From NCBI GenBank assembly GCA_026984795.1, contig JALSRK010000057.1, forward strand, positions 1 through 64,000: a stretch of 64,000 nt of DNA. Direction: 5' to 3'. This document shows, piece after piece, positions 1-64,000 of this stretch. The notes below the pieces were generated by a model. That model was given only the letters and a program-made list of their open reading frames with translations, was not told where the DNA came from and searched no databases. The translations under genes were made by a program, and so were the position numbers. This DNA is from Solibacteraceae bacterium (lineage in GTDB: Bacteria > Acidobacteriota > Terriglobia > Bryobacterales > Bryobacteraceae). The first letter of the stretch is position 1. The number at the start of each line of letters is the position of its first letter.

Positions 1-1
1 A

Positions 2-418
2 TGGAACGAGCTGGTGGATTCGGCGACGAACCGGCTGGTTGCGAACTACTACAACCGCTTTGACGCCAACGGGAACCAGACGCGGGTGCCGTGGCCGGGC
101 TACGGCTACGCGACGCTGTACTACGACGAGCTGAACCGGCTGGTGAAGGTGGACTCGCCGGACGGCAAGGAATACTACGAGTACAGCCCGTCCGGGGACC
201 GGGTGTGGCGGAAGCGGGAGGCTGAACCGCCCCGGGTTTCCCTGAGGCTGAATTGCGCGACGCAGGGCTCCTTCTCAGCGGTGCCGGGCGGTTCATCGTA
301 CATCATCGCTTCGAACCCCGCCGCCGGTGTGGCCGCGCGCCACCACCGGCCCAGACCGAGAGCGGAACTTTCCACTCTGCGTCGAGATTCCCCTGCTTCG
401 CCGGGCCGATCCCGGTGA
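2..418 (+). CDS. RHS/YD-repeat protein, C-terminal fragment (5' end outside window)
   Basis: The frame is open from the left window edge, so only the end of a larger protein is visible. The first ~70 residues have YD-repeat spacing (YYDELNRL, then EYYEYSPSGDRVW). These repeats form the shell of RHS proteins, which are surface or toxin-delivery proteins. From about nt 225 the resemblance stops, and ~65 Arg/Pro/Ser-rich residues of no family I know run to the TGA at 416-418. No RHS core-ending box is visible. The tail may be a variable tip or a frame that has drifted after truncation. Nucleotides 419-626 hold no gene that I can see. Confidence 0.6.
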   Translation, partial: WNELVDSATNRLVANYYNRFDANGNQTRVPWPGYGYATLYYDELNRLVKVDSPDGKEYYEYSPSGDRVWRKREAEPPRVSLRLNCATQGSFSAVPGGSSYIIASNPAAGVAARHHRPRPRAELSTLRRDSPASPGRSR

Positions 419-626
419 GCTCCAGCGTGTGCTCCAGCGGGAGAACGTGCGGCGGTGAAACAGCCGCCGCGAACGAGGGGAGCGGAATTCGGCGATACTG
501 GTAGTCGAGCGGCTGGGCAAGACGTAGCTGGGCAGACGATCAGGCGGAGCGAGCAGGAAGACCGGCGCGATGGGCCGATTGCCCTTCCGATGGAGCCGCC
601 CCGGCCGCCGCCGGCGAGGTCATCCA

Positions 627-1118
627 ATGGTACACAGACTGGAACCTTTTTCTGGGACGAGGCCGAAGAGCCGGAGAGTCGTGTTCGGCATTGCTTTGGC
701 GGCGCTTCTCTCGTGCGGGTTCGCCGAGTCGGAGGCGGCGGGCGGGATCGTATTCCGGGATGCGGAAAAGCAGACCCGGCAGTTCATCCAGTGGCAGCGC
801 GAGATCCGGCTGGACCGGGCGCAGGAAAAGATCAAGAAGGCGGCGCTCGAGGATCTGCCGGCGCCCTGCTGCAGCGACAAGTCGGCCTACACGTGCTGCT
901 GCGCTTGCAATATGTCGCGGAGCATCTGGGGGCTGTCGCAGTACATGATCGCCAGGCAAGGAGCCGACGCCGAGGCGGTGCGGGCGAAGGTGAAGGAGTG
1001 GCTGGCGTTCATCAACCCGAACGGCTACAGCGGCAAGGCGTGCTACACGGGCCGGTGCGAGCGGCCGTTCCGCGAAGACGGCTGCGGCGGCATGCGGCCG
1101 ACGCAACTCAAGTTCTGA
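627..1118 (+). CDS. Exported cysteine-rich protein, function unknown
   Basis: About 163 residues. I chose ATG 627 because GGCGAGGT lies just upstream and a basic plus hydrophobic leader follows (RRVVFGIALAALLSC, then AESEA). The Cys after LLS could be a lipobox, so it may be a lipoprotein. The mature part is charged and helical. It then shows a dense Cys cluster (PCCSDK, TCCCACN) and three more Cys near the C-terminus (KACYTGRC, DGCGG). The spacing suggests metal binding or disulfides, as in other small exported CxC-type proteins, but I do not recognise a named family. It stands alone between the RHS tail and a convergent gene. Confidence 0.65.
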   Translation: MVHRLEPFSGTRPKSRRVVFGIALAALLSCGFAESEAAGGIVFRDAEKQTRQFIQWQREIRLDRAQEKIKKAALEDLPAPCCSDKSAYTCCCACNMSRSIWGLSQYMIARQGADAEAVRAKVKEWLAFINPNGYSGKACYTGRCERPFREDGCGGMRPTQLKF

Positions 1119-1185
1119 GGATCGGGGCGAATGCCGGGGCTGCGGGCGGGGCCCGAGAAGCCGGCGCCGCCGGGGCGGGAGCCCG

Positions 1186-2874
1186 TTACCGGTAAACCGT
1201 GTTCCTGGCGTTCCACAGCGTGTAGAGGAACCAGCCGAAGTCGAGGCCCTGGGCGGGGAAGGAGGCCGGGCGCAGCGGGTGGATCCCGACCGCGAGGATG
1301 CCGGGGAACGGATTCTCGTCGGACGGCTCTCGCGTGGCGGGCAGGCTGGAGAGCACCATGGCGGGCACGGTGAAGCGTCCGGCGCCGGGCCGCGCGGTGC
1401 AGAGGAAGCTGGCGGCGGCGTCGGTTCCGGAGGCCAGCGAGAAGCCGACGATGGTCACCAGTTGCGTGGCGTCGTCGCCGCCCTCCCAGGTAACGAGGAG
1501 ATCCCGGGCGCGGTCGATCTCGTCGAGCGCCTCGCGGTTGGTCCAGTCGATCACCGAGGGTAGGATCAGATCGGCCTGGAACGGGCCGACGTCGGCTCCG
1601 CCGTCGCCGTTGCTCACCGTATAGGCCCCAGGAACGAGGAAGGGGGGCAGGACCTGCTCACCCGGCAGTCCGCCGCCCAGATTTTCGTTCTGATAAAAGC
1701 CTGGATCCTCCCGGCCCAGTTGAGCGGAGCCCTGCGGTCCCGTGAGGGTCAGCGCCGGGCCGGCGTCCAGAGGCTGTGAGCGAGCCGGGTCATCGGGGGC
1801 GAAGTTCGGGTCGGTCTCGCCGGAGTAGGTGTAGACGAGGCAGGAGCCGACGGGCGTGAGCGTACCACGGCGCATTCCCAAGGCGCCGAGGGTGTCTACG
1901 AGCTCGACCCGACGGAACTGGGCCCAGGCGCTTTCCCTGGTGCCGTCGAACCGCTCGGCGCCTCTTTTCAGGTGGGCTTCGAAAAGCTGGAGGGTAATGG
2001 CGCCGAAGCGGAGCCGGCCCGCTTCCTGGATCTGCTGCAGGTCTGCCGCGGTGAGGCCGGCGGGATCCGAGCACGGGCCGCCTTCGGGGGCGATGGAGAT
2101 GGTCGTGTAGTTGCTGACGACGCCGTTGACGCGGACGGCCAGGGGCACGCGGCAGCCTTCAATGCCCTCGGGAACGAAGAACTGGACCTGGTCCACGGAC
2201 GGGACTCCCATGCCGGTGCGGCCGGCGTAGAAGGGCTGGACGACGCGGTCGCCGACGAGGACCTCGACTTCGGCGTCGAGGTTGCCCACCGGGGGCAGAT
2301 CCGCGTCATTGCCTTCGATGGGGCCGAGGCCGGTACCCCAGATGATCACCGCCTGGCCGGGACGGGCCGATTCGAAGACGGTGTTCAGGCGGAGATCGGA
2401 GGCCGAGTACCAGTTCTGGACGATGGCGGGTCCGAAGCCGGCCTGGTTGATCGAGAAGATGCCGAAGGCGCTCTGAACGACGCGGATGGGAACGGGGTCG
2501 CTGGCGTCTCCGTTGTAGGTGACGGTGAGCGTCCCGTCGCCGACGGGGGTCGTCGATGGCAGGACGGCGGCCACCTGGCGCGCGGAAGAGTAATAAAGGT
2601 AGGCGTCCACCGTCGTCGAGCCGACGGTGACCTGAACCTTGGTGGCGGCGAGTTCGGCGGGCCACGGCAGGCTGCCGGCGATCTGGATCTCGGCCGGGCC
2701 GAGACCCTCGCCCATCACGACGAAGAGCGAGCCTCGGGCGATGCCGTAGTTGGGGAGGCCCGGGGCGATGTAGCCGGCGGCGTTGACGATGCCCCGGGGC
2801 GCGACGGCGGGCCGGCCCAAAGCAGGCAGGGCCGCCGCGAGGGCGAATATGAGCAGCAGGGCGCGACTTCGCAT
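1186..2874 (-). CDS. Secreted TIGR03437-type ('Solibacter' domain) protein
   Basis: 562 residues. The ATG at 2874 is set by GGAGGAG eight bases upstream and a signal peptide (MRSRALLLIFALAAALPALG). Residues ~25-230 match the pattern of the TIGR03437 domain typical of Solibacter relatives: 'GIVNAAGYIAPGLPNYGIA' at the start, then GSLFVVMGEGLGP, a beta-sandwich with YYSSARQVAAVLPS, and GDGTLTVTYNG. This family is abundant in Bryobacterales and its role is unknown. The C-terminal ~300 residues contain no motif I recognise. The gene stands alone, with a likely promoter ~320 bases upstream. This call is one of the main clues to the host group. Confidence 0.85.
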   Translation of the reverse strand: MRSRALLLIFALAAALPALGRPAVAPRGIVNAAGYIAPGLPNYGIARGSLFVVMGEGLGPAEIQIAGSLPWPAELAATKVQVTVGSTTVDAYLYYSSARQVAAVLPSTTPVGDGTLTVTYNGDASDPVPIRVVQSAFGIFSINQAGFGPAIVQNWYSASDLRLNTVFESARPGQAVIIWGTGLGPIEGNDADLPPVGNLDAEVEVLVGDRVVQPFYAGRTGMGVPSVDQVQFFVPEGIEGCRVPLAVRVNGVVSNYTTISIAPEGGPCSDPAGLTAADLQQIQEAGRLRFGAITLQLFEAHLKRGAERFDGTRESAWAQFRRVELVDTLGALGMRRGTLTPVGSCLVYTYSGETDPNFAPDDPARSQPLDAGPALTLTGPQGSAQLGREDPGFYQNENLGGGLPGEQVLPPFLVPGAYTVSNGDGGADVGPFQADLILPSVIDWTNREALDEIDRARDLLVTWEGGDDATQLVTIVGFSLASGTDAAASFLCTARPGAGRFTVPAMVLSSLPATREPSDENPFPGILAVGIHPLRPASFPAQGLDFGWFLYTLWNARNTVYR

Positions 2875-3299
2875 GGCTTCATCTCCTCCAAGGGGTCGGG
2901 AGCAGGGGGCGGGAGCTTGCGGCGAGCGCGGCCGGAAGGGGCGCGAAGGCGCGGCGCCGGTAGGCTGATTCACCGAGAGCGTCGAGAGGAGTTCGGGCGC
3001 CGTCGCCAAACGGCCGAGCAGGAAAGGTGCGACCGCACACGGTGCTCCTCGCCTGCCCGTTCGCGAACCGAGCGAGGCGTGTGGGTACCGCGAACATGGC
3101 AACCCCCGGCCGCGGCTCGAGACCTGGAGGGCGTCTCCGCCGGCGGCGATCGCCTTCCGGATCCCGGCAGAGTTTCCGCTCTGTTTGCCCGATGAAATTG
3201 TACTCGCGGGGCCGCGCGAGGGCAACAGCGCCGCCCCGGGACCGAGCTGGGGGCACCCTCCCGGAAAGCCTGTCCGGAGCTGTACAGCGCAGCAGAGCG
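2875..3299 (-). other. Gene-free interval: long GC-rich leader of the TIGR03437 gene
   Basis: No coding region is convincing on either strand. On the minus strand a promoter-like pair at 3197-3225 would give a leader of roughly 315 nt. Near its 5' end is a small hairpin, CAGAG-CGGAAA-CTCTG. I could not match the leader to a known riboswitch. Confidence 0.3.
3197..3225 (-). promoter_or_regulatory. Sigma70-like promoter
   Basis: On the minus strand, TTGCCC (3220-3225) and TACAAT (3197-3202) are separated by exactly 17 bases. It points toward the TIGR03437 gene at 2874 and is the only good pair found in that gap. Confidence 0.4.
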
Positions 3300-4217
3300 T
3301 CAGGGCGTAGGACCGGGGGAGGAAGGCGCCGGAGGACGGGCATCCGCCGGCGCTTCGGGGGGTTCGAGGGGACCCATGTAGTGGATGCGGCTCGAGACGT
3401 CGGCCCGTTCGAAGTCCGTGTTGTGCAACGCGATGGAGATCTTGCGGCGGTAGAACCAGAGGGCGCGGAGAGCGAACTCGCCGCCGTAGCTCACGGGAAA
3501 CCACAGTCCCTCTTCCAAGCGGCTGCAGACGACTTTGAAGCCGAGGTGCCTGACGTTCGTGCCGAAGACCGTACGCAGCCACAGCGGAACCTTCCTGGCC
3601 AGGTGAGTGGTGACGAGCGCGGGCTGGAGGTCGGCGGCGTCGATCAAAGCCTCACCGGCCCACGGCGAACCGCCTTCCGTCCAATCGGTCTTGGGAGTGA
3701 AGACGACCCGGAAGACGTCGCGGCCGCGGTACACATCGCGGCCGATGACGCGAAAGTCCAGGCTGCGCACCTGCCGGAGAGTGAGGGGGAAGAGCTCACG
3801 GCTGATACCGTCCCGGGCGTCGGGGTCGTTGGTAAGTTCTTCGGCCAGCTCCGAGATCAAGTCGCCGTCGATGTCCAAGTCCTTGTATTGATAGTGGGGC
3901 TGAAAGTAGGGAATCATCCTGCCGCCGCGGCGATAGGTCCCGCGAAAGTGAATCCTCTCTTTGCGTATCGCGCGCGGCAGGGGTTCGATGAGAAACTCGC
4001 TGACTTCCTCCCGGAGGAGGCGGTTGCGGGCCCCGTGGAAGCGGATGACGACGCGCTGACGGTAACGGAAGCTCCGGCGGGCATCCTGGGCCCGGCCCTG
4101 GTTCCAGGCCACTTTCCACATCAGTTCCTCAGCCGGGGGCAGATCGGCGGCGCGAGCCGGCGCCGTAGCCGCCACTGCGACGGCGAGGAGCAACGAGAGT
4201 CGAGCTACGACTTTCAT
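3300..4217 (-). CDS. Exported protein of unknown function, outer-membrane lipoprotein-sorting-like
   Basis: 305 residues. ATG 4217 is preferred over an earlier in-frame ATG at 4295 because it opens directly on a signal peptide (MKVVARLSLLLAVAVAATAPARA). The mature protein is rich in beta-strand patterns and Tyr/Arg (RRSFRYRQRVVIRFHG, PYFQPHYQYKDLD, FRVVFTPKTDWTEGG). It ends in a Pro/Ala-rich tail. The strand pattern resembles LolA-fold proteins of unknown ligand that are common in Acidobacteria, but no signature residue fixes this. It is transcribed away from the sulfatase gene, with ~310 bases between their starts; in that gap I see only the sulfatase ribosome-binding site. Confidence 0.6.
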   Translation of the reverse strand: MKVVARLSLLLAVAVAATAPARAADLPPAEELMWKVAWNQGRAQDARRSFRYRQRVVIRFHGARNRLLREEVSEFLIEPLPRAIRKERIHFRGTYRRGGRMIPYFQPHYQYKDLDIDGDLISELAEELTNDPDARDGISRELFPLTLRQVRSLDFRVIGRDVYRGRDVFRVVFTPKTDWTEGGSPWAGEALIDAADLQPALVTTHLARKVPLWLRTVFGTNVRHLGFKVVCSRLEEGLWFPVSYGGEFALRALWFYRRKISIALHNTDFERADVSSRIHYMGPLEPPEAPADARPPAPSSPGPTP

Positions 4218-4527
4218 CTGCGTTCCAGGCGGCGCCGCACGTGGGCTATCCGGCGCACTGTACCTGAAGTACGCCGGGGGCGCCGGCCGGCTCACCTTCT
4301 GTTGTCTGAATACGAGCGGAGCGGGGGCCGCGATTCAAGAATCTTGGCGTTAGCGCCTGGAGGTACGCCGGCGGCGGCTGCGGCCGAGGGAAAGTTGCCG
4401 TGATATCGCTCGTTCCAGCCCCATCGGCGCTGACCCTCGCCGCTGCTGGCGGAGAAAAGTCGGGTTTTTGTGCAAATAGTTGCGTCCGCGACGGGCCCCG
4501 ATCGATCCAAGGCGGCAGGAGGCACGA

Positions 4528-6054
4528 ATGCGTTTTTCCGCCACACTGTTGCTTTTAGGCTTCGCGGCTGCGGCGCTACCTTCGGCGGCGCAGCAGAAGC
4601 CGAACATCCTCGTCATCTGGGGCGACGATATCGGGCAGTCGAACATCAGCGCCTACACGATGGGTTTGATGGGATACCGGACGCCCAACATCGACCGGAT
4701 TGCGAAAGAGGGGATGATCTTCACCGACTATTACGGCGAGCAGAGCTGCACAGCCGGCCGCTCCAGCTTTATTACCGGGCAAAGCGTGTTTCGGACGGGG
4801 TTGAGCAAGGTCGGTATGCCGGGGGCCGACATTGGCTTGCGCGCGGAAGATCCCACGATCGCCGAGCTGCTCAAACCGCACGGGTACGCAACCGGCCAGT
4901 TCGGCAAGAACCACCTCGGCGACAGGGATGAGTTCCTGCCGACGGCCCACGGCTTCGACGAATTCTTCGGCAATCTCTATCACCTGAACGCCGAAGAGGA
5001 ACCGGAGAACGAGGACTACCCCAAAGATCCGGCCTTCCGGAAGCGCTTCGGCCCCCGTGGCGTGATCCACTCCTACGCGGACGGACGCATCGAGGACACC
5101 GGACCCTTGACCAAGAAACGGATGGAAACCATCGACGATGAAACGCTCGCCGCGGCGCTGGACTTCATTGAGCGGCAGCATAAGGCGGGCAAGCCGTTCT
5201 TCGTCTGGTGGAACGCGACCCGAATGCACTTCCGCACTCACGTAAGAAAGGAGCATCGGGGCATATCGGGCCAGGATGAATACAGCGACGGGATGGTGGA
5301 GCACGACGGCCACGTAGGGCAGCTCCTGGCGAAACTGGATGAACTCGGCATCGCCGGCAATACGATCGTCTTCTACTCCACTGACAACGGGCCGCACTAC
5401 AACACCTGGCCGGACGCGGCGGCGACGCCGTTCCGGGGCGAGAAGAACACGAATTGGGAAGGCGGCTGGCGGGTGCCGGCGATGGTGCGGTGGCCGGGCC
5501 GGATCCAGGCCGGTTCGGTGTCGAACGAGATCATGCACCACATGGATTGGCTGCCTACGTTGCTGGCGGCCGCCGGCGACCCGAACATAAAACAGGAGTT
5601 ACTGAAAGGCCACCAGGCAGGCGCCCGCACTTACAAAGTCCACCTCGACGGATACAACTTCTTACCGTACTTGACAGGAGAGCGGAAGGAAGGCCCCCGG
5701 AACGAGATTTTCTATTTCTCCGACGATGGGGATCTGACCGCGTTACGCTACCGGGATTGGAAAGTGGTCTTCATGGAACAGCGCGTGGCCGGAACGTTCC
5801 GGGTTTGGGCTGAGCCGTTCGTGCGGCTCCGGGTGCCGAAGCTTTTCAATCTGCGCCGGGATCCCTACGAACGGGCGGATATTACCTCCAACACCTATTA
5901 CGACTGGTTCCTCGACAGGGCTTATCTGATGCTGCCGGCGCAGGCGTACGTGGCGGATTTCCTGAAGTCGTTCCAAGAGTTTCCGCCGCGACAGAAGCCG
6001 GCCAGTTTTACCATCGATCAAGTTCTGGAGAAGCTTGCGCCGCCGACGGGCTGA
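4528..6054 (+). CDS. Exported sulfatase (arylsulfatase type)
   Basis: 508 residues. ATG 4528 follows AGGAGG (4517-4522) and begins a signal peptide (MRFSATLLLLGFAAAALPSAA). The alkaline-phosphatase-like core starts with NILVIWGDD, where D33/D34 are metal ligands. The nucleophile motif is C74-T-A-G-R, the position modified to formylglycine in sulfatases; Ala-Gly replaces the commoner Pro-Ser but is seen in a large arylsulfatase subgroup. FYSTDNGPH carries further metal ligands. The role is hydrolysis of sulfate esters outside the cytoplasm, probably on polysaccharides; the substrate cannot be read. No maturase gene is adjacent. Nucleotides 6055-6210 hold no gene, only a 7-bp inverted repeat (6099-6105/6126-6132). 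Confidence 0.9.
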   Translation: MRFSATLLLLGFAAAALPSAAQQKPNILVIWGDDIGQSNISAYTMGLMGYRTPNIDRIAKEGMIFTDYYGEQSCTAGRSSFITGQSVFRTGLSKVGMPGADIGLRAEDPTIAELLKPHGYATGQFGKNHLGDRDEFLPTAHGFDEFFGNLYHLNAEEEPENEDYPKDPAFRKRFGPRGVIHSYADGRIEDTGPLTKKRMETIDDETLAAALDFIERQHKAGKPFFVWWNATRMHFRTHVRKEHRGISGQDEYSDGMVEHDGHVGQLLAKLDELGIAGNTIVFYSTDNGPHYNTWPDAAATPFRGEKNTNWEGGWRVPAMVRWPGRIQAGSVSNEIMHHMDWLPTLLAAAGDPNIKQELLKGHQAGARTYKVHLDGYNFLPYLTGERKEGPRNEIFYFSDDGDLTALRYRDWKVVFMEQRVAGTFRVWAEPFVRLRVPKLFNLRRDPYERADITSNTYYDWFLDRAYLMLPAQAYVADFLKSFQEFPPRQKPASFTIDQVLEKLAPPTG

Positions 6055-6210
6055 GGCGGCGACGCGACGCGGCACGGTCTGGGGTGGGCGCCCGAGTGCC
6101 GGGGAGGTCCCAGCCGCACCGTCGTTCCCCGGGGCGGCGATAGCCGGGAGCTTGTCTACGACGTGACCTAGGCAGGCAACCGGCCATCACTCTTGGAAGA
6201 GACCATCGCT

Positions 6211-7212
6211 ATGCACAAATATACAGTCCGATACGTTTTGGCGGTTCTCCTCCTGGGCTGGGCCGCGGCTTCTTGCGGGCGCTCCCAAGTACCATCGGTG
6301 CGCTCGGCCGATCCGTTGCCTTCCTGGGCAGACCGGGCTCCCAAACAGCGTATTCTGGATTTCGTCGCGCGGGTGACCGAGGAAGGCGGCGCGGACTACG
6401 TACCGCCGGCGGAGCGGATCGCCACATTCGACAACGACGGGACGCTGTGGGTGGAAAAGCCGCTGTACGTGCAGTTCGCGTTCCTGTTCCACGAGATCGA
6501 CCGGATGGCGCCGAACCACCCCGAGTGGAAGAAGACACAACCTTTCCGGGCGGCCCTGGACCATGATTTCGAGGCGATCGACAGGCTGGGCTTGCAGGCG
6601 GGGCTCACCCTTCTGTTGACCACCCACACCGGGATGACCCAGCAGGAATTCGCCCGGCTGGCGGGCGAGTTCTTCGCCGCGGCGAGGCATCCCCGGTACC
6701 ACCGCCTGTATACGGAGCTCGTCTACCAGCCGATGCTGGAGCTGCTCGATCTGCTGCGGGCCAACGACTTCCACATCTTCATCGTTTCGGGCGGCACGGT
6801 GGAGCTGATCCGGAGCTTCGCCGAAGATGTCTACGGCGTACCGCCGGAGAACGTGGTCGGGACGAGCTTCCGCTACCGGTTCGAGGCCCAGCCGGCGCCG
6901 GGACGGATCTGGCGCGAACCGAAGATCGTCTCCTTCAACGACCGCGGCGAGAAGCCGGCGAACATCCAGTTGCACATCGGACGCCGTCCGATCCTGGCCG
7001 TGGGCAATTCCGACGGAGACATTCAGATGCTCGAGTTCGCGCCGCGGTCGCGGCCGCACCTGGCGCTGCTGGTACATCACGACGACGCCGAACGCGAATA
7101 CGCCTACGACGAGGGTACCGAAAAGGCGCTGCGACAGGCTGAGAAGAACGGCTGGCAGGTGGTTTCCATCAGAGAGGATTTTCGGCGGGTCTTTCCGTTC
7201 GAGGAGGAATGA
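6211..7212 (+). CDS. HAD-family phosphatase, probable lipoprotein
   Basis: 333 residues. ATG 6211 is preferred over TTG 6193 because GGAAGA lies ten bases upstream. The leader MHKYTVRYVLAVLLLGWAAASC suggests lipid attachment at C22. HAD motif I is FDNDGT (D74 nucleophile, D76), motif II is IFIVSGGT and the late acidic motif is GNSDGD. This set resembles the phosphoserine-phosphatase branch of HAD hydrolases. A cell-envelope location would suit scavenging of phosphate esters. No partner gene overlaps it. The following 280 bases, up to the tRNA, show no gene. Confidence 0.85.
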   Translation: MHKYTVRYVLAVLLLGWAAASCGRSQVPSVRSADPLPSWADRAPKQRILDFVARVTEEGGADYVPPAERIATFDNDGTLWVEKPLYVQFAFLFHEIDRMAPNHPEWKKTQPFRAALDHDFEAIDRLGLQAGLTLLLTTHTGMTQQEFARLAGEFFAAARHPRYHRLYTELVYQPMLELLDLLRANDFHIFIVSGGTVELIRSFAEDVYGVPPENVVGTSFRYRFEAQPAPGRIWREPKIVSFNDRGEKPANIQLHIGRRPILAVGNSDGDIQMLEFAPRSRPHLALLVHHDDAEREYAYDEGTEKALRQAEKNGWQVVSIREDFRRVFPFEEE

Positions 7213-7492
7213 GGCGAGGCCGCCGCCGGAAGGGCGATGCGGGGGAGTCTTTGGTTCCACTGGGGGGCCATGCGGACCCGGGCCACGGGGCGAACCGGCG
7301 CGTGGCAAGCTATGGTGAGCTGCCCCGGGTTTCCCGGAGGCTCCGTAGATTGGGAGGATGGAGCAGCGGGAGAACGAAGCAGGTTCTTACCGGAGACCTG
7401 GACGGAGGGGTCGGTGCGATCTGGTGAGACACGCAATCCGCCGACAGGCGATTCCCGCCCAAAGAGGCGGCCGGCGGTAAGTTATTGAACTG

Positions 7493-7581
7493 TGGTGCCC
7501 GGGGCGGGGGTCGAACCCGCACGGTGGTTTCCCACCAAGGGATTTTAAGTCCCTTGCGTCTGCCGATTTCGCCACCCGGGC
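7493..7581 (-). tRNA. tRNA-Leu (anticodon UAA)
   Basis: On the minus strand the acceptor stem GCCCGGG (7575-7581) pairs with CCCGGGC (7497-7503). It is followed by discriminator A and an encoded CCA (7493-7495). The anticodon loop CTTAAAA sits in a five-base stem (AGGGA/TCCCT) and gives anticodon TAA. A long variable arm (GGTGG-GAAA-CCACC), as expected for a class II leucine tRNA, and the T-loop GGTTCGACCCC complete the fold. Length is 89 nt with CCA. A TATAAT (minus strand, 7614-7619) lies ~33 bases upstream and is a likely -10 element, though no good -35 is seen. Confidence 0.96.
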
Positions 7582-7613
7582 CGATGGTGGCCAAGGGCCG
7601 GCTTCCACCGACA

Positions 7614-7619
7614 ATTATA
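7614..7619 (-). promoter_or_regulatory. -10 element for tRNA-Leu
   Basis: A perfect TATAAT on the minus strand would start transcription about 25 bases before the tRNA. No recognisable -35 partner is present. Confidence 0.35.
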
Positions 7620-7824
7620 GTGGTTGCGGGCCGCGGGCCGGGCGCGGATGCGGCACACAGGTGGGGCGAGACAGGGGCGCGGGGCTGTTCGAATCCGGAG
7701 TCGAGGCCGAACGGGACGTTGGGCGAGCGCTGTCCTGCAGGAGGCCCGTCTGGTCCGAGGCCACGTGCGGGAGCACCACCTTCGAGAGGTGGCGCTGCTC
7801 GCGAAAAACGCATCCGAAAAACTC

Positions 7825-7853
7825 TTGACAGGCCTCCCAATCAGGACTATGCT
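7825..7853 (+). promoter_or_regulatory. Strong sigma70-type promoter
   Basis: TTGACA (7825-7830), 17-base spacer, TATGCT (7848-7853). It is the best promoter seen in the window. The expected start point is near 7860, exactly where a perfect hairpin begins. Confidence 0.75.
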
Positions 7854-7859
7854 TATCAA

Positions 7860-7914
7860 CGCAGTCATCTTTACCATGACTGCGGCGGATCCTCCCGGTT
7901 TCTCCTGGGGGGAT
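7860..7914 (+). promoter_or_regulatory. Two-hairpin leader upstream of a small membrane protein
   Basis: Hairpin 1 is CGCAGTCAT (7860-7868), a 7-base loop, then ATGACTGCG (7876-7884): nine perfect pairs at the predicted 5' end of the RNA. Hairpin 2 is ATCCTCCC (7889-7896) with GGGGGGAT (7907-7914): eight pairs including one G-U. The ribosome-binding site GGAGGG starts at 7915, right after hairpin 2, and the pyrimidine-rich loop could mask it. It may be a translation-control leader or a 5'-stabilising element. No known RNA family was recognised. Confidence 0.45.
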
Positions 7915-7928
7915 GGAGGGACGACCCG

Positions 7929-8039
7929 ATGGTCGAAAAGGTTTGCATCGGCGTATTGACTACGCTCCTGATTCTCGCCGCAGTGGGCTGGTGTTTGCTG
8001 ACCCTCAAGTTTATCTGGCTGGTAGCGACCAGCGGCTAG
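7929..8039 (+). CDS. Small single-span membrane protein (36 residues)
   Basis: ATG 7929 is preceded by GGAGGG (7915-7920) at eight bases. The product starts MVEKVCIGV and is then almost wholly hydrophobic up to a short VATSG tail, with one Lys in the middle (TLKFIW). That gives one membrane-spanning helix. It resembles in style the short membrane peptides that associate with oxidases or transporters, but no family can be named. The strong promoter and folded leader argue that it is expressed. Nucleotides 8040-8229 downstream hold no gene that I can see. Confidence 0.6.
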   Translation: MVEKVCIGVLTTLLILAAVGWCLLTLKFIWLVATSG

Positions 8040-8229
8040 AAGAGGCGCTCATTTTCGGCTGGAAGAGGGGCTTCCGGGCCGTCACGGGATGATGACCGAA
8101 CGGCGCGGGGAAGCTATGCGAGGCGAGGGGCGGCACATGCCCGAGCGGCGGTGGATGCACCCGCACTGGAGGAGGGAAGGTGTGCGCCGGCCCCGCCTCG
8201 CTAACTTTACCTTAGTTTGAAGATTCCCG

Positions 8230-10344
8230 TCACAGCATGACGTTCAGCCGTCGTGCCGAGAAGCCCGTCGGGCGCAGCACGTCGATCTGAATCCGCTTGG
8301 CTCCCTCCGCGTCGTAGGTGGCCGTGACGATCTTCTCGGCGCCGGGGGCTAGGTCCTCGAGTGGGCGAAAGCCTGTCTCCATCGGCAAGCCGCCGAATCC
8401 AAAGACGATCCATCGCAGCGTATAGCCGCGAAGCGCGTAGCCGGGCAGGCGATTGCGGACCGTGACGCGCACCCGGATCTGCCCGCCGCCGGCCTCGGCT
8501 TCCAGCGTCTCGATGGGGCTCATCTCGCGCCGCAGCTCCGCGTATGACGGCTTCGGGTTGCCGTAGAGATCGACGACGCCGTGGACGCGCTGCTCGAGCG
8601 GTCCGGCGCCCTTGTCGCCCATGTGGGTGCGGTAGTCGTTGTAGTCGAAGAAGATGGCCCCGGCCACCCAGTCGTACTTGCGGAAGACGGCGGTGTGACG
8701 CTTCAGGATGTCGATGCGTTTGGCGTCGCCGCCGGAATGCGCGGGCCGGCACTCGCAGTAGCCGTACTCGGAGATGACGACGGGCTTGTCGGGAAAGGCG
8801 TCGTGGATGGCCTTCAGGTTCCGCTCCATGGCGGGGACGTCGCCGCGCATCCAGCTCTCGTAGTACTCGTTCCACATGATGAAGTCCATCCGGCCGGCGA
8901 CGTCATTCCCGGGATTGCGCTGCAAAGAGTTCGAGGCGTAAGTGAGCGGCCGGGTAGGGTCCTGGAGGCGGGCGCGGGCGAAGAGGCCGCGGACGAACTT
9001 CTGCGCCGTGGAATCCTGGCCGCCGATCTCGTTCGCGAGGCCCCAGGAGAAGACCGAAGGATGGTTGCGATTCTGATCGATCATCTCGCGCAGGTGATCG
9101 GCGGCGTTCTCGGCGATGGCCTTCTCCAGCTCCGGCGTCAGATCCCGGAAGGTGCGGCGTCCCCAGGCGGGGACTTCGAGCTGGATGAAGATGCCGTGGC
9201 GGTCGCAGTAGTCGAGGACACGCTCGTCCTGGGGCCAGTGGACGCGGGTGAAGACGCAGTTGAGCTTCTTCACGTCGTCGTGGTCGTGGCGGATCCAGGC
9301 GCCGGTCTCGGCCATGCCGTGTTCGGGGTGGGAGCCGGCCATCCGCTCGACGCCGGCCAGCCACACACGCTCGCCGTTGAGGTAGAAGGCGGCGCCGCGG
9401 ACCTCGATCTTGCGGATGCCGAAGGTCTCCGAGGCCGAGTGGCCGGGACGGCCGTCCACGGTGAGGCGGGCCTCGAGGCGGTAGAGGAGCGGATGGTCGA
9501 AGTGCCAGAGCCGGGGGTTGTCGAAGACGGCGGGTTCGAGATCGATGGTCTGGCTGATGCCGGATGGAGTGAGAATGGGCGGCGACGGGGGAACCTGGAC
9601 GGCTTCGCGGCCTGAAGCCTCCTCGACGGCGCGGCAGTGGACCTGGATGCGCACGGGGCGCCCGGAGTCGTTGCGGGCGAAGACGCGGACGCGGATCCGG
9701 GCGCGGCGGTTGCCGTCGATGGGTTCGGCTTCGATCTCGAACCGCTCGAGGAAGACGCGCGGCGTGACGTGGAGGGAGACAGGCCGGAGGATGCCGCCGT
9801 CGGCGGCCCAGTCGAAGGAGCGGCCGCGGGGGAGCATGTCGTCGCGGAAGGAGTTGTCCACGCGCACGACGAGGCGGTTAGGTTCGCCGAAGCGAATGGC
9901 GGGCGTCAGGTTGCAGAAGAAGGCGGTGTAGCCGAGGCGCTCGTGGACGCCGACGGGCTCGCCGTTCAGCCAGACCTCGGCGGTGTGATAGACGGCGCCG
10001 AAGCGGACGCGGACGCAAGCGCCCTGCCACTCCCGCGGCGCGTCGATCTCCCGTGCGTACCAGGCGGCGCCGTGATAGCCGGCGTTCTCCGGCTCGACGT
10101 TCCAGGTGTGGGGGACGGTGACGACGCGCCAGGCGCTGCCGGGGGCACGCCTCATCCAGCCGGCCGCTTTGCCCTCGTCGTTCGGGTCGAGGCGGAAGAG
10201 CCATTCGCCGTCGAGGCTCACGGTGCGGGAGCAAAGGTCCGAGTATTCGTGTCCCTGCGCACCCGCCGCCGGCGGCGAGGCGGCTGCGGCGGCGAGGGCG
10301 ACGGTCTTGGCAAAGCGGCGCCGGGTGGGTTTCCGCATGCTCAT
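8230..10344 (-). CDS. Exported glycoside hydrolase family 2 (beta-galactosidase/glucuronidase-like)
   Basis: 704 residues from ATG 10344; ATG 10338 is possible. The leader contains TRRRFAK followed by an Ala-rich hydrophobic run, which fits Tat export. Domain order is GH2: sugar-binding jelly roll (SLDGEWLFRLD, VTVPHTWN, ~40-215), immunoglobulin-like sandwich (~215-330), TIM barrel (~330-600), and a C-terminal beta domain. The catalytic acid/base is E439 in GLANEIGG and the nucleophile is E526 in VISEYGY. It would cleave terminal beta-sugars from glycans in the periplasm. It is divergent from the racemase-like gene, with 45 bases between starts. It probably works with the neighbouring exported sugar-modifying genes. 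Confidence 0.9.
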   Translation of the reverse strand: MSMRKPTRRRFAKTVALAAAAASPPAAGAQGHEYSDLCSRTVSLDGEWLFRLDPNDEGKAAGWMRRAPGSAWRVVTVPHTWNVEPENAGYHGAAWYAREIDAPREWQGACVRVRFGAVYHTAEVWLNGEPVGVHERLGYTAFFCNLTPAIRFGEPNRLVVRVDNSFRDDMLPRGRSFDWAADGGILRPVSLHVTPRVFLERFEIEAEPIDGNRRARIRVRVFARNDSGRPVRIQVHCRAVEEASGREAVQVPPSPPILTPSGISQTIDLEPAVFDNPRLWHFDHPLLYRLEARLTVDGRPGHSASETFGIRKIEVRGAAFYLNGERVWLAGVERMAGSHPEHGMAETGAWIRHDHDDVKKLNCVFTRVHWPQDERVLDYCDRHGIFIQLEVPAWGRRTFRDLTPELEKAIAENAADHLREMIDQNRNHPSVFSWGLANEIGGQDSTAQKFVRGLFARARLQDPTRPLTYASNSLQRNPGNDVAGRMDFIMWNEYYESWMRGDVPAMERNLKAIHDAFPDKPVVISEYGYCECRPAHSGGDAKRIDILKRHTAVFRKYDWVAGAIFFDYNDYRTHMGDKGAGPLEQRVHGVVDLYGNPKPSYAELRREMSPIETLEAEAGGGQIRVRVTVRNRLPGYALRGYTLRWIVFGFGGLPMETGFRPLEDLAPGAEKIVTATYDAEGAKRIQIDVLRPTGFSARRLNVML

Positions 10345-10376
10345 ATCCGTTTCATGATACTTGCCGGGCGGCACGG

Positions 10377-10382
10377 TATACT
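10377..10382 (+). promoter_or_regulatory. -10 element close to start codon
   Basis: TATACT ends seven bases before ATG 10390, leaving almost no leader. No good -35 element is seen. Confidence 0.35.
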
Positions 10383-10389
10383 GGCGGAA

Positions 10390-11058
10390 ATGCCGAAGCT
10401 GGGATTCGTCCACACCGTCCTGCCGCTGGTGGACTACTTCGACCGCCTCACCGAAAAGGAACTGCCGGGAGTCGAGCGGCTGCACATCCTCGACGAGCCG
10501 CTGCTCAAACGCGTGATGGAACGGGGGCATCTGCTTCCGGCCGACACGGAACGGCTGGCGGGGCACGTCAAGACGGCGGCCGATGCCGGGGCGGTGGCGG
10601 TGCTGGTGACCTGCTCGACGCTTTCGCCGTGCGTCGAGGACCTGCGGCAGCAAGGGGCGGCGCTGCCGGTCTTCAAGATCGACGAAGCGATGTTCGACGA
10701 TGCGCTGCGGCGGGGGCGGGTAATCGGCATCCTGGCCACGAACCCGGCGACCATGCGTCCGACGCGGGAGGGGCTGCTGGCGACGGCGCGGCTCTACGGG
10801 CTGGAGGACGAGATCGATCTCGAGGAGAAGCTGGTGGAGGAGGCGCTGGAAGCGCTCAAGGCCGGCGATTCGCTGAAGCACGACGCGATCATCGCCCAGG
10901 CGGGCAAGGAGCTGGCGAGCCGTTGCGACGTGGTGATCTTCGCCCAGGCATCGATGGCGCGGGCGGCCTCGAAGGTGCCGGAGCCGGAGCGCGGGCGCAT
11001 CCTTACCAGTCCGGAGACGGCGCTGGGAAGCGTGGCTGCGTTGCTGAAAGAGGCTTGA
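10390..11058 (+). CDS. Asp/Glu/hydantoin racemase-family protein
   Basis: 222 residues. ATG 10390 starts MPKLGFVHTVLPLV, the usual beginning of the family; an in-frame ATG at 10354 is less likely. The first half carries LVTCSTLSPC, where the first Cys matches one catalytic Cys of aspartate/glutamate racemases. In the second half the expected Cys region reads VIFAQASMA, so the second catalytic Cys is replaced by Ala. Classical two-base racemization is therefore doubtful; a lyase, isomerase or one-base reaction is possible. It lies among exported sugar-catabolism genes, but has no signal peptide and should be cytoplasmic. It converges on the PmoA-like gene nine bases away. Confidence 0.75.
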   Translation: MPKLGFVHTVLPLVDYFDRLTEKELPGVERLHILDEPLLKRVMERGHLLPADTERLAGHVKTAADAGAVAVLVTCSTLSPCVEDLRQQGAALPVFKIDEAMFDDALRRGRVIGILATNPATMRPTREGLLATARLYGLEDEIDLEEKLVEEALEALKAGDSLKHDAIIAQAGKELASRCDVVIFAQASMARAASKVPEPERGRILTSPETALGSVAALLKEA

Positions 11059-11067
11059 GGGACGCGG

Positions 11068-11937
11068 TCACTGGTCTTCCCCCCCACCGCTCACCGTCAC
11101 CCGATAGCGCAGCTCGAGGGGTTCTCCCGGTTTCAGCAGGTAGGAGTCGTAGCCGGGGAAATCGACTCCCAGGAAGCCGTAATGGCGGAGGCACCAGCCG
11201 TTCGGATAGCCGGGGTTGGCCGGATCGATGTCGATGCGCAGGGCGGCCCGGCCGCCTTCGTACAGCGCTTCGAGTTGCGCCCAGCGCGACGGGACGAGGT
11301 TCGAGTTCTCTTCCCTGAGGAGGCCGGTTTCGGTGGTGATGCGGGTTTCGCGCCGCGGGGCGAAGCGTACGCAGAAGCCGCCGTAGGCGGTCCCGGGCTT
11401 GGGGGCGCCGCTGAGCGTCACGGGGCCGCGAAGGGCCTCGAAGCGCAAGTGGAAGTCCAGGCGGCGGCTGTCTTGCCGGACGGGGTAGGCGACAATCTCG
11501 ACAGTCTCGCGGACGATCTGCTCGCCGCCGGCGAACCAGGCGTTCTCGACAGCGAGGCGGGCGCGGCGGGGGGAAGCTTCGCGGGCCAGCCAGCGCGAAA
11601 AGCGTCTCTCGACGCCGCGCATCAGCCACAGGTCGTAGCGGACGCCGCGGTAGCGGACCACCGGCCAGGCCCAGAAGACGCCCCGGTGGTGGAGGTGGTC
11701 CTTGGGAAAGTCGTCGGTGACGATGACGCCGTTCGGCGCCCAGACGGGGTGCAAGTAGCAGCAGCGGGCGCGGTCCTCGGGCACGCCCTCGGGCAGCACC
11801 TTGCCGTAGTTGTAGACGTAGACGGGCCGACCGTTTTCGAGAAGCCGGATGGAGACCGGGCCGGGCTCTTCGAAGGTGAAGCCGGTCTGAGCGGCGGCCA
11901 GGACCGTGGAGAGCAACAGGGCGGCGAGAAGCCTCAT
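11068..11937 (-). CDS. Exported PmoA-like protein (DUF6807 family)
   Basis: 289 residues. ATG 11937 overlaps the stop of the upstream enolase-superfamily gene (ATGA), so the two are translationally coupled. A signal peptide (MRLLAALLLSTVLAAAQ) is present. The motif LHHRGVFWAW, preceded by HPVWAPNGVIVTDDFPKDH, is characteristic of the 'methane oxygenase PmoA' family (PF14100, named by an old misannotation). These are beta-sandwich proteins found with sugar oxidoreductases in Bacteroidetes, Planctomycetes and Acidobacteria. The function is unproven; a carbohydrate-related role is inferred from the gene neighbourhood. Confidence 0.8.
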   Translation of the reverse strand: MRLLAALLLSTVLAAAQTGFTFEEPGPVSIRLLENGRPVYVYNYGKVLPEGVPEDRARCCYLHPVWAPNGVIVTDDFPKDHLHHRGVFWAWPVVRYRGVRYDLWLMRGVERRFSRWLAREASPRRARLAVENAWFAGGEQIVRETVEIVAYPVRQDSRRLDFHLRFEALRGPVTLSGAPKPGTAYGGFCVRFAPRRETRITTETGLLREENSNLVPSRWAQLEALYEGGRAALRIDIDPANPGYPNGWCLRHYGFLGVDFPGYDSYLLKPGEPLELRYRVTVSGGGEDQ

Positions 11938-13100
11938 GCCGGTTTTCCTCCTCTGACGCGTTCTTCGTCCACTTCGACGCCGAGGCCCGGGCCGAGGGGG
12001 ACGGCGATCTGCCCGTTCTGGACCTGGAGCGGCTGCTTCAGGAAGGTGCCGGTGAGGAACTGAGGCCCGTTGAGCGCCGCGGGAAACTTGAGGTGGAAGG
12101 CCCCGAAGAGCTGGAGCGAAGCGGCAAGGGAGACGTCGGGGTCGGTGAGGCCGCTGCCGAGGAAGAGCAGGCCGGCGTCTTCGAGAATCTCGATCTGGCG
12201 GCGGGCGTGGAAGAGACCGGCGGTGCGGGCGGGCTTCATAGCCACGCCATCGAGCAGGTCGAGGCGGATAAACTCGATCAGGTCGGCGGGCGAGACGACG
12301 CCTTCGTCCATCAGGATCGGCAGGGCCCGCTGCTTCTTCAGCTCGCGGTAGCCGGAGAGGCGGTTCGAGGGCAGGGGCTGTTCGAGGACGTTCATGCCGA
12401 TATCGGCGAGCTTCGGCGCCACCCAGAGGGCCTGGGCGAGATCGTAGCCGCCGTTGGCGTCTCCCCACAGGAAGGCCTGCGGCGCCATGCGGCGGACGAT
12501 GCGGCACATCTCGAGGTCGAACCGCGGATCGGGTCCCAGCTTCACGTTGAAATGGCGGTAGCCGCGCTGGAGGCCGTCGTTGACCAGCTTCTCGACCTCG
12601 GGCAGCGAGGTAGTGTTCACCGTCCAGCTCAGGGTGATGGCCGGGAGGGACTGGCGGCCCCACTTCTCGGGCATGTTCTGGTTGCGGAGCTTGCCGGCGA
12701 GGTCGTGGAGGGCGAGATCGACGCCCGCCTTGGCGATGGGCATACCGGTGGAGAACGACGGAGCGATCGCCCGGCGCATCGCCTGGTGCGCGCCGCGGAT
12801 ATCGAAGGGGTTGCCGCCGATGAGAACGGGCGTAAGGTGCTGCTGGATGGTCGAAGCGACGGACTCGACAGTCTCGTAGCTCCAGGTCGGGACGGGCACG
12901 GACTGGCCCCAGCCGGCGGCGCCGCTCTCGCAGGTGATCTTGACGAGCACCGTCGGCCGGTAGGGCTTGGTGAAGAACTTGAAATGCCCGGCGACGGGGT
13001 AGTTGGCGGGGAAGATCTCGACGCGGGTGATGGGCGGCGCGAGGCCGGGAGCGATCTGGGCGGCGGCGAGTTGCAAGAGCTGGCGGCGAGTCCACAGCAT
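11934..13100 (-). CDS. Enolase-superfamily enzyme (mandelate racemase/muconate lactonizing type), probably exported
   Basis: 388 residues from ATG 13100, ten bases after the stop of the Gfo/Idh/MocA gene. The N-terminus MLWTRRQLLQLAAAQIAPGLA looks like a short Tat signal, which is unusual for this family. A capping domain follows, then the barrel with the expected residues: NVKLG (Lys), WGDANGG (Asp metal ligand), LEQPL (Glu) and MDEGV (Asp-Glu). The family abstracts a proton alpha to a carboxylate, typically dehydrating or epimerizing sugar acids. The substrate cannot be read. The operon order suggests action on an oxidised sugar made by the preceding dehydrogenase-like enzyme. Confidence 0.85.
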   Translation of the reverse strand: MLWTRRQLLQLAAAQIAPGLAPPITRVEIFPANYPVAGHFKFFTKPYRPTVLVKITCESGAAGWGQSVPVPTWSYETVESVASTIQQHLTPVLIGGNPFDIRGAHQAMRRAIAPSFSTGMPIAKAGVDLALHDLAGKLRNQNMPEKWGRQSLPAITLSWTVNTTSLPEVEKLVNDGLQRGYRHFNVKLGPDPRFDLEMCRIVRRMAPQAFLWGDANGGYDLAQALWVAPKLADIGMNVLEQPLPSNRLSGYRELKKQRALPILMDEGVVSPADLIEFIRLDLLDGVAMKPARTAGLFHARRQIEILEDAGLLFLGSGLTDPDVSLAASLQLFGAFHLKFPAALNGPQFLTGTFLKQPLQVQNGQIAVPLGPGLGVEVDEERVRGGKPA

Positions 13101-13110
13101 CGGCTACCCG

Positions 13111-14301
13111 TCAGGATACGATCTCGAGGCGTTCGGCGTCGAAGCGGATGTTGCGGCCGGTGTCGCGGGCCAGGGCGGCCATGCAGCCGGCGACGGCATG
13201 GGAGAAGCCGGCCTGGATGTCGGCGCGGGGGCGGCCCCGGCTGCGGACGCACTCAATGAAGTTGGCCATGTGGGAGTTCACCGGCTCGGGCTGAATCTCG
13301 ATGGGCTTCTCGATGCGGTCTTCGGCCTTGCTGCCGGCGCCGGAGAGGACGAAGCGGTCCATGTCGAGCGTGCCCCGGGAGCCGCACCAGCGGTTGCGGT
13401 TGCCTTCGCTGTTCGTCAGCGACATGGCGAACTCGACGAGGACTTCTTTCGGGTAGTCGAGCAGGGCGTGGAAGACGTCGTAGGTTTCGCGGCCGTCCTT
13501 CCAATAATAGACGCCGCCCTTGGCCACCGCGCCGGCCGGGTAAGGGTCGCCGAGAAACCAGGGGACGAGGTCGATGAAGTGGCTCATCCAGAGGCCGGGG
13601 ATGCCGTTGGTGAACTCGCGGAACAGTTGCCACTGGCGGAAGCGGCGGGGATCGAAGGGGCGCTTGGGGCGGCCGAGGTAGAAGCGGTCCCAGTCGAGGT
13701 CTTCGGGCTTGACGTCGTCGAAGCTGCGGCGCCAGCGGGGCTGGAAGAAATTGACCGAGGTCTCGACGCGGGTAACTTTGCCGAGGGCGCCGGAGCGGAC
13801 CAGCTTCGAGGCGGCGATGTAGCGGCCGTCGCTGCGGCGCTGGGTCCCGATCTGAACGACGCGGCCGGTGCGCTTCACCGCGAGGTAGGCGGCCTTGGCC
13901 TCGCTGAAGACGACGCCCATGGGCTTCTCGCAGTAGGCGTCCTTTCCCGCCTCGACGGCGTGCTTCAGCATGATGCTGTGGGTGAAATCGGGCGCGGAGA
14001 TGACGACGGCGTCGATCTCGTCCCAGGAAAGTAGTTCCTGGTAGTCCACCGTGGAGCGCGGCTCCGTGCCCCAGGCCTGATTCGCTCTGGCCACGGCGCG
14101 TTCCCGGTTGGGCCGCCAAACGTCACAAATGGCGGTGACGGCCACGTTGAGGTCGCGGGCCTTTTCGATCTCCTTCATGAGCGCCTGCCCGCGGTTGCCG
14201 GCGCCGATGATGCCGATCTGGATGCGGTCATTGGCGCCGTAGGCCCGCGCGGCGAGGGCGGCGGGCAGCGAAGAACCTACAAAACTTCGGCGGGTGAGCA
14301 T
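13111..14301 (-). CDS. Tat-exported Gfo/Idh/MocA-family oxidoreductase
   Basis: 396 residues. ATG 14301 begins MLTRRSFVGSSLPAALA, a Tat-type signal. The nucleotide-binding fold shows IGIIGAGNRGQ. The family signature is EKPMGV, with its Lys, preceded by SAPDFTHS. The second domain carries the substrate site (GIPGLWMSHFIDLVPW). Exported members usually keep NAD(H) tightly bound and oxidise sugars or glycosides at C3. It is first in a three-gene run with the enolase-superfamily and PmoA-like genes. There is no good ribosome-binding site; a TATAGT (minus strand, 14312-14317) lies ten bases before the start. Confidence 0.87.
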   Translation of the reverse strand: MLTRRSFVGSSLPAALAARAYGANDRIQIGIIGAGNRGQALMKEIEKARDLNVAVTAICDVWRPNRERAVARANQAWGTEPRSTVDYQELLSWDEIDAVVISAPDFTHSIMLKHAVEAGKDAYCEKPMGVVFSEAKAAYLAVKRTGRVVQIGTQRRSDGRYIAASKLVRSGALGKVTRVETSVNFFQPRWRRSFDDVKPEDLDWDRFYLGRPKRPFDPRRFRQWQLFREFTNGIPGLWMSHFIDLVPWFLGDPYPAGAVAKGGVYYWKDGRETYDVFHALLDYPKEVLVEFAMSLTNSEGNRNRWCGSRGTLDMDRFVLSGAGSKAEDRIEKPIEIQPEPVNSHMANFIECVRSRGRPRADIQAGFSHAVAGCMAALARDTGRNIRFDAERLEIVS

Positions 14302-14375
14302 GACGTAGAGTACTATACCGCGAGCGGCCCCCGATCGGGATCCGCCTTCAGGCCGGCCCATGCTCCAATAAAGAA

Positions 14376-15005
14376 ATGCCCGGCTATCGCACGCTGATCT
14401 TCGATCTCGGAGGAGTGATCCTGCCGCTGGACTTCGCGCGGGGCTACGCGGCGATTGCGCCGGCTTGCGGGTTGCCGGTGGAGGAGATCCCGAAACGGAT
14501 CGCGGCGACGGGGCTGATCGAGCCATTCGAAACGGGCCGGATCGAGGCGCGGGAGTTCGCACGGAGGGTGAGCGAAGCGCTGGGGCTGAAGCTGAGCTAC
14601 GAGGAGTTCTGCCGGGTGTGGTCGGCGATCTTCCCGCAGGAGACGCTGATTCGGGAGGAGCTGTTCGCGACGCTGGCGGGGCGCTACCGGCTGCTGATGC
14701 TCTCGAACACGAACGAGATCCATTTCGACTACATCCGGAAGAACTACAGTTTCGTGCGGCATTTCAACGGGTTCGTGGTCTCTTACGAAGTCGGTGCGAT
14801 GAAGCCGGCGGCGGAGATCTACCGGGCGGCGATCGAGCGGGCGCAGTGCCCGCCGGAGGAGTGCTTCTTCACCGACGACGTGGCGGAGAACGTCACCGCG
14901 GCGCGGAGGCACGGGATCGACGCGGTGGTCTTCAGGTCGGAAGAGCAGCTCCGGGAGGAGCTGAGGCGGAGGGGAATCCTGTCTGGTAACATGGACGGAA
15001 TCTGA
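14376..15005 (+). CDS. HAD-IA family phosphatase (YihX-like)
   Basis: 209 residues. Motif I is IFDLGGVI with nucleophile D10. The second Asp of the usual DxD is replaced by Gly, as is normal in the YihX/epoxide-hydrolase-like HAD branch. Motif II is MLSNTNEIH, and KPAAEIY supplies the conserved Lys. The acidic motif is FFTDDVAENV. Related enzymes dephosphorylate sugar phosphates such as glucose 1-phosphate. It has no signal peptide. It lies 56 bases before a glycosyltransferase set on the same strand, so co-transcription is possible. Confidence 0.85.
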   Translation: MPGYRTLIFDLGGVILPLDFARGYAAIAPACGLPVEEIPKRIAATGLIEPFETGRIEAREFARRVSEALGLKLSYEEFCRVWSAIFPQETLIREELFATLAGRYRLLMLSNTNEIHFDYIRKNYSFVRHFNGFVVSYEVGAMKPAAEIYRAAIERAQCPPEECFFTDDVAENVTAARRHGIDAVVFRSEEQLREELRRRGILSGNMDGI

Positions 15006-15061
15006 TTCAAAGCAGGGGTCTTCCCTGTCTGACCTCATCTGTTTACACAGGTGCTGGAGCG

Positions 15062-16021
15062 ATGCCGCCAGACGAAAAACTGCTCAGCGCTGCGCTGATC
15101 GCCGGTCCGTGCCGCTCCCGGGCGCAAAAAGTTCTGGACGCGCTCGGCCGGCAGACGGCCCGGGAGGCGATGGAAATCGTGGTCGTCGATGCCGGACCTC
15201 CGGAGGCGGCTCCGCTGAAGCCGCCCGAAGGCGTGACGTCGCGCTACGTCCGCCGGCCCGGCGAGCGCCGCTGGACGGCGCTCCGGTTTGAGCTGGTCCA
15301 CCTGGCCCGGACGCCGATAGTCGCGTTTCTCGAGGACCATTGCTATCCGTCGGCGGGCTGGGCCGAAGCCTTGATCGAGCGGCACCGGGAGCCATGGGCC
15401 GCGGTCGCGTATGCGTTCACGAACGCGAATCCGGTGCGTTACGCCAGCCGGGCCGCGCTGGTGAGCGACTACGGGCTATGGATGCACCCGGTGGAGGAAA
15501 CGCGCCCCCGGCTGTTGCCCGGCAACAATGTTTCGTACAAACGCGAAACGCTGCTTTCCTTCGGAGATGCCCTGGCGACGTTGTTGTCCCCGGATTTCGG
15601 CTTGCATGAAAAGCTCCGGCAGATGGAAGCCCCCATGTGCATCGAGCCCCGGGCGCTGGCGGCTCACGAAAACTTTGAACGTCCTTGGGATTTGTGGCAA
15701 GCGAACCATGATTACTCGCGGCTTCTCGGGGCGCGGCGGGCGCTCACCCAGGGCTGGGGACGGCTGCAACGGTGGTTCTACGGCCTGGCTACTCCCGTTG
15801 GGTCGCCGCTCGTCCGGATGTTACGTCTCTTGGCGAGCCTGCGCGGCCGCGGTTCGTTGACGAAGCAGGTCCTGGCGGCCTTTCCCATCTACGCCGTGGC
15901 CTATTTCTGGGCGGGCGTTGGCGAAGCGGCCGGGTATTTCTTCGGAGAGGGACGCTCTGACGGTGAATTGTTCGACTACGAACTGGCCCGGGTTCGAACC
16001 CTGGACTCCTGCGAGAGGTGA
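15062..16021 (+). CDS. Family 2-like glycosyltransferase, membrane-associated
   Basis: 319 residues, starting at ATG 15062 with GGAG just upstream. The N-terminal half is a GT-A fold: VVVDAGPP in place of the usual nucleotide-binding strand, and FLEDHCYPSAGW as the acidic metal-binding motif (E91-D92). LPGNNVSYKRE is typical of family 2 acceptor loops. Residues ~265-295 are hydrophobic (VLAAFPIYAVAYFWAGVGEAAGYFF) and probably a membrane anchor. It overlaps the next glycosyltransferase gene by one base (TGATG). Likely role: building a surface polysaccharide, glycan or glycolipid; the sugar is unknown. Confidence 0.8.
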   Translation: MPPDEKLLSAALIAGPCRSRAQKVLDALGRQTAREAMEIVVVDAGPPEAAPLKPPEGVTSRYVRRPGERRWTALRFELVHLARTPIVAFLEDHCYPSAGWAEALIERHREPWAAVAYAFTNANPVRYASRAALVSDYGLWMHPVEETRPRLLPGNNVSYKRETLLSFGDALATLLSPDFGLHEKLRQMEAPMCIEPRALAAHENFERPWDLWQANHDYSRLLGARRALTQGWGRLQRWFYGLATPVGSPLVRMLRLLASLRGRGSLTKQVLAAFPIYAVAYFWAGVGEAAGYFFGEGRSDGELFDYELARVRTLDSCER

Positions 16022-16917
16022 TGCCGCGCGCTTCGGTGGTCATCCCCGCTTACTACTCCTCGGCCACTCTCGGCGACTGCCTGGAGGGGCTGCGGCGGCA
16101 GACGTGGCGCGACTTCGAGGTCATCGTCGTCAACAGTTCGCCCGAGGAAGAGACGCGGCGCATCATCGAACGGTATCCTGAGGTGCGGTTCGAGCAAAGC
16201 CCGCAGCGCCTGTATCCCCATGCCGCCCGCAACCTCGGTGTAGAAATGGCCCGGGGGGAGCTGCTCGTGTTCACTGATCCCGACTGCCGGGCGCGTCCGG
16301 ACTGGCTCGAGCGGTTGGTGGCGGCGCACGACGCCGGCCACCCGGTGGTGGGGGGAGCGATGGAACCGGCCAGCGGCCGGTGGTTCGAGCGTGGAGTACA
16401 TCTGACCAAATACTCCTGGGCCCTGAGCGGACTGCCTGCCGGACCGCACGCCATCCTGGCCTCGGCCAACGTCTGTTATGCCCGGCGGGTTTGGGAGATC
16501 CTTGGGCCGTTCGAGGGGCATCTTTTCGCCGGCGATGCGATTCAGAGCTGGCGAGCGGCGACCGCCGGGTTCGAGCCGTGGTTCGAGCCGCGCGCCGTGG
16601 TCGAACACCATCACGGCGGGAGTCTGGTTTCCTTGTGGAAAGAGAGATGGATGCGGTCGCAAGAGTACGAAGACGTGCGGGTGGAGTTCTTCCGGCGGCC
16701 GCGGTGGAAATCGGCGTTGCTGGCGCCGCTGTTTCCGGCCTTGACGGCGCTGGTGCTGGCGCGTACGATGATCGACGCCCGGCGGTGCGGATGCCTTGGG
16801 ACTTGCTTGACGACGCTGCCGGTGCAGATCGCCGGCCAGCTTGCCTGGTGCCTGGGCGAGGCGAAGTCCAGGATCCGCCACGCTGCGGGCCGATGGAAGC
16901 CGGTGTTGTCGAAATGA
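16021..16917 (+). CDS. Family 2 glycosyltransferase
   Basis: 298 residues from ATG 16021, which overlaps the preceding stop; GTG 16018 is an alternative. It has a classical GT2 pattern: ASVVIPAYYSSATL, a VIVVNSSPEEET strand, AARNLGVEMARGE, then the metal-binding FTDPDC (D86-P-D88). A later block, FEGHLFAGDA, and VEHHHGGS complete the family pattern. Hydrophobic segments near the C-terminus suggest membrane contact. It is the middle gene of three overlapping transferase genes, implying sequential sugar additions on one glycan. Confidence 0.87.
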   Translation: MPRASVVIPAYYSSATLGDCLEGLRRQTWRDFEVIVVNSSPEEETRRIIERYPEVRFEQSPQRLYPHAARNLGVEMARGELLVFTDPDCRARPDWLERLVAAHDAGHPVVGGAMEPASGRWFERGVHLTKYSWALSGLPAGPHAILASANVCYARRVWEILGPFEGHLFAGDAIQSWRAATAGFEPWFEPRAVVEHHHGGSLVSLWKERWMRSQEYEDVRVEFFRRPRWKSALLAPLFPALTALVLARTMIDARRCGCLGTCLTTLPVQIAGQLAWCLGEAKSRIRHAAGRWKPVLSK

Positions 16918-17903
16918 GCGCTGCCGGAACAACCATCCATCTGTGCACGGCGGCGGACGGGAATTACCTGGCTCCGTCGGCGGCGATGGTGCGGTCGGCG
17001 ATGGAGCACGTCTCGGATCGCCGGGTGGAATTGTACGTCCTCACGAAAGATGTCACGGCGGAGGAGCGGCGGCGGTTGCTGGCTTCCTGGCCGTTCGAGA
17101 ATCTGCGGGTTCACTGGCTCGAGACCGACGACACGCGGCTGGCGGGACTGCCGCGCACCGGTTGGCGCGACGCGGGGCCGTACCGGAAGCTGCTCATGGA
17201 TACGGCGCTACCCCGGTCCGTCTCACGCGTGGTGTGGCTGGACTCGGACGTGATCGTTTTGCGCGATCTGTACGGGCTGTGGGCCACGCCGCTCGACGGC
17301 AAACCCCTGGGCGGCGTACAGGACCTCACGGTCCCTCACCTGCGTTCCCCCCGCGGGCTGCGGCCATACCGGCAACTCGGCCTGAACGGGGCCGAGCCCT
17401 ACTTCAACACCGGGGTGCTGGTGATCGATCTCGACTGGTGGCGGGCGCATCGGGTTTCGGTGCGGGTGCTGCAGCACTCCCGGAGATTTTCGCAGGAGCT
17501 TTTCTATTACGAGCAGGATGGCCTGAATGCGGTGCTGGCGAAGAAATGGAAGCCGCTCGATCCGCGCTGGAACGTGATCGAGTGTGTGGCTGGGCGGCCG
17601 TTCTTCCGGCCCAGACACCTTACCGGGCAGCAATACCGCCGGCTACTGGCGGATCCGTGGATCATCCACTACGCTGGACGCTGGAAACCCTGGACGCACC
17701 CCAGCTCCCGCCCTTGGCGCCAACTGTTCTTCGAGTACCTCGACCGGACCGAATGGGCCGGATGGGGCCGTTCCAGGACTCTTGCGGGCGTCCTGATGTC
17801 TTGGTACGAAACCCGCCTCCGCAGATACGCTTACTGGTTGGAGGATCCCGCCTTGAGCGCCGCGGCGGCGTTCCGCCGGTTGGCCGCACCCGGCCGGCGC
17901 TGA
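16914..17903 (+). CDS. Family 8 glycosyltransferase
   Basis: 329 residues. ATG 16914 overlaps the preceding stop by four bases (ATGA). Features of GT8 retaining transferases are clear: IHLCTAADGNYL at the start, VVWLDSDVIVL with the metal-binding D110-S-D112, EPYFNTGVLVIDLDWWR, the QDGLNAVL block, and the late IIHYAGRWKPW. These enzymes use UDP-glucose or UDP-galactose and make alpha linkages, as in LPS core synthesis. It is the last of three coupled transferase genes. The 42 bases after it carry a likely two-way terminator. Confidence 0.9.
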   Translation: MSAAGTTIHLCTAADGNYLAPSAAMVRSAMEHVSDRRVELYVLTKDVTAEERRRLLASWPFENLRVHWLETDDTRLAGLPRTGWRDAGPYRKLLMDTALPRSVSRVVWLDSDVIVLRDLYGLWATPLDGKPLGGVQDLTVPHLRSPRGLRPYRQLGLNGAEPYFNTGVLVIDLDWWRAHRVSVRVLQHSRRFSQELFYYEQDGLNAVLAKKWKPLDPRWNVIECVAGRPFFRPRHLTGQQYRRLLADPWIIHYAGRWKPWTHPSSRPWRQLFFEYLDRTEWAGWGRSRTLAGVLMSWYETRLRRYAYWLEDPALSAAAAFRRLAAPGRR

Positions 17904-17937
17904 CGCGCCAGCCCCGACGGCGGAGGATATGGCGCGT
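17903..17937. terminator. Possible bidirectional terminator between convergent genes
   Basis: ACGCGCCA (17903-17910) and TGGCGCGT (17930-17937) form eight perfect pairs around a 19-base loop, between the ends of the GT8 gene and the M14 peptidase gene. No long T run follows, so this is tentative. Confidence 0.35.
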
Positions 17938-17945
17938 TGTAGCGG

Positions 17946-20645
17946 TTATTCCGCCCGGCCGCCGAAGCGGACCCGGGCCTGGCTGCGGAAGATCGCATTG
18001 AGGAACAGCACGTTCAGCCCGTCCATGTAGGCGCGGAAGTTGGGGTCTTCGGTGAAGCCGATGGTGAAGCCGCGGCCGGTGCGCTGGACGACGACGAAGG
18101 GCTTGAAGGCGAGCTGCTTGCGGTTCTCTTCCCAAAGGTAGCCGCTGGCGAGCAGCTCGTCGGGGCCCAGAAAGATGGCCGCATTGACCCCCTTGTCGAG
18201 CTTGATGGGCGTCCAGATGGTCCGGCCGCGCACCATGACGTTGAGGGTTTCCGGCAGGCCGGCGGTGATCCAGTTGTCGGGATCGATCTTCACCCGCGCG
18301 AGAACGCCGGGGACGGCATCGGGCTGGTCCTTTTGCGGGGCGATCGCCTTGCGGTAGTCGTCTTCCTTCTCGAGGATCTTGCCGGGGACCTGGGCCTCGC
18401 GTTTCTCCTCCTTTTTCTTGGCGGCGGCCTTCTTGGCCTCTTCGCCGGGCTTGTACTCGCGGGAGATGCTGAGCAGATCGACTTTCGGGTCGGCCACGTC
18501 GGCGATGGCGCTGCCGACGGCGATGAGTGTGCCGCCCTGCTTCACCCAGTTCTTGATCCGCTCCATGCCGGCCGCGCCGAGGACCGTCTTGTAGCCGCCG
18601 GCGGGCGGCAGGATGAGGACGTCGAAATCCTCGAGGTGGGCCCGGGTGCGCAGCGTGCGCGTGCGGATCGGGGTGGTCGGATAGCCGAACTGGCGCTCGA
18701 TGACGAAGCGGGTGTTCCCGGCGGCGTAACCGGAAACGGGGATGTCCCAGGCGATGGCGATCTCCGGCTTCCGCAGCGGAATCACACGACGGCTGCCCAG
18801 GCTGATGCCCTTGGTGACGTAAGCCGTGTCGGTCGCCACCACCTCGGCTCCGGTCTGTTTCGCCAGCTCCGGCAAGACGGTGTGCAGGCTTTCGTCATTG
18901 TCGGAAACTTTGAAAATCAGCGTGCCCCGGGGATACTCGCGGCCGCCGAGCTCGAACTTCTTGTCGGCGGACCAGATCATGAGGCCCTTGCGCAGCGCCG
19001 CGGTAAGCAGCCGCGCCGCCGCCCGGGAGCCCCACGGCGCCAGATAGGCGACCTTCGCCCGCCCGCCGGCGACCGCGCCGGGAGGAATGGCCCCGGCCTG
19101 CACGGGGGCCAGGTTCCCTTCCACCGGGCTCTTGGCGGAGACCATCTCGACGTTGTACATGAGGGGCAGGCTCCAGGCGGTGACGTCGTAGATCTCATCG
19201 GGCAGCTTCTTCTTGCGGCGGCGCTCCTGCTCCTTGATGAAGTCCTCTTCCATGGGCACTTCGGGATCGAGCAGAACGCGGACCAGGCGCTTGGCGGGTT
19301 GGGCGAGGCTGACGACATAGCTGCCGGCGGGACACTCGACGCCTTCCACGGTCATCGCCGATTGCATGCGCTGGACTTCGACGCCCTGGCGGGCGAGCAG
19401 ATCCGCCAGCTTGTCCACTGCTGAGACATCGCCCCGGCGCGGGAACACGTAGGCTTTGATCTCTCCCGACTGGCCCTCCTCGATGGCCGTGACGCGGTAG
19501 TGGTAGAAGTTCCGCAGCAGTTCCTCGCGGCGCATGGCGGCGGTCTCGCAGGTAGCGATGGAGGAGACGAAGTGGTGCCGGACGGTCTCCTTGAACTCGA
19601 GGATCTTGCCGTCGTTGCGCCGGAGCATCTCGAGGCCGCGGGCCGAGGCCTGCTCGTAGGTCATGGCCACCGCCCCGTAGTAAGCGGGCCAGCTCGCGCC
19701 GTAGCCGGGATAAAAGGCGTCGAAGACCTCGCGCGTGAAGTAGCTGAAGCCGAACCGGTCGAAATACTTCGCGTCGTTGCGCCCGAACCAGTCCAGCGCG
19801 GCGCGCTGGCGGACTTCGAGGTGGGGATTGTAGGGAATGGCTTCAGGAGTGAAGTAATAGGTGGACGTGGAGCCCATCTCATGGAGATCGACGAAGACGA
19901 GCGGGTACCACTCCTGGAGGACTCTGACGCGGCCCCGGGTTTCGGGCTGAGTGAGCGCGAACCAGTCGCGGTTCATGTCGAACAGGTAATGGTTCGTGCG
20001 GCCGCCGGGCCAGGGCTCGTCGTGCTCGAGGGCTTCGGGGAAGGCGTTGGGCTCCAGGCCGACGCTCTGGGTGAAGTGCTGAACGAAGCGGTTGCGCCCG
20101 TCGGGATTCTGGAGCGGATCGATGAGGACGACGGCATTTTCGAGGATCCTCTCCACCACCGGGTCATTGCGGGCGGCGAGCAGATGGTAGGCGGTGAGCA
20201 GGGCGGCGTCGGGCGAGGAGATCTCGTTGCCGTGGACGCCGTAGGCCAGCCAGACGAGGGCCGGGAGCCGGGCGATGAGCTTCTCGGCCTCCGCCTTCGG
20301 CGTCTGGCGCGGGTCGAGCAGCTTCTTCATGCCGGCCTGGATCTCAGCCAGCCGGGCGATGTTCTCCTGCGAACCGATGACGGCGTAAACCAGGGGACGG
20401 TTTTCCCAACTGCGGGCGTATTCGAAGACTTTCATTTGCCGGGGACGCGCCTCGGCGAGGGCGCGGAGGAAGCGGACGATCTCTTCGGGGCTGGTGATCT
20501 GCTCGCCGTGCGCATGGCCGACGACCTTCTCGAGCGTCGGGATCGAGGAGTCATACTGCGTGCCGGGCCAGAAGCCTTCGGCCTGAGCGAAGAGGGCTCC
20601 GGCGGCGAGGAGAGTGACAGCGATAAAGGAAAGGATCGAGCGCAT
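17946..20645 (-). CDS. Secreted M14-family zinc carboxypeptidase with C-terminal amidotransferase-like domain
   Basis: 899 residues. ATG 20645 opens a signal peptide (MRSILSFIAVTLLAAGALFAQ). The peptidase domain shows H138-G-N-E141 (HxxE zinc ligands) and the third ligand H255 in FVDLHEMG; DPLQNPDGRNR and FDMNRDWF are further M14 landmarks. The middle to C-terminal part (ARLLTAALRKG, VLILPPAGGYKTVLG) resembles the flavodoxin/amidotransferase-like domain found on large exported M14 proteins. A Lys/Glu-rich stretch (KKAAAKKKEEKREA) lies around residues 740-760. Likely role: extracellular or periplasmic peptide degradation. It starts 119 bases after the response-regulator stop and may be an independent unit. 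Confidence 0.88.
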   Translation of the reverse strand: MRSILSFIAVTLLAAGALFAQAEGFWPGTQYDSSIPTLEKVVGHAHGEQITSPEEIVRFLRALAEARPRQMKVFEYARSWENRPLVYAVIGSQENIARLAEIQAGMKKLLDPRQTPKAEAEKLIARLPALVWLAYGVHGNEISSPDAALLTAYHLLAARNDPVVERILENAVVLIDPLQNPDGRNRFVQHFTQSVGLEPNAFPEALEHDEPWPGGRTNHYLFDMNRDWFALTQPETRGRVRVLQEWYPLVFVDLHEMGSTSTYYFTPEAIPYNPHLEVRQRAALDWFGRNDAKYFDRFGFSYFTREVFDAFYPGYGASWPAYYGAVAMTYEQASARGLEMLRRNDGKILEFKETVRHHFVSSIATCETAAMRREELLRNFYHYRVTAIEEGQSGEIKAYVFPRRGDVSAVDKLADLLARQGVEVQRMQSAMTVEGVECPAGSYVVSLAQPAKRLVRVLLDPEVPMEEDFIKEQERRRKKKLPDEIYDVTAWSLPLMYNVEMVSAKSPVEGNLAPVQAGAIPPGAVAGGRAKVAYLAPWGSRAAARLLTAALRKGLMIWSADKKFELGGREYPRGTLIFKVSDNDESLHTVLPELAKQTGAEVVATDTAYVTKGISLGSRRVIPLRKPEIAIAWDIPVSGYAAGNTRFVIERQFGYPTTPIRTRTLRTRAHLEDFDVLILPPAGGYKTVLGAAGMERIKNWVKQGGTLIAVGSAIADVADPKVDLLSISREYKPGEEAKKAAAKKKEEKREAQVPGKILEKEDDYRKAIAPQKDQPDAVPGVLARVKIDPDNWITAGLPETLNVMVRGRTIWTPIKLDKGVNAAIFLGPDELLASGYLWEENRKQLAFKPFVVVQRTGRGFTIGFTEDPNFRAYMDGLNVLFLNAIFRSQARVRFGGRAE

Positions 20646-20764
20646 AAGGTTAATAGGATATTCCGAAGTCGGATCCGTCCGCGCGGGAACAGAAAGCGGC
20701 CGGGCGGGAACGCGCGGCGGCCGCGGGCATCGTCGCGCTGCTCGCGGCGCCGCCGCAAGCCCGC

Positions 20765-21277
20765 TCACGAACGGTCCTTCAGCGCATCCAGGGCGCGCTG
20801 GAGGGCCACCCGATCGGCTTTCTTGAGCGCGTCTTCGAGTTCCTGCTTCAAGTCTTCCGGCGGACGCTGGGCGGCTTCCTCGGCTTCCATGCCCAGGAGC
20901 TTGCGGACGGCGGCGACGTAGGCCGCCGGGCGGACGGGCTTCTCCAGGTAGACGCCCGGCCCGGACATGGTCAGCTCTTCGAAGTCCGCCCTTCCCAATT
21001 CATCGCGAGCGTGTCCGGTGACGATGAGGACAGGAATGCGGTGGAGGGCCTTGTCTTTCTGGAGCTCGCGGTAGAACTTGGCCCCGGAATGGCGGGGCAT
21101 GACGAGGTCCAGGGAAATCAGATCGGGCGGATGCGCCCGGACCTTCTCCAGCGCCTCCAGGCCGTCGCAAGCCGTCTCCACTTCGAAGCCGGCATCCTCG
21201 AGAGCCGCTTTGAGGTAGTCGCGGACGTCCTCTTCGTCATCCACGACCAGGATCCGTTTATCGATTCGACTGCTCAT
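20765..21277 (-). CDS. Single-domain response regulator (receiver only)
   Basis: 170 residues. It is a receiver domain with acidic pocket D13/D14 (LVVDDEEDV), phospho-acceptor D57 (LISLDLVMP), the Thr in IVTGHA and the Lys in YLEKPV. After residue ~130 there is only a charged helical tail (EDLKQELEDALKKADR) and no DNA-binding or enzyme domain. Output would have to go through protein contact or phosphorelay. The gene overlaps the upstream histidine kinase gene by 20 bases, so the pair is translationally coupled and almost certainly cognate. It is the last gene of the electron-transfer operon starting at 27993. Confidence 0.9.
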   Translation of the reverse strand: MSSRIDKRILVVDDEEDVRDYLKAALEDAGFEVETACDGLEALEKVRAHPPDLISLDLVMPRHSGAKFYRELQKDKALHRIPVLIVTGHARDELGRADFEELTMSGPGVYLEKPVRPAAYVAAVRKLLGMEAEEAAQRPPEDLKQELEDALKKADRVALQRALDALKDRS

Positions 21278-23108
21278 GATTCGCCTCGGGTCCGGAACTC
21301 CGTTTGGCCGCCGCGGCGAGCGCCTCCAGACGCCGGCGCGGCAAGCGGATCCGGAAGGTTGTTCCCTTTCCGGGTGTCGATTCTACATCGATCCGGCCGC
21401 CGTGCTCCTGAACGATCTTGCGCGTGGTCAGCAGCCCGAGCCCGGTGCCTTTGCCGCCTTTCGTGGTGAAGAAAGTCGTGAAGATCTTACCCTTGGTCTC
21501 CCAATCCATGCCGCAGCCGTCGTCGCTGACTTCGAAGACGAGGTCGCCGTCCTCTTCCCGGGTCCGGACGACGACGCTGCCGCCGGGTTCTTCGCGCATC
21601 ATGACGGCGTCGATGCCGTTGGAAATCAGGTTGGTGAGGCAAGTCTCCATACCGTCGGGGTCGAGGGGCGCCGGACGGACATCGAAACCGGGTTCGAAGC
21701 GCAACTGCACGCCTTGCCGGCGGGCGGCATCCCGATAGAGCTCCACGACATCGTGGGCGATGGAGTTGGGATCGACGGTCTGGAAGTCCGGCAACCGTCC
21801 CTTGGCGAAGCTCAGGAAGTCCTTGACGAGGGCGGTGATCTTGTCGAAGTTGCGGCGAAGCACCTCCCAGCCGTTGATGATGCGCTCGGCATCGCTGCGG
21901 CGCAAGCCGGTGTCGAGCATGTACATGCCGCCCTCCAGCCCCATCAGAACGTTCTTGATGGTATGGGCGAGGCCGGCGACGGTTTGCCCCACGGCCCCCA
22001 GCCGTTCCGCTTCCAGCTTCTCTTGCTCGAGGCGCTTGAGTTCGCGGAGATCTTCCATGAAGACGGCGTGGCCCAGCGATTTGGCCCCGCTCTTCATACC
22101 GACGGCGGTAAAGCGGACCGGGACCGTCTCGCCGCGGGCGTTGCGTACAGCGGTTTCCGGAAGCTGCACTACATCGCCGTCGAGGGGCTTGCGACGGAAG
22201 AACTCCTCCGGGAGCCAGGTTCGCAACCGGCGGCCCGAAGGCAGCCGGGCGGCGCTCCAGGCCAGCAACTCGCGGGCGGCGGGGTTCATCACCCGGACGC
22301 GGTCGTTGTTGTCCACAGCGAGGATAGCGGTAGCCGCGTTGCGGATCAGAGCCTCGTAGAAGTCGTGCGCCTCCTGGAGCCGCATCTCCAGCTCCCGGAT
22401 GGGCGTGATGTCGGTGGCCATCTCGATGACGTGCTCGACGCCCGCGTCGCCCCGGGAGAGAGGGCTGGTAGTGACGACGTAGTAGGTGGGCGTGCCTTCT
22501 TTCGAGACGCCTTCCTGCCGGCCGGTGTGCTCCTGGCCGTCTTCGAAGGTCAAGGCCGCGGGACACCGGCCGCACGGCTCGTTACGGCGCTTGCAGACGC
22601 GGTAGCAGTGTTGCCCTTCGACCTCGCCGAACTTCTCCCGGAACTTCTCATTGGCGCGGACGATGCGGAAATCCCGGTCGATGACGCAGGCGAGGCTCGG
22701 CATCCGCTCGAAGACGAGGTTGTACTGCTGCTGCCAGTGCCGGGTTTCGGTGAGATCGGTCGTCATTTCGATGACGTACTCGACCTCGCCGGTCGGGCCG
22801 CGGAGGGGAGCCAGGTGAACGACATAATGGCAGCGGCGCCCGTGGCGGTCGATGCCTGTTTCGTCGGAGACGCGGACGAGGCCGTCCTCGAAAACCGCGG
22901 CGGCCCGGCAATGGGGGCAGCGCACCCGGATACCCTTGAAGACCTCGTGGCAGCGCCGGCCTTCCCAGTTGCCGAAGAACTGGCGGAAGTTCTGGTTGGC
23001 GGCGACGATCTCGAAGTCGCGGTTGATGACCGCAACATTGAAGGGCACGTGCTCGAGCAGGTTCTGGCCGAGCAGCGGTTCCAGTTCCTCGGGAACGCCG
23101 GCGCTCAT
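21258..23108 (-). CDS. PAS-domain sensor histidine kinase with Cys-rich PAS domains
   Basis: 616 residues, no membrane helix seen, so probably cytoplasmic. There are three PAS domains (~15-125, ~130-240, ~250-360). PAS1 has C53 and C64-x2-C67; PAS2 has C168, C172 and C179-x2-C182, spacings that could hold a metal/iron-sulfur centre or thiol switch. The dimerization helix carries H382 in LAHTIKN. The ATPase domain shows LISNGIDAV, DDGCGMD and a TKGGKGTGLGL lid. ATG 23108 overlaps the stop of the NrfD-cytochrome gene (ATGA). This fixed coupling to a respiratory operon suggests sensing of redox state or electron flow. Confidence 0.9.
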   Translation of the reverse strand: MSAGVPEELEPLLGQNLLEHVPFNVAVINRDFEIVAANQNFRQFFGNWEGRRCHEVFKGIRVRCPHCRAAAVFEDGLVRVSDETGIDRHGRRCHYVVHLAPLRGPTGEVEYVIEMTTDLTETRHWQQQYNLVFERMPSLACVIDRDFRIVRANEKFREKFGEVEGQHCYRVCKRRNEPCGRCPAALTFEDGQEHTGRQEGVSKEGTPTYYVVTTSPLSRGDAGVEHVIEMATDITPIRELEMRLQEAHDFYEALIRNAATAILAVDNNDRVRVMNPAARELLAWSAARLPSGRRLRTWLPEEFFRRKPLDGDVVQLPETAVRNARGETVPVRFTAVGMKSGAKSLGHAVFMEDLRELKRLEQEKLEAERLGAVGQTVAGLAHTIKNVLMGLEGGMYMLDTGLRRSDAERIINGWEVLRRNFDKITALVKDFLSFAKGRLPDFQTVDPNSIAHDVVELYRDAARRQGVQLRFEPGFDVRPAPLDPDGMETCLTNLISNGIDAVMMREEPGGSVVVRTREEDGDLVFEVSDDGCGMDWETKGKIFTTFFTTKGGKGTGLGLLTTRKIVQEHGGRIDVESTPGKGTTFRIRLPRRRLEALAAAAKRSSGPEANHEQSNR

Positions 23109-24970
23109 CGCTTGCTCTTGCTTTCCGGCAGCGGCGGCAGCACGACTTCGCTCCCCGGCGCCCGGAGCCCGCGGAAATCGAGGTCGGGAGCGTCAACGAA
23201 CCGGCGCCGCTCCTTGTGGCACCAGGCGCAGCGCGGCATGTCCGGCTTGTGCCTTGACGCGGCCCGCTCTACATGGCAGCCGACGCAGAGCCGGTGCATC
23301 GCCTCGGTATAGCTGGGCGCCTGGTACTGCTTCACCTTGATGACGGCCCCTTCGGCCACCAGGTCCTTATGGCACTGGTCGCAGGTCTTGGCGGTCTCCT
23401 TCGTTCGGGGCCGGCCGGGTGTGTGGCATTTGACACAGGGAAGCGCCGCCCCCCGCGGGCCGGCATGCCAGTCATGCCGGAAGGCATCCGAAGGAGCGTA
23501 CATGTCGCGATGGCATACGCCGCAGGGGGAAGCTTTGTCTCTCGGCAGATTCATGTGGTGGCACCGGGCGCAGGACTTCTTACCGCCTTCGCGCTTCTCA
23601 TGATCCGCGTGGGGGAAAGCGACGCCGTAGCCGTCCAGGTTCCCGTCGATCCAGAGCACGTCGGCGCCGCGGGCGTTGTGGACGGGCACGGGGACGATGC
23701 CGCGGGAAGACGCCGGCTGGGGGTGGATCAGCGCGAAGCCCAGGGCGGCCGCCCCGACGAAAGCGAGCGAATAGACCGTGCGGTTGGCGACGACCGGAAC
23801 GCCCAGCCAGGTGGCGCCGACGGCGCTCAACTCGGGCAGCTTCCTGGGGTCGGCTTCGGGGTCTACCGGGCGCTCCTGCCACACACGGAAGTGCTCGATG
23901 AAGAACAGAAAAGCCAGCACCGCGGCCGAGACGATCCCGGCGCTGATGGTGATCTCGGTCCAGGACGGCCAGTAGAGCCGGTCTCCGCGGCCCTGGTGCA
24001 TCAGGCCGCCAACGTTCACGCGGTTCAGTACCACGCCGGCGACGCCGAAGAGCGCGCCGGCCCATTGCCAGGTCTGGTTACGGCGGGTTTGCGGAAGCGA
24101 GAAGATCGCGATGGGGACGAACGCCATCACCGCGAGTTCGAACCAGAACCACCAGACCTGCCAGCCGGCGCCGGCCAGATGGTGGAGTTGACCGCGCCAG
24201 GCGAGGTCGGCGAACCGCAGGGCCAGGTAGACGACCAGCACCCACCGGGCGGCCGCGGCCAAGGAGGCCATGAGGTGGGTTTCCGGCTTTCGATAGTAGA
24301 AATAAGCGGTGGTGTGACTCTCGAAGATGACCATGGCCAGGCCGAGCCCAATGGCCGAGACCAGGAACAGCACCGGCAGAATGGGCGAGTACCACAGCGG
24401 ATGCAGGTACTCCGGCATGATCAGGAACAGGGAGCCAAGCGAAGACTGGTGCAAGGTGGAGAGGCCGATCCCGGCAATCACCAGCGGCAGGCGGATCTTT
24501 ACCAGGAAGCGCCGCACCGAGGCGAGCCGGCTGATCTCTTCGGCGGGAACGGGCAGAAACTCCAGCGTCAGCACCGTGAGATAGAGCATGACGCACCAGC
24601 CGACCTCGAACAGCGGCGAATGGGGATTCCAGTAGATCAGCATGTGCCAGATGTTCCACGGCAGGCCGAGATCGAACAGGAGCCCGACCGCCACGGCCAC
24701 GTAACCGAGAAAGGCGGTCAGAACCGCCGGCCGGACGATGACGTGGAAGCGCTCGAGCTTGAAGATATAGACCGTAGCCGTGACGATGAAGCCGCCCGCG
24801 GCGAGGGCCACGCCGCTCATGACGTCGAAGCCGATCCAGACGCCCCAGGGGTAGGCGTCCGAGAGGTTGGTGGCTGCTCCGAGACCGAACAGGAAGCGGA
24901 AGACGCCGACCGCCGCCGCCAGGCCGGTCAGCGCCCATAGAAAGAACTTCAAGCGCCGGACTCTAGCCAT
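23105..24970 (-). CDS. NrfD/HybB-type membrane subunit fused to a hexaheme cytochrome c
   Basis: 621 residues. The N-terminal ~430 residues are a polytopic NrfD/PsrC/HybB-like protein (about nine or ten helices; opening FFLWALTGLAAAVGVFRFLFG), the quinone-interacting subunit of complex iron-sulfur enzymes. From residue ~467 to ~586 there are six CxxCH heme sites (CARCH, CGVCH, CVKCH, CDQCH, CVGCH, CAWCH). Free His residues that could act as distal ligands are also present (PHADHEK, FRHDWHAG). In Hmc, Dsr or Qrc complexes the cytochrome is a separate gene; here it is joined in frame, placing the hemes in the periplasm. It overlaps the ferredoxin gene by 8 bases and the kinase gene by 4. Confidence 0.92.
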   Translation of the reverse strand: MARVRRLKFFLWALTGLAAAVGVFRFLFGLGAATNLSDAYPWGVWIGFDVMSGVALAAGGFIVTATVYIFKLERFHVIVRPAVLTAFLGYVAVAVGLLFDLGLPWNIWHMLIYWNPHSPLFEVGWCVMLYLTVLTLEFLPVPAEEISRLASVRRFLVKIRLPLVIAGIGLSTLHQSSLGSLFLIMPEYLHPLWYSPILPVLFLVSAIGLGLAMVIFESHTTAYFYYRKPETHLMASLAAAARWVLVVYLALRFADLAWRGQLHHLAGAGWQVWWFWFELAVMAFVPIAIFSLPQTRRNQTWQWAGALFGVAGVVLNRVNVGGLMHQGRGDRLYWPSWTEITISAGIVSAAVLAFLFFIEHFRVWQERPVDPEADPRKLPELSAVGATWLGVPVVANRTVYSLAFVGAAALGFALIHPQPASSRGIVPVPVHNARGADVLWIDGNLDGYGVAFPHADHEKREGGKKSCARCHHMNLPRDKASPCGVCHRDMYAPSDAFRHDWHAGPRGAALPCVKCHTPGRPRTKETAKTCDQCHKDLVAEGAVIKVKQYQAPSYTEAMHRLCVGCHVERAASRHKPDMPRCAWCHKERRRFVDAPDLDFRGLRAPGSEVVLPPLPESKSKR

Positions 24971-25748
24971 TGCTGCGCCCCTCCTGCGGCGCCTCGTCGC
25001 CTTCGGGATGCTCCTGCAGCTTCCGGCGCCGGTCGATGATCCAGTTCAGCCCGGCCATGGCCGCCACCACTCCGGCGAAGGTGAACGGGACGGCGTTCAT
25101 GGCCAGCTTGGTGCGCTGCGGCATGGGTTCGGGAGGCAGTTCCCGGTTGTAGGTGAGGAACTTCAGATCGACATCGGAGATATAGAGCACCGAGGCGCCG
25201 CCGACCTCACGCTCACCCCAAACACGGTGGACATAGAGGTCCGGCTTCTCCCGGATGCGCGCCTTGGCAAGTTCGATCAGCTCGTCGCGGTCGCCGAAGA
25301 TGGTGGCCTTCGTCGGGCAGGCTTCCGTGCAGGCCGGCTGGCGGCCCTTCTTCAATCGAGTCTCATAACAAAGGATGCATTTGCGGATGTAGGGGACGGT
25401 CTGGTCCCAGTCATAACGCGGGATGCCGTAGGGGCAGGCCATCATGCAATAGCGGCACCCCATGCACTTTCGGGCGTCGTAGACCACGGGGCCGAGATCC
25501 GTCTTCGTGAGGGCCCCCACCGGGCAAGAAGCAACGCAAGCCGGCTCCAGGCAGTGGCGGCACTGCTTGCGGACATAGGCCCCGCCGGGCCCTTCCACCA
25601 CCGAGGTCCAGTTGCGGGCCGAGAGGCCGTCGTCGCGGCTCCAACGCCGCGGAAGGTCGGGCGGCAAACGGTTTTCTTTCTTGCAAGCGATGACACATTC
25701 ACGGCACCCGATGCACTTCGTCGTGTCGGTGAGAATCGCGGCGTGCAT
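24963..25748 (-). CDS. Four-cluster ferredoxin-like subunit with C-terminal membrane anchor (HmcB/DsrO-like)
   Basis: 261 residues from ATG 25748, five bases after the cytochrome b gene. Four Cys clusters for [4Fe-4S] centres are seen: CIGCRECVIAC; CRHCLEPACVASCP; CMGCRYCMMACP; and CILC with CTEACP. This is the fold of electron-transfer subunits HybA, HmcB, DsrO and NrfC. There is no Tat or Sec signal at the start, so the clusters should face the cytoplasm. A hydrophobic helix near residues 220-240 (VPFTFAGVVAAMAGLNWII) anchors it. It would pass electrons between the NrfD-type subunit and the HdrD-like protein. Confidence 0.92.
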   Translation of the reverse strand: MHAAILTDTTKCIGCRECVIACKKENRLPPDLPRRWSRDDGLSARNWTSVVEGPGGAYVRKQCRHCLEPACVASCPVGALTKTDLGPVVYDARKCMGCRYCMMACPYGIPRYDWDQTVPYIRKCILCYETRLKKGRQPACTEACPTKATIFGDRDELIELAKARIREKPDLYVHRVWGEREVGGASVLYISDVDLKFLTYNRELPPEPMPQRTKLAMNAVPFTFAGVVAAMAGLNWIIDRRRKLQEHPEGDEAPQEGRSNG

Positions 25749-25753
25749 TCCAG

Positions 25754-26527
25754 TCAGGCCTCCTCGGTGGGGGTCAGGATCCGGTCGGTCGCCACGCGGG
25801 GACGTTCGACCCACGTCGGCCGGTCCGCGTAGCCCAGAGTCTCGGCCACGCGCTGTCCCGCCCGGGGCGGGAACTTCCAGGCCAGGCCGGAGACGTACTG
25901 CGAGAGGGGAAACAGGACGCAATGGGCGATCTTGGTGAAGGGGATCAGAAGCAGGATCAAGTTCCCGGCGAACACGTGCAACAGCATCAGCCACTGGTAG
26001 GCGCGGGGACTCAGCACGGCGTGGGAACAAAGATAGCCGGTGGCGAACGGGACGACGAGCAGCAACGGCCAGACGTACTCCTGCCGTCGGCTCAGCGCCC
26101 GGGCGGCGGAGTGGAACACCCGCCCGGCGAAGAGCCCGAGCCCGGCGGCGACAGCAGCCAGAGTGAGCCAGTCGGCCAGCGCCTGAGGCAGTTCCGCCCA
26201 TGCGAACCCCACGGCGCGCTTCCACAGCAGCACATGGGCGGGCAGGAAGAGGGGAACGAGAAGCAGGCCGGCATGGAAGACGACGGACACGGCGCTGTAG
26301 ATGGGCCGCTTGCGCCAGAGCGAAGAGACCGGGACAAGCCACTTGGCTGTCTGGACGGTCAGGTCGCGCCAGGGGACGATCTTGTCGGCGGAACGGTCCC
26401 AGGCCTCCTTCATGCCCAGGATAGTGAGGACCAGGATGCGCAGCAGCCCGAGGATCATCAAGGAGAAACAAAGGCGGAACAGCGGCCCGCGTGCGAAGTC
26501 GAGCCAGGATTCCAACGACATCGTCAA
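25754..26527 (-). CDS. NarI/DsrM/HmcE-like cytochrome b subunit
   Basis: 257 residues with about five membrane helices. ATG 26527 overlaps the preceding stop (ATGA); ATG 26521 is an alternative. Candidate heme b ligands are the His residues in VVFHAGLL, LPAHVLLW, CSHAVLSP, LLHVFAGN and TKIAHCVLF, matching the nitrate-reductase gamma-subunit pattern. In DsrMK and HmcEF this subunit exchanges electrons between the quinone pool and an HdrD-like iron-sulfur protein, the gene directly upstream here. No nitrate reductase catalytic subunit is in the window. Confidence 0.88.
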   Translation of the reverse strand: MTMSLESWLDFARGPLFRLCFSLMILGLLRILVLTILGMKEAWDRSADKIVPWRDLTVQTAKWLVPVSSLWRKRPIYSAVSVVFHAGLLLVPLFLPAHVLLWKRAVGFAWAELPQALADWLTLAAVAAGLGLFAGRVFHSAARALSRRQEYVWPLLLVVPFATGYLCSHAVLSPRAYQWLMLLHVFAGNLILLLIPFTKIAHCVLFPLSQYVSGLAWKFPPRAGQRVAETLGYADRPTWVERPRVATDRILTPTEEA

Positions 26528-27993
26528 TCTCCTTTCTCATCCCGCGAGGCCGCGCCGGCGGCTTCCGGTTCGGCTCCTCCTTCGGATTCGCCGAAGATGA
26601 TGGCTTTGTAGAGCAGATCGTGCAGCCCGACGATCTCACAATCGACGCCCTGATCCTCCATGAGTTCGCGCAACTGTTTCTTGCAGTTGGCGCACGGGGC
26701 GATGCAGTACTTTGCTCCGGTGGCGCGTATCTGTTCGGCCTTCACCTTGCCGCCCACGGTGGTCCGGTGGGGCCGGATCTCGTCGATGGAGACCGTGCCG
26801 CCCCCGCCGCCGCAGCAGATGTTGTCGCGGCGGTTGGGCGTCATTTCGACATAGTGGCTGCAGAAGGCCCGGATCAGCTCCCGCGGCTGTTCGACGATCC
26901 AGCCGGGTCTCGCAATGTTACAGGGATCGTGGTAGGTGACGGGCTCGGTGATGGCGCCGGGCCTCAGCTTCAGCTTTCCCCGCTTCCAGGCCTGGTAGGT
27001 GTACTCCAGGATGTTGATGACGGGATGCGCCCCGCGGCCCCCGCAGAACGACGGATAGAAGTACTTCGCCGTGCGCGAGGCGTGGCCGCACTCGCCGATG
27101 AGAACCTTCTTGACCTTCAGCCGCTCGGCCTCGGCGTGGATCTTGCCAAGAACCTCTTCCATCACGTGGTCGTTGTAGAAGAGGCCGTAGTTGATGGCGT
27201 CGTAGTATTTCGTGCCGATCGTCCAGGAGTCCCCCGTGGCGCGGAACACCGCCGCGATCCCCATGAGCGTGTCGGCCTCCATCATGTAATCGGAGACGGG
27301 GGCGAGGAAAAGGTACTCGGCGCCCTCCTGGTCGATGGGAAAAGGAATCTCGATCCCTTTCTCTTCGGCCATGTCCTCGCTCAAGAACTCGAGGCTGTCA
27401 ATGAGCGCCGGTAAAGGGATGGCCGATGTGTTCTGCGTCTTGCCGATAAGTTGTTCGCGGGTGCTGACGACGAGGGCTCGAGGAGCGATGCCGATCTCGG
27501 AGAGGATGTAGCGGCCGAGGTGAGTGACCAGGCCGTGGTCGATCCCCATTGGGCACTCGCGGACGCACCGCCGGCACGCCGTGCAGTTCCAGAAGGAATC
27601 GGCCATCTCCTGGATCTGTTCGTCAGTCAGGCCGGGGTCGCCTAGAATGCGTCCCCGAAGGATCCCGGAGAGAGTGAAGTGGCGCCGGTAGACCGAAAGC
27701 AAGAGTTCGGACCGATAGCAGGGCACGTCCTTCGGGTTGCCCGTAGCCAAGTAGATCTGGCAGTGGGTGGTGCAGCGGGAACACTTGGCGCTCACGCGGA
27801 CGTAGTGATCGAGCGCCAGACGGTAGTTGGTGTGTTTCAGGATGGCGGCGAACGTCTGGAGGAAGCGCCGGGGCCGTTCGGCTACGTCGAAGTCTTCCAC
27901 GTGGTAGCGGACAGGAAGGCGTTGCCGCCGGACCACCTCGGGCTTCTTGGGGATCGTGTAAGCCTTGGCGAGTTCTTCCTGGGTCAGTAGCAT
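26524..27993 (-). CDS. HdrD/DsrK/HmcF-like iron-sulfur protein
   Basis: 489 residues, soluble. Two ferredoxin-type Cys sets are seen: C71-x2-C74-x3-C78 with C92, and C137-x2-C140-x2-C143-x3-C147-P. The C-terminal half has CCG-domain features: GECGHASR, HDPCNIAR, then ICCGGGGG, then CANC. The second CCG motif is complete and the first looks partial. In heterodisulfide reductase this module binds the catalytic cluster that cleaves disulfides; in DsrK it acts on the DsrC trisulfide. No DsrC-like gene is seen here, so the thiol/disulfide substrate is unknown. It is the first gene of the operon, with a promoter at 28021-28049. Confidence 0.9.
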   Translation of the reverse strand: MLLTQEELAKAYTIPKKPEVVRRQRLPVRYHVEDFDVAERPRRFLQTFAAILKHTNYRLALDHYVRVSAKCSRCTTHCQIYLATGNPKDVPCYRSELLLSVYRRHFTLSGILRGRILGDPGLTDEQIQEMADSFWNCTACRRCVRECPMGIDHGLVTHLGRYILSEIGIAPRALVVSTREQLIGKTQNTSAIPLPALIDSLEFLSEDMAEEKGIEIPFPIDQEGAEYLFLAPVSDYMMEADTLMGIAAVFRATGDSWTIGTKYYDAINYGLFYNDHVMEEVLGKIHAEAERLKVKKVLIGECGHASRTAKYFYPSFCGGRGAHPVINILEYTYQAWKRGKLKLRPGAITEPVTYHDPCNIARPGWIVEQPRELIRAFCSHYVEMTPNRRDNICCGGGGGTVSIDEIRPHRTTVGGKVKAEQIRATGAKYCIAPCANCKKQLRELMEDQGVDCEIVGLHDLLYKAIIFGESEGGAEPEAAGAASRDEKGD

Positions 27994-28020
27994 ATCAAGA
28001 TAATCATCCCTGATACTCCT

Positions 28021-28049
28021 ATTCTAGCTCGTGCCGGCGCCTCCGTCAC
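28021..28049 (-). promoter_or_regulatory. Promoter of the HdrD-NarI-ferredoxin-NrfD operon
   Basis: On the minus strand, GTGACG (28044-28049) and TAGAAT (28021-28026) lie 17 bases apart, 27 bases before ATG 27993. Confidence 0.45.
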
Positions 28050-28153
28050 CCAAATATTACGCGGAAGTCTGGTTTGGTTTCGACGACTAAGTTGGTATAT
28101 TTACTCAGACCATTCCTCGAAGCCGCTGAGCGTTTTCGTACAGCCGGCCACGT

Positions 28154-28159
28154 TATACT
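28154..28159 (+). promoter_or_regulatory. -10 element for the CbcL-like gene
   Basis: TATACT lies 83 bases before ATG 28243. The -35 region is weak (TTTTCG at 28133), so an activator may be needed. The surrounding divergent interval (27994-28242) is A+T-richer than its neighbours. Confidence 0.35.
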
Positions 28160-28242
28160 GAGAACTTCATTCGCCGCGGCGGCGAGTAAGCTCGCTGCCT
28201 CTGGCGCCCAAGCTCGGCCCGCTCGCAGGAAGGGAATTCACC

Positions 28243-30789
28243 ATGCCGACCGATTCCCCGCTCAACCGCTTCTGGCCGGCGGTCCGAGGCGCTGCATTGG
28301 TGGCTGTGGTGGCGCTCCGGGTCAGTGCTCAACACCAGCCGGTCACGCTTTACGACAAAGACTTCAACGAAATCAATCCGATGACGGGTGAGAACGCCGA
28401 CGCGCCGTTCAGCCCGAAGAATACCTGCGGCACCTGCCACGACTACGACACGATCACCTCCAGCTATCACTTTCAGATGGGCTGGGACAAGATCTCGGAC
28501 GACTTCGGCAAGGAGCACGGCCGGCCGTGGGATCTCTCCGACGGCTTTATGGGCCGCTGGTATCCGTACGCCTACCGCCAGTTGGCCAAGAAGAAGAACT
28601 CCTATCCGGAGGAGATCGACCTGACGGTATACGATTTCGTCGGCTTCTCCCGCAGCGGCCCGGACCAGCCCCCCTGCGGCGCCTGCCACCCCGGGGGCGG
28701 CGGCCTCGAATACGACCGGGACGGCGAACGTTACGACGAACGCCTGCGGGAGCATCCGGAGCTCCGTGATTCCCTCGACGGCGATTACTACCGCAGCCGG
28801 TGGGACGCGAGCGGCGTAGTCGAGGCGGACTGTTTCATCTGCCACTGGCCCCGCTACGATTTCAGCGAACGCGTCCGGCAACTGGAAATGGGCAACTATC
28901 AGTGGGCCGTGGTCGCGGCCACCGGGCTGGGCATCGTCGAGGGTTCGGTGGTTGACGGCGAGCGGCCCAAAGTCATTTACAACCGGCGATTCTTCAATGA
29001 AGACGGCACTCTGACGCCGCCGGTCTCCTGGCCGCCCCCGGGCGAGAACTGCGTCTTTTGCCACGGCACCTCCGACGTCAAGAAACGGGGGTTCTCCTGG
29101 AAGGACATCCGCAACCCGGACATCCACCAGCAGCAGGAGATGGCCTGCGTGGCTTGCCACACCGCCGGTCTGGACCACCAGATCACCAAGGGCGACGACT
29201 CTGTCTCGACGGTCGCCGACAACCTGGACAACACGATGATGGGCTGCCGCGACTGCCACCAGAGCGGCTATCACGGCGCTTCGATCCCCCGCCACCGCAG
29301 CGTCCGGCCCGGACACGTTGAGACCATCGCTTGCGAAACGTGCCACATTCCGAAACTCCACCGGGCGGCGGCGCTGTGGATGGAGACAACAACGGGCGAG
29401 CTGGTGTTCGCGACGAATCCACCGACGGCCAAGGAGTTCGGCGAACACGCCGAGTGGGAGCCCGTCTACGACCGCCGCGACGGCGGCCGCATCTACCCGG
29501 TCAACGAAGTTTTCACGTCCTGGTGGGGGAACCTCGATGAAGACGGCATCGTGTACCCGCTCTTCTTGAGGGAGCAGAGGGCAGCGTGGGAACGGTTCTC
29601 TACGGCCGTCAGCGACGACAACGGCGACGGAAAGCCCGAAGTGAACCGCCGGGAAGAGATGGTGGCCGGACTCCGGGCGCTCTCGGAGACTTTGCGGGGC
29701 AACCGGCGTTTCCGGCGGATCCATCCGGTGTTCCTCAAAGGCCGCGCGGCCTGGCACCTCGATGAGAACGGCCGCCTGGCCCGCCTCGACTACGATGTGA
29801 AGGGCCTGACGAGCGTGACGTTTTCGATCACCCACATTGTGGCTCCTGCGCGCCTGGCTCTGGGCGCAGGAGGCTGCCGCGACTGCCATGCCAGCAACGC
29901 CCGGTTCTTCACCGGACCGCGAATCGTGGATCCTTACGGCGAGACCGGTCAGCCGGTGACAGAACCCAACGGAGAAAGCATCGGCTGTGAACTGTGGGCC
30001 TTCTCCATCAACGCCCTGCATCAACGGATTCTGAGTCCGGCGGTGAGCCTAGGGATCATCATGGTGATCTTCCTGATCGTCGTCCACTACCACAGCTACG
30101 GGCCGAAACGAATCCCCTTCGAACCGTTCAGCCAGGAGATTCAGCGCTTCACGCTGCTCGAGCGGTTCATCCATCTGTTCCGTCTGATCGCCTTTGTCGT
30201 GCTGGCGGTGACGGGAGTGATCATGGCCTTCAACTCGACGCCGTGGCAGGAGCTCTTCTTCCGCTCGCCCCAGCAGATGCTGGAGTTTCACATCGGTTTC
30301 GGCATCGTGTTCATCATCACCACCGTGATGGGCATCGTCGTCTGGTTTCGCGACGCGCTCTTTGCCGACTACGACAAGAAATGGGTGCGGATCATCGGCG
30401 GCTACCTCGGCTACAAGGGCAGCGTCCCGGCGGGGCGGTTCAACGCCGGCCAGAAGATGTTCTACTGGTACACGGCCTTCTTTGGCCTGGTAATGGGCGT
30501 CACCGGTGTGGCGCTGATCTACAAGAGGGCCTTCAACCTCGCCGACGTCTGCTTGACGGCGACCGTTCACAATCTGTTCGGTTTCATCCTGATCGCGGGG
30601 GTGCTGGCGCACGCCTACCTGGGAACCATCGCCAACCCGGGCACCTGGCGGGTCCTGGTGGACGGCTATGTAACGAAAGCGTGGGCCCGGCACCACCATC
30701 CTTACTGGTACCGGGAGCTAGTCGAGCAAGGCAAGATCCGCGACGAGGAAGCCGACCCGGCCGGCGGGGGCCACCCGAGAGACGTTTGA
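28243..30789 (+). CDS. CbcL-like octaheme cytochrome c fused to FdnI-type cytochrome b
   Basis: 848 residues. ATG 28243 follows AGGAAGGGA. A signal segment (~15-30) leads into a periplasmic domain with eight CxxCH heme sites between residues 62 and ~550 (CGTCH, CGACH, CFICH, CVFCH, CVACH, CRDCH, CETCH, CRDCH). A first helix near 590 (LGIIMVIFLIVVHYH) starts the membrane part. A diheme cytochrome b of the formate-dehydrogenase gamma type follows (LLERFIHLFRLIAFVVLAVTG, FHIGFGIVF, TVHNLFGFILIAG). This order matches Geobacter CbcL, an inner-membrane quinol oxidase needed for low-potential extracellular respiration. Divergent from the Hmc-like operon, it probably shares its regulation and electron pool. 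Confidence 0.9.
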   Translation: MPTDSPLNRFWPAVRGAALVAVVALRVSAQHQPVTLYDKDFNEINPMTGENADAPFSPKNTCGTCHDYDTITSSYHFQMGWDKISDDFGKEHGRPWDLSDGFMGRWYPYAYRQLAKKKNSYPEEIDLTVYDFVGFSRSGPDQPPCGACHPGGGGLEYDRDGERYDERLREHPELRDSLDGDYYRSRWDASGVVEADCFICHWPRYDFSERVRQLEMGNYQWAVVAATGLGIVEGSVVDGERPKVIYNRRFFNEDGTLTPPVSWPPPGENCVFCHGTSDVKKRGFSWKDIRNPDIHQQQEMACVACHTAGLDHQITKGDDSVSTVADNLDNTMMGCRDCHQSGYHGASIPRHRSVRPGHVETIACETCHIPKLHRAAALWMETTTGELVFATNPPTAKEFGEHAEWEPVYDRRDGGRIYPVNEVFTSWWGNLDEDGIVYPLFLREQRAAWERFSTAVSDDNGDGKPEVNRREEMVAGLRALSETLRGNRRFRRIHPVFLKGRAAWHLDENGRLARLDYDVKGLTSVTFSITHIVAPARLALGAGGCRDCHASNARFFTGPRIVDPYGETGQPVTEPNGESIGCELWAFSINALHQRILSPAVSLGIIMVIFLIVVHYHSYGPKRIPFEPFSQEIQRFTLLERFIHLFRLIAFVVLAVTGVIMAFNSTPWQELFFRSPQQMLEFHIGFGIVFIITTVMGIVVWFRDALFADYDKKWVRIIGGYLGYKGSVPAGRFNAGQKMFYWYTAFFGLVMGVTGVALIYKRAFNLADVCLTATVHNLFGFILIAGVLAHAYLGTIANPGTWRVLVDGYVTKAWARHHHPYWYRELVEQGKIRDEEADPAGGGHPRDV

Positions 30790-30797
30790 CGGGGATC

Positions 30798-31802
30798 TCA
30801 CCCGGACAGGAACTGCCCGATGTAGCGAAAGGCCACGCCGGCGACCAAGACACCGAGCAGGAGGCGAATCCAGAGCTCGGGCAGGTATTTTTGCAGGCGG
30901 GCCCCAACGAACGTCCCCGCCAGGCCGCCGATGCCGAAAAGTCCGCCCAGCATCCAGTCGGGCCGGACGGCGAGCCCCGTAGAAACCGGCAGATGGGCCA
31001 GGTACTCGTAAACGCCCACGCCGGCGATGGAAGTGACGAAGCTGCCGAACAGCGTGGCGCCGGCGATGGTGTACACGGGCAAGCGCAACACCGAAACAAT
31101 GAACGGGGCGATGATGGCCCCGCCGCCGATGCCGTAGATTCCGCCGACGATCCCCACCACGAACGCCAGCCCGAGCAGCACCGGCACGGAGAACGAAAAG
31201 GTCTCGCCCCAGAACTCGTATTCCACCGTGCGCCAGGTGATGCGCTTGGTGCGCACGCGGGCCTCCGGAGGAAGCCGGCGCCGGAACTTGTCGCGGATCG
31301 GATCGGCGACGCTCCCGCGACTCGCCACCCGCCGGTACCATTGGCTCAGGATGCGCCAGCCGAGCCAGAGCAGAACCAGCCCGACGAAGAACTTCGCCGA
31401 GCGGGCGTCGGGCATGTATTTGACCCGGACGAGGGCGCCGATGAAGATGCCCGGCAGGGTGCCCAGCAGCGTCGTGCCGGCGATGGGCCAGGCCATCCGG
31501 CCCTCCCGAATGTACTGGGAAACGCCGCCCGGAATGGCCACGATATTGTAGAGCAGGTTCGTTGCGCTGACGGCGGGACTGGTGAAGCCCAGCACGCTCA
31601 TCTGGAAGGGCAAGAGCAGAAATGCGCCTGAAACGCCGGCCGAGGAGACAACCGTCGCGATCCCGAAAGCCACCAGTGGCGGCAGGAGCGGGTTGCACTC
31701 CACTCCCGAGATTGGAAAATGCACATCCCAGTGTACAACCTCGTCCCGGAGCGGCTCCCGGGCGGCCGATTTCAGTTGACGCGCCAAGGCCGGCTCCTGC
31801 AT
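30798..31802 (-). CDS. TauE/SafE-family membrane transporter
   Basis: 334 residues from ATG 31802; a later GTG near residue 27 is possible. About eight helices in two halves, each with the family pattern (PLVAFGIATVVSSAGVSGAFLLLPF and GLAFVVGIVGGIYGIGGGAIIAP). A charged cytoplasmic loop joins them (RDKFRRRLPPEARVRTKR). Members export sulfite, sulfoacetate or other small organic anions. The stop lies eight bases from the convergent CbcL-like gene. Its start is only 22 bases from the divergent SDR gene. A link to sulfur chemistry of the neighbouring HdrD-like system is tempting but unproven. Confidence 0.85.
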   Translation of the reverse strand: MQEPALARQLKSAAREPLRDEVVHWDVHFPISGVECNPLLPPLVAFGIATVVSSAGVSGAFLLLPFQMSVLGFTSPAVSATNLLYNIVAIPGGVSQYIREGRMAWPIAGTTLLGTLPGIFIGALVRVKYMPDARSAKFFVGLVLLWLGWRILSQWYRRVASRGSVADPIRDKFRRRLPPEARVRTKRITWRTVEYEFWGETFSFSVPVLLGLAFVVGIVGGIYGIGGGAIIAPFIVSVLRLPVYTIAGATLFGSFVTSIAGVGVYEYLAHLPVSTGLAVRPDWMLGGLFGIGGLAGTFVGARLQKYLPELWIRLLLGVLVAGVAFRYIGQFLSG

Positions 31803-31824
31803 CTTGTGGGGGGAGGCCCCTCGA

Positions 31825-32646
31825 TTGTCTGTCTGGGAACAGAAGAACGTACTGATCACCGGCGCCGGACGAGGCATCGGCAAGCGCCTGGCCATCGGCT
31901 TCGCCGCCAAGGGGGCGCGGGTGGGGCTTCTCGCCCGGAGCAAGGCGGAGCTCGATCTGACGCACATGGAGATCGAACAGGCAGGCGGGCGGGCGATCCG
32001 CCTTCGGGCCGACGTCGCCAATTACGCCCAACTGCGGGCTGCGGTGGACCGCTTCCGGACCCGCTTCGGCGAGGTGGACGTGGCCGTGTGCGCGGCGGCG
32101 GTGGTCGGGCCGATCGGCGCCTTCTGGGAGAGTTCGCCGAAGGCCTGGGACGCGGCGATCCAGACGAACCTGCTCGGGGTGTGCCACACCTGCCGGGCTG
32201 TCCTGCCGTCGATGGTGGCGCGCCGGCGGGGAAAGATCCTCGTGCTCGCTTGCGCCGGCGCAATCCGGCCTCAGCCGGGCTTTTCCGCTTATGCGGCCTC
32301 CAAGACGGCTGTCGTCCGACTGGTGGAAACGGTCGCCGAGGAAGTCCGGGACTACAACGTCCAGATCAATTGTCTCCATCCGGGGCCGACCTATACTCAC
32401 ATGACGGACGTGATCCTGCGGGCGGGCTCGAAAGTCGGGGCGAAGGAGCGCGAGGAGGCCGAGCGGCTGCGCTCGACCGGCGGTACGACGCCCGACAAGC
32501 AGATCGAGCTGGCGCTGTTCCTGGCTTCCGAGGAGGCCAACCACATCAGTGGCAAGCTGATTCACATCCGCGACGATTGGCGGCGCCTGCGCGACGGCCA
32601 GATTGACTCGGAGCTGCTGACGCTCCGCCGGGTCCGCCGGCGGTGA
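31825..32646 (+). CDS. Short-chain dehydrogenase/reductase
   Basis: 273 residues from TTG 31825, chosen because GGGAGG lies about ten bases upstream and the fold begins directly after it; TTG 31804 is in frame but probably too early. The cofactor motif is VLITGAGRGIGKRL (TGxxxGxG), followed by the strand-4 block AVCAAAVVG in place of NNAG. The catalytic Tyr-Lys is in YAASKTA, with an Ala-rich strand (LACAGAI) where the catalytic Ser is usual, so that residue appears missing or shifted. The insert TTPDKQIELALFLAS and the ending fit classical SDRs. The substrate is unknown. Confidence 0.85.
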   Translation: MSVWEQKNVLITGAGRGIGKRLAIGFAAKGARVGLLARSKAELDLTHMEIEQAGGRAIRLRADVANYAQLRAAVDRFRTRFGEVDVAVCAAAVVGPIGAFWESSPKAWDAAIQTNLLGVCHTCRAVLPSMVARRRGKILVLACAGAIRPQPGFSAYAASKTAVVRLVETVAEEVRDYNVQINCLHPGPTYTHMTDVILRAGSKVGAKEREEAERLRSTGGTTPDKQIELALFLASEEANHISGKLIHIRDDWRRLRDGQIDSELLTLRRVRRR

Positions 32647-32695
32647 CCGGCCGAGCCCCGCCGCTGTTGTATGATGAGGCCAGTTGGAGATGACG

Positions 32696-33517
32696 ATGAA
32701 GCTGGTTCGTATTCTTCTGGTATCGTTCCTCGCTCTCACCACGGCGGTTTCTCTGCCGGCGCAGCGGCGCCAGCGGGAAAAGAAGAAGCTCCTGGCCATC
32801 GGACAAGCGAAAGGCTACCAGCACGACGCCACTTCCTATGGGCTGGCCACGATCTGGAAGATCGGCCAGGACTCGGGCGTCTATGACACCTACATCCGGA
32901 CGGACACGGAGCTGCTGACCAAGGAAAAGCTCGGCAAGAACGCCAAGAACCTCGACTATTTCGATGCTGTCCTTTTCTATACGTCCGGGGAACTGGACAT
33001 GGACGAGCAGCAGAAGCAGGATTTCCTCTCCTTCATCCGGGACGACGGCAAAGGCTTCATTGCGGTGCACTCGGCCGCCGACACCTTTTACCAATGGCCG
33101 GAGTATGGCGAGCTGGTCGGCGGCTATTTCGACGGCCACCCCTGGCAGCGTTTCGACGCGCCCATCATCGTCGAGGACCGGGAGTTCCCCGCCACGAAAC
33201 ACTTTCCCAAACGGTTCGTGATCTTCGACGAGATCTACCAGTTCAAGAACTTCTCCCGGGACAAGGTGCGGGTGCTGATGCGGCTCGATGAAACCAAGCT
33301 CGACATGACGAAAAAGGGCATCCACCGCACCGACGGCGATTTCGCTGTCACGTGGGTTCACCGGTACGGCAAAGGCCGCGTTTTCTATACCAGCTTCGGG
33401 CACACGCAAAGCGCCTGGGACCGCCCGGACATCCAGAAGATGTTCCTGGAAGCGATCAAGTGGTGCATGGGGCTGACCGAGGGCGACGCCACCCCCAGGC
33501 CCCGGCCCACTCAGTAG
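32696..33517 (+). CDS. Exported ThuA-domain protein
   Basis: 273 residues. ATG 32696 is preferred over the in-frame ATG 32690 and TTG 32684 because GGAG sits six bases upstream. A signal peptide (MKLVRILLVSFLALTTAVSLPA) is followed by a glutamine-amidotransferase-like fold: KKLLAIGQAKGYQHDA, FDAVLFYTSGEL, GFIAVHSAADTFY, and the late VTWVHRYGKGRVFYTSFGHT. ThuA proteins are linked to trehalose or disaccharide use and are often exported beside Gfo/Idh/MocA enzymes. No such gene adjoins it here. A TATGAT lies upstream near 32670. Confidence 0.87.
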   Translation: MKLVRILLVSFLALTTAVSLPAQRRQREKKKLLAIGQAKGYQHDATSYGLATIWKIGQDSGVYDTYIRTDTELLTKEKLGKNAKNLDYFDAVLFYTSGELDMDEQQKQDFLSFIRDDGKGFIAVHSAADTFYQWPEYGELVGGYFDGHPWQRFDAPIIVEDREFPATKHFPKRFVIFDEIYQFKNFSRDKVRVLMRLDETKLDMTKKGIHRTDGDFAVTWVHRYGKGRVFYTSFGHTQSAWDRPDIQKMFLEAIKWCMGLTEGDATPRPRPTQ

Positions 33518-33586
33518 CGGGCGGCGATCATCCCGCGAGCCGGGCCGCGGAAACGCCGGCGCCGGCCCGGGGAGGGCCGCGACCGC

Positions 33587-33937
33587 TCAGCAGGTGAGAT
33601 GGAGGACCGCATTGGAACCCTCGGGATCTTCTTTCAAGAGGCGGATGGCCTCGGGGGTGGTGACGACGACCAGTTCGACTCCGCGACGCTGAGCCTCTCG
33701 CTTGACGTTCTCGTGGACCGGCAAGGCTCCCAAGGCCCCTGTCCCGATCACCAGCCGGCGGCAGTCCCAGGGGATCTCCTCGTCGGCGCTCAGCGGGGTG
33801 TGCCCGTACTGCTCCCGGTACTTCTTCGACAGCTTTTTCTGCCGCTTGCGAACCTTCCCCGCCTCGATGATGAGATCGTGATGGTAGGTCTCGCCGTCGA
33901 TCGTGATCGACCCGAACTGATAGTCCCCAAACTCCAT
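33587..33937 (-). CDS. Mth938-like domain protein (DUF498)
   Basis: 116 residues. ATG 33937 has a strong ribosome-binding site (GGAGGAGG) and a TATAAT (minus strand, 33954-33959) upstream. The fold pattern fits the Mth938/NDUFAF3 family: FGSITIDGETYHHDLII, CRRLVIGTGALGALPV, and VELVVVTTPEAIRLL. Members are small cytoplasmic proteins of unclear function; the mitochondrial relative assists complex I assembly. A charged loop (KVRKRQKKLSKKYREQYG) is a common insert. It stands alone, in the opposite direction to the genes around it. Confidence 0.85.
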   Translation of the reverse strand: MEFGDYQFGSITIDGETYHHDLIIEAGKVRKRQKKLSKKYREQYGHTPLSADEEIPWDCRRLVIGTGALGALPVHENVKREAQRRGVELVVVTTPEAIRLLKEDPEGSNAVLHLTC

Positions 33938-34054
33938 CGCCTCCTCCGGAATGTATTATATGCCCATTTCGGATAAGGACAACCGAAATATCGGGCCGGC
34001 CGCCGGCCTCCACGAGGGGGGGTAAGATGAACAGGTAGGAGGAGGGGATCACCG

Positions 34055-34612
34055 ATGTTCGTCAGCGAACAGCATCCTCTCACCCGTCTGTTCCGCCAGC
34101 TCGTCGCGAAGCGCTTGGCCGGCGACGCCCAGATCCGCGACCCCCAGGTGACCGACTACGTAACCCGGGTGCTGGTGGATTTCACCGACGCGCGCAACCT
34201 CTACCGCATCCGGAACGTTAGAGGCAAACGTCTGGAAGACGTCGGCGAGATGCTCCTCGAGGCCAGTCCGCTGTTCGAGGCCCGCTCGTTCCTCCGCGAG
34301 CGGGAGGTGCGCAAGCACATCGGCGACTACACACTGTTTCTGACCGGGCTGTTCCCGGAATACGTCGCCACGCTGCCCCGGCAGCGGCTGCGCCTCGACG
34401 CCCTCATCGACTACGTGCAGACGGGCAAGGAGTCCTATCGCGTCGTCTCCTACTTCGACCAGTTCGAGTTCCGCAAAGAAGCGCCGCTGTTCCGCAAGCT
34501 GTCGGAGAACTTCGAACTGTGCGTCTACGGGCTGAACCTGGTCAAGAGCGACCTGGAGCGGATGCAGCATCCCGAGTTCCGCAAGGTGCAGGAGACCTGG
34601 GACTCGCCGTGA
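34055..34612 (+). CDS. Conserved-looking protein of unknown function
   Basis: 185 residues with a strong ribosome-binding site (AGGAGGAGGGG) before ATG 34055. It is hydrophilic, mostly helical and rich in Arg/Glu/Leu (EARSFLREREVRKHIGDY, ESYRVVSYFDQFEFRKEAP), with no signal peptide, Cys cluster or membrane helix. Codon use and start signals leave little doubt that it is a real gene. I cannot assign a family. It is monocistronic and convergent with ilvD. Confidence 0.7.
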   Translation: MFVSEQHPLTRLFRQLVAKRLAGDAQIRDPQVTDYVTRVLVDFTDARNLYRIRNVRGKRLEDVGEMLLEASPLFEARSFLREREVRKHIGDYTLFLTGLFPEYVATLPRQRLRLDALIDYVQTGKESYRVVSYFDQFEFRKEAPLFRKLSENFELCVYGLNLVKSDLERMQHPEFRKVQETWDSP

Positions 34613-34716
34613 GCGGGCCGGTCCCGGCGAGAGAGCCCGGGCGGGACCGGGCGGGCTCGAGATCCACGGAGGCGCGTTTCCCGGGTCTTTCGGTGCGGGC
34701 CGGGATGCTGGCCCCG

Positions 34717-36444
34717 TCAGATCTCCATCACGGCGCCGGTGTCGGCGCTGGTGACGTGGAGCAGATAACGCGCCAGCCAGCCGCGCTTCACCTTCGGCTC
34801 GAAGGGCGGCAACGAGGCGAGGCGGCGATCGATCTCCGCTTGCGGCACCTTGAGCTCGATGGTACGTGACTTGACGTCGATGGAGATCCGGTCGCCGGGC
34901 TTGACGGCGGCGATGGGTCCGCCGGCGGCGGCCTCGGGAGCGACATGGCCGATGCAGAGGCCGCGGGTGCCGCCGGAGAAGCGGCCGTCGGTGATCAACG
35001 CCGCTTTGACGCCGGAGCCGACGATGGCCGCCGTCGGCGAGAGCATCTCCTGCATGCCCGGACCGCCCCGGGGCCCTTCGTAGCGGATCACTACCACGTC
35101 GCCGTCCTTCACCTCGCCGCCCAGGATGCCCTCGAGGGCCTCTTCCTGAGACTCGTAGATTCTGGCCGGTCCCTCGAAAGTCCGCATGTCGTCGGCCACG
35201 CCGGCCACTTTCACCACCGATCCCTTGGGGGCGAGGTTGCCGAAGAGCACCGCCAGGCCGCCGTCGTTGGAGAAGGCGTTCGAGACGGGCCGGATGACGT
35301 CGCCGTCGGGGGCGGGCCGGTCGCGGGTCATGTCCTCGAGCGTGCCCCACAGGGTGCGGGCGCTCAGGTCCATGCCGCAGTCCGAGTTGGCCGCGATCTC
35401 TTTGACGATGGCGCCGATGCCGCCCTTCTCATGCACGTCCTGGATGTGCACGTCGGGCCGGCTGGGCGAGACCTTGCAGATGTTCGGCGTGCGGGCGGAG
35501 ATCTTGTTGAGGCGGTTGAGGTCGTAGGCGATGCCGGCCGAGTGAGCCAGCGCCAGGCCGTGAAGGATGGTGTTGGTGGAGCCGCCCATGGCCATGTCGA
35601 GCATGAAGGCGTTGTCGAGGGCCTGCTCGGTGACGACGTCGAGCGGCCGCAGGCCCTTTTCGAGGCAGTCTTTGAGCACGTGGGCGGCGCGGCGGACCAG
35701 ATCGAGGCGTTCCGGGTTCAGCTCGGTGGCGGTGGAGTGGTCGTCGATCCAGCGCGCCGCGGGAATCGTGCCGTTGCCGGGCAGCGCCAGCCCGATCACC
35801 TCGGCCAGACAGTTCATCGAGTTGGCGGTGAACATGCCCGAGCAGGAGCCGCAGCTCGGACAGGCGCGTTCGGCCAGCGAGCGGAGCTGGCGCTCGGAGA
35901 TCTTGCCCGCCGAGTGCCGGCCGACGGCCTCGAAGACGCTGATCAGGTCTTCGCTGGCCCGCCCGGCGAGCATCGGCCCGCCGCTGACGTAGACCGACGG
36001 GATGTTGATCCGCACCATGGCGTTCAGCATCGCCGGGACGATCTTGTCGCAGTTGCCGATGCCGATCCAGCCGTCGCAGGGATGCGCTCCGACGATCGTC
36101 TCGATCTGATCGGCGATCAGCTCCCGCGACGGCAACGAGTACTTCATACCGAAGTGGCCCATAGCGATGCCGTCGCAGATGGCGCCGCCGATATTCGTGT
36201 ACCAGACGTTGAAGCCTAGCCCTTCCAGCTCCTCCTTGAGCACCGCTCCCAGCTTGTCGAGGTGTGCGTGGCCGGGGATCTGCGTCGTGTACGAGTTGAT
36301 GATCGTCACGAACGGCTTCCTCAGGTCGTCGAACGACCGGATCGCCCCCTCCGCCATCATCAGCGAGGCGGCCGGGAGCATATGCGTACCCTCGGCGATG
36401 ATGCGGCTACCCTTCTTGCGAATGTCCTCGATACCTGGATTCAT
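34717..36444 (-). CDS. ilvD: Dihydroxy-acid dehydratase
   Basis: 575 residues from ATG 36444, chosen because family members begin shortly before a (R/K)xxSRxIAEG block, here KKGSRIIAEG. An in-frame ATG at 36480 overlaps the vapC stop (ATGA) and would add 12 residues. Iron-sulfur cluster and active-site landmarks are NIGGAICDGIAMGH, IGNCDKIVPAM and CPSCGSCSGMFTANSMNC. SGVKAALITDGRFSGGTRG marks the C-terminal barrel. The enzyme converts dihydroxy-acids to 2-keto acids in Val/Ile synthesis; the Edd sugar-acid branch is related, but the length and motifs fit IlvD. Its only apparent promoter lies before a toxin-antitoxin pair, which is unusual. Confidence 0.9.
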   Translation of the reverse strand: MNPGIEDIRKKGSRIIAEGTHMLPAASLMMAEGAIRSFDDLRKPFVTIINSYTTQIPGHAHLDKLGAVLKEELEGLGFNVWYTNIGGAICDGIAMGHFGMKYSLPSRELIADQIETIVGAHPCDGWIGIGNCDKIVPAMLNAMVRINIPSVYVSGGPMLAGRASEDLISVFEAVGRHSAGKISERQLRSLAERACPSCGSCSGMFTANSMNCLAEVIGLALPGNGTIPAARWIDDHSTATELNPERLDLVRRAAHVLKDCLEKGLRPLDVVTEQALDNAFMLDMAMGGSTNTILHGLALAHSAGIAYDLNRLNKISARTPNICKVSPSRPDVHIQDVHEKGGIGAIVKEIAANSDCGMDLSARTLWGTLEDMTRDRPAPDGDVIRPVSNAFSNDGGLAVLFGNLAPKGSVVKVAGVADDMRTFEGPARIYESQEEALEGILGGEVKDGDVVVIRYEGPRGGPGMQEMLSPTAAIVGSGVKAALITDGRFSGGTRGLCIGHVAPEAAAGGPIAAVKPGDRISIDVKSRTIELKVPQAEIDRRLASLPPFEPKVKRGWLARYLLHVTSADTGAVMEI

Positions 36445-36476
36445 AACTTCGTATTCTCTCAAAACCGCCGGGGCGC

Positions 36477-36872
36477 TCATCGGAGGAGCTTCCGGACGGC
36501 GCGCAAGGGAGTGAACCGGGCGATGGCATCGAAGTCCCGGTCGCGGTGCCAAACGGGAACGTCGTTTTCGATAGCGACAGCCGCGATCAAACAATCCACA
36601 GGGGACCGAATTGTCCGGCCCCGCCGGCGACCCGTTCGGTAAATATCGGCCGCCAGCAGGAAGACATCGGCGGGCAGGGGGTCGCTCAACCGCTCCATCG
36701 CCATGAGAGACCTGGCGATTCGGGCGGCGGCGGACGCCTGCCGTATCCCTTGAACGACTTCTTGGATGATCGGGCCGCACGTAGCGAACCGAACCAGATC
36801 CTCGGGCTCGAGGCAGGCGCCCAAGCTTCCGTCGAGCACGTCGATCCAGATGGAGGTGTCCACGAGAATCAC
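36477..36872 (-). CDS. vapC: VapC-type PIN-domain ribonuclease toxin
   Basis: 131 residues. Its ATG overlaps the antitoxin stop (ATGA at 36869-36872). PIN-domain acidic residues are in place: D5 in ILVDTSIWID, the Glu in IIQEVVQG, and the Asp pair region SPVDCLIAAVA and HRDRDFDAIA. VapC toxins cleave tRNA or rRNA and are held inactive by VapB. The stop overlaps a possible ilvD start, so toxin and biosynthetic gene share a transcript. Confidence 0.88.
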   Translation of the reverse strand: MILVDTSIWIDVLDGSLGACLEPEDLVRFATCGPIIQEVVQGIRQASAAARIARSLMAMERLSDPLPADVFLLAADIYRTGRRRGRTIRSPVDCLIAAVAIENDVPVWHRDRDFDAIARFTPLRAVRKLLR

Positions 36873-37096
36873 CGCGAGCGCTCCCTACGGAGCCGTTCAG
36901 TGCGATCGGCTCTCATTTCGTCCAGATCACCCTCCCAGACTCCGGAACCGAAAAAGTCCCGGATCTTCATGATCTCGTGGAAACGTATCACCTCCTCCAG
37001 GGCTTTGTTGACGGTAGCCGAATATGTCTTCAATCCAAGGACTCGGCGGGCCTTTTCGAGGTTCTCCTCATCGAGCACAAGATTCGTACGCTTCAT
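36869..37096 (-). CDS. vapB: VapB-type antitoxin (ribbon-helix-helix)
   Basis: 75 residues. The N-terminus KRTNLVLDEENLEKARRVLG and TYSATVNKALEEVI fits the VapB/DUF2191 class of antitoxins. The C-terminal half, FFGSGVWEGDLDEMRADR, would wrap the toxin. It directly precedes vapC with a four-base overlap. TATAAT (minus strand, 37103-37108) ends six bases before the start codon and no ribosome-binding site is visible, so the transcript is probably leaderless. Confidence 0.87.
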   Translation of the reverse strand: MKRTNLVLDEENLEKARRVLGLKTYSATVNKALEEVIRFHEIMKIRDFFGSGVWEGDLDEMRADRTERLRRERSR

Positions 37097-37102
37097 GTGT
37101 AT

Positions 37103-37108
37103 ATTATA
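37103..37108 (-). promoter_or_regulatory. -10 element of vapBC(-ilvD)
   Basis: Perfect TATAAT on the minus strand, six bases before the vapB ATG. The local repeat GTATAATATAC is partly palindromic and could be the VapB operator. Confidence 0.5.
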
Positions 37109-37111
37109 CGC

Positions 37112-38041
37112 CTACTCGCGGCTTGATGCCACTTGGACGCGGTCGAGCGGCAACTGGGAAGTGATCACCTCGCGGATCGCCGAGAGGACCTCCCGCCGGG
37201 GGTAGGTCCGGCGCCAGGCCAGCCCGATGCGCCGGCGGGCCCCTCGACCGGCGAGGGGCATCGCGGCGATCCCCGGGTTGCGCTCCCGCAGGCGCTCCCA
37301 GGCCAAGGCGGGGATGAGCGTGCAGCCGGCGCCCGCGGCGACGAGTTCCACCAAAGTCTCGAGGCTGGTCGCCTGGAAGTCGTCAGCCCCGGCGCCCGTT
37401 CCGTGCGTGCCGCAGACGTCCAAGGCTTGGTCCCGTAAACAGTGGCCCTCGGCGAGCAGAAGTAACTCGCCGGGCGGAATCTCGGCCGCCGAGGCCCGTC
37501 TGCGCTTCGCCAAGGGATGGTTCCGGGGACAAGCGAGCAGGAAGGGCTCGTCGAACAGAGGAGCTGTTTCCAGCGCCTCGCCGCCCGCCGGCAGCGAGAG
37601 CAGCACGGCATCGAGCCGGTGTTCCCGCAGCTCCGAGAGCAGGCCGGCGGTGAGGCCCTCACGGACGATCAGCTTCAACTTCGGGCAGCGGCGCTTCAGA
37701 GAGGACAGCGCCAGCGGCAGCAGGTAGGGCGCCAGGGTGGCGATCACCCCAAGCCGGAACTCGCCGCTCAGCGGGTCGCGGAGCCCCGCGGCGGTCTCCT
37801 CAAGCCGTCTGGCGGCTTCGAGAACCAGCCGGGCCCGGGCCACGATCCGTTCGCCCTCGGGCGTAAGCCATACCTGCTTGTTCGTCCGCTCGAAAAGCCG
37901 GACGCCGAGCCTCTCTTCCAGGCGTTTCACCTGGGTGCTGAGCGTCGGCTGGCTCACGAAACAGTCGGCCGCCGCTCGCCCGAAGTGGCGGCGGTCGGCC
38001 ACCGCCACGATGTAGCGGAGTTCCTGAAGGGTCACATCCAT
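37112..38041 (-). CDS. oxyR: OxyR-type LysR-family peroxide sensor
   Basis: 309 residues. The LysR helix-turn-helix is at residues ~1-60 (ELRYIVAVADRRHFGRAA, SQPTLSTQVKRLEERLG). The sensor loop reads AEGHC201LRDQALDVC210; spacing and context match the redox Cys pair C199/C208 of E. coli OxyR, so it should form a disulfide with peroxide. It is divergent from dps, a classical OxyR target. A promoter (TTGATT, 18 bases, TATAGT) lies in the shared interval. Its stop is 15 bases from the vapB start. Confidence 0.92.
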   Translation of the reverse strand: MDVTLQELRYIVAVADRRHFGRAAADCFVSQPTLSTQVKRLEERLGVRLFERTNKQVWLTPEGERIVARARLVLEAARRLEETAAGLRDPLSGEFRLGVIATLAPYLLPLALSSLKRRCPKLKLIVREGLTAGLLSELREHRLDAVLLSLPAGGEALETAPLFDEPFLLACPRNHPLAKRRRASAAEIPPGELLLLAEGHCLRDQALDVCGTHGTGAGADDFQATSLETLVELVAAGAGCTLIPALAWERLRERNPGIAAMPLAGRGARRRIGLAWRRTYPRREVLSAIREVITSQLPLDRVQVASSRE

Positions 38042-38062
38042 CGATTCCTCTTGTCAATCATA

Positions 38063-38092
38063 ACTATAGCAACATTCGATTTTACAAATCAA
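38063..38092 (-). promoter_or_regulatory. oxyR promoter in the oxyR-dps interval
   Basis: On the minus strand, TTGATT (38087-38092) and TATAGT (38063-38068) are 18 bases apart. The interval contains CTATAG and ATTCGAT half-site-like elements that OxyR could bind. The dps promoter must overlap this region. Confidence 0.4.
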
Positions 38093-38100
38093 TGAGCTTC

Positions 38101-38117
38101 CTGCAACATGGTTGCAG
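38101..38117 (+). repeat. Perfect palindrome at the dps ribosome-binding site
   Basis: CTGCAAC-ATG-GTTGCAG has two seven-base arms around a three-base centre. Its right arm runs into AGGAGG, the dps ribosome-binding site (38115-38120). It could be an operator or an RNA hairpin that limits translation. Confidence 0.6.
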
Positions 38118-38131
38118 GAGGTCATGAAGAA

Positions 38132-38578
38132 ATGAATCGAGCGACGATTTCAGAACTCAACCAGATCCTGGCCGACTACGCCGTTCTCTATCAGAAGCTG
38201 CGCGGCTATCACTGGCGGGTATCCGGGCCGGCGTTCTTTCAACTTCACGAGAAGTTCGGCGAACTGTACGAGGAGACGGCGGAGCGCGCCGATGAGGTGG
38301 CCGAGCGGATCCGGGCCCTGGGCGGCGAGCCGCTCTCGACACTGAAAGAGTTGGGTGAGGCGGCCCGGCTGACCGAGGACGGCTCGACAACCGAGGCGGC
38401 GGAGATGGTGCGGGCCCTGGCGGCTGACTACCGGACTTTGAACGGCCGCCTGCGGGCGATGGCGGCGAATGCCGCCGAGGCCGGCGACACGGCGACGGTG
38501 AACCTGCTCGAAGAGTTTGCTGACGGTCAGGAGAAGACCGTCTGGATGCTCTCGGCGTGGCTCGCCGGAGCAGCGTAG
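38132..38578 (+). CDS. dps: Dps-family ferritin-like protein
   Basis: 148 residues. ATG 38132 is chosen over ATG 38108 because AGGAGG lies at 38115-38120. The four-helix fold carries the Dps ferroxidase signature: [26 protein letters not shown], with the His, the later Asp in [11 protein letters not shown], and Glu. Dps shells oxidise iron with peroxide and bind DNA. The position next to a divergent oxyR supports induction by peroxide. Basic N-terminal residues are few, so DNA binding is uncertain. Nucleotides 38579-38852 after it hold no gene that I can support. Confidence 0.9.
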
Positions 38579-38852
38579 CCCGTGCCGGCGTGAGCCCACG
38601 CCCCGGCGATGGTCCCCGCCCGGGTCCCAGGGCGGGGACCCGCGGGCCGTGCGGCAAGATCTTTCGCCGGCGAAGCTGCGGGAAAATCTTCCCGCGGCGG
38701 GATCCCGGCGGTACGCAGCCGTTTCGGATGCAGCCGTTTCGGAAGCGCGGCGGTTGACGCTCTCCGGGGCATCCCGTAGGATGAGGAGTGCCGGCCGGGT
38801 TGCGGGCAGGGCGGTCGGGCCGCCGCGCCGGCCGGGGAGTTGCAGAACGACC

Positions 38853-39245
38853 ATGCGGGCCTCCAGCGCCGAAGCCGATTCCGGAGGGCCCTCGATTCCG
38901 GACAAGCTCTACTTTCGCATCGGCGAAGTGAGCCGCCTGTCGGGGGTGAAGCCCCACGTGCTGCGCTATTGGGAGACTGAGTTCCCGGCCATCGCCCCTA
39001 AGAAGTCGGGTAGCGGCCACCGCCTGTACCGGCGTAAGGATGTCGAGCTGATCCTGGAGATCAAGCGCCTGCTCTACGAGGAACGCTTCACGATCGAGGG
39101 AGCGCGGAAGTACCTGAGCCACAGGTCGCGGGCAAAGGTTTCGGCAAAGGCCCCGGCGAAGCAGGAGAGCTTGTTCGGCGCCGATCCAGATCTTGTCGCG
39201 ACCATCCGGGCGGAGCTGCGCGAAATCCTGGACATGCTCCGCTGA
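38853..39245 (+). CDS. MerR-family transcription regulator
   Basis: 130 residues. ATG 38853 has GGGAG upstream. The winged helix begins [26 protein letters not shown] and continues [36 protein letters not shown], the MerR DNA-binding domain. The C-terminal part is short, with no Cys or ligand-binding domain, ending in a helix ([15 protein letters not shown]) for dimerization. Such short MerR proteins occur across many bacteria next to housekeeping genes. The target is unknown. Confidence 0.87.
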
Positions 39246-39377
39246 AGTCGAGCCCGCCGCCGGCATCGAAGCCTTCGGTCGCGCCGCGCTACCGCCCTCC
39301 AGCCCGGACGGACACCTCGTCGGTCCGCGCGAGGGGTTGGGTCCCCTCCCGTTGCACCTGGCCCGTGGGCAGAGCCG

Positions 39378-39722
39378 TCAAGGGGAGGAGGCGCGGCGCG
39401 CCGGGCCGGTGGCCGCCTGCGGGGAATGGGCGAGGTGGTGCAGGAGTCGGACGTAGACGGTGAAGCCCTGGGGCCGGGGGGTGAGCCTACGCTCGAACCG
39501 GGCCATGGAACACCTCAAGCGCGTGGCGACGGCGGCGAGCAGTTCCAAGCGCTCTGCGGCCACGGGCTCCCCGGGACAATGAGGTCTGCAGCACTCCGCC
39601 GCAGCGAGGCCCGTTTCCAGATCGGCGAGATCTCCCCGCCGAATCGCTTCCAGGATACGTCCGGCCAGGCAGGCGACCGGTGGGCGGCCGGGTGTCTGCT
39701 TCTGTGTCCCGATCCCGTTCAT
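39378..39722 (-). CDS. Possible small protein, antisense upstream of flbD
   Basis: 114 residues. ATG 39722 has GAGGGA five bases upstream. The protein is helical with a coherent hydrophobic/charged rhythm (AGRILEAIRRGDLADLETGL, ERLELLAAVATRLRCSM). It contains several Cys (AECCRPHC) but no known domain. It lies head-to-head with the flagellar genes, so a role in motility is possible, but this is position only. It could also be a spurious frame in GC-rich DNA. The flanks (39246-39377 and 39723-39842) show no other gene. Confidence 0.45.
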   Translation of the reverse strand: MNGIGTQKQTPGRPPVACLAGRILEAIRRGDLADLETGLAAAECCRPHCPGEPVAAERLELLAAVATRLRCSMARFERRLTPRPQGFTVYVRLLHHLAHSPQAATGPARRASSP

Positions 39723-39842
39723 CGTGTCCCTCGCTGGTCTCATCGGACCGCAGCCGCGGTTTCTTAGAAACCGGCCGGGGCCGCCTGTTCTGGGCCAACA
39801 GAGATTCCGGCGCTGCCGATAAGGGAAAGGGAGGCCACCGCC

Positions 39843-40088
39843 GTGATCCGCCTGACCCGCATCAACCACGTGCCCCTCGTGCTGAACGCGGAACTGATCG
39901 AGCACGTCGAAGTGACCCCGGACACGGTGATCAGCCTTACCACCGGCCAGAAGTTCGTCGTACTCGAGAGCCCGGACGAGGTGATCGAGCGGGTGATCGA
40001 GTACCGGAAGGCGATCAACGACTGCTCTTACCGGCGGCGCAGCCAGCGGCCGGAACGCGGCGCTGAGAAAGGAGTGGATTCGGTCTGA
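39843..40088 (+). CDS. flbD: FlbD-family flagellar protein
   Basis: 81 residues from GTG 39843, with GGGAGG upstream. The whole small domain is recognisable: MIRLTRINHVPLVLNAELIE, VTPDTVISLTTGQKFVVLES, EVIERVIEYRK. FlbD proteins sit next to motA/motB in many bacteria and are needed for motility in some; the molecular role is not known. It ends six bases before motA, so the three genes form an operon. The basic tail (RRRSQRPER) is longer than usual. Confidence 0.9.
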   Translation: MIRLTRINHVPLVLNAELIEHVEVTPDTVISLTTGQKFVVLESPDEVIERVIEYRKAINDCSYRRRSQRPERGAEKGVDSV

Positions 40089-40094
40089 TCCGAC

Positions 40095-40928
40095 ATGGCG
40101 AAACAGCGAAAGGGAGGCGGCCGCAAGCCCGATGTGGCTACCTTTGCCGGGTTGGCCATCGCTCTGGGCGGAATCATCGGGGGGCTGATTCTCGAGGGGG
40201 GCGAGATCCGGGACATCGCCCAGTACACGGCGGCGATGATTGTGTTGGGCGGCACGATCGGCGCCGTCCTGGTAGCCACGCCGCTGGCCGTGGTTCGGGC
40301 GGCGGCCAAGAAACTTCTGGCGGTCTTCTTCGCCAAGACCCTGACCCCGGAGGCCACCATCGAGGAGATCATCGGCTACGCCACCAAGGCCCGGCGCAAC
40401 GGCATCGTTTCGCTGGAGCAGGACGCCGACGCGATCGCCGACCCTTTCCTGCGCAAAGCGCTGATGTTGGCGGTCGACGGGGCCGACATTCAGGATCTGC
40501 GCAAGATGATGGAGCTCGAAATCAGCATGGCTGAGCAGGAAGGCGAAGCCCACGCCAAGGTCTTCGAGGCAGCCGGAGGCTTCGCGCCGACGATCGGCAT
40601 CATCGGGGCTGTACTCGGCCTGATCCAGGTGATGAAGAACCTGGAGAACATCGAGGAGGTGGGCCACGGCATCGCCGTCGCCTTCGTGGCCACCGTCTAC
40701 GGGGTCGGCGCGGCGAACCTCTTTTTCCTGCCGGCGGCAAACAAGATCAAGGCCCGCATCCACCAGGAGACGTTGCTGCGGGAGTTGATGCTCGAGGGCG
40801 TGGTCGGCATTGTCGAAGGATTGAACCCGAAGCTGATCCGCAGCAAGCTGGAGGCCTTCGTCAGCGAAGAGGGGAAAGCAAAGGACAAGAAGGCGCGCTC
40901 CGGCGCCCGTAAGCCGGCCGCGGCATGA
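40095..40928 (+). CDS. motA: Flagellar motor stator subunit MotA
   Basis: 277 residues with four membrane helices: TFAGLAIALGGIIGGLI near the start, a second helix ~30-55, then a large cytoplasmic domain. The helix pair FAPTIGIIGAVLGLIQVM and GIAVAFVATVYGVGAANLFFLP is the MotA/ExbB signature. A Lys/Arg-rich C-terminus (EEGKAKDKKARSGARK) faces the cytoplasm. It couples ion flow to rotor torque with MotB. Its stop overlaps the motB start (ATGA). Confidence 0.93.
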   Translation: MAKQRKGGGRKPDVATFAGLAIALGGIIGGLILEGGEIRDIAQYTAAMIVLGGTIGAVLVATPLAVVRAAAKKLLAVFFAKTLTPEATIEEIIGYATKARRNGIVSLEQDADAIADPFLRKALMLAVDGADIQDLRKMMELEISMAEQEGEAHAKVFEAAGGFAPTIGIIGAVLGLIQVMKNLENIEEVGHGIAVAFVATVYGVGAANLFFLPAANKIKARIHQETLLRELMLEGVVGIVEGLNPKLIRSKLEAFVSEEGKAKDKKARSGARKPAAA

Positions 40929-41803
40929 GGCAGCTTATGGCCCGAGGGAAGAAGAAACAGGCCGAGCACGAGAACCACGAGCGCTGGCTCGTCTCCTATG
41001 CGGACTTCATCACCTTGCTGTTTGCCTTCTTCGTGGTCATGTTCGCCAGCTCGAACGCTGACAAGGGGCGGGCCGCCAAGGTCTCGGACTCGGTCAGGGA
41101 GGCGCTTGAAAACGGGGCCTTCCCGGCCTTGGTGGCCAGTGTGCTGGGGGGCACGGTCGGCGACACCGGGCAGGGCAACGCCCAGATGAAAGGTCCCGGA
41201 GGCGCCCAGATCGCCCGGCACAACGGCGAGCGGGAAGGTCTGGCGGAAGGGCGCCGACCTTCCGGCCCGGGCGACAAGACAGGTGGCTTCATCGCCGAAC
41301 TCCGTCCGGCGTTCGAATACCTGGTCAAGGAGCTGAATCAGGAGATCGCCGACGGAGTGATGACCGTGTCGCTGGAGCCGAGGGGCCTGGTGATCGGGTT
41401 TCGGGAAGCAGCGTTCTTTCCCAGCGGCGAGGCGACGATTTCGCCGGACCGGCTCGACACGATCGCCAAGGTGGCCGAAGTGGTGAGGCGGCTGCCGAAT
41501 CCGGTCCGCCTGGAGGGTCACACCGACTCGGTGCCGATCCACAACGAGAAATACGCCAGCAACTGGGAGCTTTCGGCGGCCCGGGCCATTGCCATGCTGG
41601 AACTGTTCGCCAACCGCTTCGGGGTGCCGAAGAAACGGATGTCGATCGCCGCCTACGCCGACAACGCCCCGGTGGCCAGCAACGACACGCCGGAAGGCCG
41701 CGCCCGCAACCGCCGGGTGGACATCATCCTGTTGAGCCGGATCGGCGTCCAGGCCGAACCGGGCAGTGAAAAGGCCCCCGCCCCGGCTCACGACGCGAAG
41801 TGA
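40925..41803 (+). CDS. motB: Flagellar motor stator subunit MotB
   Basis: 292 residues; ATG 40937 is an alternative start because GAGG lies six bases before it. A single helix follows the basic N-terminus, with the ion-binding Asp in SYADFITLLFAFFVVMF (D27 from the first ATG). Residues ~150-280 form the OmpA-like peptidoglycan-binding domain (LEGHTDSVPIHN, NWELSAARAIAML, NRRVDIILL). Polar residues just after the Asp do not settle proton versus sodium use. It converges on rnc nine bases away. The rest of the flagellar set lies outside the window. Confidence 0.92.
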   Translation: MRQLMARGKKKQAEHENHERWLVSYADFITLLFAFFVVMFASSNADKGRAAKVSDSVREALENGAFPALVASVLGGTVGDTGQGNAQMKGPGGAQIARHNGEREGLAEGRRPSGPGDKTGGFIAELRPAFEYLVKELNQEIADGVMTVSLEPRGLVIGFREAAFFPSGEATISPDRLDTIAKVAEVVRRLPNPVRLEGHTDSVPIHNEKYASNWELSAARAIAMLELFANRFGVPKKRMSIAAYADNAPVASNDTPEGRARNRRVDIILLSRIGVQAEPGSEKAPAPAHDAK

Positions 41804-41812
41804 AACCCGGCT

Positions 41813-42544
41813 TCAGCCCGAGGAAGGACTCTCTCCACCCCGGCGCAGCCGCTCGAGCAACGCCCGGGCCGCCGCCTGGCCGGCAATCTTCTTCGAGGTG
41901 CCCTCGCCGGCGGCGGACCAGGCATCGCCGATCCGCACCTCAACGCGGAAGACCTTCGCGTGCTCCGGCCCCTGGGAGCCGGCGAGCCGGTAGCGGGGCT
42001 GCGGGAGCCCGGCGCTTTGGGCGTATTCTTGCAACTCGCCTTTGTAGTCCTTGATTCCGTTGTCTTCGGCATCCGGGAGACCCTCCAGGTCGCCGGTCAC
42101 GCGGGTGAGGACGAACTGTTTCGCGGCCTCGTAGCCTCCATCCAGATAGATGGCGGCGATCACCGCTTCGAGGGCGTCCGCCAGCAGAGCGCGCTTCTCG
42201 CGCCCACCGCTGAGTTCCTCGCCCCGGCCGAGCAGCAGGAACTCGCCGAGCCCCAACTCCCGGGCCACGGCGCACAAGTGCAGCGCGTTGACGAATCCCG
42301 CCTTCAGCTTCGAAAGCGTCCCTTCGTTCAGCTCCGGCAGGCGGGCCACGAGAGCGTCGCTGACCGCCAGACCCAGCACGGCGTCGCCAAGGAACTCGAG
42401 CTGCTCGTTGCTCGCTCTCGCCAGGCAGACCTCGCCGCCGGTCTCGTAGGTGTGGGACTTATGGGTGAGGGCGCGGCGTAGTAGCTCCTTGTCCCGAAAC
42501 CGGTACCCGAGCCGCTCTTCGAGCGCTTCCAGCTCCGCGCCCAC
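41813..42544 (-). CDS. rnc: Ribonuclease III
   Basis: 243 residues from GTG 42544, with AGGAGGG upstream. The catalytic helix has NEQLEFLGD (E47, E50, D54), and the second acidic set is in ADALEAVIAAIYLDGG. The C-terminal ~75 residues are a double-stranded-RNA-binding domain (DYKGELQEYAQSAG, KKIAGQAAARALLERL). It cleaves rRNA precursors and other duplex RNA. Its start lies only 12 bases after the polyglutamine gene, so it is probably co-transcribed with the envelope genes upstream, an unusual context. Confidence 0.95.
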   Translation of the reverse strand: MGAELEALEERLGYRFRDKELLRRALTHKSHTYETGGEVCLARASNEQLEFLGDAVLGLAVSDALVARLPELNEGTLSKLKAGFVNALHLCAVARELGLGEFLLLGRGEELSGGREKRALLADALEAVIAAIYLDGGYEAAKQFVLTRVTGDLEGLPDAEDNGIKDYKGELQEYAQSAGLPQPRYRLAGSQGPEHAKVFRVEVRIGDAWSAAGEGTSKKIAGQAAARALLERLRRGGESPSSG

Positions 42545-42556
42545 GTCCCTCCTGAA

Positions 42557-43441
42557 CTATTGCTGCTGCTGTTGTTGCTGCTGCTGTTGTTGCTGCTGCT
42601 GTTTGGCCTTGGCGGCGGCGATGTCACGCAGCTTGACGGCCCGCGCGCGCTCGGCTTCGGCGATTCGGCGAATCACCGGATTCAATTGCGGATCACCCAA
42701 AACGTCGTCGAGAGTGACGATCGCTTCGTTATAGTTCCCGGCGCCGGTGAGCGCGGCCGCCAGGCGCACCTTGGTGCCGGCGTTGGGGGTCGTGCCCACG
42801 TCGATCGCCTTCTTGAACTGCTCCACCGCCTTCGCGAAGTCTTTCCGCACCATGGCTACCATCCCCAGGGCTTCGTAGGCCTGGGCGCGGAAATCGTTCT
42901 TCGCCGCTTCCCACTGCTCATCGGTGATACGGGGATTGGGCCGGGGAGCCGTCTTGAGAACTTCGATGGCGTGATTGGCCAGTTCGGTGGCCCGGCGGAG
43001 CTTCTCCTCTTTGTCGAGGTCGAACTCGCGCGTCTTCTGCGCCAACCCATTGGCCAGGGCGAGCAGGACAAAGATGTTATCCGGGTCCACCTCGAGAGCC
43101 CGCTCGCCGTAGACCATCATGTTCTCGAAATCGTTGAGCTGCTGATACGAGATCGTGGCCATCTGGAGAGCGAAGCTCTTCCACTCAGAGTCGGGAAAGT
43201 CAGCTACTAGCTTGTCTGCCGCCTCGATCCGGCTCTTGGGGTCGAGGGCGTTCATGATGGCCTGGATCGCCTCCATCTCCGCTTTCGATTTGATGGCGGG
43301 CTGTTTCGCCACCGGCGAGCCTTGTTGGGCAGGCGCCTGGGCGGCGGGGGGCTGTTGTTGATTCTGTGCGGCCTGCTGCGCGGCGGCGGGCATCATAGCC
43401 GCCGTGACCAAAACCGTCGCAAGAAAAAGTCTTACAAACAT
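42557..43441 (-). CDS. Exported TPR-like protein with C-terminal polyglutamine tract
   Basis: 294 residues. ATG 43441 has AGGAG at seven bases and opens a signal peptide (MFVRLFLATVLVTAAMMPAAAQ). A Gln/Pro/Ala-rich linker (~25-45) follows. Helical repeats come next, with TPR spacing (ALQMATISYQQLNDFENMMVYGERALEVDP, AYEALGMVAMVRKDFAKAVEQFKKAID). The protein ends in 14 consecutive Gln, encoded by a repeating CAG/CAA pattern directly before the stop. Likely a periplasmic scaffold or assembly protein. Similar Gln-rich TPR proteins occur in Acidobacteria. Confidence 0.8.
   Translation of the reverse strand: MFVRLFLATVLVTAAMMPAAAQQAAQNQQQPPAAQAPAQQGSPVAKQPAIKSKAEMEAIQAIMNALDPKSRIEAADKLVADFPDSEWKSFALQMATISYQQLNDFENMMVYGERALEVDPDNIFVLLALANGLAQKTREFDLDKEEKLRRATELANHAIEVLKTAPRPNPRITDEQWEAAKNDFRAQAYEALGMVAMVRKDFAKAVEQFKKAIDVGTTPNAGTKVRLAAALTGAGNYNEAIVTLDDVLGDPQLNPVIRRIAEAERARAVKLRDIAAAKAKQQQQQQQQQQQQQQ
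42558..42603 (-). repeat. CAG/CAA tandem repeat encoding 14 Gln
   Basis: Read on the minus strand, the unit CAGCAGCAGCAACAA (15 bases) repeats almost three times. Length change by slippage would keep frame if whole codons are gained or lost. Confidence 0.85.
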
Positions 43442-43491
43442 CAAGTACTCCTGTATATCATCGTAACTGTTTTGAGCGAGCGCCGGACGCC

Positions 43492-44982
43492 TCAATGACG
43501 CCCCGGTGAGCGAAAAGCTCCCTCAATACCTTTCCGCGCCATGTCTTTGACTTTCGGCGAGGCCTCGGGGATTCGGAGCGCCTGTTGGTAATAACCGCGC
43601 GCCTTGCCGCTGTCGCCGGCGATGTCGCTCAGGCGTCCGAGATAGAACAGGATCCAGGCCTTGTCCCGGGGCTCCGGGCCGGTCGCGAGCGCCTTCTCGA
43701 AGAGGGAAGCGGCCAGCTCCGGGTCGTTCTGAAGGGTGGCGATGCGGGCTAGCCCGTAGTAGGCCCGGGCATGGAACCGGAGCTCGGCGGGCATCTTCAA
43801 GACCTTGAGGAACCGTTCCCGGGCCGGTTCCAGATCCCGCTTGCGGTAAAGCGCCTCGGCTTCCTCCAGAACCTGTTCCACGGGGGAACGCACCGGCGCC
43901 GGGGGCGGTTTCGGCTTGACGAGGTGGACCGGCTTTTCCTGGTCGAACTCCAGGTTCTGGGCCCGGGCTTCCTCCCTGGCCAGGTCGATCGCTTCGATCA
44001 TGTCGCGGAAATAGAGCCGCATCGCCTCCGGCTGTCGCTCGTAAACGGGAAGCTGCTCGTAGAAGTGGGGCGCCAGGATGTAGCCCTGGCGGTAGGCCTT
44101 GTCCACCATCTGCTGTTTCTCTTCCGGCGTGGCGTTCGAGAGACGGGCCAGGATCGCCTTGATCAGCGAGCTGGTCGCCAGAAGCTGGAAGTCCTTCTTG
44201 TAGTACTCGGGAAGGTACGGGGCGCCCAAGGCGTAATCCCCCAGAGCCGACACCCGCTCGAGAGCGTCGGCGGCCCGCGAGACAACCGGTTCGAGCACGT
44301 AGTGCAAATAGCTGTAACGGATCTCGTCGATGGGGAACTCCACCGAGGGGGTCACCACCACGTAGTAGTTGCCGCGGTAGCTCCGCGTGTGGACCTGGTT
44401 CGGCGCGCCGAGCAGGCAGATCACGATCTGGAAGCTCCGTCCGGAGACGCCGCTGGTGGGATTCCGCAGGTACCCGTTCAGCTCGAAGAGGCTGTCGATC
44501 ACCAGACGGTGGTAGCGGGCGGCGAACTCTTCCACCGCCGGCTGGATCCGCTGGAAGAGCGCCGGGATGTCCGCCTCCCGGTAGAACTCGGCCAGCAGCG
44601 GTTCGAGCCCGATCAGGCGCTGGACGTCGGGGGGCAACTGGTAAGTCGGTTCGGGCAGGCTGAAATCCGGCGGCCCGTGGCTGATCAGGGCAAAGGAAAT
44701 GTACTGGCTCAGCTCCGCCGTCCAGTCGCCCAGGGCGTGGTCTTCGTAGAATTTCCGGAGCTTCTCGACCGAGGCCAAGCGCCGGGCCTTCAACTGCTCC
44801 CGGATCTCGAGCCGGACCGGGTGGTTCGTCGGCGAGTCGAGTTGCGCATCGTAGCCGGCGGCGTTGATCGCCGCCATCACGGTGAACAGCGTCTCGTGGG
44901 CATCCATCGAGCCGTGCTGGGCGCGTGCCGCCGGGGAGGCGATCGCCGCCAGCCAGAACAGGATGGGCAGGAAACGGATCAT
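43492..44982 (-). CDS. Exported TPR-containing protein of unknown function
   Basis: 496 residues. ATG 44982 overlaps the TonB-receptor stop (ATGA) and begins a signal peptide (MIRFLPILFWLAAIASPAARAQ). Residues ~30-370 are a large helical domain with no motif I can name (HETLFTVMAAINAAGYDAQ, YISFALISHGPPDFSLP, VVVTPSVEFPIDEIRYSYLHYVLEPVV). A proline linker (KPKPPPAPVRSP) leads to three or four TPR repeats (~390-490). Translational coupling to a TonB receptor and the following TPR protein suggests an envelope uptake or processing system. Confidence 0.72.
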   Translation of the reverse strand: MIRFLPILFWLAAIASPAARAQHGSMDAHETLFTVMAAINAAGYDAQLDSPTNHPVRLEIREQLKARRLASVEKLRKFYEDHALGDWTAELSQYISFALISHGPPDFSLPEPTYQLPPDVQRLIGLEPLLAEFYREADIPALFQRIQPAVEEFAARYHRLVIDSLFELNGYLRNPTSGVSGRSFQIVICLLGAPNQVHTRSYRGNYYVVVTPSVEFPIDEIRYSYLHYVLEPVVSRAADALERVSALGDYALGAPYLPEYYKKDFQLLATSSLIKAILARLSNATPEEKQQMVDKAYRQGYILAPHFYEQLPVYERQPEAMRLYFRDMIEAIDLAREEARAQNLEFDQEKPVHLVKPKPPPAPVRSPVEQVLEEAEALYRKRDLEPARERFLKVLKMPAELRFHARAYYGLARIATLQNDPELAASLFEKALATGPEPRDKAWILFYLGRLSDIAGDSGKARGYYQQALRIPEASPKVKDMARKGIEGAFRSPGRH

Positions 44983-46823
44983 CGGGCTCTGCCGGAGCCG
45001 AACACGGCTACCTCCACACCCGCCAGAATACCGCGGCCGGGCATGGCAACGCCGGGAACCTCCTCGTAAGACGCGGCGGTGAGGTTGCTCAGTTGCACGA
45101 AAGGATGAAACCGGCCGCGGACGCGGGCGGCATAGAGGTCCCAGACGGCGTACGGCTCCCGCCCGTACCGCGCCAGCGCACCGAAACGTGAGCGCAAGGC
45201 GACGCCGCCGGGCAGCACTTTCTGCCAACCGGCGATGCCGTAATGCCGGGGGTAGTTGAAGACATACCGCGAGGCGTAGCCGGGCGTCAGGTCCTGGGCG
45301 CCCCGCAGGGCCGTGTAGTGCAGGTCCAGGCGCCCGAGCCGCCGCACGCGCGCGGTGACGCCGGCTTCCAGGCCGGTGAAGCGCAGCCGCTGGAAGTTCG
45401 TCGCCCGCCAGAGGCCGCCGGGAGAGGCGCGGATCCAGTCGATGACGTCGCGCTCCCGCCGCTGGAAGACGGTGATTTCGCCGCGCAAGCGGCCGCTCCA
45501 GTTCCAGTCGATGCCGGCCTCGTAGTTCCAGGCCGACTCCGGGCGCAAATCCGGCGAACCCCGGTTGGCCGGATCGTGGTAGTAGAGCTCGGTATAAGTG
45601 GGTACCCGAAAGGCACGGCTGACGCTGGCCCGGAACTTGATCCGCGAAGTCAACCAAGCCCCGGCCGCCGCTGTCGGGCTGAACTCAGTGTGGGCCGCCC
45701 CGTAGACCTCGAGCCGGCCGCCGGCGCTGAAGAAGAAGCGCCGCCAGGCGCGCATGTCCATCGCCGCGTAGCCGGCCCCCCGGGCGCGGGTGTGTGAACC
45801 CAGATTGTTGCTGTCGATGGCCTCATGCAGTCCCTCGGCCCCATAGTGCAGCTTTCCGTTCCGGCCCACCGGCTCCCACCGGCGGACCGAAGCCTGGTAG
45901 CTCTCGGTGGCGTGGCGGTTGGTGAAGACCTCGGGCCGGTCGCGGAAGAGCACGAACAGGTCCGTATGGCGGCGGAAGGAGAATGAGACGTTCGTCCTCT
46001 TGCCCAGATCCTGGCGGCCGGCCGCCACCCACGTCTTGGTGCGCTCCCAGGAGTTGAAGTCCCCGTAGAACTGCTCGGCGCCGAACGGCCGGTCGGCATG
46101 AGCCAGGAAGATGCGTGTGCCGCCGAGCGGCGTGAGGAACTCGGTGCGCGACGTCAGCGAAAGGTTCCGGTAGTCGCGGTTCTCCATGAAGCCGGTGGAG
46201 AAGTCGCGAAAAAAGGCGATTTGTTCGGCGAAGGAGCCCTTCACCAGAGCCAGCGAACCGCGCTGCTGGTTGCGGCCCCAGTTCCCCACCCCGGTCCTCA
46301 ACCGGAACTCGGAGATCTCCGGTTTCTTGGTGATGAAATTCACCACTCCCCCGACCGCGTCCGAGCCGTAGAAGGCCGACCCGGACCCCTTGAGCACCTC
46401 GATCCGCTCGAGCGACTCCATGGGCAGCGGCAGGTTCATGTTGTGGTGACCGGTCTGGACGTCGTTCATCCGCATGCCGTCGATCAGCACCAGCGTCTGC
46501 CCGTAGGTGCTGCCGCGGATGGAAAGGTCGCCTTGAAGGTGGCCGGGGCCGCGCTGGCGAAGATCGATCGACGGATCGAGCTGGAGGAAGTCCACCAGCG
46601 TGTTCGAGAGCAGGCGCTCCTCGGAACGGATCTCGAAGACCCGGACGGGCCGGTCGCTCTCTTCGAGCGGCACGGGCTCGAACGTGCCCGTGACGACGAC
46701 CACGTCATGCCGCGGCCCGAGCGGGGAAACCTTCTGCTCCTTGTTCGCCTCCTCACCCCTGCCGGCGGCGGGCAACAGGGTTCCGAGGCACAGGAACAGT
46801 GCAAATATTGCGCGAATTCTCAT
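44979..46823 (-). CDS. TonB-dependent outer-membrane receptor (BtuB-like)
   Basis: 614 residues. A signal peptide (MRIRAIFALFLCLGTLLPAAG) is followed by a likely TonB box (DVVVVTGTF) and a plug domain: DFLQLDPSIDLRQRG, GDLSIRGSTYGQTLVLIDG, RIEVLKGSGSAFYGSDAVGGVVN. The rest is a 22-strand barrel typical of cobalamin/siderophore receptors (GSPDLRPESAWNYEAG), ending in a short strand before FGSGRAR. The ligand is unknown. TAGAAT (minus strand, 46832-46837) lies eight bases before the ATG and there is no ribosome-binding site, so it may be leaderless. It is first in an operon running to rnc. Confidence 0.9.
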   Translation of the reverse strand: MRIRAIFALFLCLGTLLPAAGRGEEANKEQKVSPLGPRHDVVVVTGTFEPVPLEESDRPVRVFEIRSEERLLSNTLVDFLQLDPSIDLRQRGPGHLQGDLSIRGSTYGQTLVLIDGMRMNDVQTGHHNMNLPLPMESLERIEVLKGSGSAFYGSDAVGGVVNFITKKPEISEFRLRTGVGNWGRNQQRGSLALVKGSFAEQIAFFRDFSTGFMENRDYRNLSLTSRTEFLTPLGGTRIFLAHADRPFGAEQFYGDFNSWERTKTWVAAGRQDLGKRTNVSFSFRRHTDLFVLFRDRPEVFTNRHATESYQASVRRWEPVGRNGKLHYGAEGLHEAIDSNNLGSHTRARGAGYAAMDMRAWRRFFFSAGGRLEVYGAAHTEFSPTAAAGAWLTSRIKFRASVSRAFRVPTYTELYYHDPANRGSPDLRPESAWNYEAGIDWNWSGRLRGEITVFQRRERDVIDWIRASPGGLWRATNFQRLRFTGLEAGVTARVRRLGRLDLHYTALRGAQDLTPGYASRYVFNYPRHYGIAGWQKVLPGGVALRSRFGALARYGREPYAVWDLYAARVRGRFHPFVQLSNLTAASYEEVPGVAMPGRGILAGVEVAVFGSGRAR

Positions 46824-46831
46824 ATCGTCCG

Positions 46832-46837
46832 ATTCTA
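46832..46837 (-). promoter_or_regulatory. -10 element of the TonB receptor operon
   Basis: TAGAAT on the minus strand, eight bases before ATG 46823. No clear -35 element. Confidence 0.35.
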
Positions 46838-46901
46838 CCAGCGCTTCAGGGATTACTTCATCTCGATCGAGAATAGGATGAAGGGGCCCCTTCCGCGGGA
46901 T

Positions 46902-49793
46902 TCACTCGTACGTCACCCAGATCGGACTGCTCCAGGCCAGCGATCCGTCGGACTGTTCCACCCGGATGTAGTAGTAACTTTCCCCGGATCCTCTCTTGGC
47001 CTCCAGATCCCGGTATTCGAAGGCCACAGTCTTCGCGTCCGGCTCCACGGTGTGAATGAACTTGTTGTTCTTGACAACCACGATGCGGGCGATGGGCTGC
47101 GTGCCGGCCACCTTCACCTGCAGCAGGGGTACATCGCGGGTCCGGAAGACATCGCCCATGATGTGATCCCCGATTCTGAAGTCCACGATGATGTTGTCGG
47201 TGGCGGCGTAGGTGTGCCGGGCCTTCATGGCGTCGATCAGGTCCTGCCGCTCGTTCATCGCGTCTTCATCGACGAGGACGCAAGCGTAGGCGTCGTGGGT
47301 GGCGATATGGTCCGAGCTGGCCTGGACGCCGAGCTTGAGTCCTTTGGCCCAGGCTTCCCAGACGAAGCCCGCCGGCCGCCAGGGCTCGCCGTGGTGGTAG
47401 TAGCGCTTGTCCGGCGTCTCGGCGCGCGGCGCTCCGGGGTATTCGTAGGAAGCGTGGAGTCCCTGGTAGAGCTCGACAATCGGCTCGAGTTCCGGGTCGT
47501 TGTCCCGCCAGTCGGTCCCCTGGTCGGTGCCGGTACTGTGCGCCGTAGCGATGCCGCCGTTCTTGCGGAGGTAGGGATAGAGCACGGGGCCGGTGTTCCG
47601 CTTCCCTGCTCGCTCTTCGCGTGAGATGGGAAGTTCGCGGACGCCGCGCCGGGCGAAGATCGTGTTCCGGTGCCCGTTCGGGTACGGCACGCTCCGTTCG
47701 GTGCCGAACAGCGGCCAGAACCGGCCCGGCACGAAGTAGATGTCTTCGGACTTCTCGGTGCGCCACCAGTTGTACTCGACCGCCGGACCGCCACCGTACT
47801 GATGGTCCGTGACGAGCATGAAGTCGTAGTCGCCGGCCGAGAAAGCGTAGCGGTAGAAGTCGATCAGCGCACCGTCGCCGATCCCATCGCCCGATATGTC
47901 CGTGTGGCGGTGCAGATCGCCGCGCAGGATCCGGTAACGCTTGCCGCCGACCTCGATGCGGTAGCTCCGGATGGCTGCGACGTCGGCGGGTTCATTCTCG
48001 TGAACCGGCGGCGTACGGACCAGGACTTCGTGGAACGGGCGCAAGGCTGGCGGGGAGCCCGCCGGGACCCCGGCGGGGTCGAGAACCGTGTAGGCGAGGC
48101 GCGTCCGCCGGGGGCTCGGGCCGCGGCGGTTGGTGGCGACCTTCGGAGAACCGAAGGGACGGTCGTCCTTCGCCCACGCGAACCAGAGTCTTCCGTCCCG
48201 GGTCGCCGCCGCCGTCGCCCAGACGTCGTTGCGGCCGTTCGTGCCGTGGAGTTTCACCGCCGGCATCCAACCGCCGCCGTCGAGACGCGTGAGCAGCACT
48301 TCCCAGATGCCTCCGGCGCCCCAGTTGTTGTTCACCCGGGTGGTGAAGCTGGTGAGCGCCCGGAACATCACCCAGAGGCGGCCTTGAGCGTCGGTGATCA
48401 GCCGCGGCTGCTGATAGTAGTCGCCGTATCGGCGCGGCACTACGCCCCGGAAAGGCGCCGCCGGCTCGAACCAGTTCGACCCGTCGAGCACCGCTACCTT
48501 CACATGGCGCCAGCGGTAGAGCCCTGCGCCCCCGCCGGGTTTGAAGCGCTGGCTGGTCCAGTCCTTGCCCCAGTTGGCCTGGCCGTGGTCCCAGGCGATC
48601 CACAGCCGGTCCCGCTGGTCGCAGGCTACCGACACATTGGCGTCGAAGCCCCGTGACCGGGTCACCTGGAGGCGCTCGCCCAGCCGGCCGCCGGCGGCGA
48701 GCTTGCGTACATAGACGTTGAAGTCCCCGGATTCGTAACCGTCCCAGGCGATCCAGACGTTGCCCCTCGAATCGGCCGCCGCCGCCGGGGCCCACTTGTC
48801 GCCGCGACCCGGGCTGATCCGCTTCTCCGGCGACCAGCCGGACCCGTCCCATTGCCGGTGCAGGATCTCGGAGACCCGCCCGCGGAATCCCTGCCAAACC
48901 ACGTGCACCCGGCCCCGGGCGTCGGTCACCACGTCGTGATAAAGGTTCGGGCCCTCCCCGCCGGAAGCCAGCACCCTCACTTCCGAGAGTTGCTGTCCCT
49001 CGAGATACCGGGCGAACACCCCCCACCGGCCTTCGTGTTTGCCGGACCAGATCACCCAAACCCGGCCGCCGCTGCTCACGGCCGCCTTCGTGCGGAAATT
49101 GTCATCGTAACCCGGGGGTGAGACCCGCAGCGGCTTCTCCCAGCCCGTTCCGCTCCAGCGCGAAAGCCACACGCCGTCTTTGCGGTCCGAGTAGCAGATC
49201 CAGGTGAGCCAGACGTTGCCCGCCGCATCCGCAGCCAGCGCAGGATAGTCGTTGTAGCCGGGGAGTAGATCGAGGTCGAAGGCCGCCGGCAGGCGTTCCG
49301 CGCTCGCCTCTCCCTCGAGAAACTTTAGCGGCCGGCCCAGGCGCAGCTCGCCAAGATGGAACGAGAAGCGGCCGCGTTTGGTCTCTACAGTGACGAGAGC
49401 GTCGTCAGGGGCCCGGAGGGTGGCTACGACCCCGTTGGGGACCATGGCGAAGGGCCGGGTGTGGACTGGGTCGTAGCCACGAGGAGTCGTCGAATCGGCA
49501 TAGCGCGTCACCCGGGTCGTCAGCAGCCAGCGGTTCTCTCCCATGACCTTGTCGCGGCCTTCGAAATGGACACCCGAGAGCCGTTCAATGCGGCCGGTCG
49601 AGAGACGGATCTCCCCGTCCCAGCGCGCCGGCGTGAGCCGTTTGAGGCCGAACATCAGCCGAACCGAGACGAGCCGCCCGCCCGGCGGACTCCCGCCGCC
49701 CGGCGCCGCCTGCGCTTGCCCGTGGAACGGCGCTGCGCCAAGCAGCAAGCTTGTAAGAGTCAGGAGATGGACGAACGTAGCTCGCGGAGTCAT
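46902..49793 (-). CDS. Exported beta-propeller plus PHP/DUF3604 protein
   Basis: 963 residues. ATG 49793 is preferred over ATG 49802, which abuts the GAGGA site directly. A signal peptide is followed by a beta domain, then repeated units with GNVWLTWICY, GRVWVIWSGK, GRVHVVWQGF, GNVWIAWDGY, DRLWIAWDHG and GRLWVMFRA: six or more propeller blades at ~170-570. The last ~330 residues start GDLHRHTDISGDG and contain VTDHQYGGGP, STGTDQGTDW and SSDHIATHDAYACV, the DUF3604/PHP-type metal site. A hydrolase activity is likely but its substrate is unknown. It stands alone. Confidence 0.82.
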   Translation of the reverse strand: MTPRATFVHLLTLTSLLLGAAPFHGQAQAAPGGGSPPGGRLVSVRLMFGLKRLTPARWDGEIRLSTGRIERLSGVHFEGRDKVMGENRWLLTTRVTRYADSTTPRGYDPVHTRPFAMVPNGVVATLRAPDDALVTVETKRGRFSFHLGELRLGRPLKFLEGEASAERLPAAFDLDLLPGYNDYPALAADAAGNVWLTWICYSDRKDGVWLSRWSGTGWEKPLRVSPPGYDDNFRTKAAVSSGGRVWVIWSGKHEGRWGVFARYLEGQQLSEVRVLASGGEGPNLYHDVVTDARGRVHVVWQGFRGRVSEILHRQWDGSGWSPEKRISPGRGDKWAPAAAADSRGNVWIAWDGYESGDFNVYVRKLAAGGRLGERLQVTRSRGFDANVSVACDQRDRLWIAWDHGQANWGKDWTSQRFKPGGGAGLYRWRHVKVAVLDGSNWFEPAAPFRGVVPRRYGDYYQQPRLITDAQGRLWVMFRALTSFTTRVNNNWGAGGIWEVLLTRLDGGGWMPAVKLHGTNGRNDVWATAAATRDGRLWFAWAKDDRPFGSPKVATNRRGPSPRRTRLAYTVLDPAGVPAGSPPALRPFHEVLVRTPPVHENEPADVAAIRSYRIEVGGKRYRILRGDLHRHTDISGDGIGDGALIDFYRYAFSAGDYDFMLVTDHQYGGGPAVEYNWWRTEKSEDIYFVPGRFWPLFGTERSVPYPNGHRNTIFARRGVRELPISREERAGKRNTGPVLYPYLRKNGGIATAHSTGTDQGTDWRDNDPELEPIVELYQGLHASYEYPGAPRAETPDKRYYHHGEPWRPAGFVWEAWAKGLKLGVQASSDHIATHDAYACVLVDEDAMNERQDLIDAMKARHTYAATDNIIVDFRIGDHIMGDVFRTRDVPLLQVKVAGTQPIARIVVVKNNKFIHTVEPDAKTVAFEYRDLEAKRGSGESYYYIRVEQSDGSLAWSSPIWVTYE

Positions 49794-49933
49794 CGCACCC
49801 ATTCCTCGTCAGAACTGGTGCACCTAGCCTACTACGCAGATCCGTGAGGGACAAGGGCATGGAACCGTGCTTGACGCTTCTCCGGAAGGAGGCGCATGGA
49901 ACGCGAAGTTGCGCCGGGCGGACGAGAAGGAAC

Positions 49934-50995
49934 TCAACCGCACCGACCGCGGATCCCGGGCGGCGAGCCGGAGCCGAATGCCGGCCCGGGCACGGGACAA
50001 GGGCAGCAGTCCGGCGGACAGGCGTCGTGTCCGATGGGAAGCTTGCCCAGCACGAGGCGCGGAGCGCCGGCGTCGAGCCTCTCCAGAATCAGTTCCCGGA
50101 TCATCCTGACGAAGCGGGGATGGACGCCGACGGTCGCCGCCCGCACCATCTTGAGACCCAGCTCCTGGGCCACCTCCTGCGCCTGGATGTCAAGATCGTA
50201 GATGACCTCCATGTGGTCGGAAAGGAAGCCGATCGGCACCAGAACGAGGTTCTGCGCACTGCGCTGCCGGGCTACCTCGCGCAGGTAGTCGCAGATGTCC
50301 GGTTCGAGCCACGGCTGCGAGGGCGGGCCGCTCCGGCTCTGATAGACCAGTTCCCAGGACAGGCCGATCCGTTCAGCCACCAACCGCGAAGCCTCGGTCA
50401 CCTGTTCGACGTACTGGGAGGTGGCGGCCATGGCCACGGGAATGCTATGGGCGGTGAAGACCAGCTTCACGGTGTCGCGGAAGATCGCCGGGAACTGATC
50501 CAGGGCCGCCTCGACGTTCTCGACCATCGGTTCGATGAACCCCGGGTGATTGAAGAAGGCCCGCAGCTTCTCCACTTCCGGGGCGCCGGGACCCAGTTCC
50601 TCGCGGGCGCGCTCGATATCCTCGCGGTATTTCCGGCAACCGTCATAGGAGCTGTAGGCGGAGGTAAAGAAGGCCAGGGCCTTGCGGATCCCGTTGCCGC
50701 GCATCCGGGCCAGCGTCTCCCTCAAGAACGGATGCCAGTGGCGGTTTCCCCAGTAGACAGGCAGGTGGGGGCCGTGTTCGGCGAGCTCGTTCTCCAAGGC
50801 TTGGACGAGCTCGCGTACCTGGTCGTTGATGGGGCTCTTGCCGTCGAAGTGGTAATAGTGCTCGGCGACCTGTTCCAGGCGCTCCCGGGGCACCAGTCTT
50901 CCCCGCACGACATTCTCCAGATAAGGAATGACGTCTTCCCGTTTCTCCGGCCCCCCGAATGAAACCACCAGGATCGCTTCGTAGTCGCTCGCCAC
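49934..50995 (-). CDS. hemH: Ferrochelatase
   Basis: 353 residues. Family landmarks are LVVSFGGPEKREDVIPYLENV, VYWGNRHWHPFL, FTSAYSSYDGCRKYRED, the catalytic His in FTAHSIP, and the Glu in GFLSDHMEVIYDLD. It inserts iron into protoporphyrin IX or, in the coproporphyrin-dependent route, into coproporphyrin III; which one cannot be settled here. The C-terminal ~30 residues hold four Cys (DACPPDCCPC), possibly an iron-sulfur or metal site. Its presence suits the heme-rich locus at 23-31 kb. Nucleotides 49803-49933 hold no gene. Confidence 0.92.
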   Translation of the reverse strand: MASDYEAILVVSFGGPEKREDVIPYLENVVRGRLVPRERLEQVAEHYYHFDGKSPINDQVRELVQALENELAEHGPHLPVYWGNRHWHPFLRETLARMRGNGIRKALAFFTSAYSSYDGCRKYREDIERAREELGPGAPEVEKLRAFFNHPGFIEPMVENVEAALDQFPAIFRDTVKLVFTAHSIPVAMAATSQYVEQVTEASRLVAERIGLSWELVYQSRSGPPSQPWLEPDICDYLREVARQRSAQNLVLVPIGFLSDHMEVIYDLDIQAQEVAQELGLKMVRAATVGVHPRFVRMIRELILERLDAGAPRLVLGKLPIGHDACPPDCCPCPVPGPAFGSGSPPGIRGRCG

Positions 50996-51064
50996 GTTCT
51001 ATTAGATGGTACCGCGGCACGGAATCGATGCGGATTCCCCGGCCGGCCGTGGTGGTCGGCTAGC

Positions 51065-52036
51065 ATGAAAAACGTGGCGCGGCTTTTTCTCGGGATCGAC
51101 GGCGGACAGACGAGCACCACGGCCTGGATCGGCGACGAGACCGGGCGGCTGCTCGGCTCCGGCAAGGCGGGCCCGTGCAATCACGCCCGGGCGGCGGAGG
51201 GCCGGGAGAGGTTCCGGAGGGCGATCCGCGGAGCGGTGGAATCCGCGTGCGAGGCGGCGGGCGTCCCGGCGGGAGAAGCGGTGTTCGAAGCCGCCTGCCT
51301 CGGCCTCAGCGGCGGTCCGGAAAACAAGGAAGAGCTGCTTCGCGAACTCCTCGAAACCCGGCGGCTGCGGCTCACCCACGATGCCGAAGTGGCCCTCTCC
51401 GGCGCCACCGGGGGCGAACCGGGCATCATCGTGATCGCCGGAACGGGCTCCATCGCCTTCGGCCGCAACGCCGAGGGGCAGACGGCCCGGGCCGGCGGCT
51501 GGGGCTACATTTTCGGTGACGAAGGCGGCGCCTTCGACCTCGTGCGCCAGGCGCTGCGGGCCGCGCTGCGGCATGAGGAGGGCTGGGGCCCGCCGACGGC
51601 GCTGCGGGCGGCGCTGCTCGCAAACACCGGGGCGGCGAGCGCCAACGAGCTGCTGCACCAATTCTACGGGGACGATTATCCACGGGAACGGATCGCCGCC
51701 CTGGCCCCCGTCGTCGGTGAGTGCGCGGCGAACGGCGACGCGGTGGCGCTCGAGCTGCTGCACCAGGCCGGCCAGCAGTTGGCCACCCTCGCCGGCGCGG
51801 TGCGGCGGCAATTGTTCGCTCCCGGGCAAGAGACGACGGTGTCATTCGCCGGCGGCGTCTTCGAGAACCCGTATACGCGGGAACGGTTCCGGACGCTGGT
51901 GGAGTTGGAGGAAGCGAACCGCGTGGCCCCGCCGCGGTTCCCGCCGGCGGGGGGCGCGTTGATCCAGGCGTGGCGGCTCGCCGGGATGAACCTGGTCCCG
52001 CTCACACCGGCCGAACCCGAAGCTGGAGCGCCCTAA
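51065..52036 (+). CDS. BadF/BadG-family sugar kinase (N-acetylglucosamine kinase-like)
   Basis: 323 residues. The actin-like ATPase fold is clear: FLGIDGGQTSTTAWIGD (phosphate-1), LTHDAEVALSGAT, IIVIAGTGSIAFG (phosphate-2), GGWGYIFGDEGGAFDLV, and TVSFAGGVF (adenosine motif). The sugar-kinase branch uses N-acetylglucosamine or related hexosamines; the activase branch would carry iron-sulfur Cys, which are absent. It is followed after 15 bases by a SIS-domain gene on the same strand, fitting amino-sugar recycling, possibly from peptidoglycan. Confidence 0.87.
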   Translation: MKNVARLFLGIDGGQTSTTAWIGDETGRLLGSGKAGPCNHARAAEGRERFRRAIRGAVESACEAAGVPAGEAVFEAACLGLSGGPENKEELLRELLETRRLRLTHDAEVALSGATGGEPGIIVIAGTGSIAFGRNAEGQTARAGGWGYIFGDEGGAFDLVRQALRAALRHEEGWGPPTALRAALLANTGAASANELLHQFYGDDYPRERIAALAPVVGECAANGDAVALELLHQAGQQLATLAGAVRRQLFAPGQETTVSFAGGVFENPYTRERFRTLVELEEANRVAPPRFPPAGGALIQAWRLAGMNLVPLTPAEPEAGAP

Positions 52037-52051
52037 GACGAGGAAACTGGA

Positions 52052-53092
52052 ATGCGAATTGTCGAAGGCCCTTATCTGACCGATCTGCTGGCGCAACCGG
52101 ACGCCGTGCGGGCGACGGTGGAAGTCTTGAGGGCGCCCGAGGCCGGCGAGTCTCTGGCACGCTTCATCGAAGGCGCGGCGCCGGCCCGCATCCTGCTCAC
52201 CGGCATGGGGGCGTCGCTCCACGCCTTGCACCCGCTGCTGGTGCGCCTGCTGTCCCGGGGAGCCGACGTCCGGCTCGAAGACACTTCCGAGCTGCTCTAC
52301 TACCGCCGGCGCCTGCTGGCTCCGAGGACGCTGGTGATTGCCGTCTCACAGTCCGGCGAAAGCGCCGAGCTGGTGCGGCTGGCGAGGCTCCGGCGCAACG
52401 GCTGGCGGATGCTGGCGGTGACGAACTCCGCCGGCTCGACGCTGGCGGCCAGGGCGGACGCAGCGGTAGCGCTGGCGGCCGGAGCGGAGCACTCGGTCTC
52501 GTGCAAGACCTACGTGGCGACGCTGGCGGCCCTGGCCTGGCTGGGCGGATTCCTCATGGGAAAGCCGAACCGGGGCAGGCAGGCGTTGCGGGACATACTC
52601 GACGCCGCCGCCGCGATGGCCGCCTACCTGTCGCGCTGGCGCCGGCACACGGCCGCGCTGGCGAAGCAGCTTGCAGAGGTACGGTATCTGGTCCTCGCCG
52701 GCCGCGGCCCGTCGCTCGCCGCCGCCCTCACCGGGGGCTTGATCACCAAGGAAGCGGCCCACTTCCCGGCCGAAGGAATGAGCGCCGCCGCCTTCCGCCA
52801 CGGGCCGCTGGAGATGTGCGGCCCCGGGACGGCCGTCTTTGTCTTCGAGGGGGCGGACAAGACGGCGGAGCTAAACCGCGGCCTGGCCCGCGACGTCCGC
52901 CGCGCCGGCGGCAAGGTATTGCTGATCGGCCCCGCTGGAACTGGTCCTGGACAGCTCCCCATCCTGCCCGAACGCGCGCTGCCGCTGCTGGAGATCCTAC
53001 CCGTGCAGATGGCGACGCTGGCGCTGGCGGCCTTGGCCGGCCGCGAGGCGGGCCGGTTCACGAGGGCCTCCAAGGTGACCCGCACCGAGTAG
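52052..53092 (+). CDS. SIS-domain sugar isomerase/deaminase-like protein (GlmS/AgaS type)
   Basis: 346 residues with GAGGAAA before ATG 52052. It has two SIS domains: first ILLTGMGASLHALHPL and VIAVSQSGESAELVRL, second LAGRGPSLAAALTGGLITKEA and AAAFRHGPLEM. The HGP motif and QSGES are typical of the isomerase half of glucosamine-6-phosphate synthase. The glutaminase half is absent, so a deaminase/isomerase or regulatory role for amino-sugar phosphates is likely. It pairs with the preceding kinase gene, suggesting conversion of a phosphorylated amino sugar. Confidence 0.87.
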   Translation: MRIVEGPYLTDLLAQPDAVRATVEVLRAPEAGESLARFIEGAAPARILLTGMGASLHALHPLLVRLLSRGADVRLEDTSELLYYRRRLLAPRTLVIAVSQSGESAELVRLARLRRNGWRMLAVTNSAGSTLAARADAAVALAAGAEHSVSCKTYVATLAALAWLGGFLMGKPNRGRQALRDILDAAAAMAAYLSRWRRHTAALAKQLAEVRYLVLAGRGPSLAAALTGGLITKEAAHFPAEGMSAAAFRHGPLEMCGPGTAVFVFEGADKTAELNRGLARDVRRAGGKVLLIGPAGTGPGQLPILPERALPLLEILPVQMATLALAALAGREAGRFTRASKVTRTE

Positions 53093-53149
53093 CGGGACCG
53101 GCGCGCGATTCCTCGCGACGAAACCCGGCGGCGTGCCGATAAGGGAAGC

Positions 53150-53533
53150 GTGAGCCGGTTCCTGGAAAAAGCGATCGAACTCCTCGAAGCGGCCGAATGT
53201 TCTCTCGCCGCCGGGGACCGCTTCACCGACTGGACCATACTGATCACCCCCACCGGCGCCGTCCAGATGCTGGCCGGCAATGACTGGCCGCTGGCCAGCC
53301 TCCAGGCGGACCGGGGCGCCGGTATGGCCTTTCGGATCAGCCGGCGGGCGGGCCGCATCCGCCTGGAGGGGCGGGCAGGTTCCCGGACTTGTCTGTTCGA
53401 AACCGCAAAGCCCAGTGGGGTCGCCCGCCTCTCGCCGGTTGATACGCCGGTCAACCTGCTTCGCCCGGCGGTACCGAATCCGGATCTGCCCGGCGCAACC
53501 TCTCGGCCGCCTGCTCCGGCAGCACCGAGTTGA
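53150..53533 (+). CDS. Small protein of unknown function
   Basis: 127 residues from GTG 53150, with AAGGGA upstream. The middle part has a plausible soluble fold (FTDWTILITPTGAVQMLAGNDWPLASLQ, GAGMAFRISRRAGRIRLEG). This kind of short protein occurs in Acidobacteria, but I can name no family. The last 28 codons overlap the end of the convergent galT gene (53451-53533) and are Pro/Ala-rich, so the true coding end is fixed only by that frame's stop. Confidence 0.55.
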   Translation: MSRFLEKAIELLEAAECSLAAGDRFTDWTILITPTGAVQMLAGNDWPLASLQADRGAGMAFRISRRAGRIRLEGRAGSRTCLFETAKPSGVARLSPVDTPVNLLRPAVPNPDLPGATSRPPAPAAPS

Positions 53534-54440
53534 TGTAGCAGCCCGTCGCCCACTCAAACCCGGCGATCGTCCCCAGCCGGGGCAATATTTCGAGGCGCCA
53601 GTGATAGTGGGGCGCCGCGGCGTCCAGCGGAGCCGTCATCAGCATGGCGTTCACGGCGGGCTGGTGGAGCGCCGATTCCACGCACCGCCACAGCCGCTGC
53701 AGCGCACCGGCGAGGCCGGCCAAGTCCCGGATCTCTTCGAAACGGGAGGCGTGCTCCTTTGGCAAGAGCCAGACCTCGTAGGCCTGCCGGGAGGCTTCCG
53801 GCGCCACTGCGGCATAGCCCCCGTTCTCGAAGACCACCCGGCCCGCCGCATTCTCCAGACCGCGGCACCAGGGACACGGCCCCGCCGCAGGGGCGGCCTG
53901 GAGTTCGTAATCGAGCTGCGGCGGGATGAACGGCAAGGCCATGAGCTGGGAATGAGGGTGCACCCGGGTGGCGCCCGCCCGCCAGCCGTGATTCTTGAAG
54001 ATCACGGCGCCGCGGATGCCGGGCTCCCGGCTCAGCCGCCGGAGGCGTTCCTGCCACGCTTCGAGCGCCTCTTCGATTCGCCGGAGCGGCGCCGTGGACC
54101 ATCTCTCGCCGTGGACCGGCGATTCGATGATGACCTCGTGAAATCCCTGGGGAGGGGTGAGCGCCGGATACCGGTTCGGCACCACGCGCACCCGCCAGCC
54201 CGGTTCGTCCGGCGCACCGCTGTCGCGGAGGGCAAAGACCTCCTTCGTGGTTTCCCGCTCGTTGCCGGGACAGAAAGGACAAGCCCTGGTTTCTACGATC
54301 TCGCGAAGATCCGTCCGGTAGTCGCTGGGCCGCCGGGCGCGCGCCGGCGCGTAGATCACTTTCCGGCCCGTAGCGGGGTCGAAGCGGACTTCGGACAAGT
54401 CCCAATTATAGACTGCCACCGCGGCGGGACTCACGACCAA
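53451..54440 (-). CDS. galT: Galactose-1-phosphate uridylyltransferase
   Basis: 329 residues from GTG 54440. Zinc-site Cys C54-P-F-C57 and the active-site motif H161-P-H163-S-Q are present, with H163 the nucleotidylated nucleophile. A second CPWC motif and YHWRLEILPR complete the GalT pattern. The enzyme exchanges UMP between UDP-glucose and galactose 1-phosphate, or acts as a related nucleotidyltransferase. galK and galE are not nearby. Its 3' end overlaps the small convergent gene by 83 bases. Confidence 0.9.
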   Translation of the reverse strand: MVVSPAAVAVYNWDLSEVRFDPATGRKVIYAPARARRPSDYRTDLREIVETRACPFCPGNERETTKEVFALRDSGAPDEPGWRVRVVPNRYPALTPPQGFHEVIIESPVHGERWSTAPLRRIEEALEAWQERLRRLSREPGIRGAVIFKNHGWRAGATRVHPHSQLMALPFIPPQLDYELQAAPAAGPCPWCRGLENAAGRVVFENGGYAAVAPEASRQAYEVWLLPKEHASRFEEIRDLAGLAGALQRLWRCVESALHQPAVNAMLMTAPLDAAAPHYHWRLEILPRLGTIAGFEWATGCYINSVLPEQAAERLRRADPDSVPPGEAG

Positions 54441-54463
54441 GGGGTCCGGAGCAGCTCGGAAGC

Positions 54464-54469
54464 TATAAT
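54464..54469 (+). promoter_or_regulatory. -10 element upstream of the phosphatase gene
   Basis: Perfect TATAAT, 21 bases before TTG 54491. It is followed by the ribosome-binding site TGGAGGAAC. No clear -35 element. Confidence 0.45.
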
Positions 54470-54490
54470 CGAGAAGACTGGAGGAACTTC

Positions 54491-55615
54491 TTGCGGTTAC
54501 GCGTTCTCCTTGCCCTCACCCTGGCGGTGAGCCTTTCTATCGTTTCGCTCCCGGCCGCTCAAGACGTCTGGCCGCCGGTGAAGCGGGTGGTCGCGATCGG
54601 CGACGTCCACGGCGACTACGAGCAGTTCTTCACCCTGCTCCAGGAAGCCGGCCTGGTAAATCGGAAGGGGCGCTGGATCGGTGGTGAAACGCACCTGGTC
54701 CAGACCGGCGACATACCGGACCGCGGTCCGCACACGCGCAAGATCATGGATCTGATGATGCGCCTCGAAAAGCAGGCCCGGAAAGCCGGCGGCCGGGTCC
54801 ACGCGCTGATCGGCAATCACGAGGCGATGAACGTCTACGGCGATCTGCGCTACGTGACGCCGGAGGAGTTCGCCGAGTTCCGCACCAGCGACTCGGGGCG
54901 CATCCGTGAGGCCTTTTGGCAGCAGCATGTGGAACAGTTGAAGAAAGAAGCGGCCGCCGAGGGGAAGAAATTCACTATCAGTGACCAGGAAAAACAACAA
55001 TGGTTCCAAAAACATCCCCTCGGCTATTTCGAGCACCGGCTGGCGTGGGGCCCGAAGGGCAAGTACGGCAAGTGGGTCCGGTCCCACAACACGGTGATCA
55101 AGATCGGCGGCACGCTGTTCGTGCACGGGGGCATCAGCCCGCGGTTCGCCGGCGCGAAGATCCGCGAAATCAACGAAACGGTGCGGAAAGAATTGAACGA
55201 TTTTAGCCTGCTTAAAGACGGGATCACGGTGGCCGAAGACGGGCCGCTCTGGTACCGGGGGCTGGCGCAGGGAAAGGAACGGGAACTGGCCGGGCACGTG
55301 GAAACGGTGCTCGCCAACTACGGGGTGAAACGCATCGTCATCGGCCATACGCCGACCGCCGGGACGGTGATGCCCCGCTTCGGCGGCAAGGTTCTCCTGA
55401 TCGACGTGGGCCTGTCGAAGTATTACGGCCGGCGGCGGGCGTGCCTCGTGATCGAGGGCGGCAAGCCGTACACGCTGCACCGCGGCAAGCGTCTCGAATT
55501 GCCCGGCCCGTCGCGGGCCGCTCTGGTGGAATATTTGTCGGCTGCGGCGGCTCTCGATCCCCCGCCTTCGCCTCTGGAGCCGTTGATCCGGCGGCTCCGG
55601 GCGGCGTCGCCGTGA
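54491..55615 (+). CDS. Exported calcineurin-like protein phosphatase (Shewanella-like type)
   Basis: 374 residues from TTG 54491, set by GGAGGAAC. A signal peptide (MRLRVLLALTLAVSLSIVSLPAAQ) is followed by the metallophosphoesterase motifs GDVHGDYEQF, QTGDIPDRGPHTRKIMDL (GDxxDRG), LIGNHEAMN (GNHE), VHGGISP and VIGHTPT. This arrangement, with an insert of ~100 residues between GNHE and the later His motifs, matches the Shewanella-like phosphatase class, in which phosphotyrosine/phosphoserine activity is known. An extracytoplasmic location is implied by the leader. Confidence 0.88.
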   Translation: MRLRVLLALTLAVSLSIVSLPAAQDVWPPVKRVVAIGDVHGDYEQFFTLLQEAGLVNRKGRWIGGETHLVQTGDIPDRGPHTRKIMDLMMRLEKQARKAGGRVHALIGNHEAMNVYGDLRYVTPEEFAEFRTSDSGRIREAFWQQHVEQLKKEAAAEGKKFTISDQEKQQWFQKHPLGYFEHRLAWGPKGKYGKWVRSHNTVIKIGGTLFVHGGISPRFAGAKIREINETVRKELNDFSLLKDGITVAEDGPLWYRGLAQGKERELAGHVETVLANYGVKRIVIGHTPTAGTVMPRFGGKVLLIDVGLSKYYGRRRACLVIEGGKPYTLHRGKRLELPGPSRAALVEYLSAAAALDPPPSPLEPLIRRLRAASP

Positions 55616-55653
55616 GCCGCACCGGCGGGCCTGGGTATCATCGAATCGTCGCC

Positions 55654-56862
55654 ATGCCATCGAGCGAAGAACCCGCCACCATCATGCTGGTGGACGACGA
55701 AGAAATCGCTCTCGCCTCGTTGCGGGGGCTGTTCACGCTGGAAACCGATTACGATGTGCTCGCTTTCAGCAACCCCGTGGAAGCAATCGAAGAAGCCAGG
55801 CGCCGGCCCATCGACCTGGTGATCTGCGACTATTTGATGCCCCAGATGACTGGGATCGAAGCGCTCAAGGCGATGCGCGAGATCCAGCCCGAGATGGTGC
55901 GCGTCCTGCTCACCGGCTTCGCCGACAAGGAGAACACGATCCGCGCGATCAACGAGCTGGACCTGTTCCAGTATCTCGAGAAGCCCTGGGACAACCAGCA
56001 GCTGCTGTTGATCGTCGAGCGGGGGCTGCAGCAGCGGAGCCTCCGCCGCCAGTTGCTCGAGAAGGTCAAGGAGCTGGACCGCCTGGTGGCCGAGCACCGG
56101 GATCTGAAAGAGCGCCACAGCGCCCTCGAGCGGGAACTCGAGATGGCGGCCCGGGTGCAACGGAGTCTGCTGCCGGAGTCGATGCCCGACTTCAACGGTT
56201 TGCGTTTCACCGGCTATTACCAACCCTGCCACGAGATCGGCGGTGACTATTACGGCATCTGCACCCGCGACGGCCGCGCCACGCTCCTGGTGGCCGATGT
56301 CAGCGGACATGGCGTTCAGGCCGCCCTCACCAGCATGCTGATGAAGGCGATCTTCGAGGAGGTGGAGCAGAATACCGAAACCGCCCCCGATCTGGTCGAG
56401 CGCATGAACGAAGCGCTCCACCGCTTCTTGCCGGGCGGTATGTACGCCTGCGGCACGGTGGCCCGGATCGACGCCGCTCCGGGACGGATCCGGCTGGTGA
56501 ACGCGGGGCTCCCGCACCCGTTCGTGCTCCGGGCGCAAGAGCGCCGCCTCGACCAGGTGCCCATCGCCGGCATGCCGCTGGGGATCTTCGGCCCCGGCGG
56601 ACCGGCGAGCTTCGATTCCACCGAGATCCATCTCCAACCCGGCGACGTGCTCTTGCTCACCTCGGACGGCATCGGCGACATCCAGCGCGCCGGCTCCGAT
56701 GACGACTTCTTCCAGGACCGCCGGATGAAAGAGGTGCTGGAGGAACTGGCGGGGCACAGCGGCGAAGAGGTCATCGAGACCCTGGTCCGCGACGCCCGCG
56801 AGTTCGCCGGCGGCGGTCCCGTCCCGGACGACATCAGCATGGTGGCGGTGACGCGGCTCTGA
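55654..56862 (+). CDS. Response regulator with SpoIIE/PP2C-type phosphatase output
   Basis: 402 residues from ATG 55654. The receiver domain (~1-125) has LVDDEEIALASL, phospho-Asp in VICDYLMPQMTG, LLTGFAD and LEKPWDNQQ. A coiled coil (~130-175, LERELEMAARVQRSLLPE) links it to a PP2C domain: GGDYYGICTRDG, LLVADVSGHGVQAAL, LVNAGLPHPFVLR, LLLTSDGIGD and PDDISMVAV. Such RsbU-like proteins dephosphorylate an anti-sigma antagonist to set a stress or developmental switch. No anti-sigma pair is adjacent; the kinase-like gene at 57950 may be a partner. Confidence 0.92.
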   Translation: MPSSEEPATIMLVDDEEIALASLRGLFTLETDYDVLAFSNPVEAIEEARRRPIDLVICDYLMPQMTGIEALKAMREIQPEMVRVLLTGFADKENTIRAINELDLFQYLEKPWDNQQLLLIVERGLQQRSLRRQLLEKVKELDRLVAEHRDLKERHSALERELEMAARVQRSLLPESMPDFNGLRFTGYYQPCHEIGGDYYGICTRDGRATLLVADVSGHGVQAALTSMLMKAIFEEVEQNTETAPDLVERMNEALHRFLPGGMYACGTVARIDAAPGRIRLVNAGLPHPFVLRAQERRLDQVPIAGMPLGIFGPGGPASFDSTEIHLQPGDVLLLTSDGIGDIQRAGSDDDFFQDRRMKEVLEELAGHSGEEVIETLVRDAREFAGGGPVPDDISMVAVTRL

Positions 56863-56940
56863 CGCTCTCCGCCGGTCTCGTCCCCGGCGCCCGGCCGCTT
56901 CCTTCCGGTTCCTGGACCAGCCCCCGGGTACAATGGCCCT

Positions 56941-57885
56941 GTGGAAGCTCCTCGCCCCATTGCGCCGAAAACGCTCGAGGAAATGAGGACGGCGATGGCC
57001 GTCTCCCTCGCCTTCGGCCTGCTGATGCTAGGAGGCAAGTCGGCCGCCTACTGGCTCACCGGTTCGGCGGCGATCCTCTCGGATGCGATCGAGTCGGTGA
57101 TCCACGTGGCGGCGGTCTCTTTCGCCGCCGCCAGCCTATGGCTGAGCGCCCGGCCGGCTGACCGCCGCTTCTCGTTCGGATACGAGCGAATCAACTTCTT
57201 CTCGGCCGGCTTCGAAGGCGCTTTGATCATCCTCGCCGCAGTGGGCATCATCTACTCGGCGGTACGAATCTGGCTGGCGGGCATCCCACTCCACCGGTTG
57301 AGTGAAGGGGTGTTGATCACGCTGGCCGCGGCCCTGCTGAACGCCGGGCTCGGCTGGTACCTGATCCGCACCGGAAGACGGCACCACTCTCTCATCCTCG
57401 AAGCCAATGGACGCCACGTGCTGGCCGACAGTTGGACCAGTTTCGGCATCGTGGGAGGACTCGGCCTCGTACTGCTCACCGGATGGCGCCCTCTCGATCC
57501 CCTGTTCGCTATCGCCGTGGCGCTGAACATCTTGTGGTCCGGAAGCACGCTCGTTTGGCGAAGCGTCACCGGCCTCATGGATTATTCCGACCCGGCCGTC
57601 GGGCGGCAGATCAAGCAGCGGCTGGAGGAGCTTTGCGGGGAACTCGGCCTCCAGTACCACGGCTTGAGATTCCGCAACGCCGGCTACCGCCACATGATCG
57701 AAGTGCATTTGCTGTTCCCTTACGAGACGGGACTGGGCGAGGCCCATCGCCTGGCCACCCTCGTCGAAGAGCGGCTGCCGGAGAGGCTCGATATCCCCGC
57801 CGAAGTGGTGACCCATCTGGAAGCGCTGGAGGATCACGGCGAGGTCCATGGGCAGCCGCACCACACCGGTTTGCACCGTGACTGA
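56941..57885 (+). CDS. Cation diffusion facilitator (CDF) transporter
   Basis: 314 residues from GTG 56941. Six helices are seen, with SAAILSDAIESVIHVAA in helix 2 and NGRHVLADSWTSFGIV in helix 5 as metal-site segments (the second His-x3-Asp is canonical; in the first, Glu replaces the usual His). A C-terminal cytoplasmic domain (~210-300) contains HMIEVHLLFP and VVTHLEAL, with a His-rich end (HGQPHHTGLHRD). It exports Zn2+, Fe2+ or Mn2+ by proton exchange. TACAAT (56929-56934) lies six bases before the GTG, suggesting a leaderless mRNA. Confidence 0.9.
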   Translation: MEAPRPIAPKTLEEMRTAMAVSLAFGLLMLGGKSAAYWLTGSAAILSDAIESVIHVAAVSFAAASLWLSARPADRRFSFGYERINFFSAGFEGALIILAAVGIIYSAVRIWLAGIPLHRLSEGVLITLAAALLNAGLGWYLIRTGRRHHSLILEANGRHVLADSWTSFGIVGGLGLVLLTGWRPLDPLFAIAVALNILWSGSTLVWRSVTGLMDYSDPAVGRQIKQRLEELCGELGLQYHGLRFRNAGYRHMIEVHLLFPYETGLGEAHRLATLVEERLPERLDIPAEVVTHLEALEDHGEVHGQPHHTGLHRD

Positions 57886-57926
57886 CCCCCGGCTGCGGGG
57901 TACAGGCCAGGGAGACCGGCGTCCGA

Positions 57927-57932
57927 TATAAT
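57927..57932 (+). promoter_or_regulatory. -10 element of the small histidine-kinase gene
   Basis: Perfect TATAAT, eight bases before GTG 57941 and 17 before ATG 57950. Confidence 0.4.
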
Positions 57933-57949
57933 CGGAGCCGGTGTGCATC

Positions 57950-58660
57950 ATGGCGGATGAGTCCCCGGAAAGCGCCCCTGATCGGATCCAACTGCCGGCG
58001 GCCGTGTCCGGCGATCTGGATGCGGCGGCTATCGTGCGGCATCTCACCCACGAGTTGCGGCAGCCCCTCAGTACGATCGAGTCGATCGGCTACTACCTCA
58101 AGATGGTGCTGCCGGCCTCGGACACCAAGCTCCAGCGCCAGCTTGCCAGACTGCAATCGGCGATCGAGCAGACCGGCTGGATCCTGACCAACGCCGTCCA
58201 CTTCCTGCAATCTTCCCCCCCGCGGCGGCGCCTGATGGACCTCGACGAGGCGGTCTCCGGGGCCGTCAGCGAGTTCCTGCGGGGGCACCCGGTGTGGGTG
58301 GATGTCGATCTGGCGCCGGCTCCGGCCATGGTGGAGGCGGATCCGGATCACTTCCGCCACCTGCTGCGCACCCTGCTCTACTTCTTCCGGCGGGTGAGCC
58401 GGACCGGGGGGCGAATCGCAATACGGACCCGCTCGGGCCCCGGTGGGGTGAGCCTCCATCTGGAAACCGCCGGCGTGGAATACTCGGCCGAGGAGATCGA
58501 AGCGATGTTCGATCCGTTGGGTTGTCACCCGCCTGCGGGTTCAGGATTGGCTCTGGCCAGCGCCGTCCGCATCGCCGAAAGCCACGGCGGGCGCCTGGCC
58601 TGCCGCCTTGCCGAAGGCGGCCGCCTCACGGTCCAACTCGCTCTCCCGGCGGCCGGCTGA
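57950..58660 (+). CDS. Small histidine-kinase-like protein without sensor domain
   Basis: 236 residues from ATG 57950; GTG 57941 would fit a leaderless start. A short N-terminus leads to an H-box, VRHLTHELRQPLSTIES, with a His-Glu-x3-Pro core. The ATPase half is reduced: the N-box reads FRHLLRTLLYFFRRV with no clear Asn, and the later GSGLALASAVRIAESHGG keeps a glycine lid. It may be a weak kinase or a phosphotransfer/phosphatase protein. It follows the receiver-PP2C and CDF genes. Its last 35 bases overlap the convergent P-loop gene. Confidence 0.72.
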   Translation: MADESPESAPDRIQLPAAVSGDLDAAAIVRHLTHELRQPLSTIESIGYYLKMVLPASDTKLQRQLARLQSAIEQTGWILTNAVHFLQSSPPRRRLMDLDEAVSGAVSEFLRGHPVWVDVDLAPAPAMVEADPDHFRHLLRTLLYFFRRVSRTGGRIAIRTRSGPGGVSLHLETAGVEYSAEEIEAMFDPLGCHPPAGSGLALASAVRIAESHGGRLACRLAEGGRLTVQLALPAAG

Positions 58661-59231
58661 AGGGCTGCGCCCGCAGTCCCAGCCTTGCCGCTACGAACTC
58701 GATCAGGGGACGGGACCGGAACTCCGGCGGACGGACGTAGAACCGCGGCCGGCCGGCCGGCAGACGCAGGCGGTAGATTGGACCTGGGCGGCGGGGAGCC
58801 GTTACGACAAACGCATCGGCGCGGCTGAGCCGGCGCCGGGCCGATTCCTTCGCCTCAGCCTCCGGGTCGGCGTCTGCCAGAAACAGGAACAGCGCGGGGT
58901 CCAAGTATTCGGCGGCCGCGCCGGACTCGATCACCACTGGGCCTCGGAGAATCCCCGCGCCGCGCAACGCCTCGCAAGCGTCTCGCACCGCGCCGCCCGC
59001 GCACTGCACCAGGTAAGCCCGCGCCGCCCCGGCCGCCAGGTAGCGGCCCGTGTCGGTTTCCGGCGAAGGTAACGTTTCCTCCAAGACACGAAGTTCTTCA
59101 CTTCCGGCAGGACCGTGATGCGTCGTGATCTTCACCGCCGTCCACGGCACGCTCGGGAATCGGCGAACGAGTGCCTCGATCAGCGCCGTCTTGCCGATCT
59201 TGCGGTGCTGCCCGCCGACGATCAGGATCAT
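58626..59231 (-). CDS. MobB-like P-loop protein
   Basis: 201 residues. ATG 59231 overlaps the lpxD stop (ATGA). The N-terminus MILIVGGQHRKIGKTALIEA carries a Walker A motif (GxxxxxGKT) like that of MobB, the GTPase that assists molybdopterin cofactor synthesis. VKITTHH (MobB has the similar VKHxxH) and a Walker B-like VVIESGAA follow. The C-terminal half is divergent and short. No other molybdopterin genes are here. Coupling to lpxD is unexpected for a MobB; it may instead serve lipid A or another envelope process. Confidence 0.68.
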   Translation of the reverse strand: MILIVGGQHRKIGKTALIEALVRRFPSVPWTAVKITTHHGPAGSEELRVLEETLPSPETDTGRYLAAGAARAYLVQCAGGAVRDACEALRGAGILRGPVVIESGAAAEYLDPALFLFLADADPEAEAKESARRRLSRADAFVVTAPRRPGPIYRLRLPAGRPRFYVRPPEFRSRPLIEFVAARLGLRAQPFSRPPGERVGP

Positions 59232-60265
59232 GGGTTCCGCTCTTCCAGGTCCCGGACGCGCCGCTGCAGCTCGGCCACCTGCTCGCGGAGCGCGGCGATG
59301 CGCGAGAGCTGGGCCAACTGCGCCAGGTACTCCTTGATCGGGCGCGCCGGCGTTCCCCATACGGTCTGGCCGGCGCGGATGATCTTCGAGCTCGGGACGC
59401 CGCACTGGGCCCCGAGCACCGCCCGGGTCTCGATACGGACCTTGTCGGCCAGCCCCACTTGCCCGGCGATCACCACGTAGTCCTCGATCACCACGCCGCC
59501 GGAGATTCCGGTCTGGGCGGCGGCGACGACGTGATTGCCGATCGTGACGTTGTGGGCGACGTGAACCATGTTGTCGAGCTTGACGCCGTGGCCGATCCGG
59601 GTTGTCCCGAGGGCCGCCCGGTCCACGCAGGCATTCGCCCCCATCTCGAAGTCGTCGCCGATTTCCACCCGGCCTACCTGGGGGAACTTCTCATAATGAT
59701 CCCCCGCCATCACGAAGCCGAACCCGTCGGCCCCGATCACGGCTCCGGAGTGGACCACGGCTCGCTTGCCGATGGTTACATCACGGTGGATCGTCACGTT
59801 GGCATGGATCAACCCGTCCTCGCCGATCACCACCCCGGTCCCGATGTAGCAGCCGGCCCCAACCACCGTCCGGTCGCCGATCCGGGCCCCGGCCTCGATC
59901 ACCGTATACGCACCGACGGAGACCTCCGCACCGAGTTCGGCCTCCGGAGAAACGATGGCCGAGGGATGGATGCCGGGTTCCGGGCGCCGGGCCGGGTGGA
60001 AGCGCCGGACGACACGGATGAAAGCGGCGCGCGGATCCTCCACGCGGATCACCGTGCGGCCCTCCGGACGGGCGAGGTCTTTCGGGATCAGAAGACAGCC
60101 GGCCCGCGACGCCGCCGCCTGCTTGCCGGCTTTGGCGCCGGCGGCGAACGCCACGTCTTCCGGACCCGCCGCCTCCAACTCCGCCACGCCGGTGACGGCG
60201 CGGCCGCCGTCGCCTTCGAATTCCGCCCCCAACCACTCAGCGAGTTCGCGGACCAGCACTGACAC
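59228..60265 (-). CDS. lpxD: UDP-3-O-acylglucosamine N-acyltransferase
   Basis: 345 residues. The N-terminal uridine-binding domain (~1-95) is followed by left-handed beta-helix hexapeptide repeats (~100-300: AIVSPEAELGAEVSVGAY, IGDRTVVGAGCYIG). The catalytic His is H238 in VHVAHNVTIG, one residue off E. coli numbering. A C-terminal coiled coil ends at ERNP (LREQVAELQRRVRDLE). It transfers the second 3-hydroxyacyl chain in lipid A synthesis at the inner membrane. Divergent from lpxA with a strong hairpin between; fabZ and lpxC are not adjacent. Confidence 0.94.
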   Translation of the reverse strand: MSVLVRELAEWLGAEFEGDGGRAVTGVAELEAAGPEDVAFAAGAKAGKQAAASRAGCLLIPKDLARPEGRTVIRVEDPRAAFIRVVRRFHPARRPEPGIHPSAIVSPEAELGAEVSVGAYTVIEAGARIGDRTVVGAGCYIGTGVVIGEDGLIHANVTIHRDVTIGKRAVVHSGAVIGADGFGFVMAGDHYEKFPQVGRVEIGDDFEMGANACVDRAALGTTRIGHGVKLDNMVHVAHNVTIGNHVVAAAQTGISGGVVIEDYVVIAGQVGLADKVRIETRAVLGAQCGVPSSKIIRAGQTVWGTPARPIKEYLAQLAQLSRIAALREQVAELQRRVRDLEERNP

Positions 60266-60283
60266 ACCTCCGATTGAGAAGAC

Positions 60284-60315
60284 AACAACGGTCCCCGGGA
60301 CCGGGAACCGTTGTT
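60284..60315. repeat. Long inverted repeat between divergent lpxD and lpxA
   Basis: Arms 60284-60298 and 60301-60315 pair at 14 of 15 positions around a two-base centre. The RNA would fold on either strand. It looks like a bidirectional terminator or insulator placed between two starts, or a protein-binding site. Confidence 0.7.
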
Positions 60316-60331
60316 TGTATCATACAAAGTT

Positions 60332-61129
60332 ATGCCGGTCGATCCCTCGGCGCGGGTGGCGCCTACGGCGCGCGTCCACCCGGACGCGGTCATCGGGCCC
60401 CAGACCGTCGTCGGCGACTACTGCGTCATCGAGCAGGACGTCCGGATCGGCGCCCGGTGCGTGCTGGAGCCCTACGTCTACGTCAAGCGCTGGACGACAA
60501 TCGGCGACGACAACGAAATCTCGGCCGGGACGGTGCTCGGCACCGACCCGCTCGACCGGGCCTTCACCGGCGAACGCAGCTATCTGCGCATCGGCAGCCG
60601 GAACCGCATCCGGGAACACTACACCATCTCCCGGGGTACGGAACCGGAATCGGTTACCGAGATCGGCGACGGCAACTATATCATGACTTCCGGGCACATC
60701 GCCCACAACAGCCGCATCGGCGACCGCACCGTCATCGCCAGTTGCGCCCTGGTGGCCGGCTACGTCGAGATCGAGGACGAGGCCTTCGTCTCCGGCGGCG
60801 TCGTGATCCACCAGTTCTCCCGCATCGGCCGGCTGGCGATGATCGGCGGCAACACGCGCGTCAACTCCGACGCCCCCCCGTTCTTCCTCTATTGCGGGTT
60901 CAACATCGAGCCCGTGGGCCTCAACCTCGTGGGCCTGAAACGCGCCGGCTTCAGCTCCGACGAAATCCGCCCCCTCAAGAAAGCTTTCCGGATCCTTTAC
61001 CGCTCGGGCCTGAAGCTGGAGGCGGCTCTCGAGAAGATCGAGCGCGAGATCCCCACCGAACATACCCTCCATCTGGTGAAGTTCATCCGGGGCTCGAAGC
61101 GGGGCATCTGCCGGCCGGGCCGGGCCTGA
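60332..61129 (+). CDS. lpxA: Acyl-[ACP]-UDP-N-acetylglucosamine O-acyltransferase
   Basis: 265 residues from ATG 60332; TTG 60311 is in frame but lies in the hairpin. Beta-helix hexapeptide repeats span ~5-190 (SARVAPTARVHPDAVIGPQTVVGDYC). The catalytic His is H125 in SGHIAHNSRIG, same number as in E. coli. The C-terminal helical region (LVGLKRAGFSSDEIRPLKKAFRILYRSG) fits LpxA. It makes the first acyl transfer of lipid A synthesis. TATCAT lies eight bases before the ATG. It confirms an LPS-type outer membrane. Confidence 0.94.
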   Translation: MPVDPSARVAPTARVHPDAVIGPQTVVGDYCVIEQDVRIGARCVLEPYVYVKRWTTIGDDNEISAGTVLGTDPLDRAFTGERSYLRIGSRNRIREHYTISRGTEPESVTEIGDGNYIMTSGHIAHNSRIGDRTVIASCALVAGYVEIEDEAFVSGGVVIHQFSRIGRLAMIGGNTRVNSDAPPFFLYCGFNIEPVGLNLVGLKRAGFSSDEIRPLKKAFRILYRSGLKLEAALEKIEREIPTEHTLHLVKFIRGSKRGICRPGRA

Positions 61130-61240
61130 GGCCGGAGATCGCATACCCCGGCCCCCCCACCGGCTCCAACCCCTGGCGGTAAACCGGGATACACCAGTCG
61201 AGAGGCAATACAACCAGAGTGAAATCAACGTATTACAGGC

Positions 61241-61270
61241 GTCTTCCACAATTTGCACAATGTTTTCCAC
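61241..61270 (+). other. Cluster of three DnaA-box-like 9-mers
   Basis: TCTTCCACA (61241-61249), ATTTGCACA (61250-61258) and TTTTCCACA (61262-61270) lie in tandem on one strand. The last fits TTWTNCACA fully; the other two differ at one position each. They sit in an A+T-richer patch before the FG-GAP gene. Could be DnaA-binding sites, but no origin genes are near. The rest of 61130-61320 shows no gene. Confidence 0.4.
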
Positions 61271-61306
61271 AGGCGCGCAAACAGGGTTGTGACGATCTCC
61301 TATCTG

Positions 61307-61312
61307 ATAGAA
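61307..61312 (+). promoter_or_regulatory. Extended -10 element of the FG-GAP gene
   Basis: TG-A-TAGAAT, eight bases before GTG 61321. A TTGTGA (61286-61291) 15 bases upstream may act as -35. Confidence 0.4.
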
Positions 61313-61320
61313 TCCGAGCC

Positions 61321-62493
61321 GTGATCCGCTTCTTGCTGGCCGGTTGCCTTACGGTCTCGGTCTGGGCGCAGCCGTGGCTCCGGCACACCATCGACAATAC
61401 GTCGCTGGGCGCCGACGGCGTGCGGCTCGCGGACGTCGACGGCGACGGCTTGCTGGACATCGCCACCGCCTGGGAAGAGGGGGGAGAGGTGCGCATCTAC
61501 CGGAACCCGGGACCGCCGAAGGCGAAAGACCCGTGGCCCCGAGTGACGGTCGGCCGGGTGCGGTCGCCGGAAGACGCGGTCTTCACCGACCTGGACGGCG
61601 ACGGGACCTACGAGGTGGTCAGCAGTTGTGAGGGCTCTCAGCGGACGGTCTTTCTCCACTGGCCTCCGGGCCTCGGGCAAGACTACTGGAAAGCGGACGG
61701 CTGGACCACGAGGCCCGTGGAGGTCTCCCGCGGCAGGATGCGCTGGATGTTCGCCGCGCCAGGCGAGATCGGCGTCGCCGTGGCCCTCTTCGCCGGGGGC
61801 AAGCAGCAGGGCGGAGAGATCGGCTGGTTCGAGATCCCCGGCGATCCGCCGCGGACCGATGAATGGCGCTGGCATCCGCTGCGGCCCGCAGGTTGGGTGA
61901 TGTCACTGATTCCGAAGGACATGGACGGTGACGGAGACGTGGATCTGCTGTTCAGCGACCGCAAGGGCGTCCGTACCGGCGTCTACTGGCTGGAGAACCC
62001 CGGTTCCGAGGCTTCGGCCGCGTGGAAGCAACACCTGGTTGGAGCTGCTGGGCGCGAAGTGATGTTCCTGGACGCAGTGGACCTGGACGGCGACGGGCTC
62101 GAAGACGTCCTCGCCGCCGTACGGCCTCGGGAGATCCAGTGGTTTCGCCGGCTGGACGGTTCCGGAATGCGGTGGGAGCCGGAGGTAATCTCGATTCCAC
62201 CGGTGGCCGGGACGGCCAAGGCGGTGAAAGCCGCGGATCTCGACGGCGACGGGCGCCTGGAAATCGTCTTCTCCTGCGAACGGGCCGCCGGAAATCTCGA
62301 AGGGGTGATGTACCTCTCCCCTGGCCGCCCCGGCCCGCGCGCCTGGGAACCCCACTCCCTCAGTGGCCCGGAGGGAGTGAAGTTCGACTTGATTCAGATT
62401 CTCGACCTGGATGGCGATGGAGACCTGGATGTGCTGACCTGTGAAGAGAGAACAAACCTGGGCGTGATCTGGTACGAGAATCCCCGGCGGTGA
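61321..62493 (+). CDS. Secreted FG-GAP/VCBS-repeat protein
   Basis: 390 residues from GTG 61321, which opens a signal peptide (MIRFLLAGCLTVSVWAQ). Repeats with calcium-binding loops are plain: ADVDGDGLLDIATAW, TDLDGDGTYEVVSS, KDMDGDGDVDLLFSD, VDLDGDGLEDVLAAV, ADLDGDGRLEIVFSC, LDLDGDGDLDVLTCE. Six or so blades would close a propeller like that of integrin alpha chains. WFEI, YWLENPGS and WYENPRR are strand ends between blades. Likely a secreted binding protein; ligand unknown. Its stop is nine bases from the convergent roadblock gene. Confidence 0.88.
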   Translation: MIRFLLAGCLTVSVWAQPWLRHTIDNTSLGADGVRLADVDGDGLLDIATAWEEGGEVRIYRNPGPPKAKDPWPRVTVGRVRSPEDAVFTDLDGDGTYEVVSSCEGSQRTVFLHWPPGLGQDYWKADGWTTRPVEVSRGRMRWMFAAPGEIGVAVALFAGGKQQGGEIGWFEIPGDPPRTDEWRWHPLRPAGWVMSLIPKDMDGDGDVDLLFSDRKGVRTGVYWLENPGSEASAAWKQHLVGAAGREVMFLDAVDLDGDGLEDVLAAVRPREIQWFRRLDGSGMRWEPEVISIPPVAGTAKAVKAADLDGDGRLEIVFSCERAAGNLEGVMYLSPGRPGPRAWEPHSLSGPEGVKFDLIQILDLDGDGDLDVLTCEERTNLGVIWYENPRR

Positions 62494-62502
62494 ACTTACG
62501 GC

Positions 62503-62871
62503 TCAGCCGAAGAGCTTTTCCAGTTCCCGGGCGGTATCCTGGGCCTCGATGTGGATGAGGCCGGCGTTGGCTCCCCGCGGCCCCACCACTCCCAGCACCG
62601 CTTTACCGGCGATGGAATAGACGAACAGGTCTCCTCCGTTGGCGCGCACACTCACTTCCGTAACGTTGCCCGTCTGCAGCGTCTTCGATACGCGTGCTCC
62701 GAGGTTCGCCGCGGCCGCTACCATGGCGGCGAGGCGTTCCGGATCGGCTCCATCGCCGAGCGAGTGGGCAATCGGAAGCCCGTCAGAGGAGGCCAGCATG
62801 ACGCTCTCCAACTCCGGCACGGCGCTGCACAGGTTCTCGATCTGGGCGGCGAGAAGTTCTTGCTTCGACAT
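62503..62871 (-). CDS. Roadblock/LC7-domain protein
   Basis: 122 residues covering a single roadblock domain: ELLAAQIENLCSAVPELESVMLASSDGLPIAHS, ADPERLAAMVAAAANLG, GDLFVYSIAGKAVLGVVGP. ATG 62871 has GGGAG upstream. Bacterial roadblock proteins often pair with MglA-like GTPases in polarity and motility control, or in small signalling complexes. No GTPase gene lies within the window next to it. Nucleotides 62872-63144, between it and the divergent gene, show no gene. Confidence 0.9.
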   Translation of the reverse strand: MSKQELLAAQIENLCSAVPELESVMLASSDGLPIAHSLGDGADPERLAAMVAAAANLGARVSKTLQTGNVTEVSVRANGGDLFVYSIAGKAVLGVVGPRGANAGLIHIEAQDTARELEKLFG

Positions 62872-63144
62872 GGTTCGCTCCCTGGGTCTCCGTCAATCTT
62901 CTCGATCCGGCCGGGAGAATCCACCCCCCGTCCGAAATCGTCCCGGGCCGTGCCGGCATCCCAGCCGGCCCGGTTGGAGCCGTTGACAAGCTGCTGTCGG
63001 AGACACCTCCGGCGGGCGCCCGCTCCTGGGTCTGGGAGCGCCTCTCTCAACGGGCTCCTAAAGTCTATCGGCAAGCGGATCTAAGAAATTTATAGGGGTA
63101 CTCTAGGTCTACGGCAGACGGCAGTGGATGCCGATAGAAATGGT

Positions 63145-64000
63145 ATGGCGTGCCTGTACTGCGGTGGCGACGTGCCCTTGCGGATGCGCCTGACGGGCGA
63201 GGAGCGCTTCTGCTGCCCGGAGCACAAGCGCCTTTACAACGAAGAACATACGCGTATCGGCCTGGCCCGCCTGCTGGAGGAGGCCGGTACGAATCCCGGA
63301 GCCGGTCAGGAGTCCGCCGAGACTCTCGGGGCAATCGCTGAGAGCGACGAGGCAGCTCCGCAACCTGACGGGAACGCCTTGCCGGAGCCGGTGCTCGTCT
63401 CTTCCGGAGGGGGCCTGCGGCTGTGGTTGTTTCCCCACCTGGCCCACCGGCCCGCCCCGCGCTTCGAGGAGTTCCTGGCTCCCGGCCCCGAGCCGGTCGC
63501 CTTTGCGCCCCCCGTTCAGGAACTCACCCCGCCTCAGGCGGAACAGCCGCAGCCGAACGAGAAAGCCGCCGTTTCGGCCGTCGCCGAGCCGCCGGCAGCT
63601 CCCCCCGCCGTGAAACCGGCGCCACCGGTGAAGCCCTCTTCCCCAGAGCGGACCCGAGGCGATGAGCAGCCCCGGGAAGCGGCGAAGACACACGGGAAGC
63701 CTCCTGCCGAACCGCATTCGGCTGCCGCGGCGGCTCCTGAGAACAAACCGGGAAAACCGAAGCAGGAAGAACAGGAACCGGATCAGCTTCCCGTCCCTGC
63801 CTTCGAGGGGTACGAAGCGGGTAAAGGCGGCTCCTGGCTGCGCGTCGCCGCAGCTCTGGTGCTGGCCCTCGGCGCCGCCGGTGGAGGCTACTACTGGTAC
63901 AACACGTCCGCGGCCCCGGCGTCCTCACCGCGCGCCACCCAGGCCCAGAGCCAGCTTTGGGAAGACTGGATCCCCCGTTGGGCCCGGACAGCCGGCGGCG
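63145..64000 (+). CDS. Zinc-finger, proline-rich, single-span membrane protein (3' end outside window)
   Basis: The frame from ATG 63145 stays open to the window edge (285 codons). The N-terminus has a zinc-ribbon-like set: C3-x2-C6, then FCCPEHKRLYNEEH. Residues ~50-225 are low-complexity, rich in Pro, Ala and Glu (PPAAPPAVKPAPPVKP). Residues ~231-250 form one hydrophobic helix (LRVAAALVLALGAAGGGYYW), so the N-terminal part is cytoplasmic and the cut C-terminal part would be periplasmic. Proteins with this layout occur in Acidobacteria with varied outer domains, but the role is unknown. ATG 63140 is out of frame with this protein. Confidence 0.7.
   Translation, partial: MACLYCGGDVPLRMRLTGEERFCCPEHKRLYNEEHTRIGLARLLEEAGTNPGAGQESAETLGAIAESDEAAPQPDGNALPEPVLVSSGGGLRLWLFPHLAHRPAPRFEEFLAPGPEPVAFAPPVQELTPPQAEQPQPNEKAAVSAVAEPPAAPPAVKPAPPVKPSSPERTRGDEQPREAAKTHGKPPAEPHSAAAAAPENKPGKPKQEEQEPDQLPVPAFEGYEAGKGGSWLRVAAALVLALGAAGGGYYWYNTSAAPASSPRATQAQSQLWEDWIPRWARTAGG

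Follow-up and report, generated by a model that had tools for sequence, protein, structure and literature searches.

A compact gene module resembling Hmc, with an NrfD-hexaheme fusion, occurs with dsrA in two phylum samples

Introduction

To our knowledge, the route by which electrons reach DsrC in sulfate and sulfite reducers outside Desulfobacterota is poorly known. Could a locus that combines HdrD-, NarI-, ferredoxin- and NrfD-like genes with numerous c-type hemes and a two-component system be part of such a route, and do the two divergent halves of this locus belong together? We addressed these questions in a stretch of 64,000 nucleotides (GCA_026984795.1, contig JALSRK010000057.1; henceforth the window) by comparing its genes with protein families, described complexes and the genomes of other bacteria.

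Layout of the locus

Six minus-strand genes (positions 20765-27993) overlap their neighbours by 4-20 bases, with gaps of 2 and 5 bases if the NarI-like and ferredoxin genes use alternative ATG starts, and diverge from a gene for an octaheme cytochrome c joined to a cytochrome b (henceforth Oct8), which lies 249 bases from the start of the HdrD-like gene (Table 1). We refer to the four redox genes of the minus strand as the module. The initial annotation had described this layout, 14 c-type hemes and Hmc/Dsr-like parts: every gene was recovered where it had been placed, the CXXCH motifs number six in the NrfD-hexaheme protein and eight in Oct8, and Pfam and NCBIfam scores bear out the nature of the parts. 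Pfam matches exceeded the cut-off for all seven proteins (barely so for the NarI-like subunit, with 26.1 bits against 22.9) and, since gene order and heme motifs are also kept in other genomes, the gene set is not a product of chance. The sigma-54 pattern used had no match in the intergenic region (7 matches in the whole window against 7.9 expected), and the base composition of the window revealed no island.

Table 1. Positions and main characteristics of the features, in window coordinates
Feature	Position	Strand	Characteristics
Receiver protein without output domain	20765..21277	-	Pfam Response_reg the sole family over cut-off
Sensor histidine kinase	21258..23108	-	three PAS-type domains; Pfam PAS_4, PAS_9, PAS_8, HATPase_c
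HmcC/HybB-like NrfD fused to HmcA-like hexaheme	23105..24970	-	11 predicted TM helices; Pfam NrfD and Cytochrom_CIII
HmcB/HybA-like multi-[4Fe-4S] ferredoxin	24963..25757	-	TTG start at 25757; ATG at 25748
NarI/HmcE/TmcC-like membrane subunit	25754..26527	-	five predicted TM helices
HdrD/DsrK-like cytoplasmic subunit	26524..27993	-	two Fer4 sites and one CCG domain; Pfam CCG, Fer4_8
Divergent intergenic region	27994..28242	.	one weak sigma-70-like match, minus strand, 28049-28021
Oct8	28243..30789	+	N-terminal signal-like helix, octaheme c domain, C-terminal FdnI-type cytochrome b
TauE/SafE (TSUP) transporter	30798..32021	-	convergent with Oct8; Pfam TauE 117 bits

The proteins of the module

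In NCBIfam comparisons the HdrD-like protein scored highest against DsrK (287 bits, cut-off 400), followed by TmcB (217 bits) and HmcF (208 bits, cut-off 750), none of which reached its cut-off, and DsrK outscored HmcF in all 11 module proteins of this type scanned singly (i.e., that of the window and ten others). Its cysteines 71, 74, 78 and 92, 137, 140, 143 and 147, and 358, 393, 394, 434 and 437 were invariant in 12 sequences, and a PDB search returned one distant reductase (9ojn) as its sole match. The NarI-like subunit matched HmcE (134 bits, cut-off 275) and TmcC (127 bits), both below cut-off; its histidines 85, 98, 184 and 202 were invariant in 11 sequences and would be enough for two b hemes.

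The ferredoxin matched HmcB (232 bits, cut-off 420) and HybA (206 bits), again below cut-off, and its C-terminal tail contains one predicted TM helix (residues 223-241). Inspection of its sequence found no Tat signal, nor did a motif rule find one in the ferredoxins of the 20 other module loci with a readable N-terminus, a count that discounts two flags (L086 and L091). Since in this respect it differs from the DsrO of its own genome, the side of the membrane on which it lies is unsettled, and the missing signal turns this into a clear experimental question. For the NrfD part of the fusion protein the best match was HmcC (313 bits, below the cut-off of 550), and the profile of the hexaheme tail matched the 16-heme cytochrome of PDB entry 1z1n (E 3.6e-12), i.e., it is HmcA-like; six CXXCH motifs and six additional histidines were all invariant in 14 sequences. 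Structure prediction of single chains gave no usable model for either of two proteins (pLDDT 43 for P0003 and 47.5 for Oct8).

One explanation of these matches, possible but in our view somewhat unlikely, is that the genes encode a true Hmc whose HmcA has been shortened and fused, and which works as in Desulfovibrio with a periplasmic hydrogenase or formate dehydrogenase as partner. HmcC, HmcB and HmcE are indeed the best NCBIfam matches for three of the subunits, as HmcA is for the tail, and response regulators and kinases are also carried by Hmc and Tmc loci (PMC5109826 and PMC4162548, both covered in part). However, every score lies below its equivalog cut-off, the HdrD-like protein consistently prefers DsrK over HmcF, the ferredoxin has no Tat signal, and the redox genes leave no room for the small hydrophobic subunit HmcD because they overlap or lie at most 5 bases apart.

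In the adjoining kinase, the first two PAS-type domains each bear a C(H/Y)xVxK...CxxC motif; motifs of this type were present in all 10 kinases scanned. The best NCBIfam match of the receiver was DVU0259_DivK (90.6 bits, cut-off 160).

Conservation of the module across genomes

Rather than being scattered singly, homologues of these genes largely stay together: the order HdrD-NarI-Fdx-NrfD::hexaheme was found at 20 of 21 judgeable loci in three phyla, and kinase and receiver genes accompany it at 16 of 22, so that the built-in two-component system of the initial annotation is a conserved companion. At locus L150 no HdrD subunit stands beside the module. NrfD proteins fused to 3 or 13 CXXCH motifs, with neither HdrD nor NarI beside them, were found in four genomes (G062, G132, G161 and G193; loci L136, L137, L094 and L138), all of which are without dsrA; the fusion of hemes to NrfD is therefore not in itself tied to dsrA.

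A tree of HdrD proteins separated the module from DsrK, yet it settles no kinship, given its very long branches and the absence of Desulfovibrio references. Within it, the window, G073 and G245 grouped with four Zixibacteria sequences and apart from genomes of the window's own phylum, which suggests transfer.

Association with the Dsr pathway

Among 247 genomes sampled from the window's phylum, dsrA was present in 13 of the 14 that carry the module, compared with 23 overall (p 1e-14, with genomes counted as independent); in a sample of 132 Zixibacteria, where the test makes the same assumption, the corresponding numbers were 38 of 41 and 52 (p 6e-18). The association was also seen at the level of families, all 7 module families being among the 10 with dsrA (p 8e-8; total of 72 families, taken from the highest family label). 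The exceptions run in both directions. Module genomes without a visible dsrA are G127 and, in Zixibacteria, G257, G271 and G352; genome incompleteness, with completeness known for G127 alone (64%), may explain them. Conversely, 10 of 23 dsrA genomes in the first sample and 14 of 52 in the second are without the module, which is thus not required for the Dsr pathway.

It could be argued that this pattern reflects the shared ancestry of anaerobic lifestyles, with the complex serving general anaerobic redox balance through ferredoxin or another thiol carrier. The dsrA genomes without the module fit such a reading, as do the [NiFe] hydrogenase-type genes downstream of the module at L088 (VhuA-like, 414 bits, and VhuG-like, 129 bits; below cut-off). 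We nevertheless consider it unlikely, as the association holds in both phylum samples and among families, and the module shares a contig with dsr genes in four genomes (G078, G118, G245 and G248), adjoining dsrA itself in G078, where dsrB was also found.

The window's own genome encodes DsrA (605 bits), DsrB, a DsrC with both C-terminal cysteines, and QmoC, together with DsrM, DsrK, DsrJ, DsrO and DsrP, each over cut-off. With a full dsrMKJOP present, the module is additional to it, and we rejected the idea of a replacement, since each of the 14 genomes with the module in the first sample has a DsrP over cut-off. Family scores likewise confirmed the assignments of QmoC, CydB, DsrM, DsrK and DsrJ, and one candidate QmoB gene matched HdrA models below cut-off, so we give it no name.

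The octaheme gene and its flank

Oct8 contains Pfam Ni_hydr_CYTB and Mtrc-MtrF domains, and its cytochrome b part exceeds the NCBIfam cut-off for FDH-gamma (155 against 115.85 bits). Ahead of the membrane part lie eight CXXCH motifs and eight additional histidines, invariant in 10 sequences. Its architecture, an N-terminal multiheme c domain followed by a C-terminal FdnI/HydC-type cytochrome b, resembles that of CbcL, which has nine hemes rather than eight (PMC6295460, covered in part).

The initial annotation had placed two quinone-linked systems back to back under one redox sensor. Both do share an association with dsrA (present in 10 of 12 Oct8 genomes), which had not been part of that proposal, but their arrangement was seen in the window only. 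Module genes were absent from the flanks of all 14 octaheme loci retrieved, several of these flanks being short; the two lie ~2.7 Mb apart on a single-contig Gemmatimonadota chromosome and on different contigs in the ten Zixibacteria genomes that have both, many of which are fragmented. We therefore rejected the idea that the two systems are conserved back to back, and with it goes the support for a common sensor as far as Oct8 is concerned.

Two further readings concern Oct8. The first, in which it would be an octaheme enzyme that reduces tetrathionate or sulfite and includes a quinol dehydrogenase of its own, draws on the dsrA context and on a partial match to the tetrathionate reductase family (TIGR04315), membership of which we rejected at 57 bits against a cut-off of 375 (the octaheme protein at L083 scores 550). 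The eight extra invariant histidines, one for each heme, also suggest that no site is open. We hold this reading to be decidedly unlikely. The second reading is that Oct8 and the complex together connect the sulfur pathway of the cytoplasm with a cytochrome conduit in the outer membrane, through which extracellular electrons would be taken up or disposed of. Relatives of Oct8 adjoin DmsE-type (MtrA-like) decaheme genes at L009 and L012 (over the NCBIfam cut-off) and 19- to 21-heme cytochromes at L008, L011, L017 and L018, and multiheme c/cytochrome b genes lie near the module at 4 of 23 loci (the window, L083, L086 and L091). By contrast, in the window no CXXCH-rich gene other than the module adjoins Oct8, and none of the other loci compared had the module and Oct8 side by side, so we regard this link as improbable.

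Beyond Oct8, a 70% identical copy of the TauE/SafE transporter lies at L150 between dsrMKJOP and the NarI-Fdx-NrfD6h genes, and this transporter probably belongs to the sulfur gene set.

Proposed function

The reading that we consider fairly likely is that the products of the four redox genes assemble into a single complex across the membrane, which would transfer electrons between DsrC-type thiols, menaquinone and periplasmic cytochromes and, where the Dsr pathway is present, act in addition to DsrMKJOP. On the cytoplasmic side, the HdrD/DsrK-like subunit would give electrons to, or take them from, a thiol/disulfide carrier, for which DsrC is the likeliest candidate, and the NarI-like subunit, with its two putative hemes, would connect the HdrD/DsrK-like subunit to menaquinone. 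The NrfD subunit may bind menaquinone and pass electrons to, or accept them from, its own periplasmic hexaheme tail, which in turn would exchange them with soluble periplasmic cytochromes. Kinase and receiver could set the level or activity of this complex, and Oct8 would work apart from it in the respiratory chain that both share, as a quinol:periplasmic-cytochrome oxidoreductase. Because the module goes with the sulfite reductase pathway in the genomes searched, the complex probably passes electrons across the membrane in sulfur respiration. As a second transmembrane complex, with genes whose occurrence follows that of dsrA in both phylum samples, it would be a named, testable candidate for the supply of electrons to DsrC, with the NrfD-hexaheme and HdrD genes as its marker.

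A bolder version, which we hold to be very unlikely, sees a distinct machine in which the HdrD-like subunit and the unsignalled ferredoxin are cytoplasmic and only the fused hexaheme lies outside. A single complex would then bring together the thiols of DsrC, a further carrier of low potential, menaquinone and the periplasmic hemes, and could divide electron pairs or combine them. Direct binding of the output-less receiver would gate this complex, and Oct8 would provide the link to an outer-membrane conduit. If true, sulfur respiration would be joined to extracellular electrons.

Comparison with known complexes

As the initial annotation had suspected, the architecture matches neither a standard Hmc nor a standard Dsr complex. 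The full-text literature searched (parts of main texts, with terms other than "fusion") names no fused NrfD-hexaheme complex. The main texts of three papers on Acidobacteriota with dsr genes (PMC6018796, PMC8528874 and PMC9448743) are without Hmc, Tmc, Qrc, NrfD, HdrD or "multiheme"; PMC10591310 mentions none of Hmc, Tmc, Qrc and NrfD, and the part of PMC10564751 covered here names Qrc and other NrfD complexes and omits Hmc and Tmc.

Hmc and Tmc are complexes for electron transfer between periplasm and cytoplasm, with DsrC or ferredoxin as suggested partner (PMC4215793 and PMC5109826, in part). DsrMKJOP consists of the same kinds of parts as the module, which further resembles it in its DsrK-like HdrD subunit and its dsrA association. 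However, the NrfD and ferredoxin subunits are not DsrP- or DsrO-like (29 and 94 bits, cut-offs 350 and 200), the triheme DsrJ contrasts with six fused CXXCH motifs, module HdrD proteins score 254-292 bits against the DsrK model compared with 737 for the DsrK of the window's own genome, and true DsrP and DsrO are encoded elsewhere in that genome. Tmc shares HdrD- and NarI-like parts, a periplasmic c3-type heme protein and nearby kinase and receiver genes, but its TmcA is separate and, in the sections of PMC4215793 covered, it is without the NrfD subunit that in the module carries the fused hemes.

Hmc (HmcABCDEF of Desulfovibrio) has the corresponding NrfD, HmcB-like, NarI-like and HdrD-like parts, HmcA-like hemes and an adjoining receiver gene. 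It differs in its separate 16-heme HmcA (six hemes fused to NrfD in the module), in HmcD, which the module operon does not contain, and in an HmcB that is both Tat-exported and tail-anchored (PMC10924467, in part), the module ferredoxin having the C-terminal tail alone. The module, in turn, has an HdrD part nearer to DsrK than to HmcF and the gene order F-E-B-C::A, and occurs here in phyla other than that of the Desulfovibrio Hmc. Judged by its predicted proteins, the module is thus a compact, heme-fused relative of Hmc that differs from the described complexes, i.e., an Hmc-type complex that appears to have been rebuilt with its cytochrome fused to the quinone subunit.

Layout and conservation of the module

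All six minus-strand genes and the divergent plus-strand gene proposed in the initial annotation were found, and its count of 14 c-type hemes is borne out by six CXXCH motifs in the NrfD-hexaheme protein and eight in the octaheme cytochrome c-cytochrome b fusion (Oct8). Neighbouring minus-strand genes share 4-20 bases of overlap (with ATG starts for the NarI-like and ferredoxin genes, gaps of 2 and 5 bases result), and the divergent intergenic region spans 249 bases.

Coordinates of features in the window, in other loci read (L) and in the window's own genome (G000)
Feature	Location	Strand	Remark
HdrD-like, NarI-like, ferredoxin, NrfD-hexaheme, PAS kinase, receiver	window 20765-27993	minus	first four form the module
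Oct8	window 28243-30789	plus	
TauE/SafE transporter	window 30798-32021		adjoins Oct8
Dinitrogenase FeMo-cofactor-type domain protein	L151:14136-14951		immediately before HdrD
Dinitrogenase FeMo-cofactor-type domain protein	L153:5491-5898		immediately before HdrD
[NiFe] hydrogenase-type genes	L088:235-2248		downstream of module; VhuA-like 414, VhuG-like 129 bits, both below cut-off
Tetrathionate-reductase-family octaheme protein	L083:11059-13514		downstream of module; 550 bits, above cut-off; next to it, as judged by eye, a stand-alone cytochrome b gene follows
Second DsrC-like protein	G000:C53:56379-56678		last C-terminal Cys only

Among 247 genomes from the window's phylum, an NrfD match with E of at most 1e-20 was obtained in 88. 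The 12 best loci beyond the window each carry six CXXCH, which brings the genomes with the hexaheme form to 13. Four matches that are weaker and longer (loci L136, L094, L137 and L138, in genomes G161, G062, G132 and G193, not listed in matching order) are other NrfD-multiheme fusions with 3 or 13 CXXCH, with neither HdrD nor NarI beside them and no dsrA in the genome. Module-type HdrD (at least 57% identity; next match 35%) was found in 14 of the 247 genomes, the additional one (G127) being cut by contig ends.

We read 23 module loci (the window, L080-L091, L139 and L150-L158). The order HdrD-NarI-ferredoxin-NrfD was kept in 20 of the 21 that contig ends allowed us to judge (L090 and L155 are cut), the exception being L150, which is without HdrD. 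Of 22 loci (L139 was not judgeable), 16 have kinase and receiver genes adjoining the module and six do not (L082, L088, L150, L155, L157, L158); in L089 these genes lie upstream of it. The window receiver has no output domain in Pfam. Such regulators are not new, since two studies describe receivers and kinases adjoining Hmc and Tmc of Desulfococcus and Desulfovibrio (PMC5109826, PMC4162548). A motif scan also placed sigma-54 activators bearing the PAS motif DGVFTVD near the module (L083, L087, L151, L153, L157, L158; Pfam backing for L153 only), and other activators occur in L081 and L091. Separately, ferredoxin and NrfD pairs lacking HdrD and NarI (L092-L099) have a kinase and receiver just downstream in 7 of 8 cases (L098 is cut), and are possibly another regulated quinone complex.

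Association with dsr genes

dsrA was detected in 23 of the 247 genomes (21 over cut-off; G136 and G245 by fragments) and in 13 of the 14 module genomes (p 1e-14); the one module genome lacking it, G127 (64% complete), has DsrP. Among 132 Zixibacteria genomes, 41 had module-type HdrD (leaving out two with just 40-41% matches), 52 had dsrA (47 over cut-off, the others fragments) and 38 had both (p 6e-18). Counting against the link are dsrA genomes without the module (10 in the window's phylum sample, 14 in Zixibacteria) and three Zixibacteria genomes with the module and no dsrA. That the module replaces DsrMKJOP is ruled out by DsrP over cut-off in every one of the 14 module genomes among the 247 (22 of 24 genomes tested).

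The module directly precedes dsrA and dsrB in G078, with a DsrC-family gene further along, and lies ~3 kb and ~20 kb from DsrP in G118 and G245. On a single strand, G248 carries dsrM, dsrK, dsrJ, dsrO, dsrP, a PF03601 membrane protein, TauE, NarI, ferredoxin and NrfD-hexaheme genes (DsrK and DsrP named over cut-off, the other dsr genes by position and heme count). In L150, a TauE/SafE copy 70% identical to that of the window lies between dsrMKJOP and the module. The window's own genome carries dsrA and dsrB next to QmoC, a DsrC with both C-terminal Cys, and DsrM, K, J, O and P, each of these five over cut-off, with CydB close by. Elsewhere, in 23 genomes without a true dsrA match, a DsrC-family gene and an HdrD-like gene lie within ~3 kb of each other (a by-eye count based on coordinates; e.g., G161:C86, G022:C51, G060:C22), where DsrC and HdrD may be partners without sulfite reductase.

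Subunit identities and topology

We assigned the window proteins to families with Pfam and NCBIfam, using NCBIfam equivalog cut-offs, which none of the four redox subunits reached. The HdrD-like protein (one CCG domain plus Fer4 sites) scored 287 bits with DsrK, 217 with TmcB and 208 with HmcF; DsrK was also the top match of ten further module HdrD proteins (254-292 bits), whereas the true DsrK of the own genome scored 737. Best NCBIfam matches were HmcE (134 bits) and TmcC (127) for the NarI-like protein, HmcB (232) and HybA (206) for the ferredoxin, and HmcC (313) and HybB (295) for the NrfD part, with just 29 for DsrP. The CCG and Fer4 cysteines are invariant across 12 HdrD-like proteins, and four His of the NarI-like protein are kept in the alignment.

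Searched against solved structures, a profile of 14 NrfD-hexaheme proteins matched the 16-heme cytochrome 1z1n first (3.6e-12), then other HmcA entries alongside c3 cytochromes; of the 14 proteins, 13 match the HmcA model, and every one matches HmcC. The tail combines six CXXCH with six further invariant His (454, 457, 472, 499, 502, 559), ligands that would suffice for six bis-His hemes. By hydropathy, the NrfD part has 11 helices. K and R number 18 in its even loops, which would be cytoplasmic with the N-terminus inside, versus 4 in its odd loops; this charge bias probably puts the N-terminus in the cytoplasm and the hemes on the outer side of the membrane.

The window ferredoxin has a helix at its C-tail and, by reading, no Tat signal. 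A simple rule rather than a trained predictor, asking for twin-Arg and a hydrophobic stretch, likewise gave none at 20 other module loci whose N-terminus could be read, leaving out the cut L090 copy and discounting flags at L086 and L091, which hit residues ahead of the start codon and the ferredoxin fold as such; the same rule flagged DsrO of G000, G073, G245, G118 and G248. In NrfD pairs that have no HdrD (L092-L099, L137), most ferredoxins are signal-less too (the flags at L092, L097 and L099 seem to repeat this artefact), and the absence of a signal is therefore not private to the module; the L136 ferredoxin has a signal visible by eye, missed by the rule. One study treats HmcB as a tail-anchored Tat substrate and mentions one relative lacking the signal, believed to be carried along with a hydrogenase (PMC10924467). 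The window operon holds no hydrogenase-type partner for its signal-less ferredoxin, which may lie on either side of the membrane.

The divergent octaheme gene

Close Oct8 relatives (58-66% identity) were found in 14 loci from Acidobacteriota, Zixibacteria, one unplaced bacterium and one Gemmatimonadota chromosome; no other genome among the 247 had one at this level, the remaining 30 matches there being weak or partial. The back-to-back layout described in the initial annotation was seen in the window only, with no module genes in the flanks, several of them short, of the 14 loci. Of 12 Oct8 genomes searched, ten have dsrA (nine over cut-off; not found in G255 and G257) and seven a full-length NrfD-hexaheme protein with six CXXCH; G252 and G253 add module-type HdrD. 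Among the Zixibacteria sampled, dsrA (p 4e-4) and the module (p 3e-5) each occur in 10 of 11 Oct8 genomes; within dsrA genomes the Oct8-module link is not significant (p 0.17).

The c domain has eight CXXCH matched by eight further His, all invariant, a pattern that speaks for electron transfer and against catalysis. Among the genes beside Oct8 are those for DmsE-type decaheme proteins over cut-off (L009, L012), 19- to 21-heme cytochromes (L008, L011, L017, L018; that of L008 includes a cytochrome b part) and a protein of ~583 residues, without a Pfam match in L008, that may be a barrel. Together, these neighbours suggest an outer-membrane conduit in the organisms concerned.

Comparison with known complexes

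Most likely, the four module subunits would form one complex moving electrons between cytoplasmic DsrC-type thiols, menaquinone and periplasmic cytochromes. Two studies suggest that Tmc passes electrons inward and Hmc perhaps outward (PMC5109826, PMC4215793); the module may run either way. In the literature we searched, we found no description of a hexaheme tail fused to NrfD, a ferredoxin lacking its signal, this order of genes or so tight a dsrA association outside Desulfobacterota. Both the types of subunit and the link to regulators are already known, and we file the module as of the Hmc/DsrMKJOP kind, yet a member of neither family.
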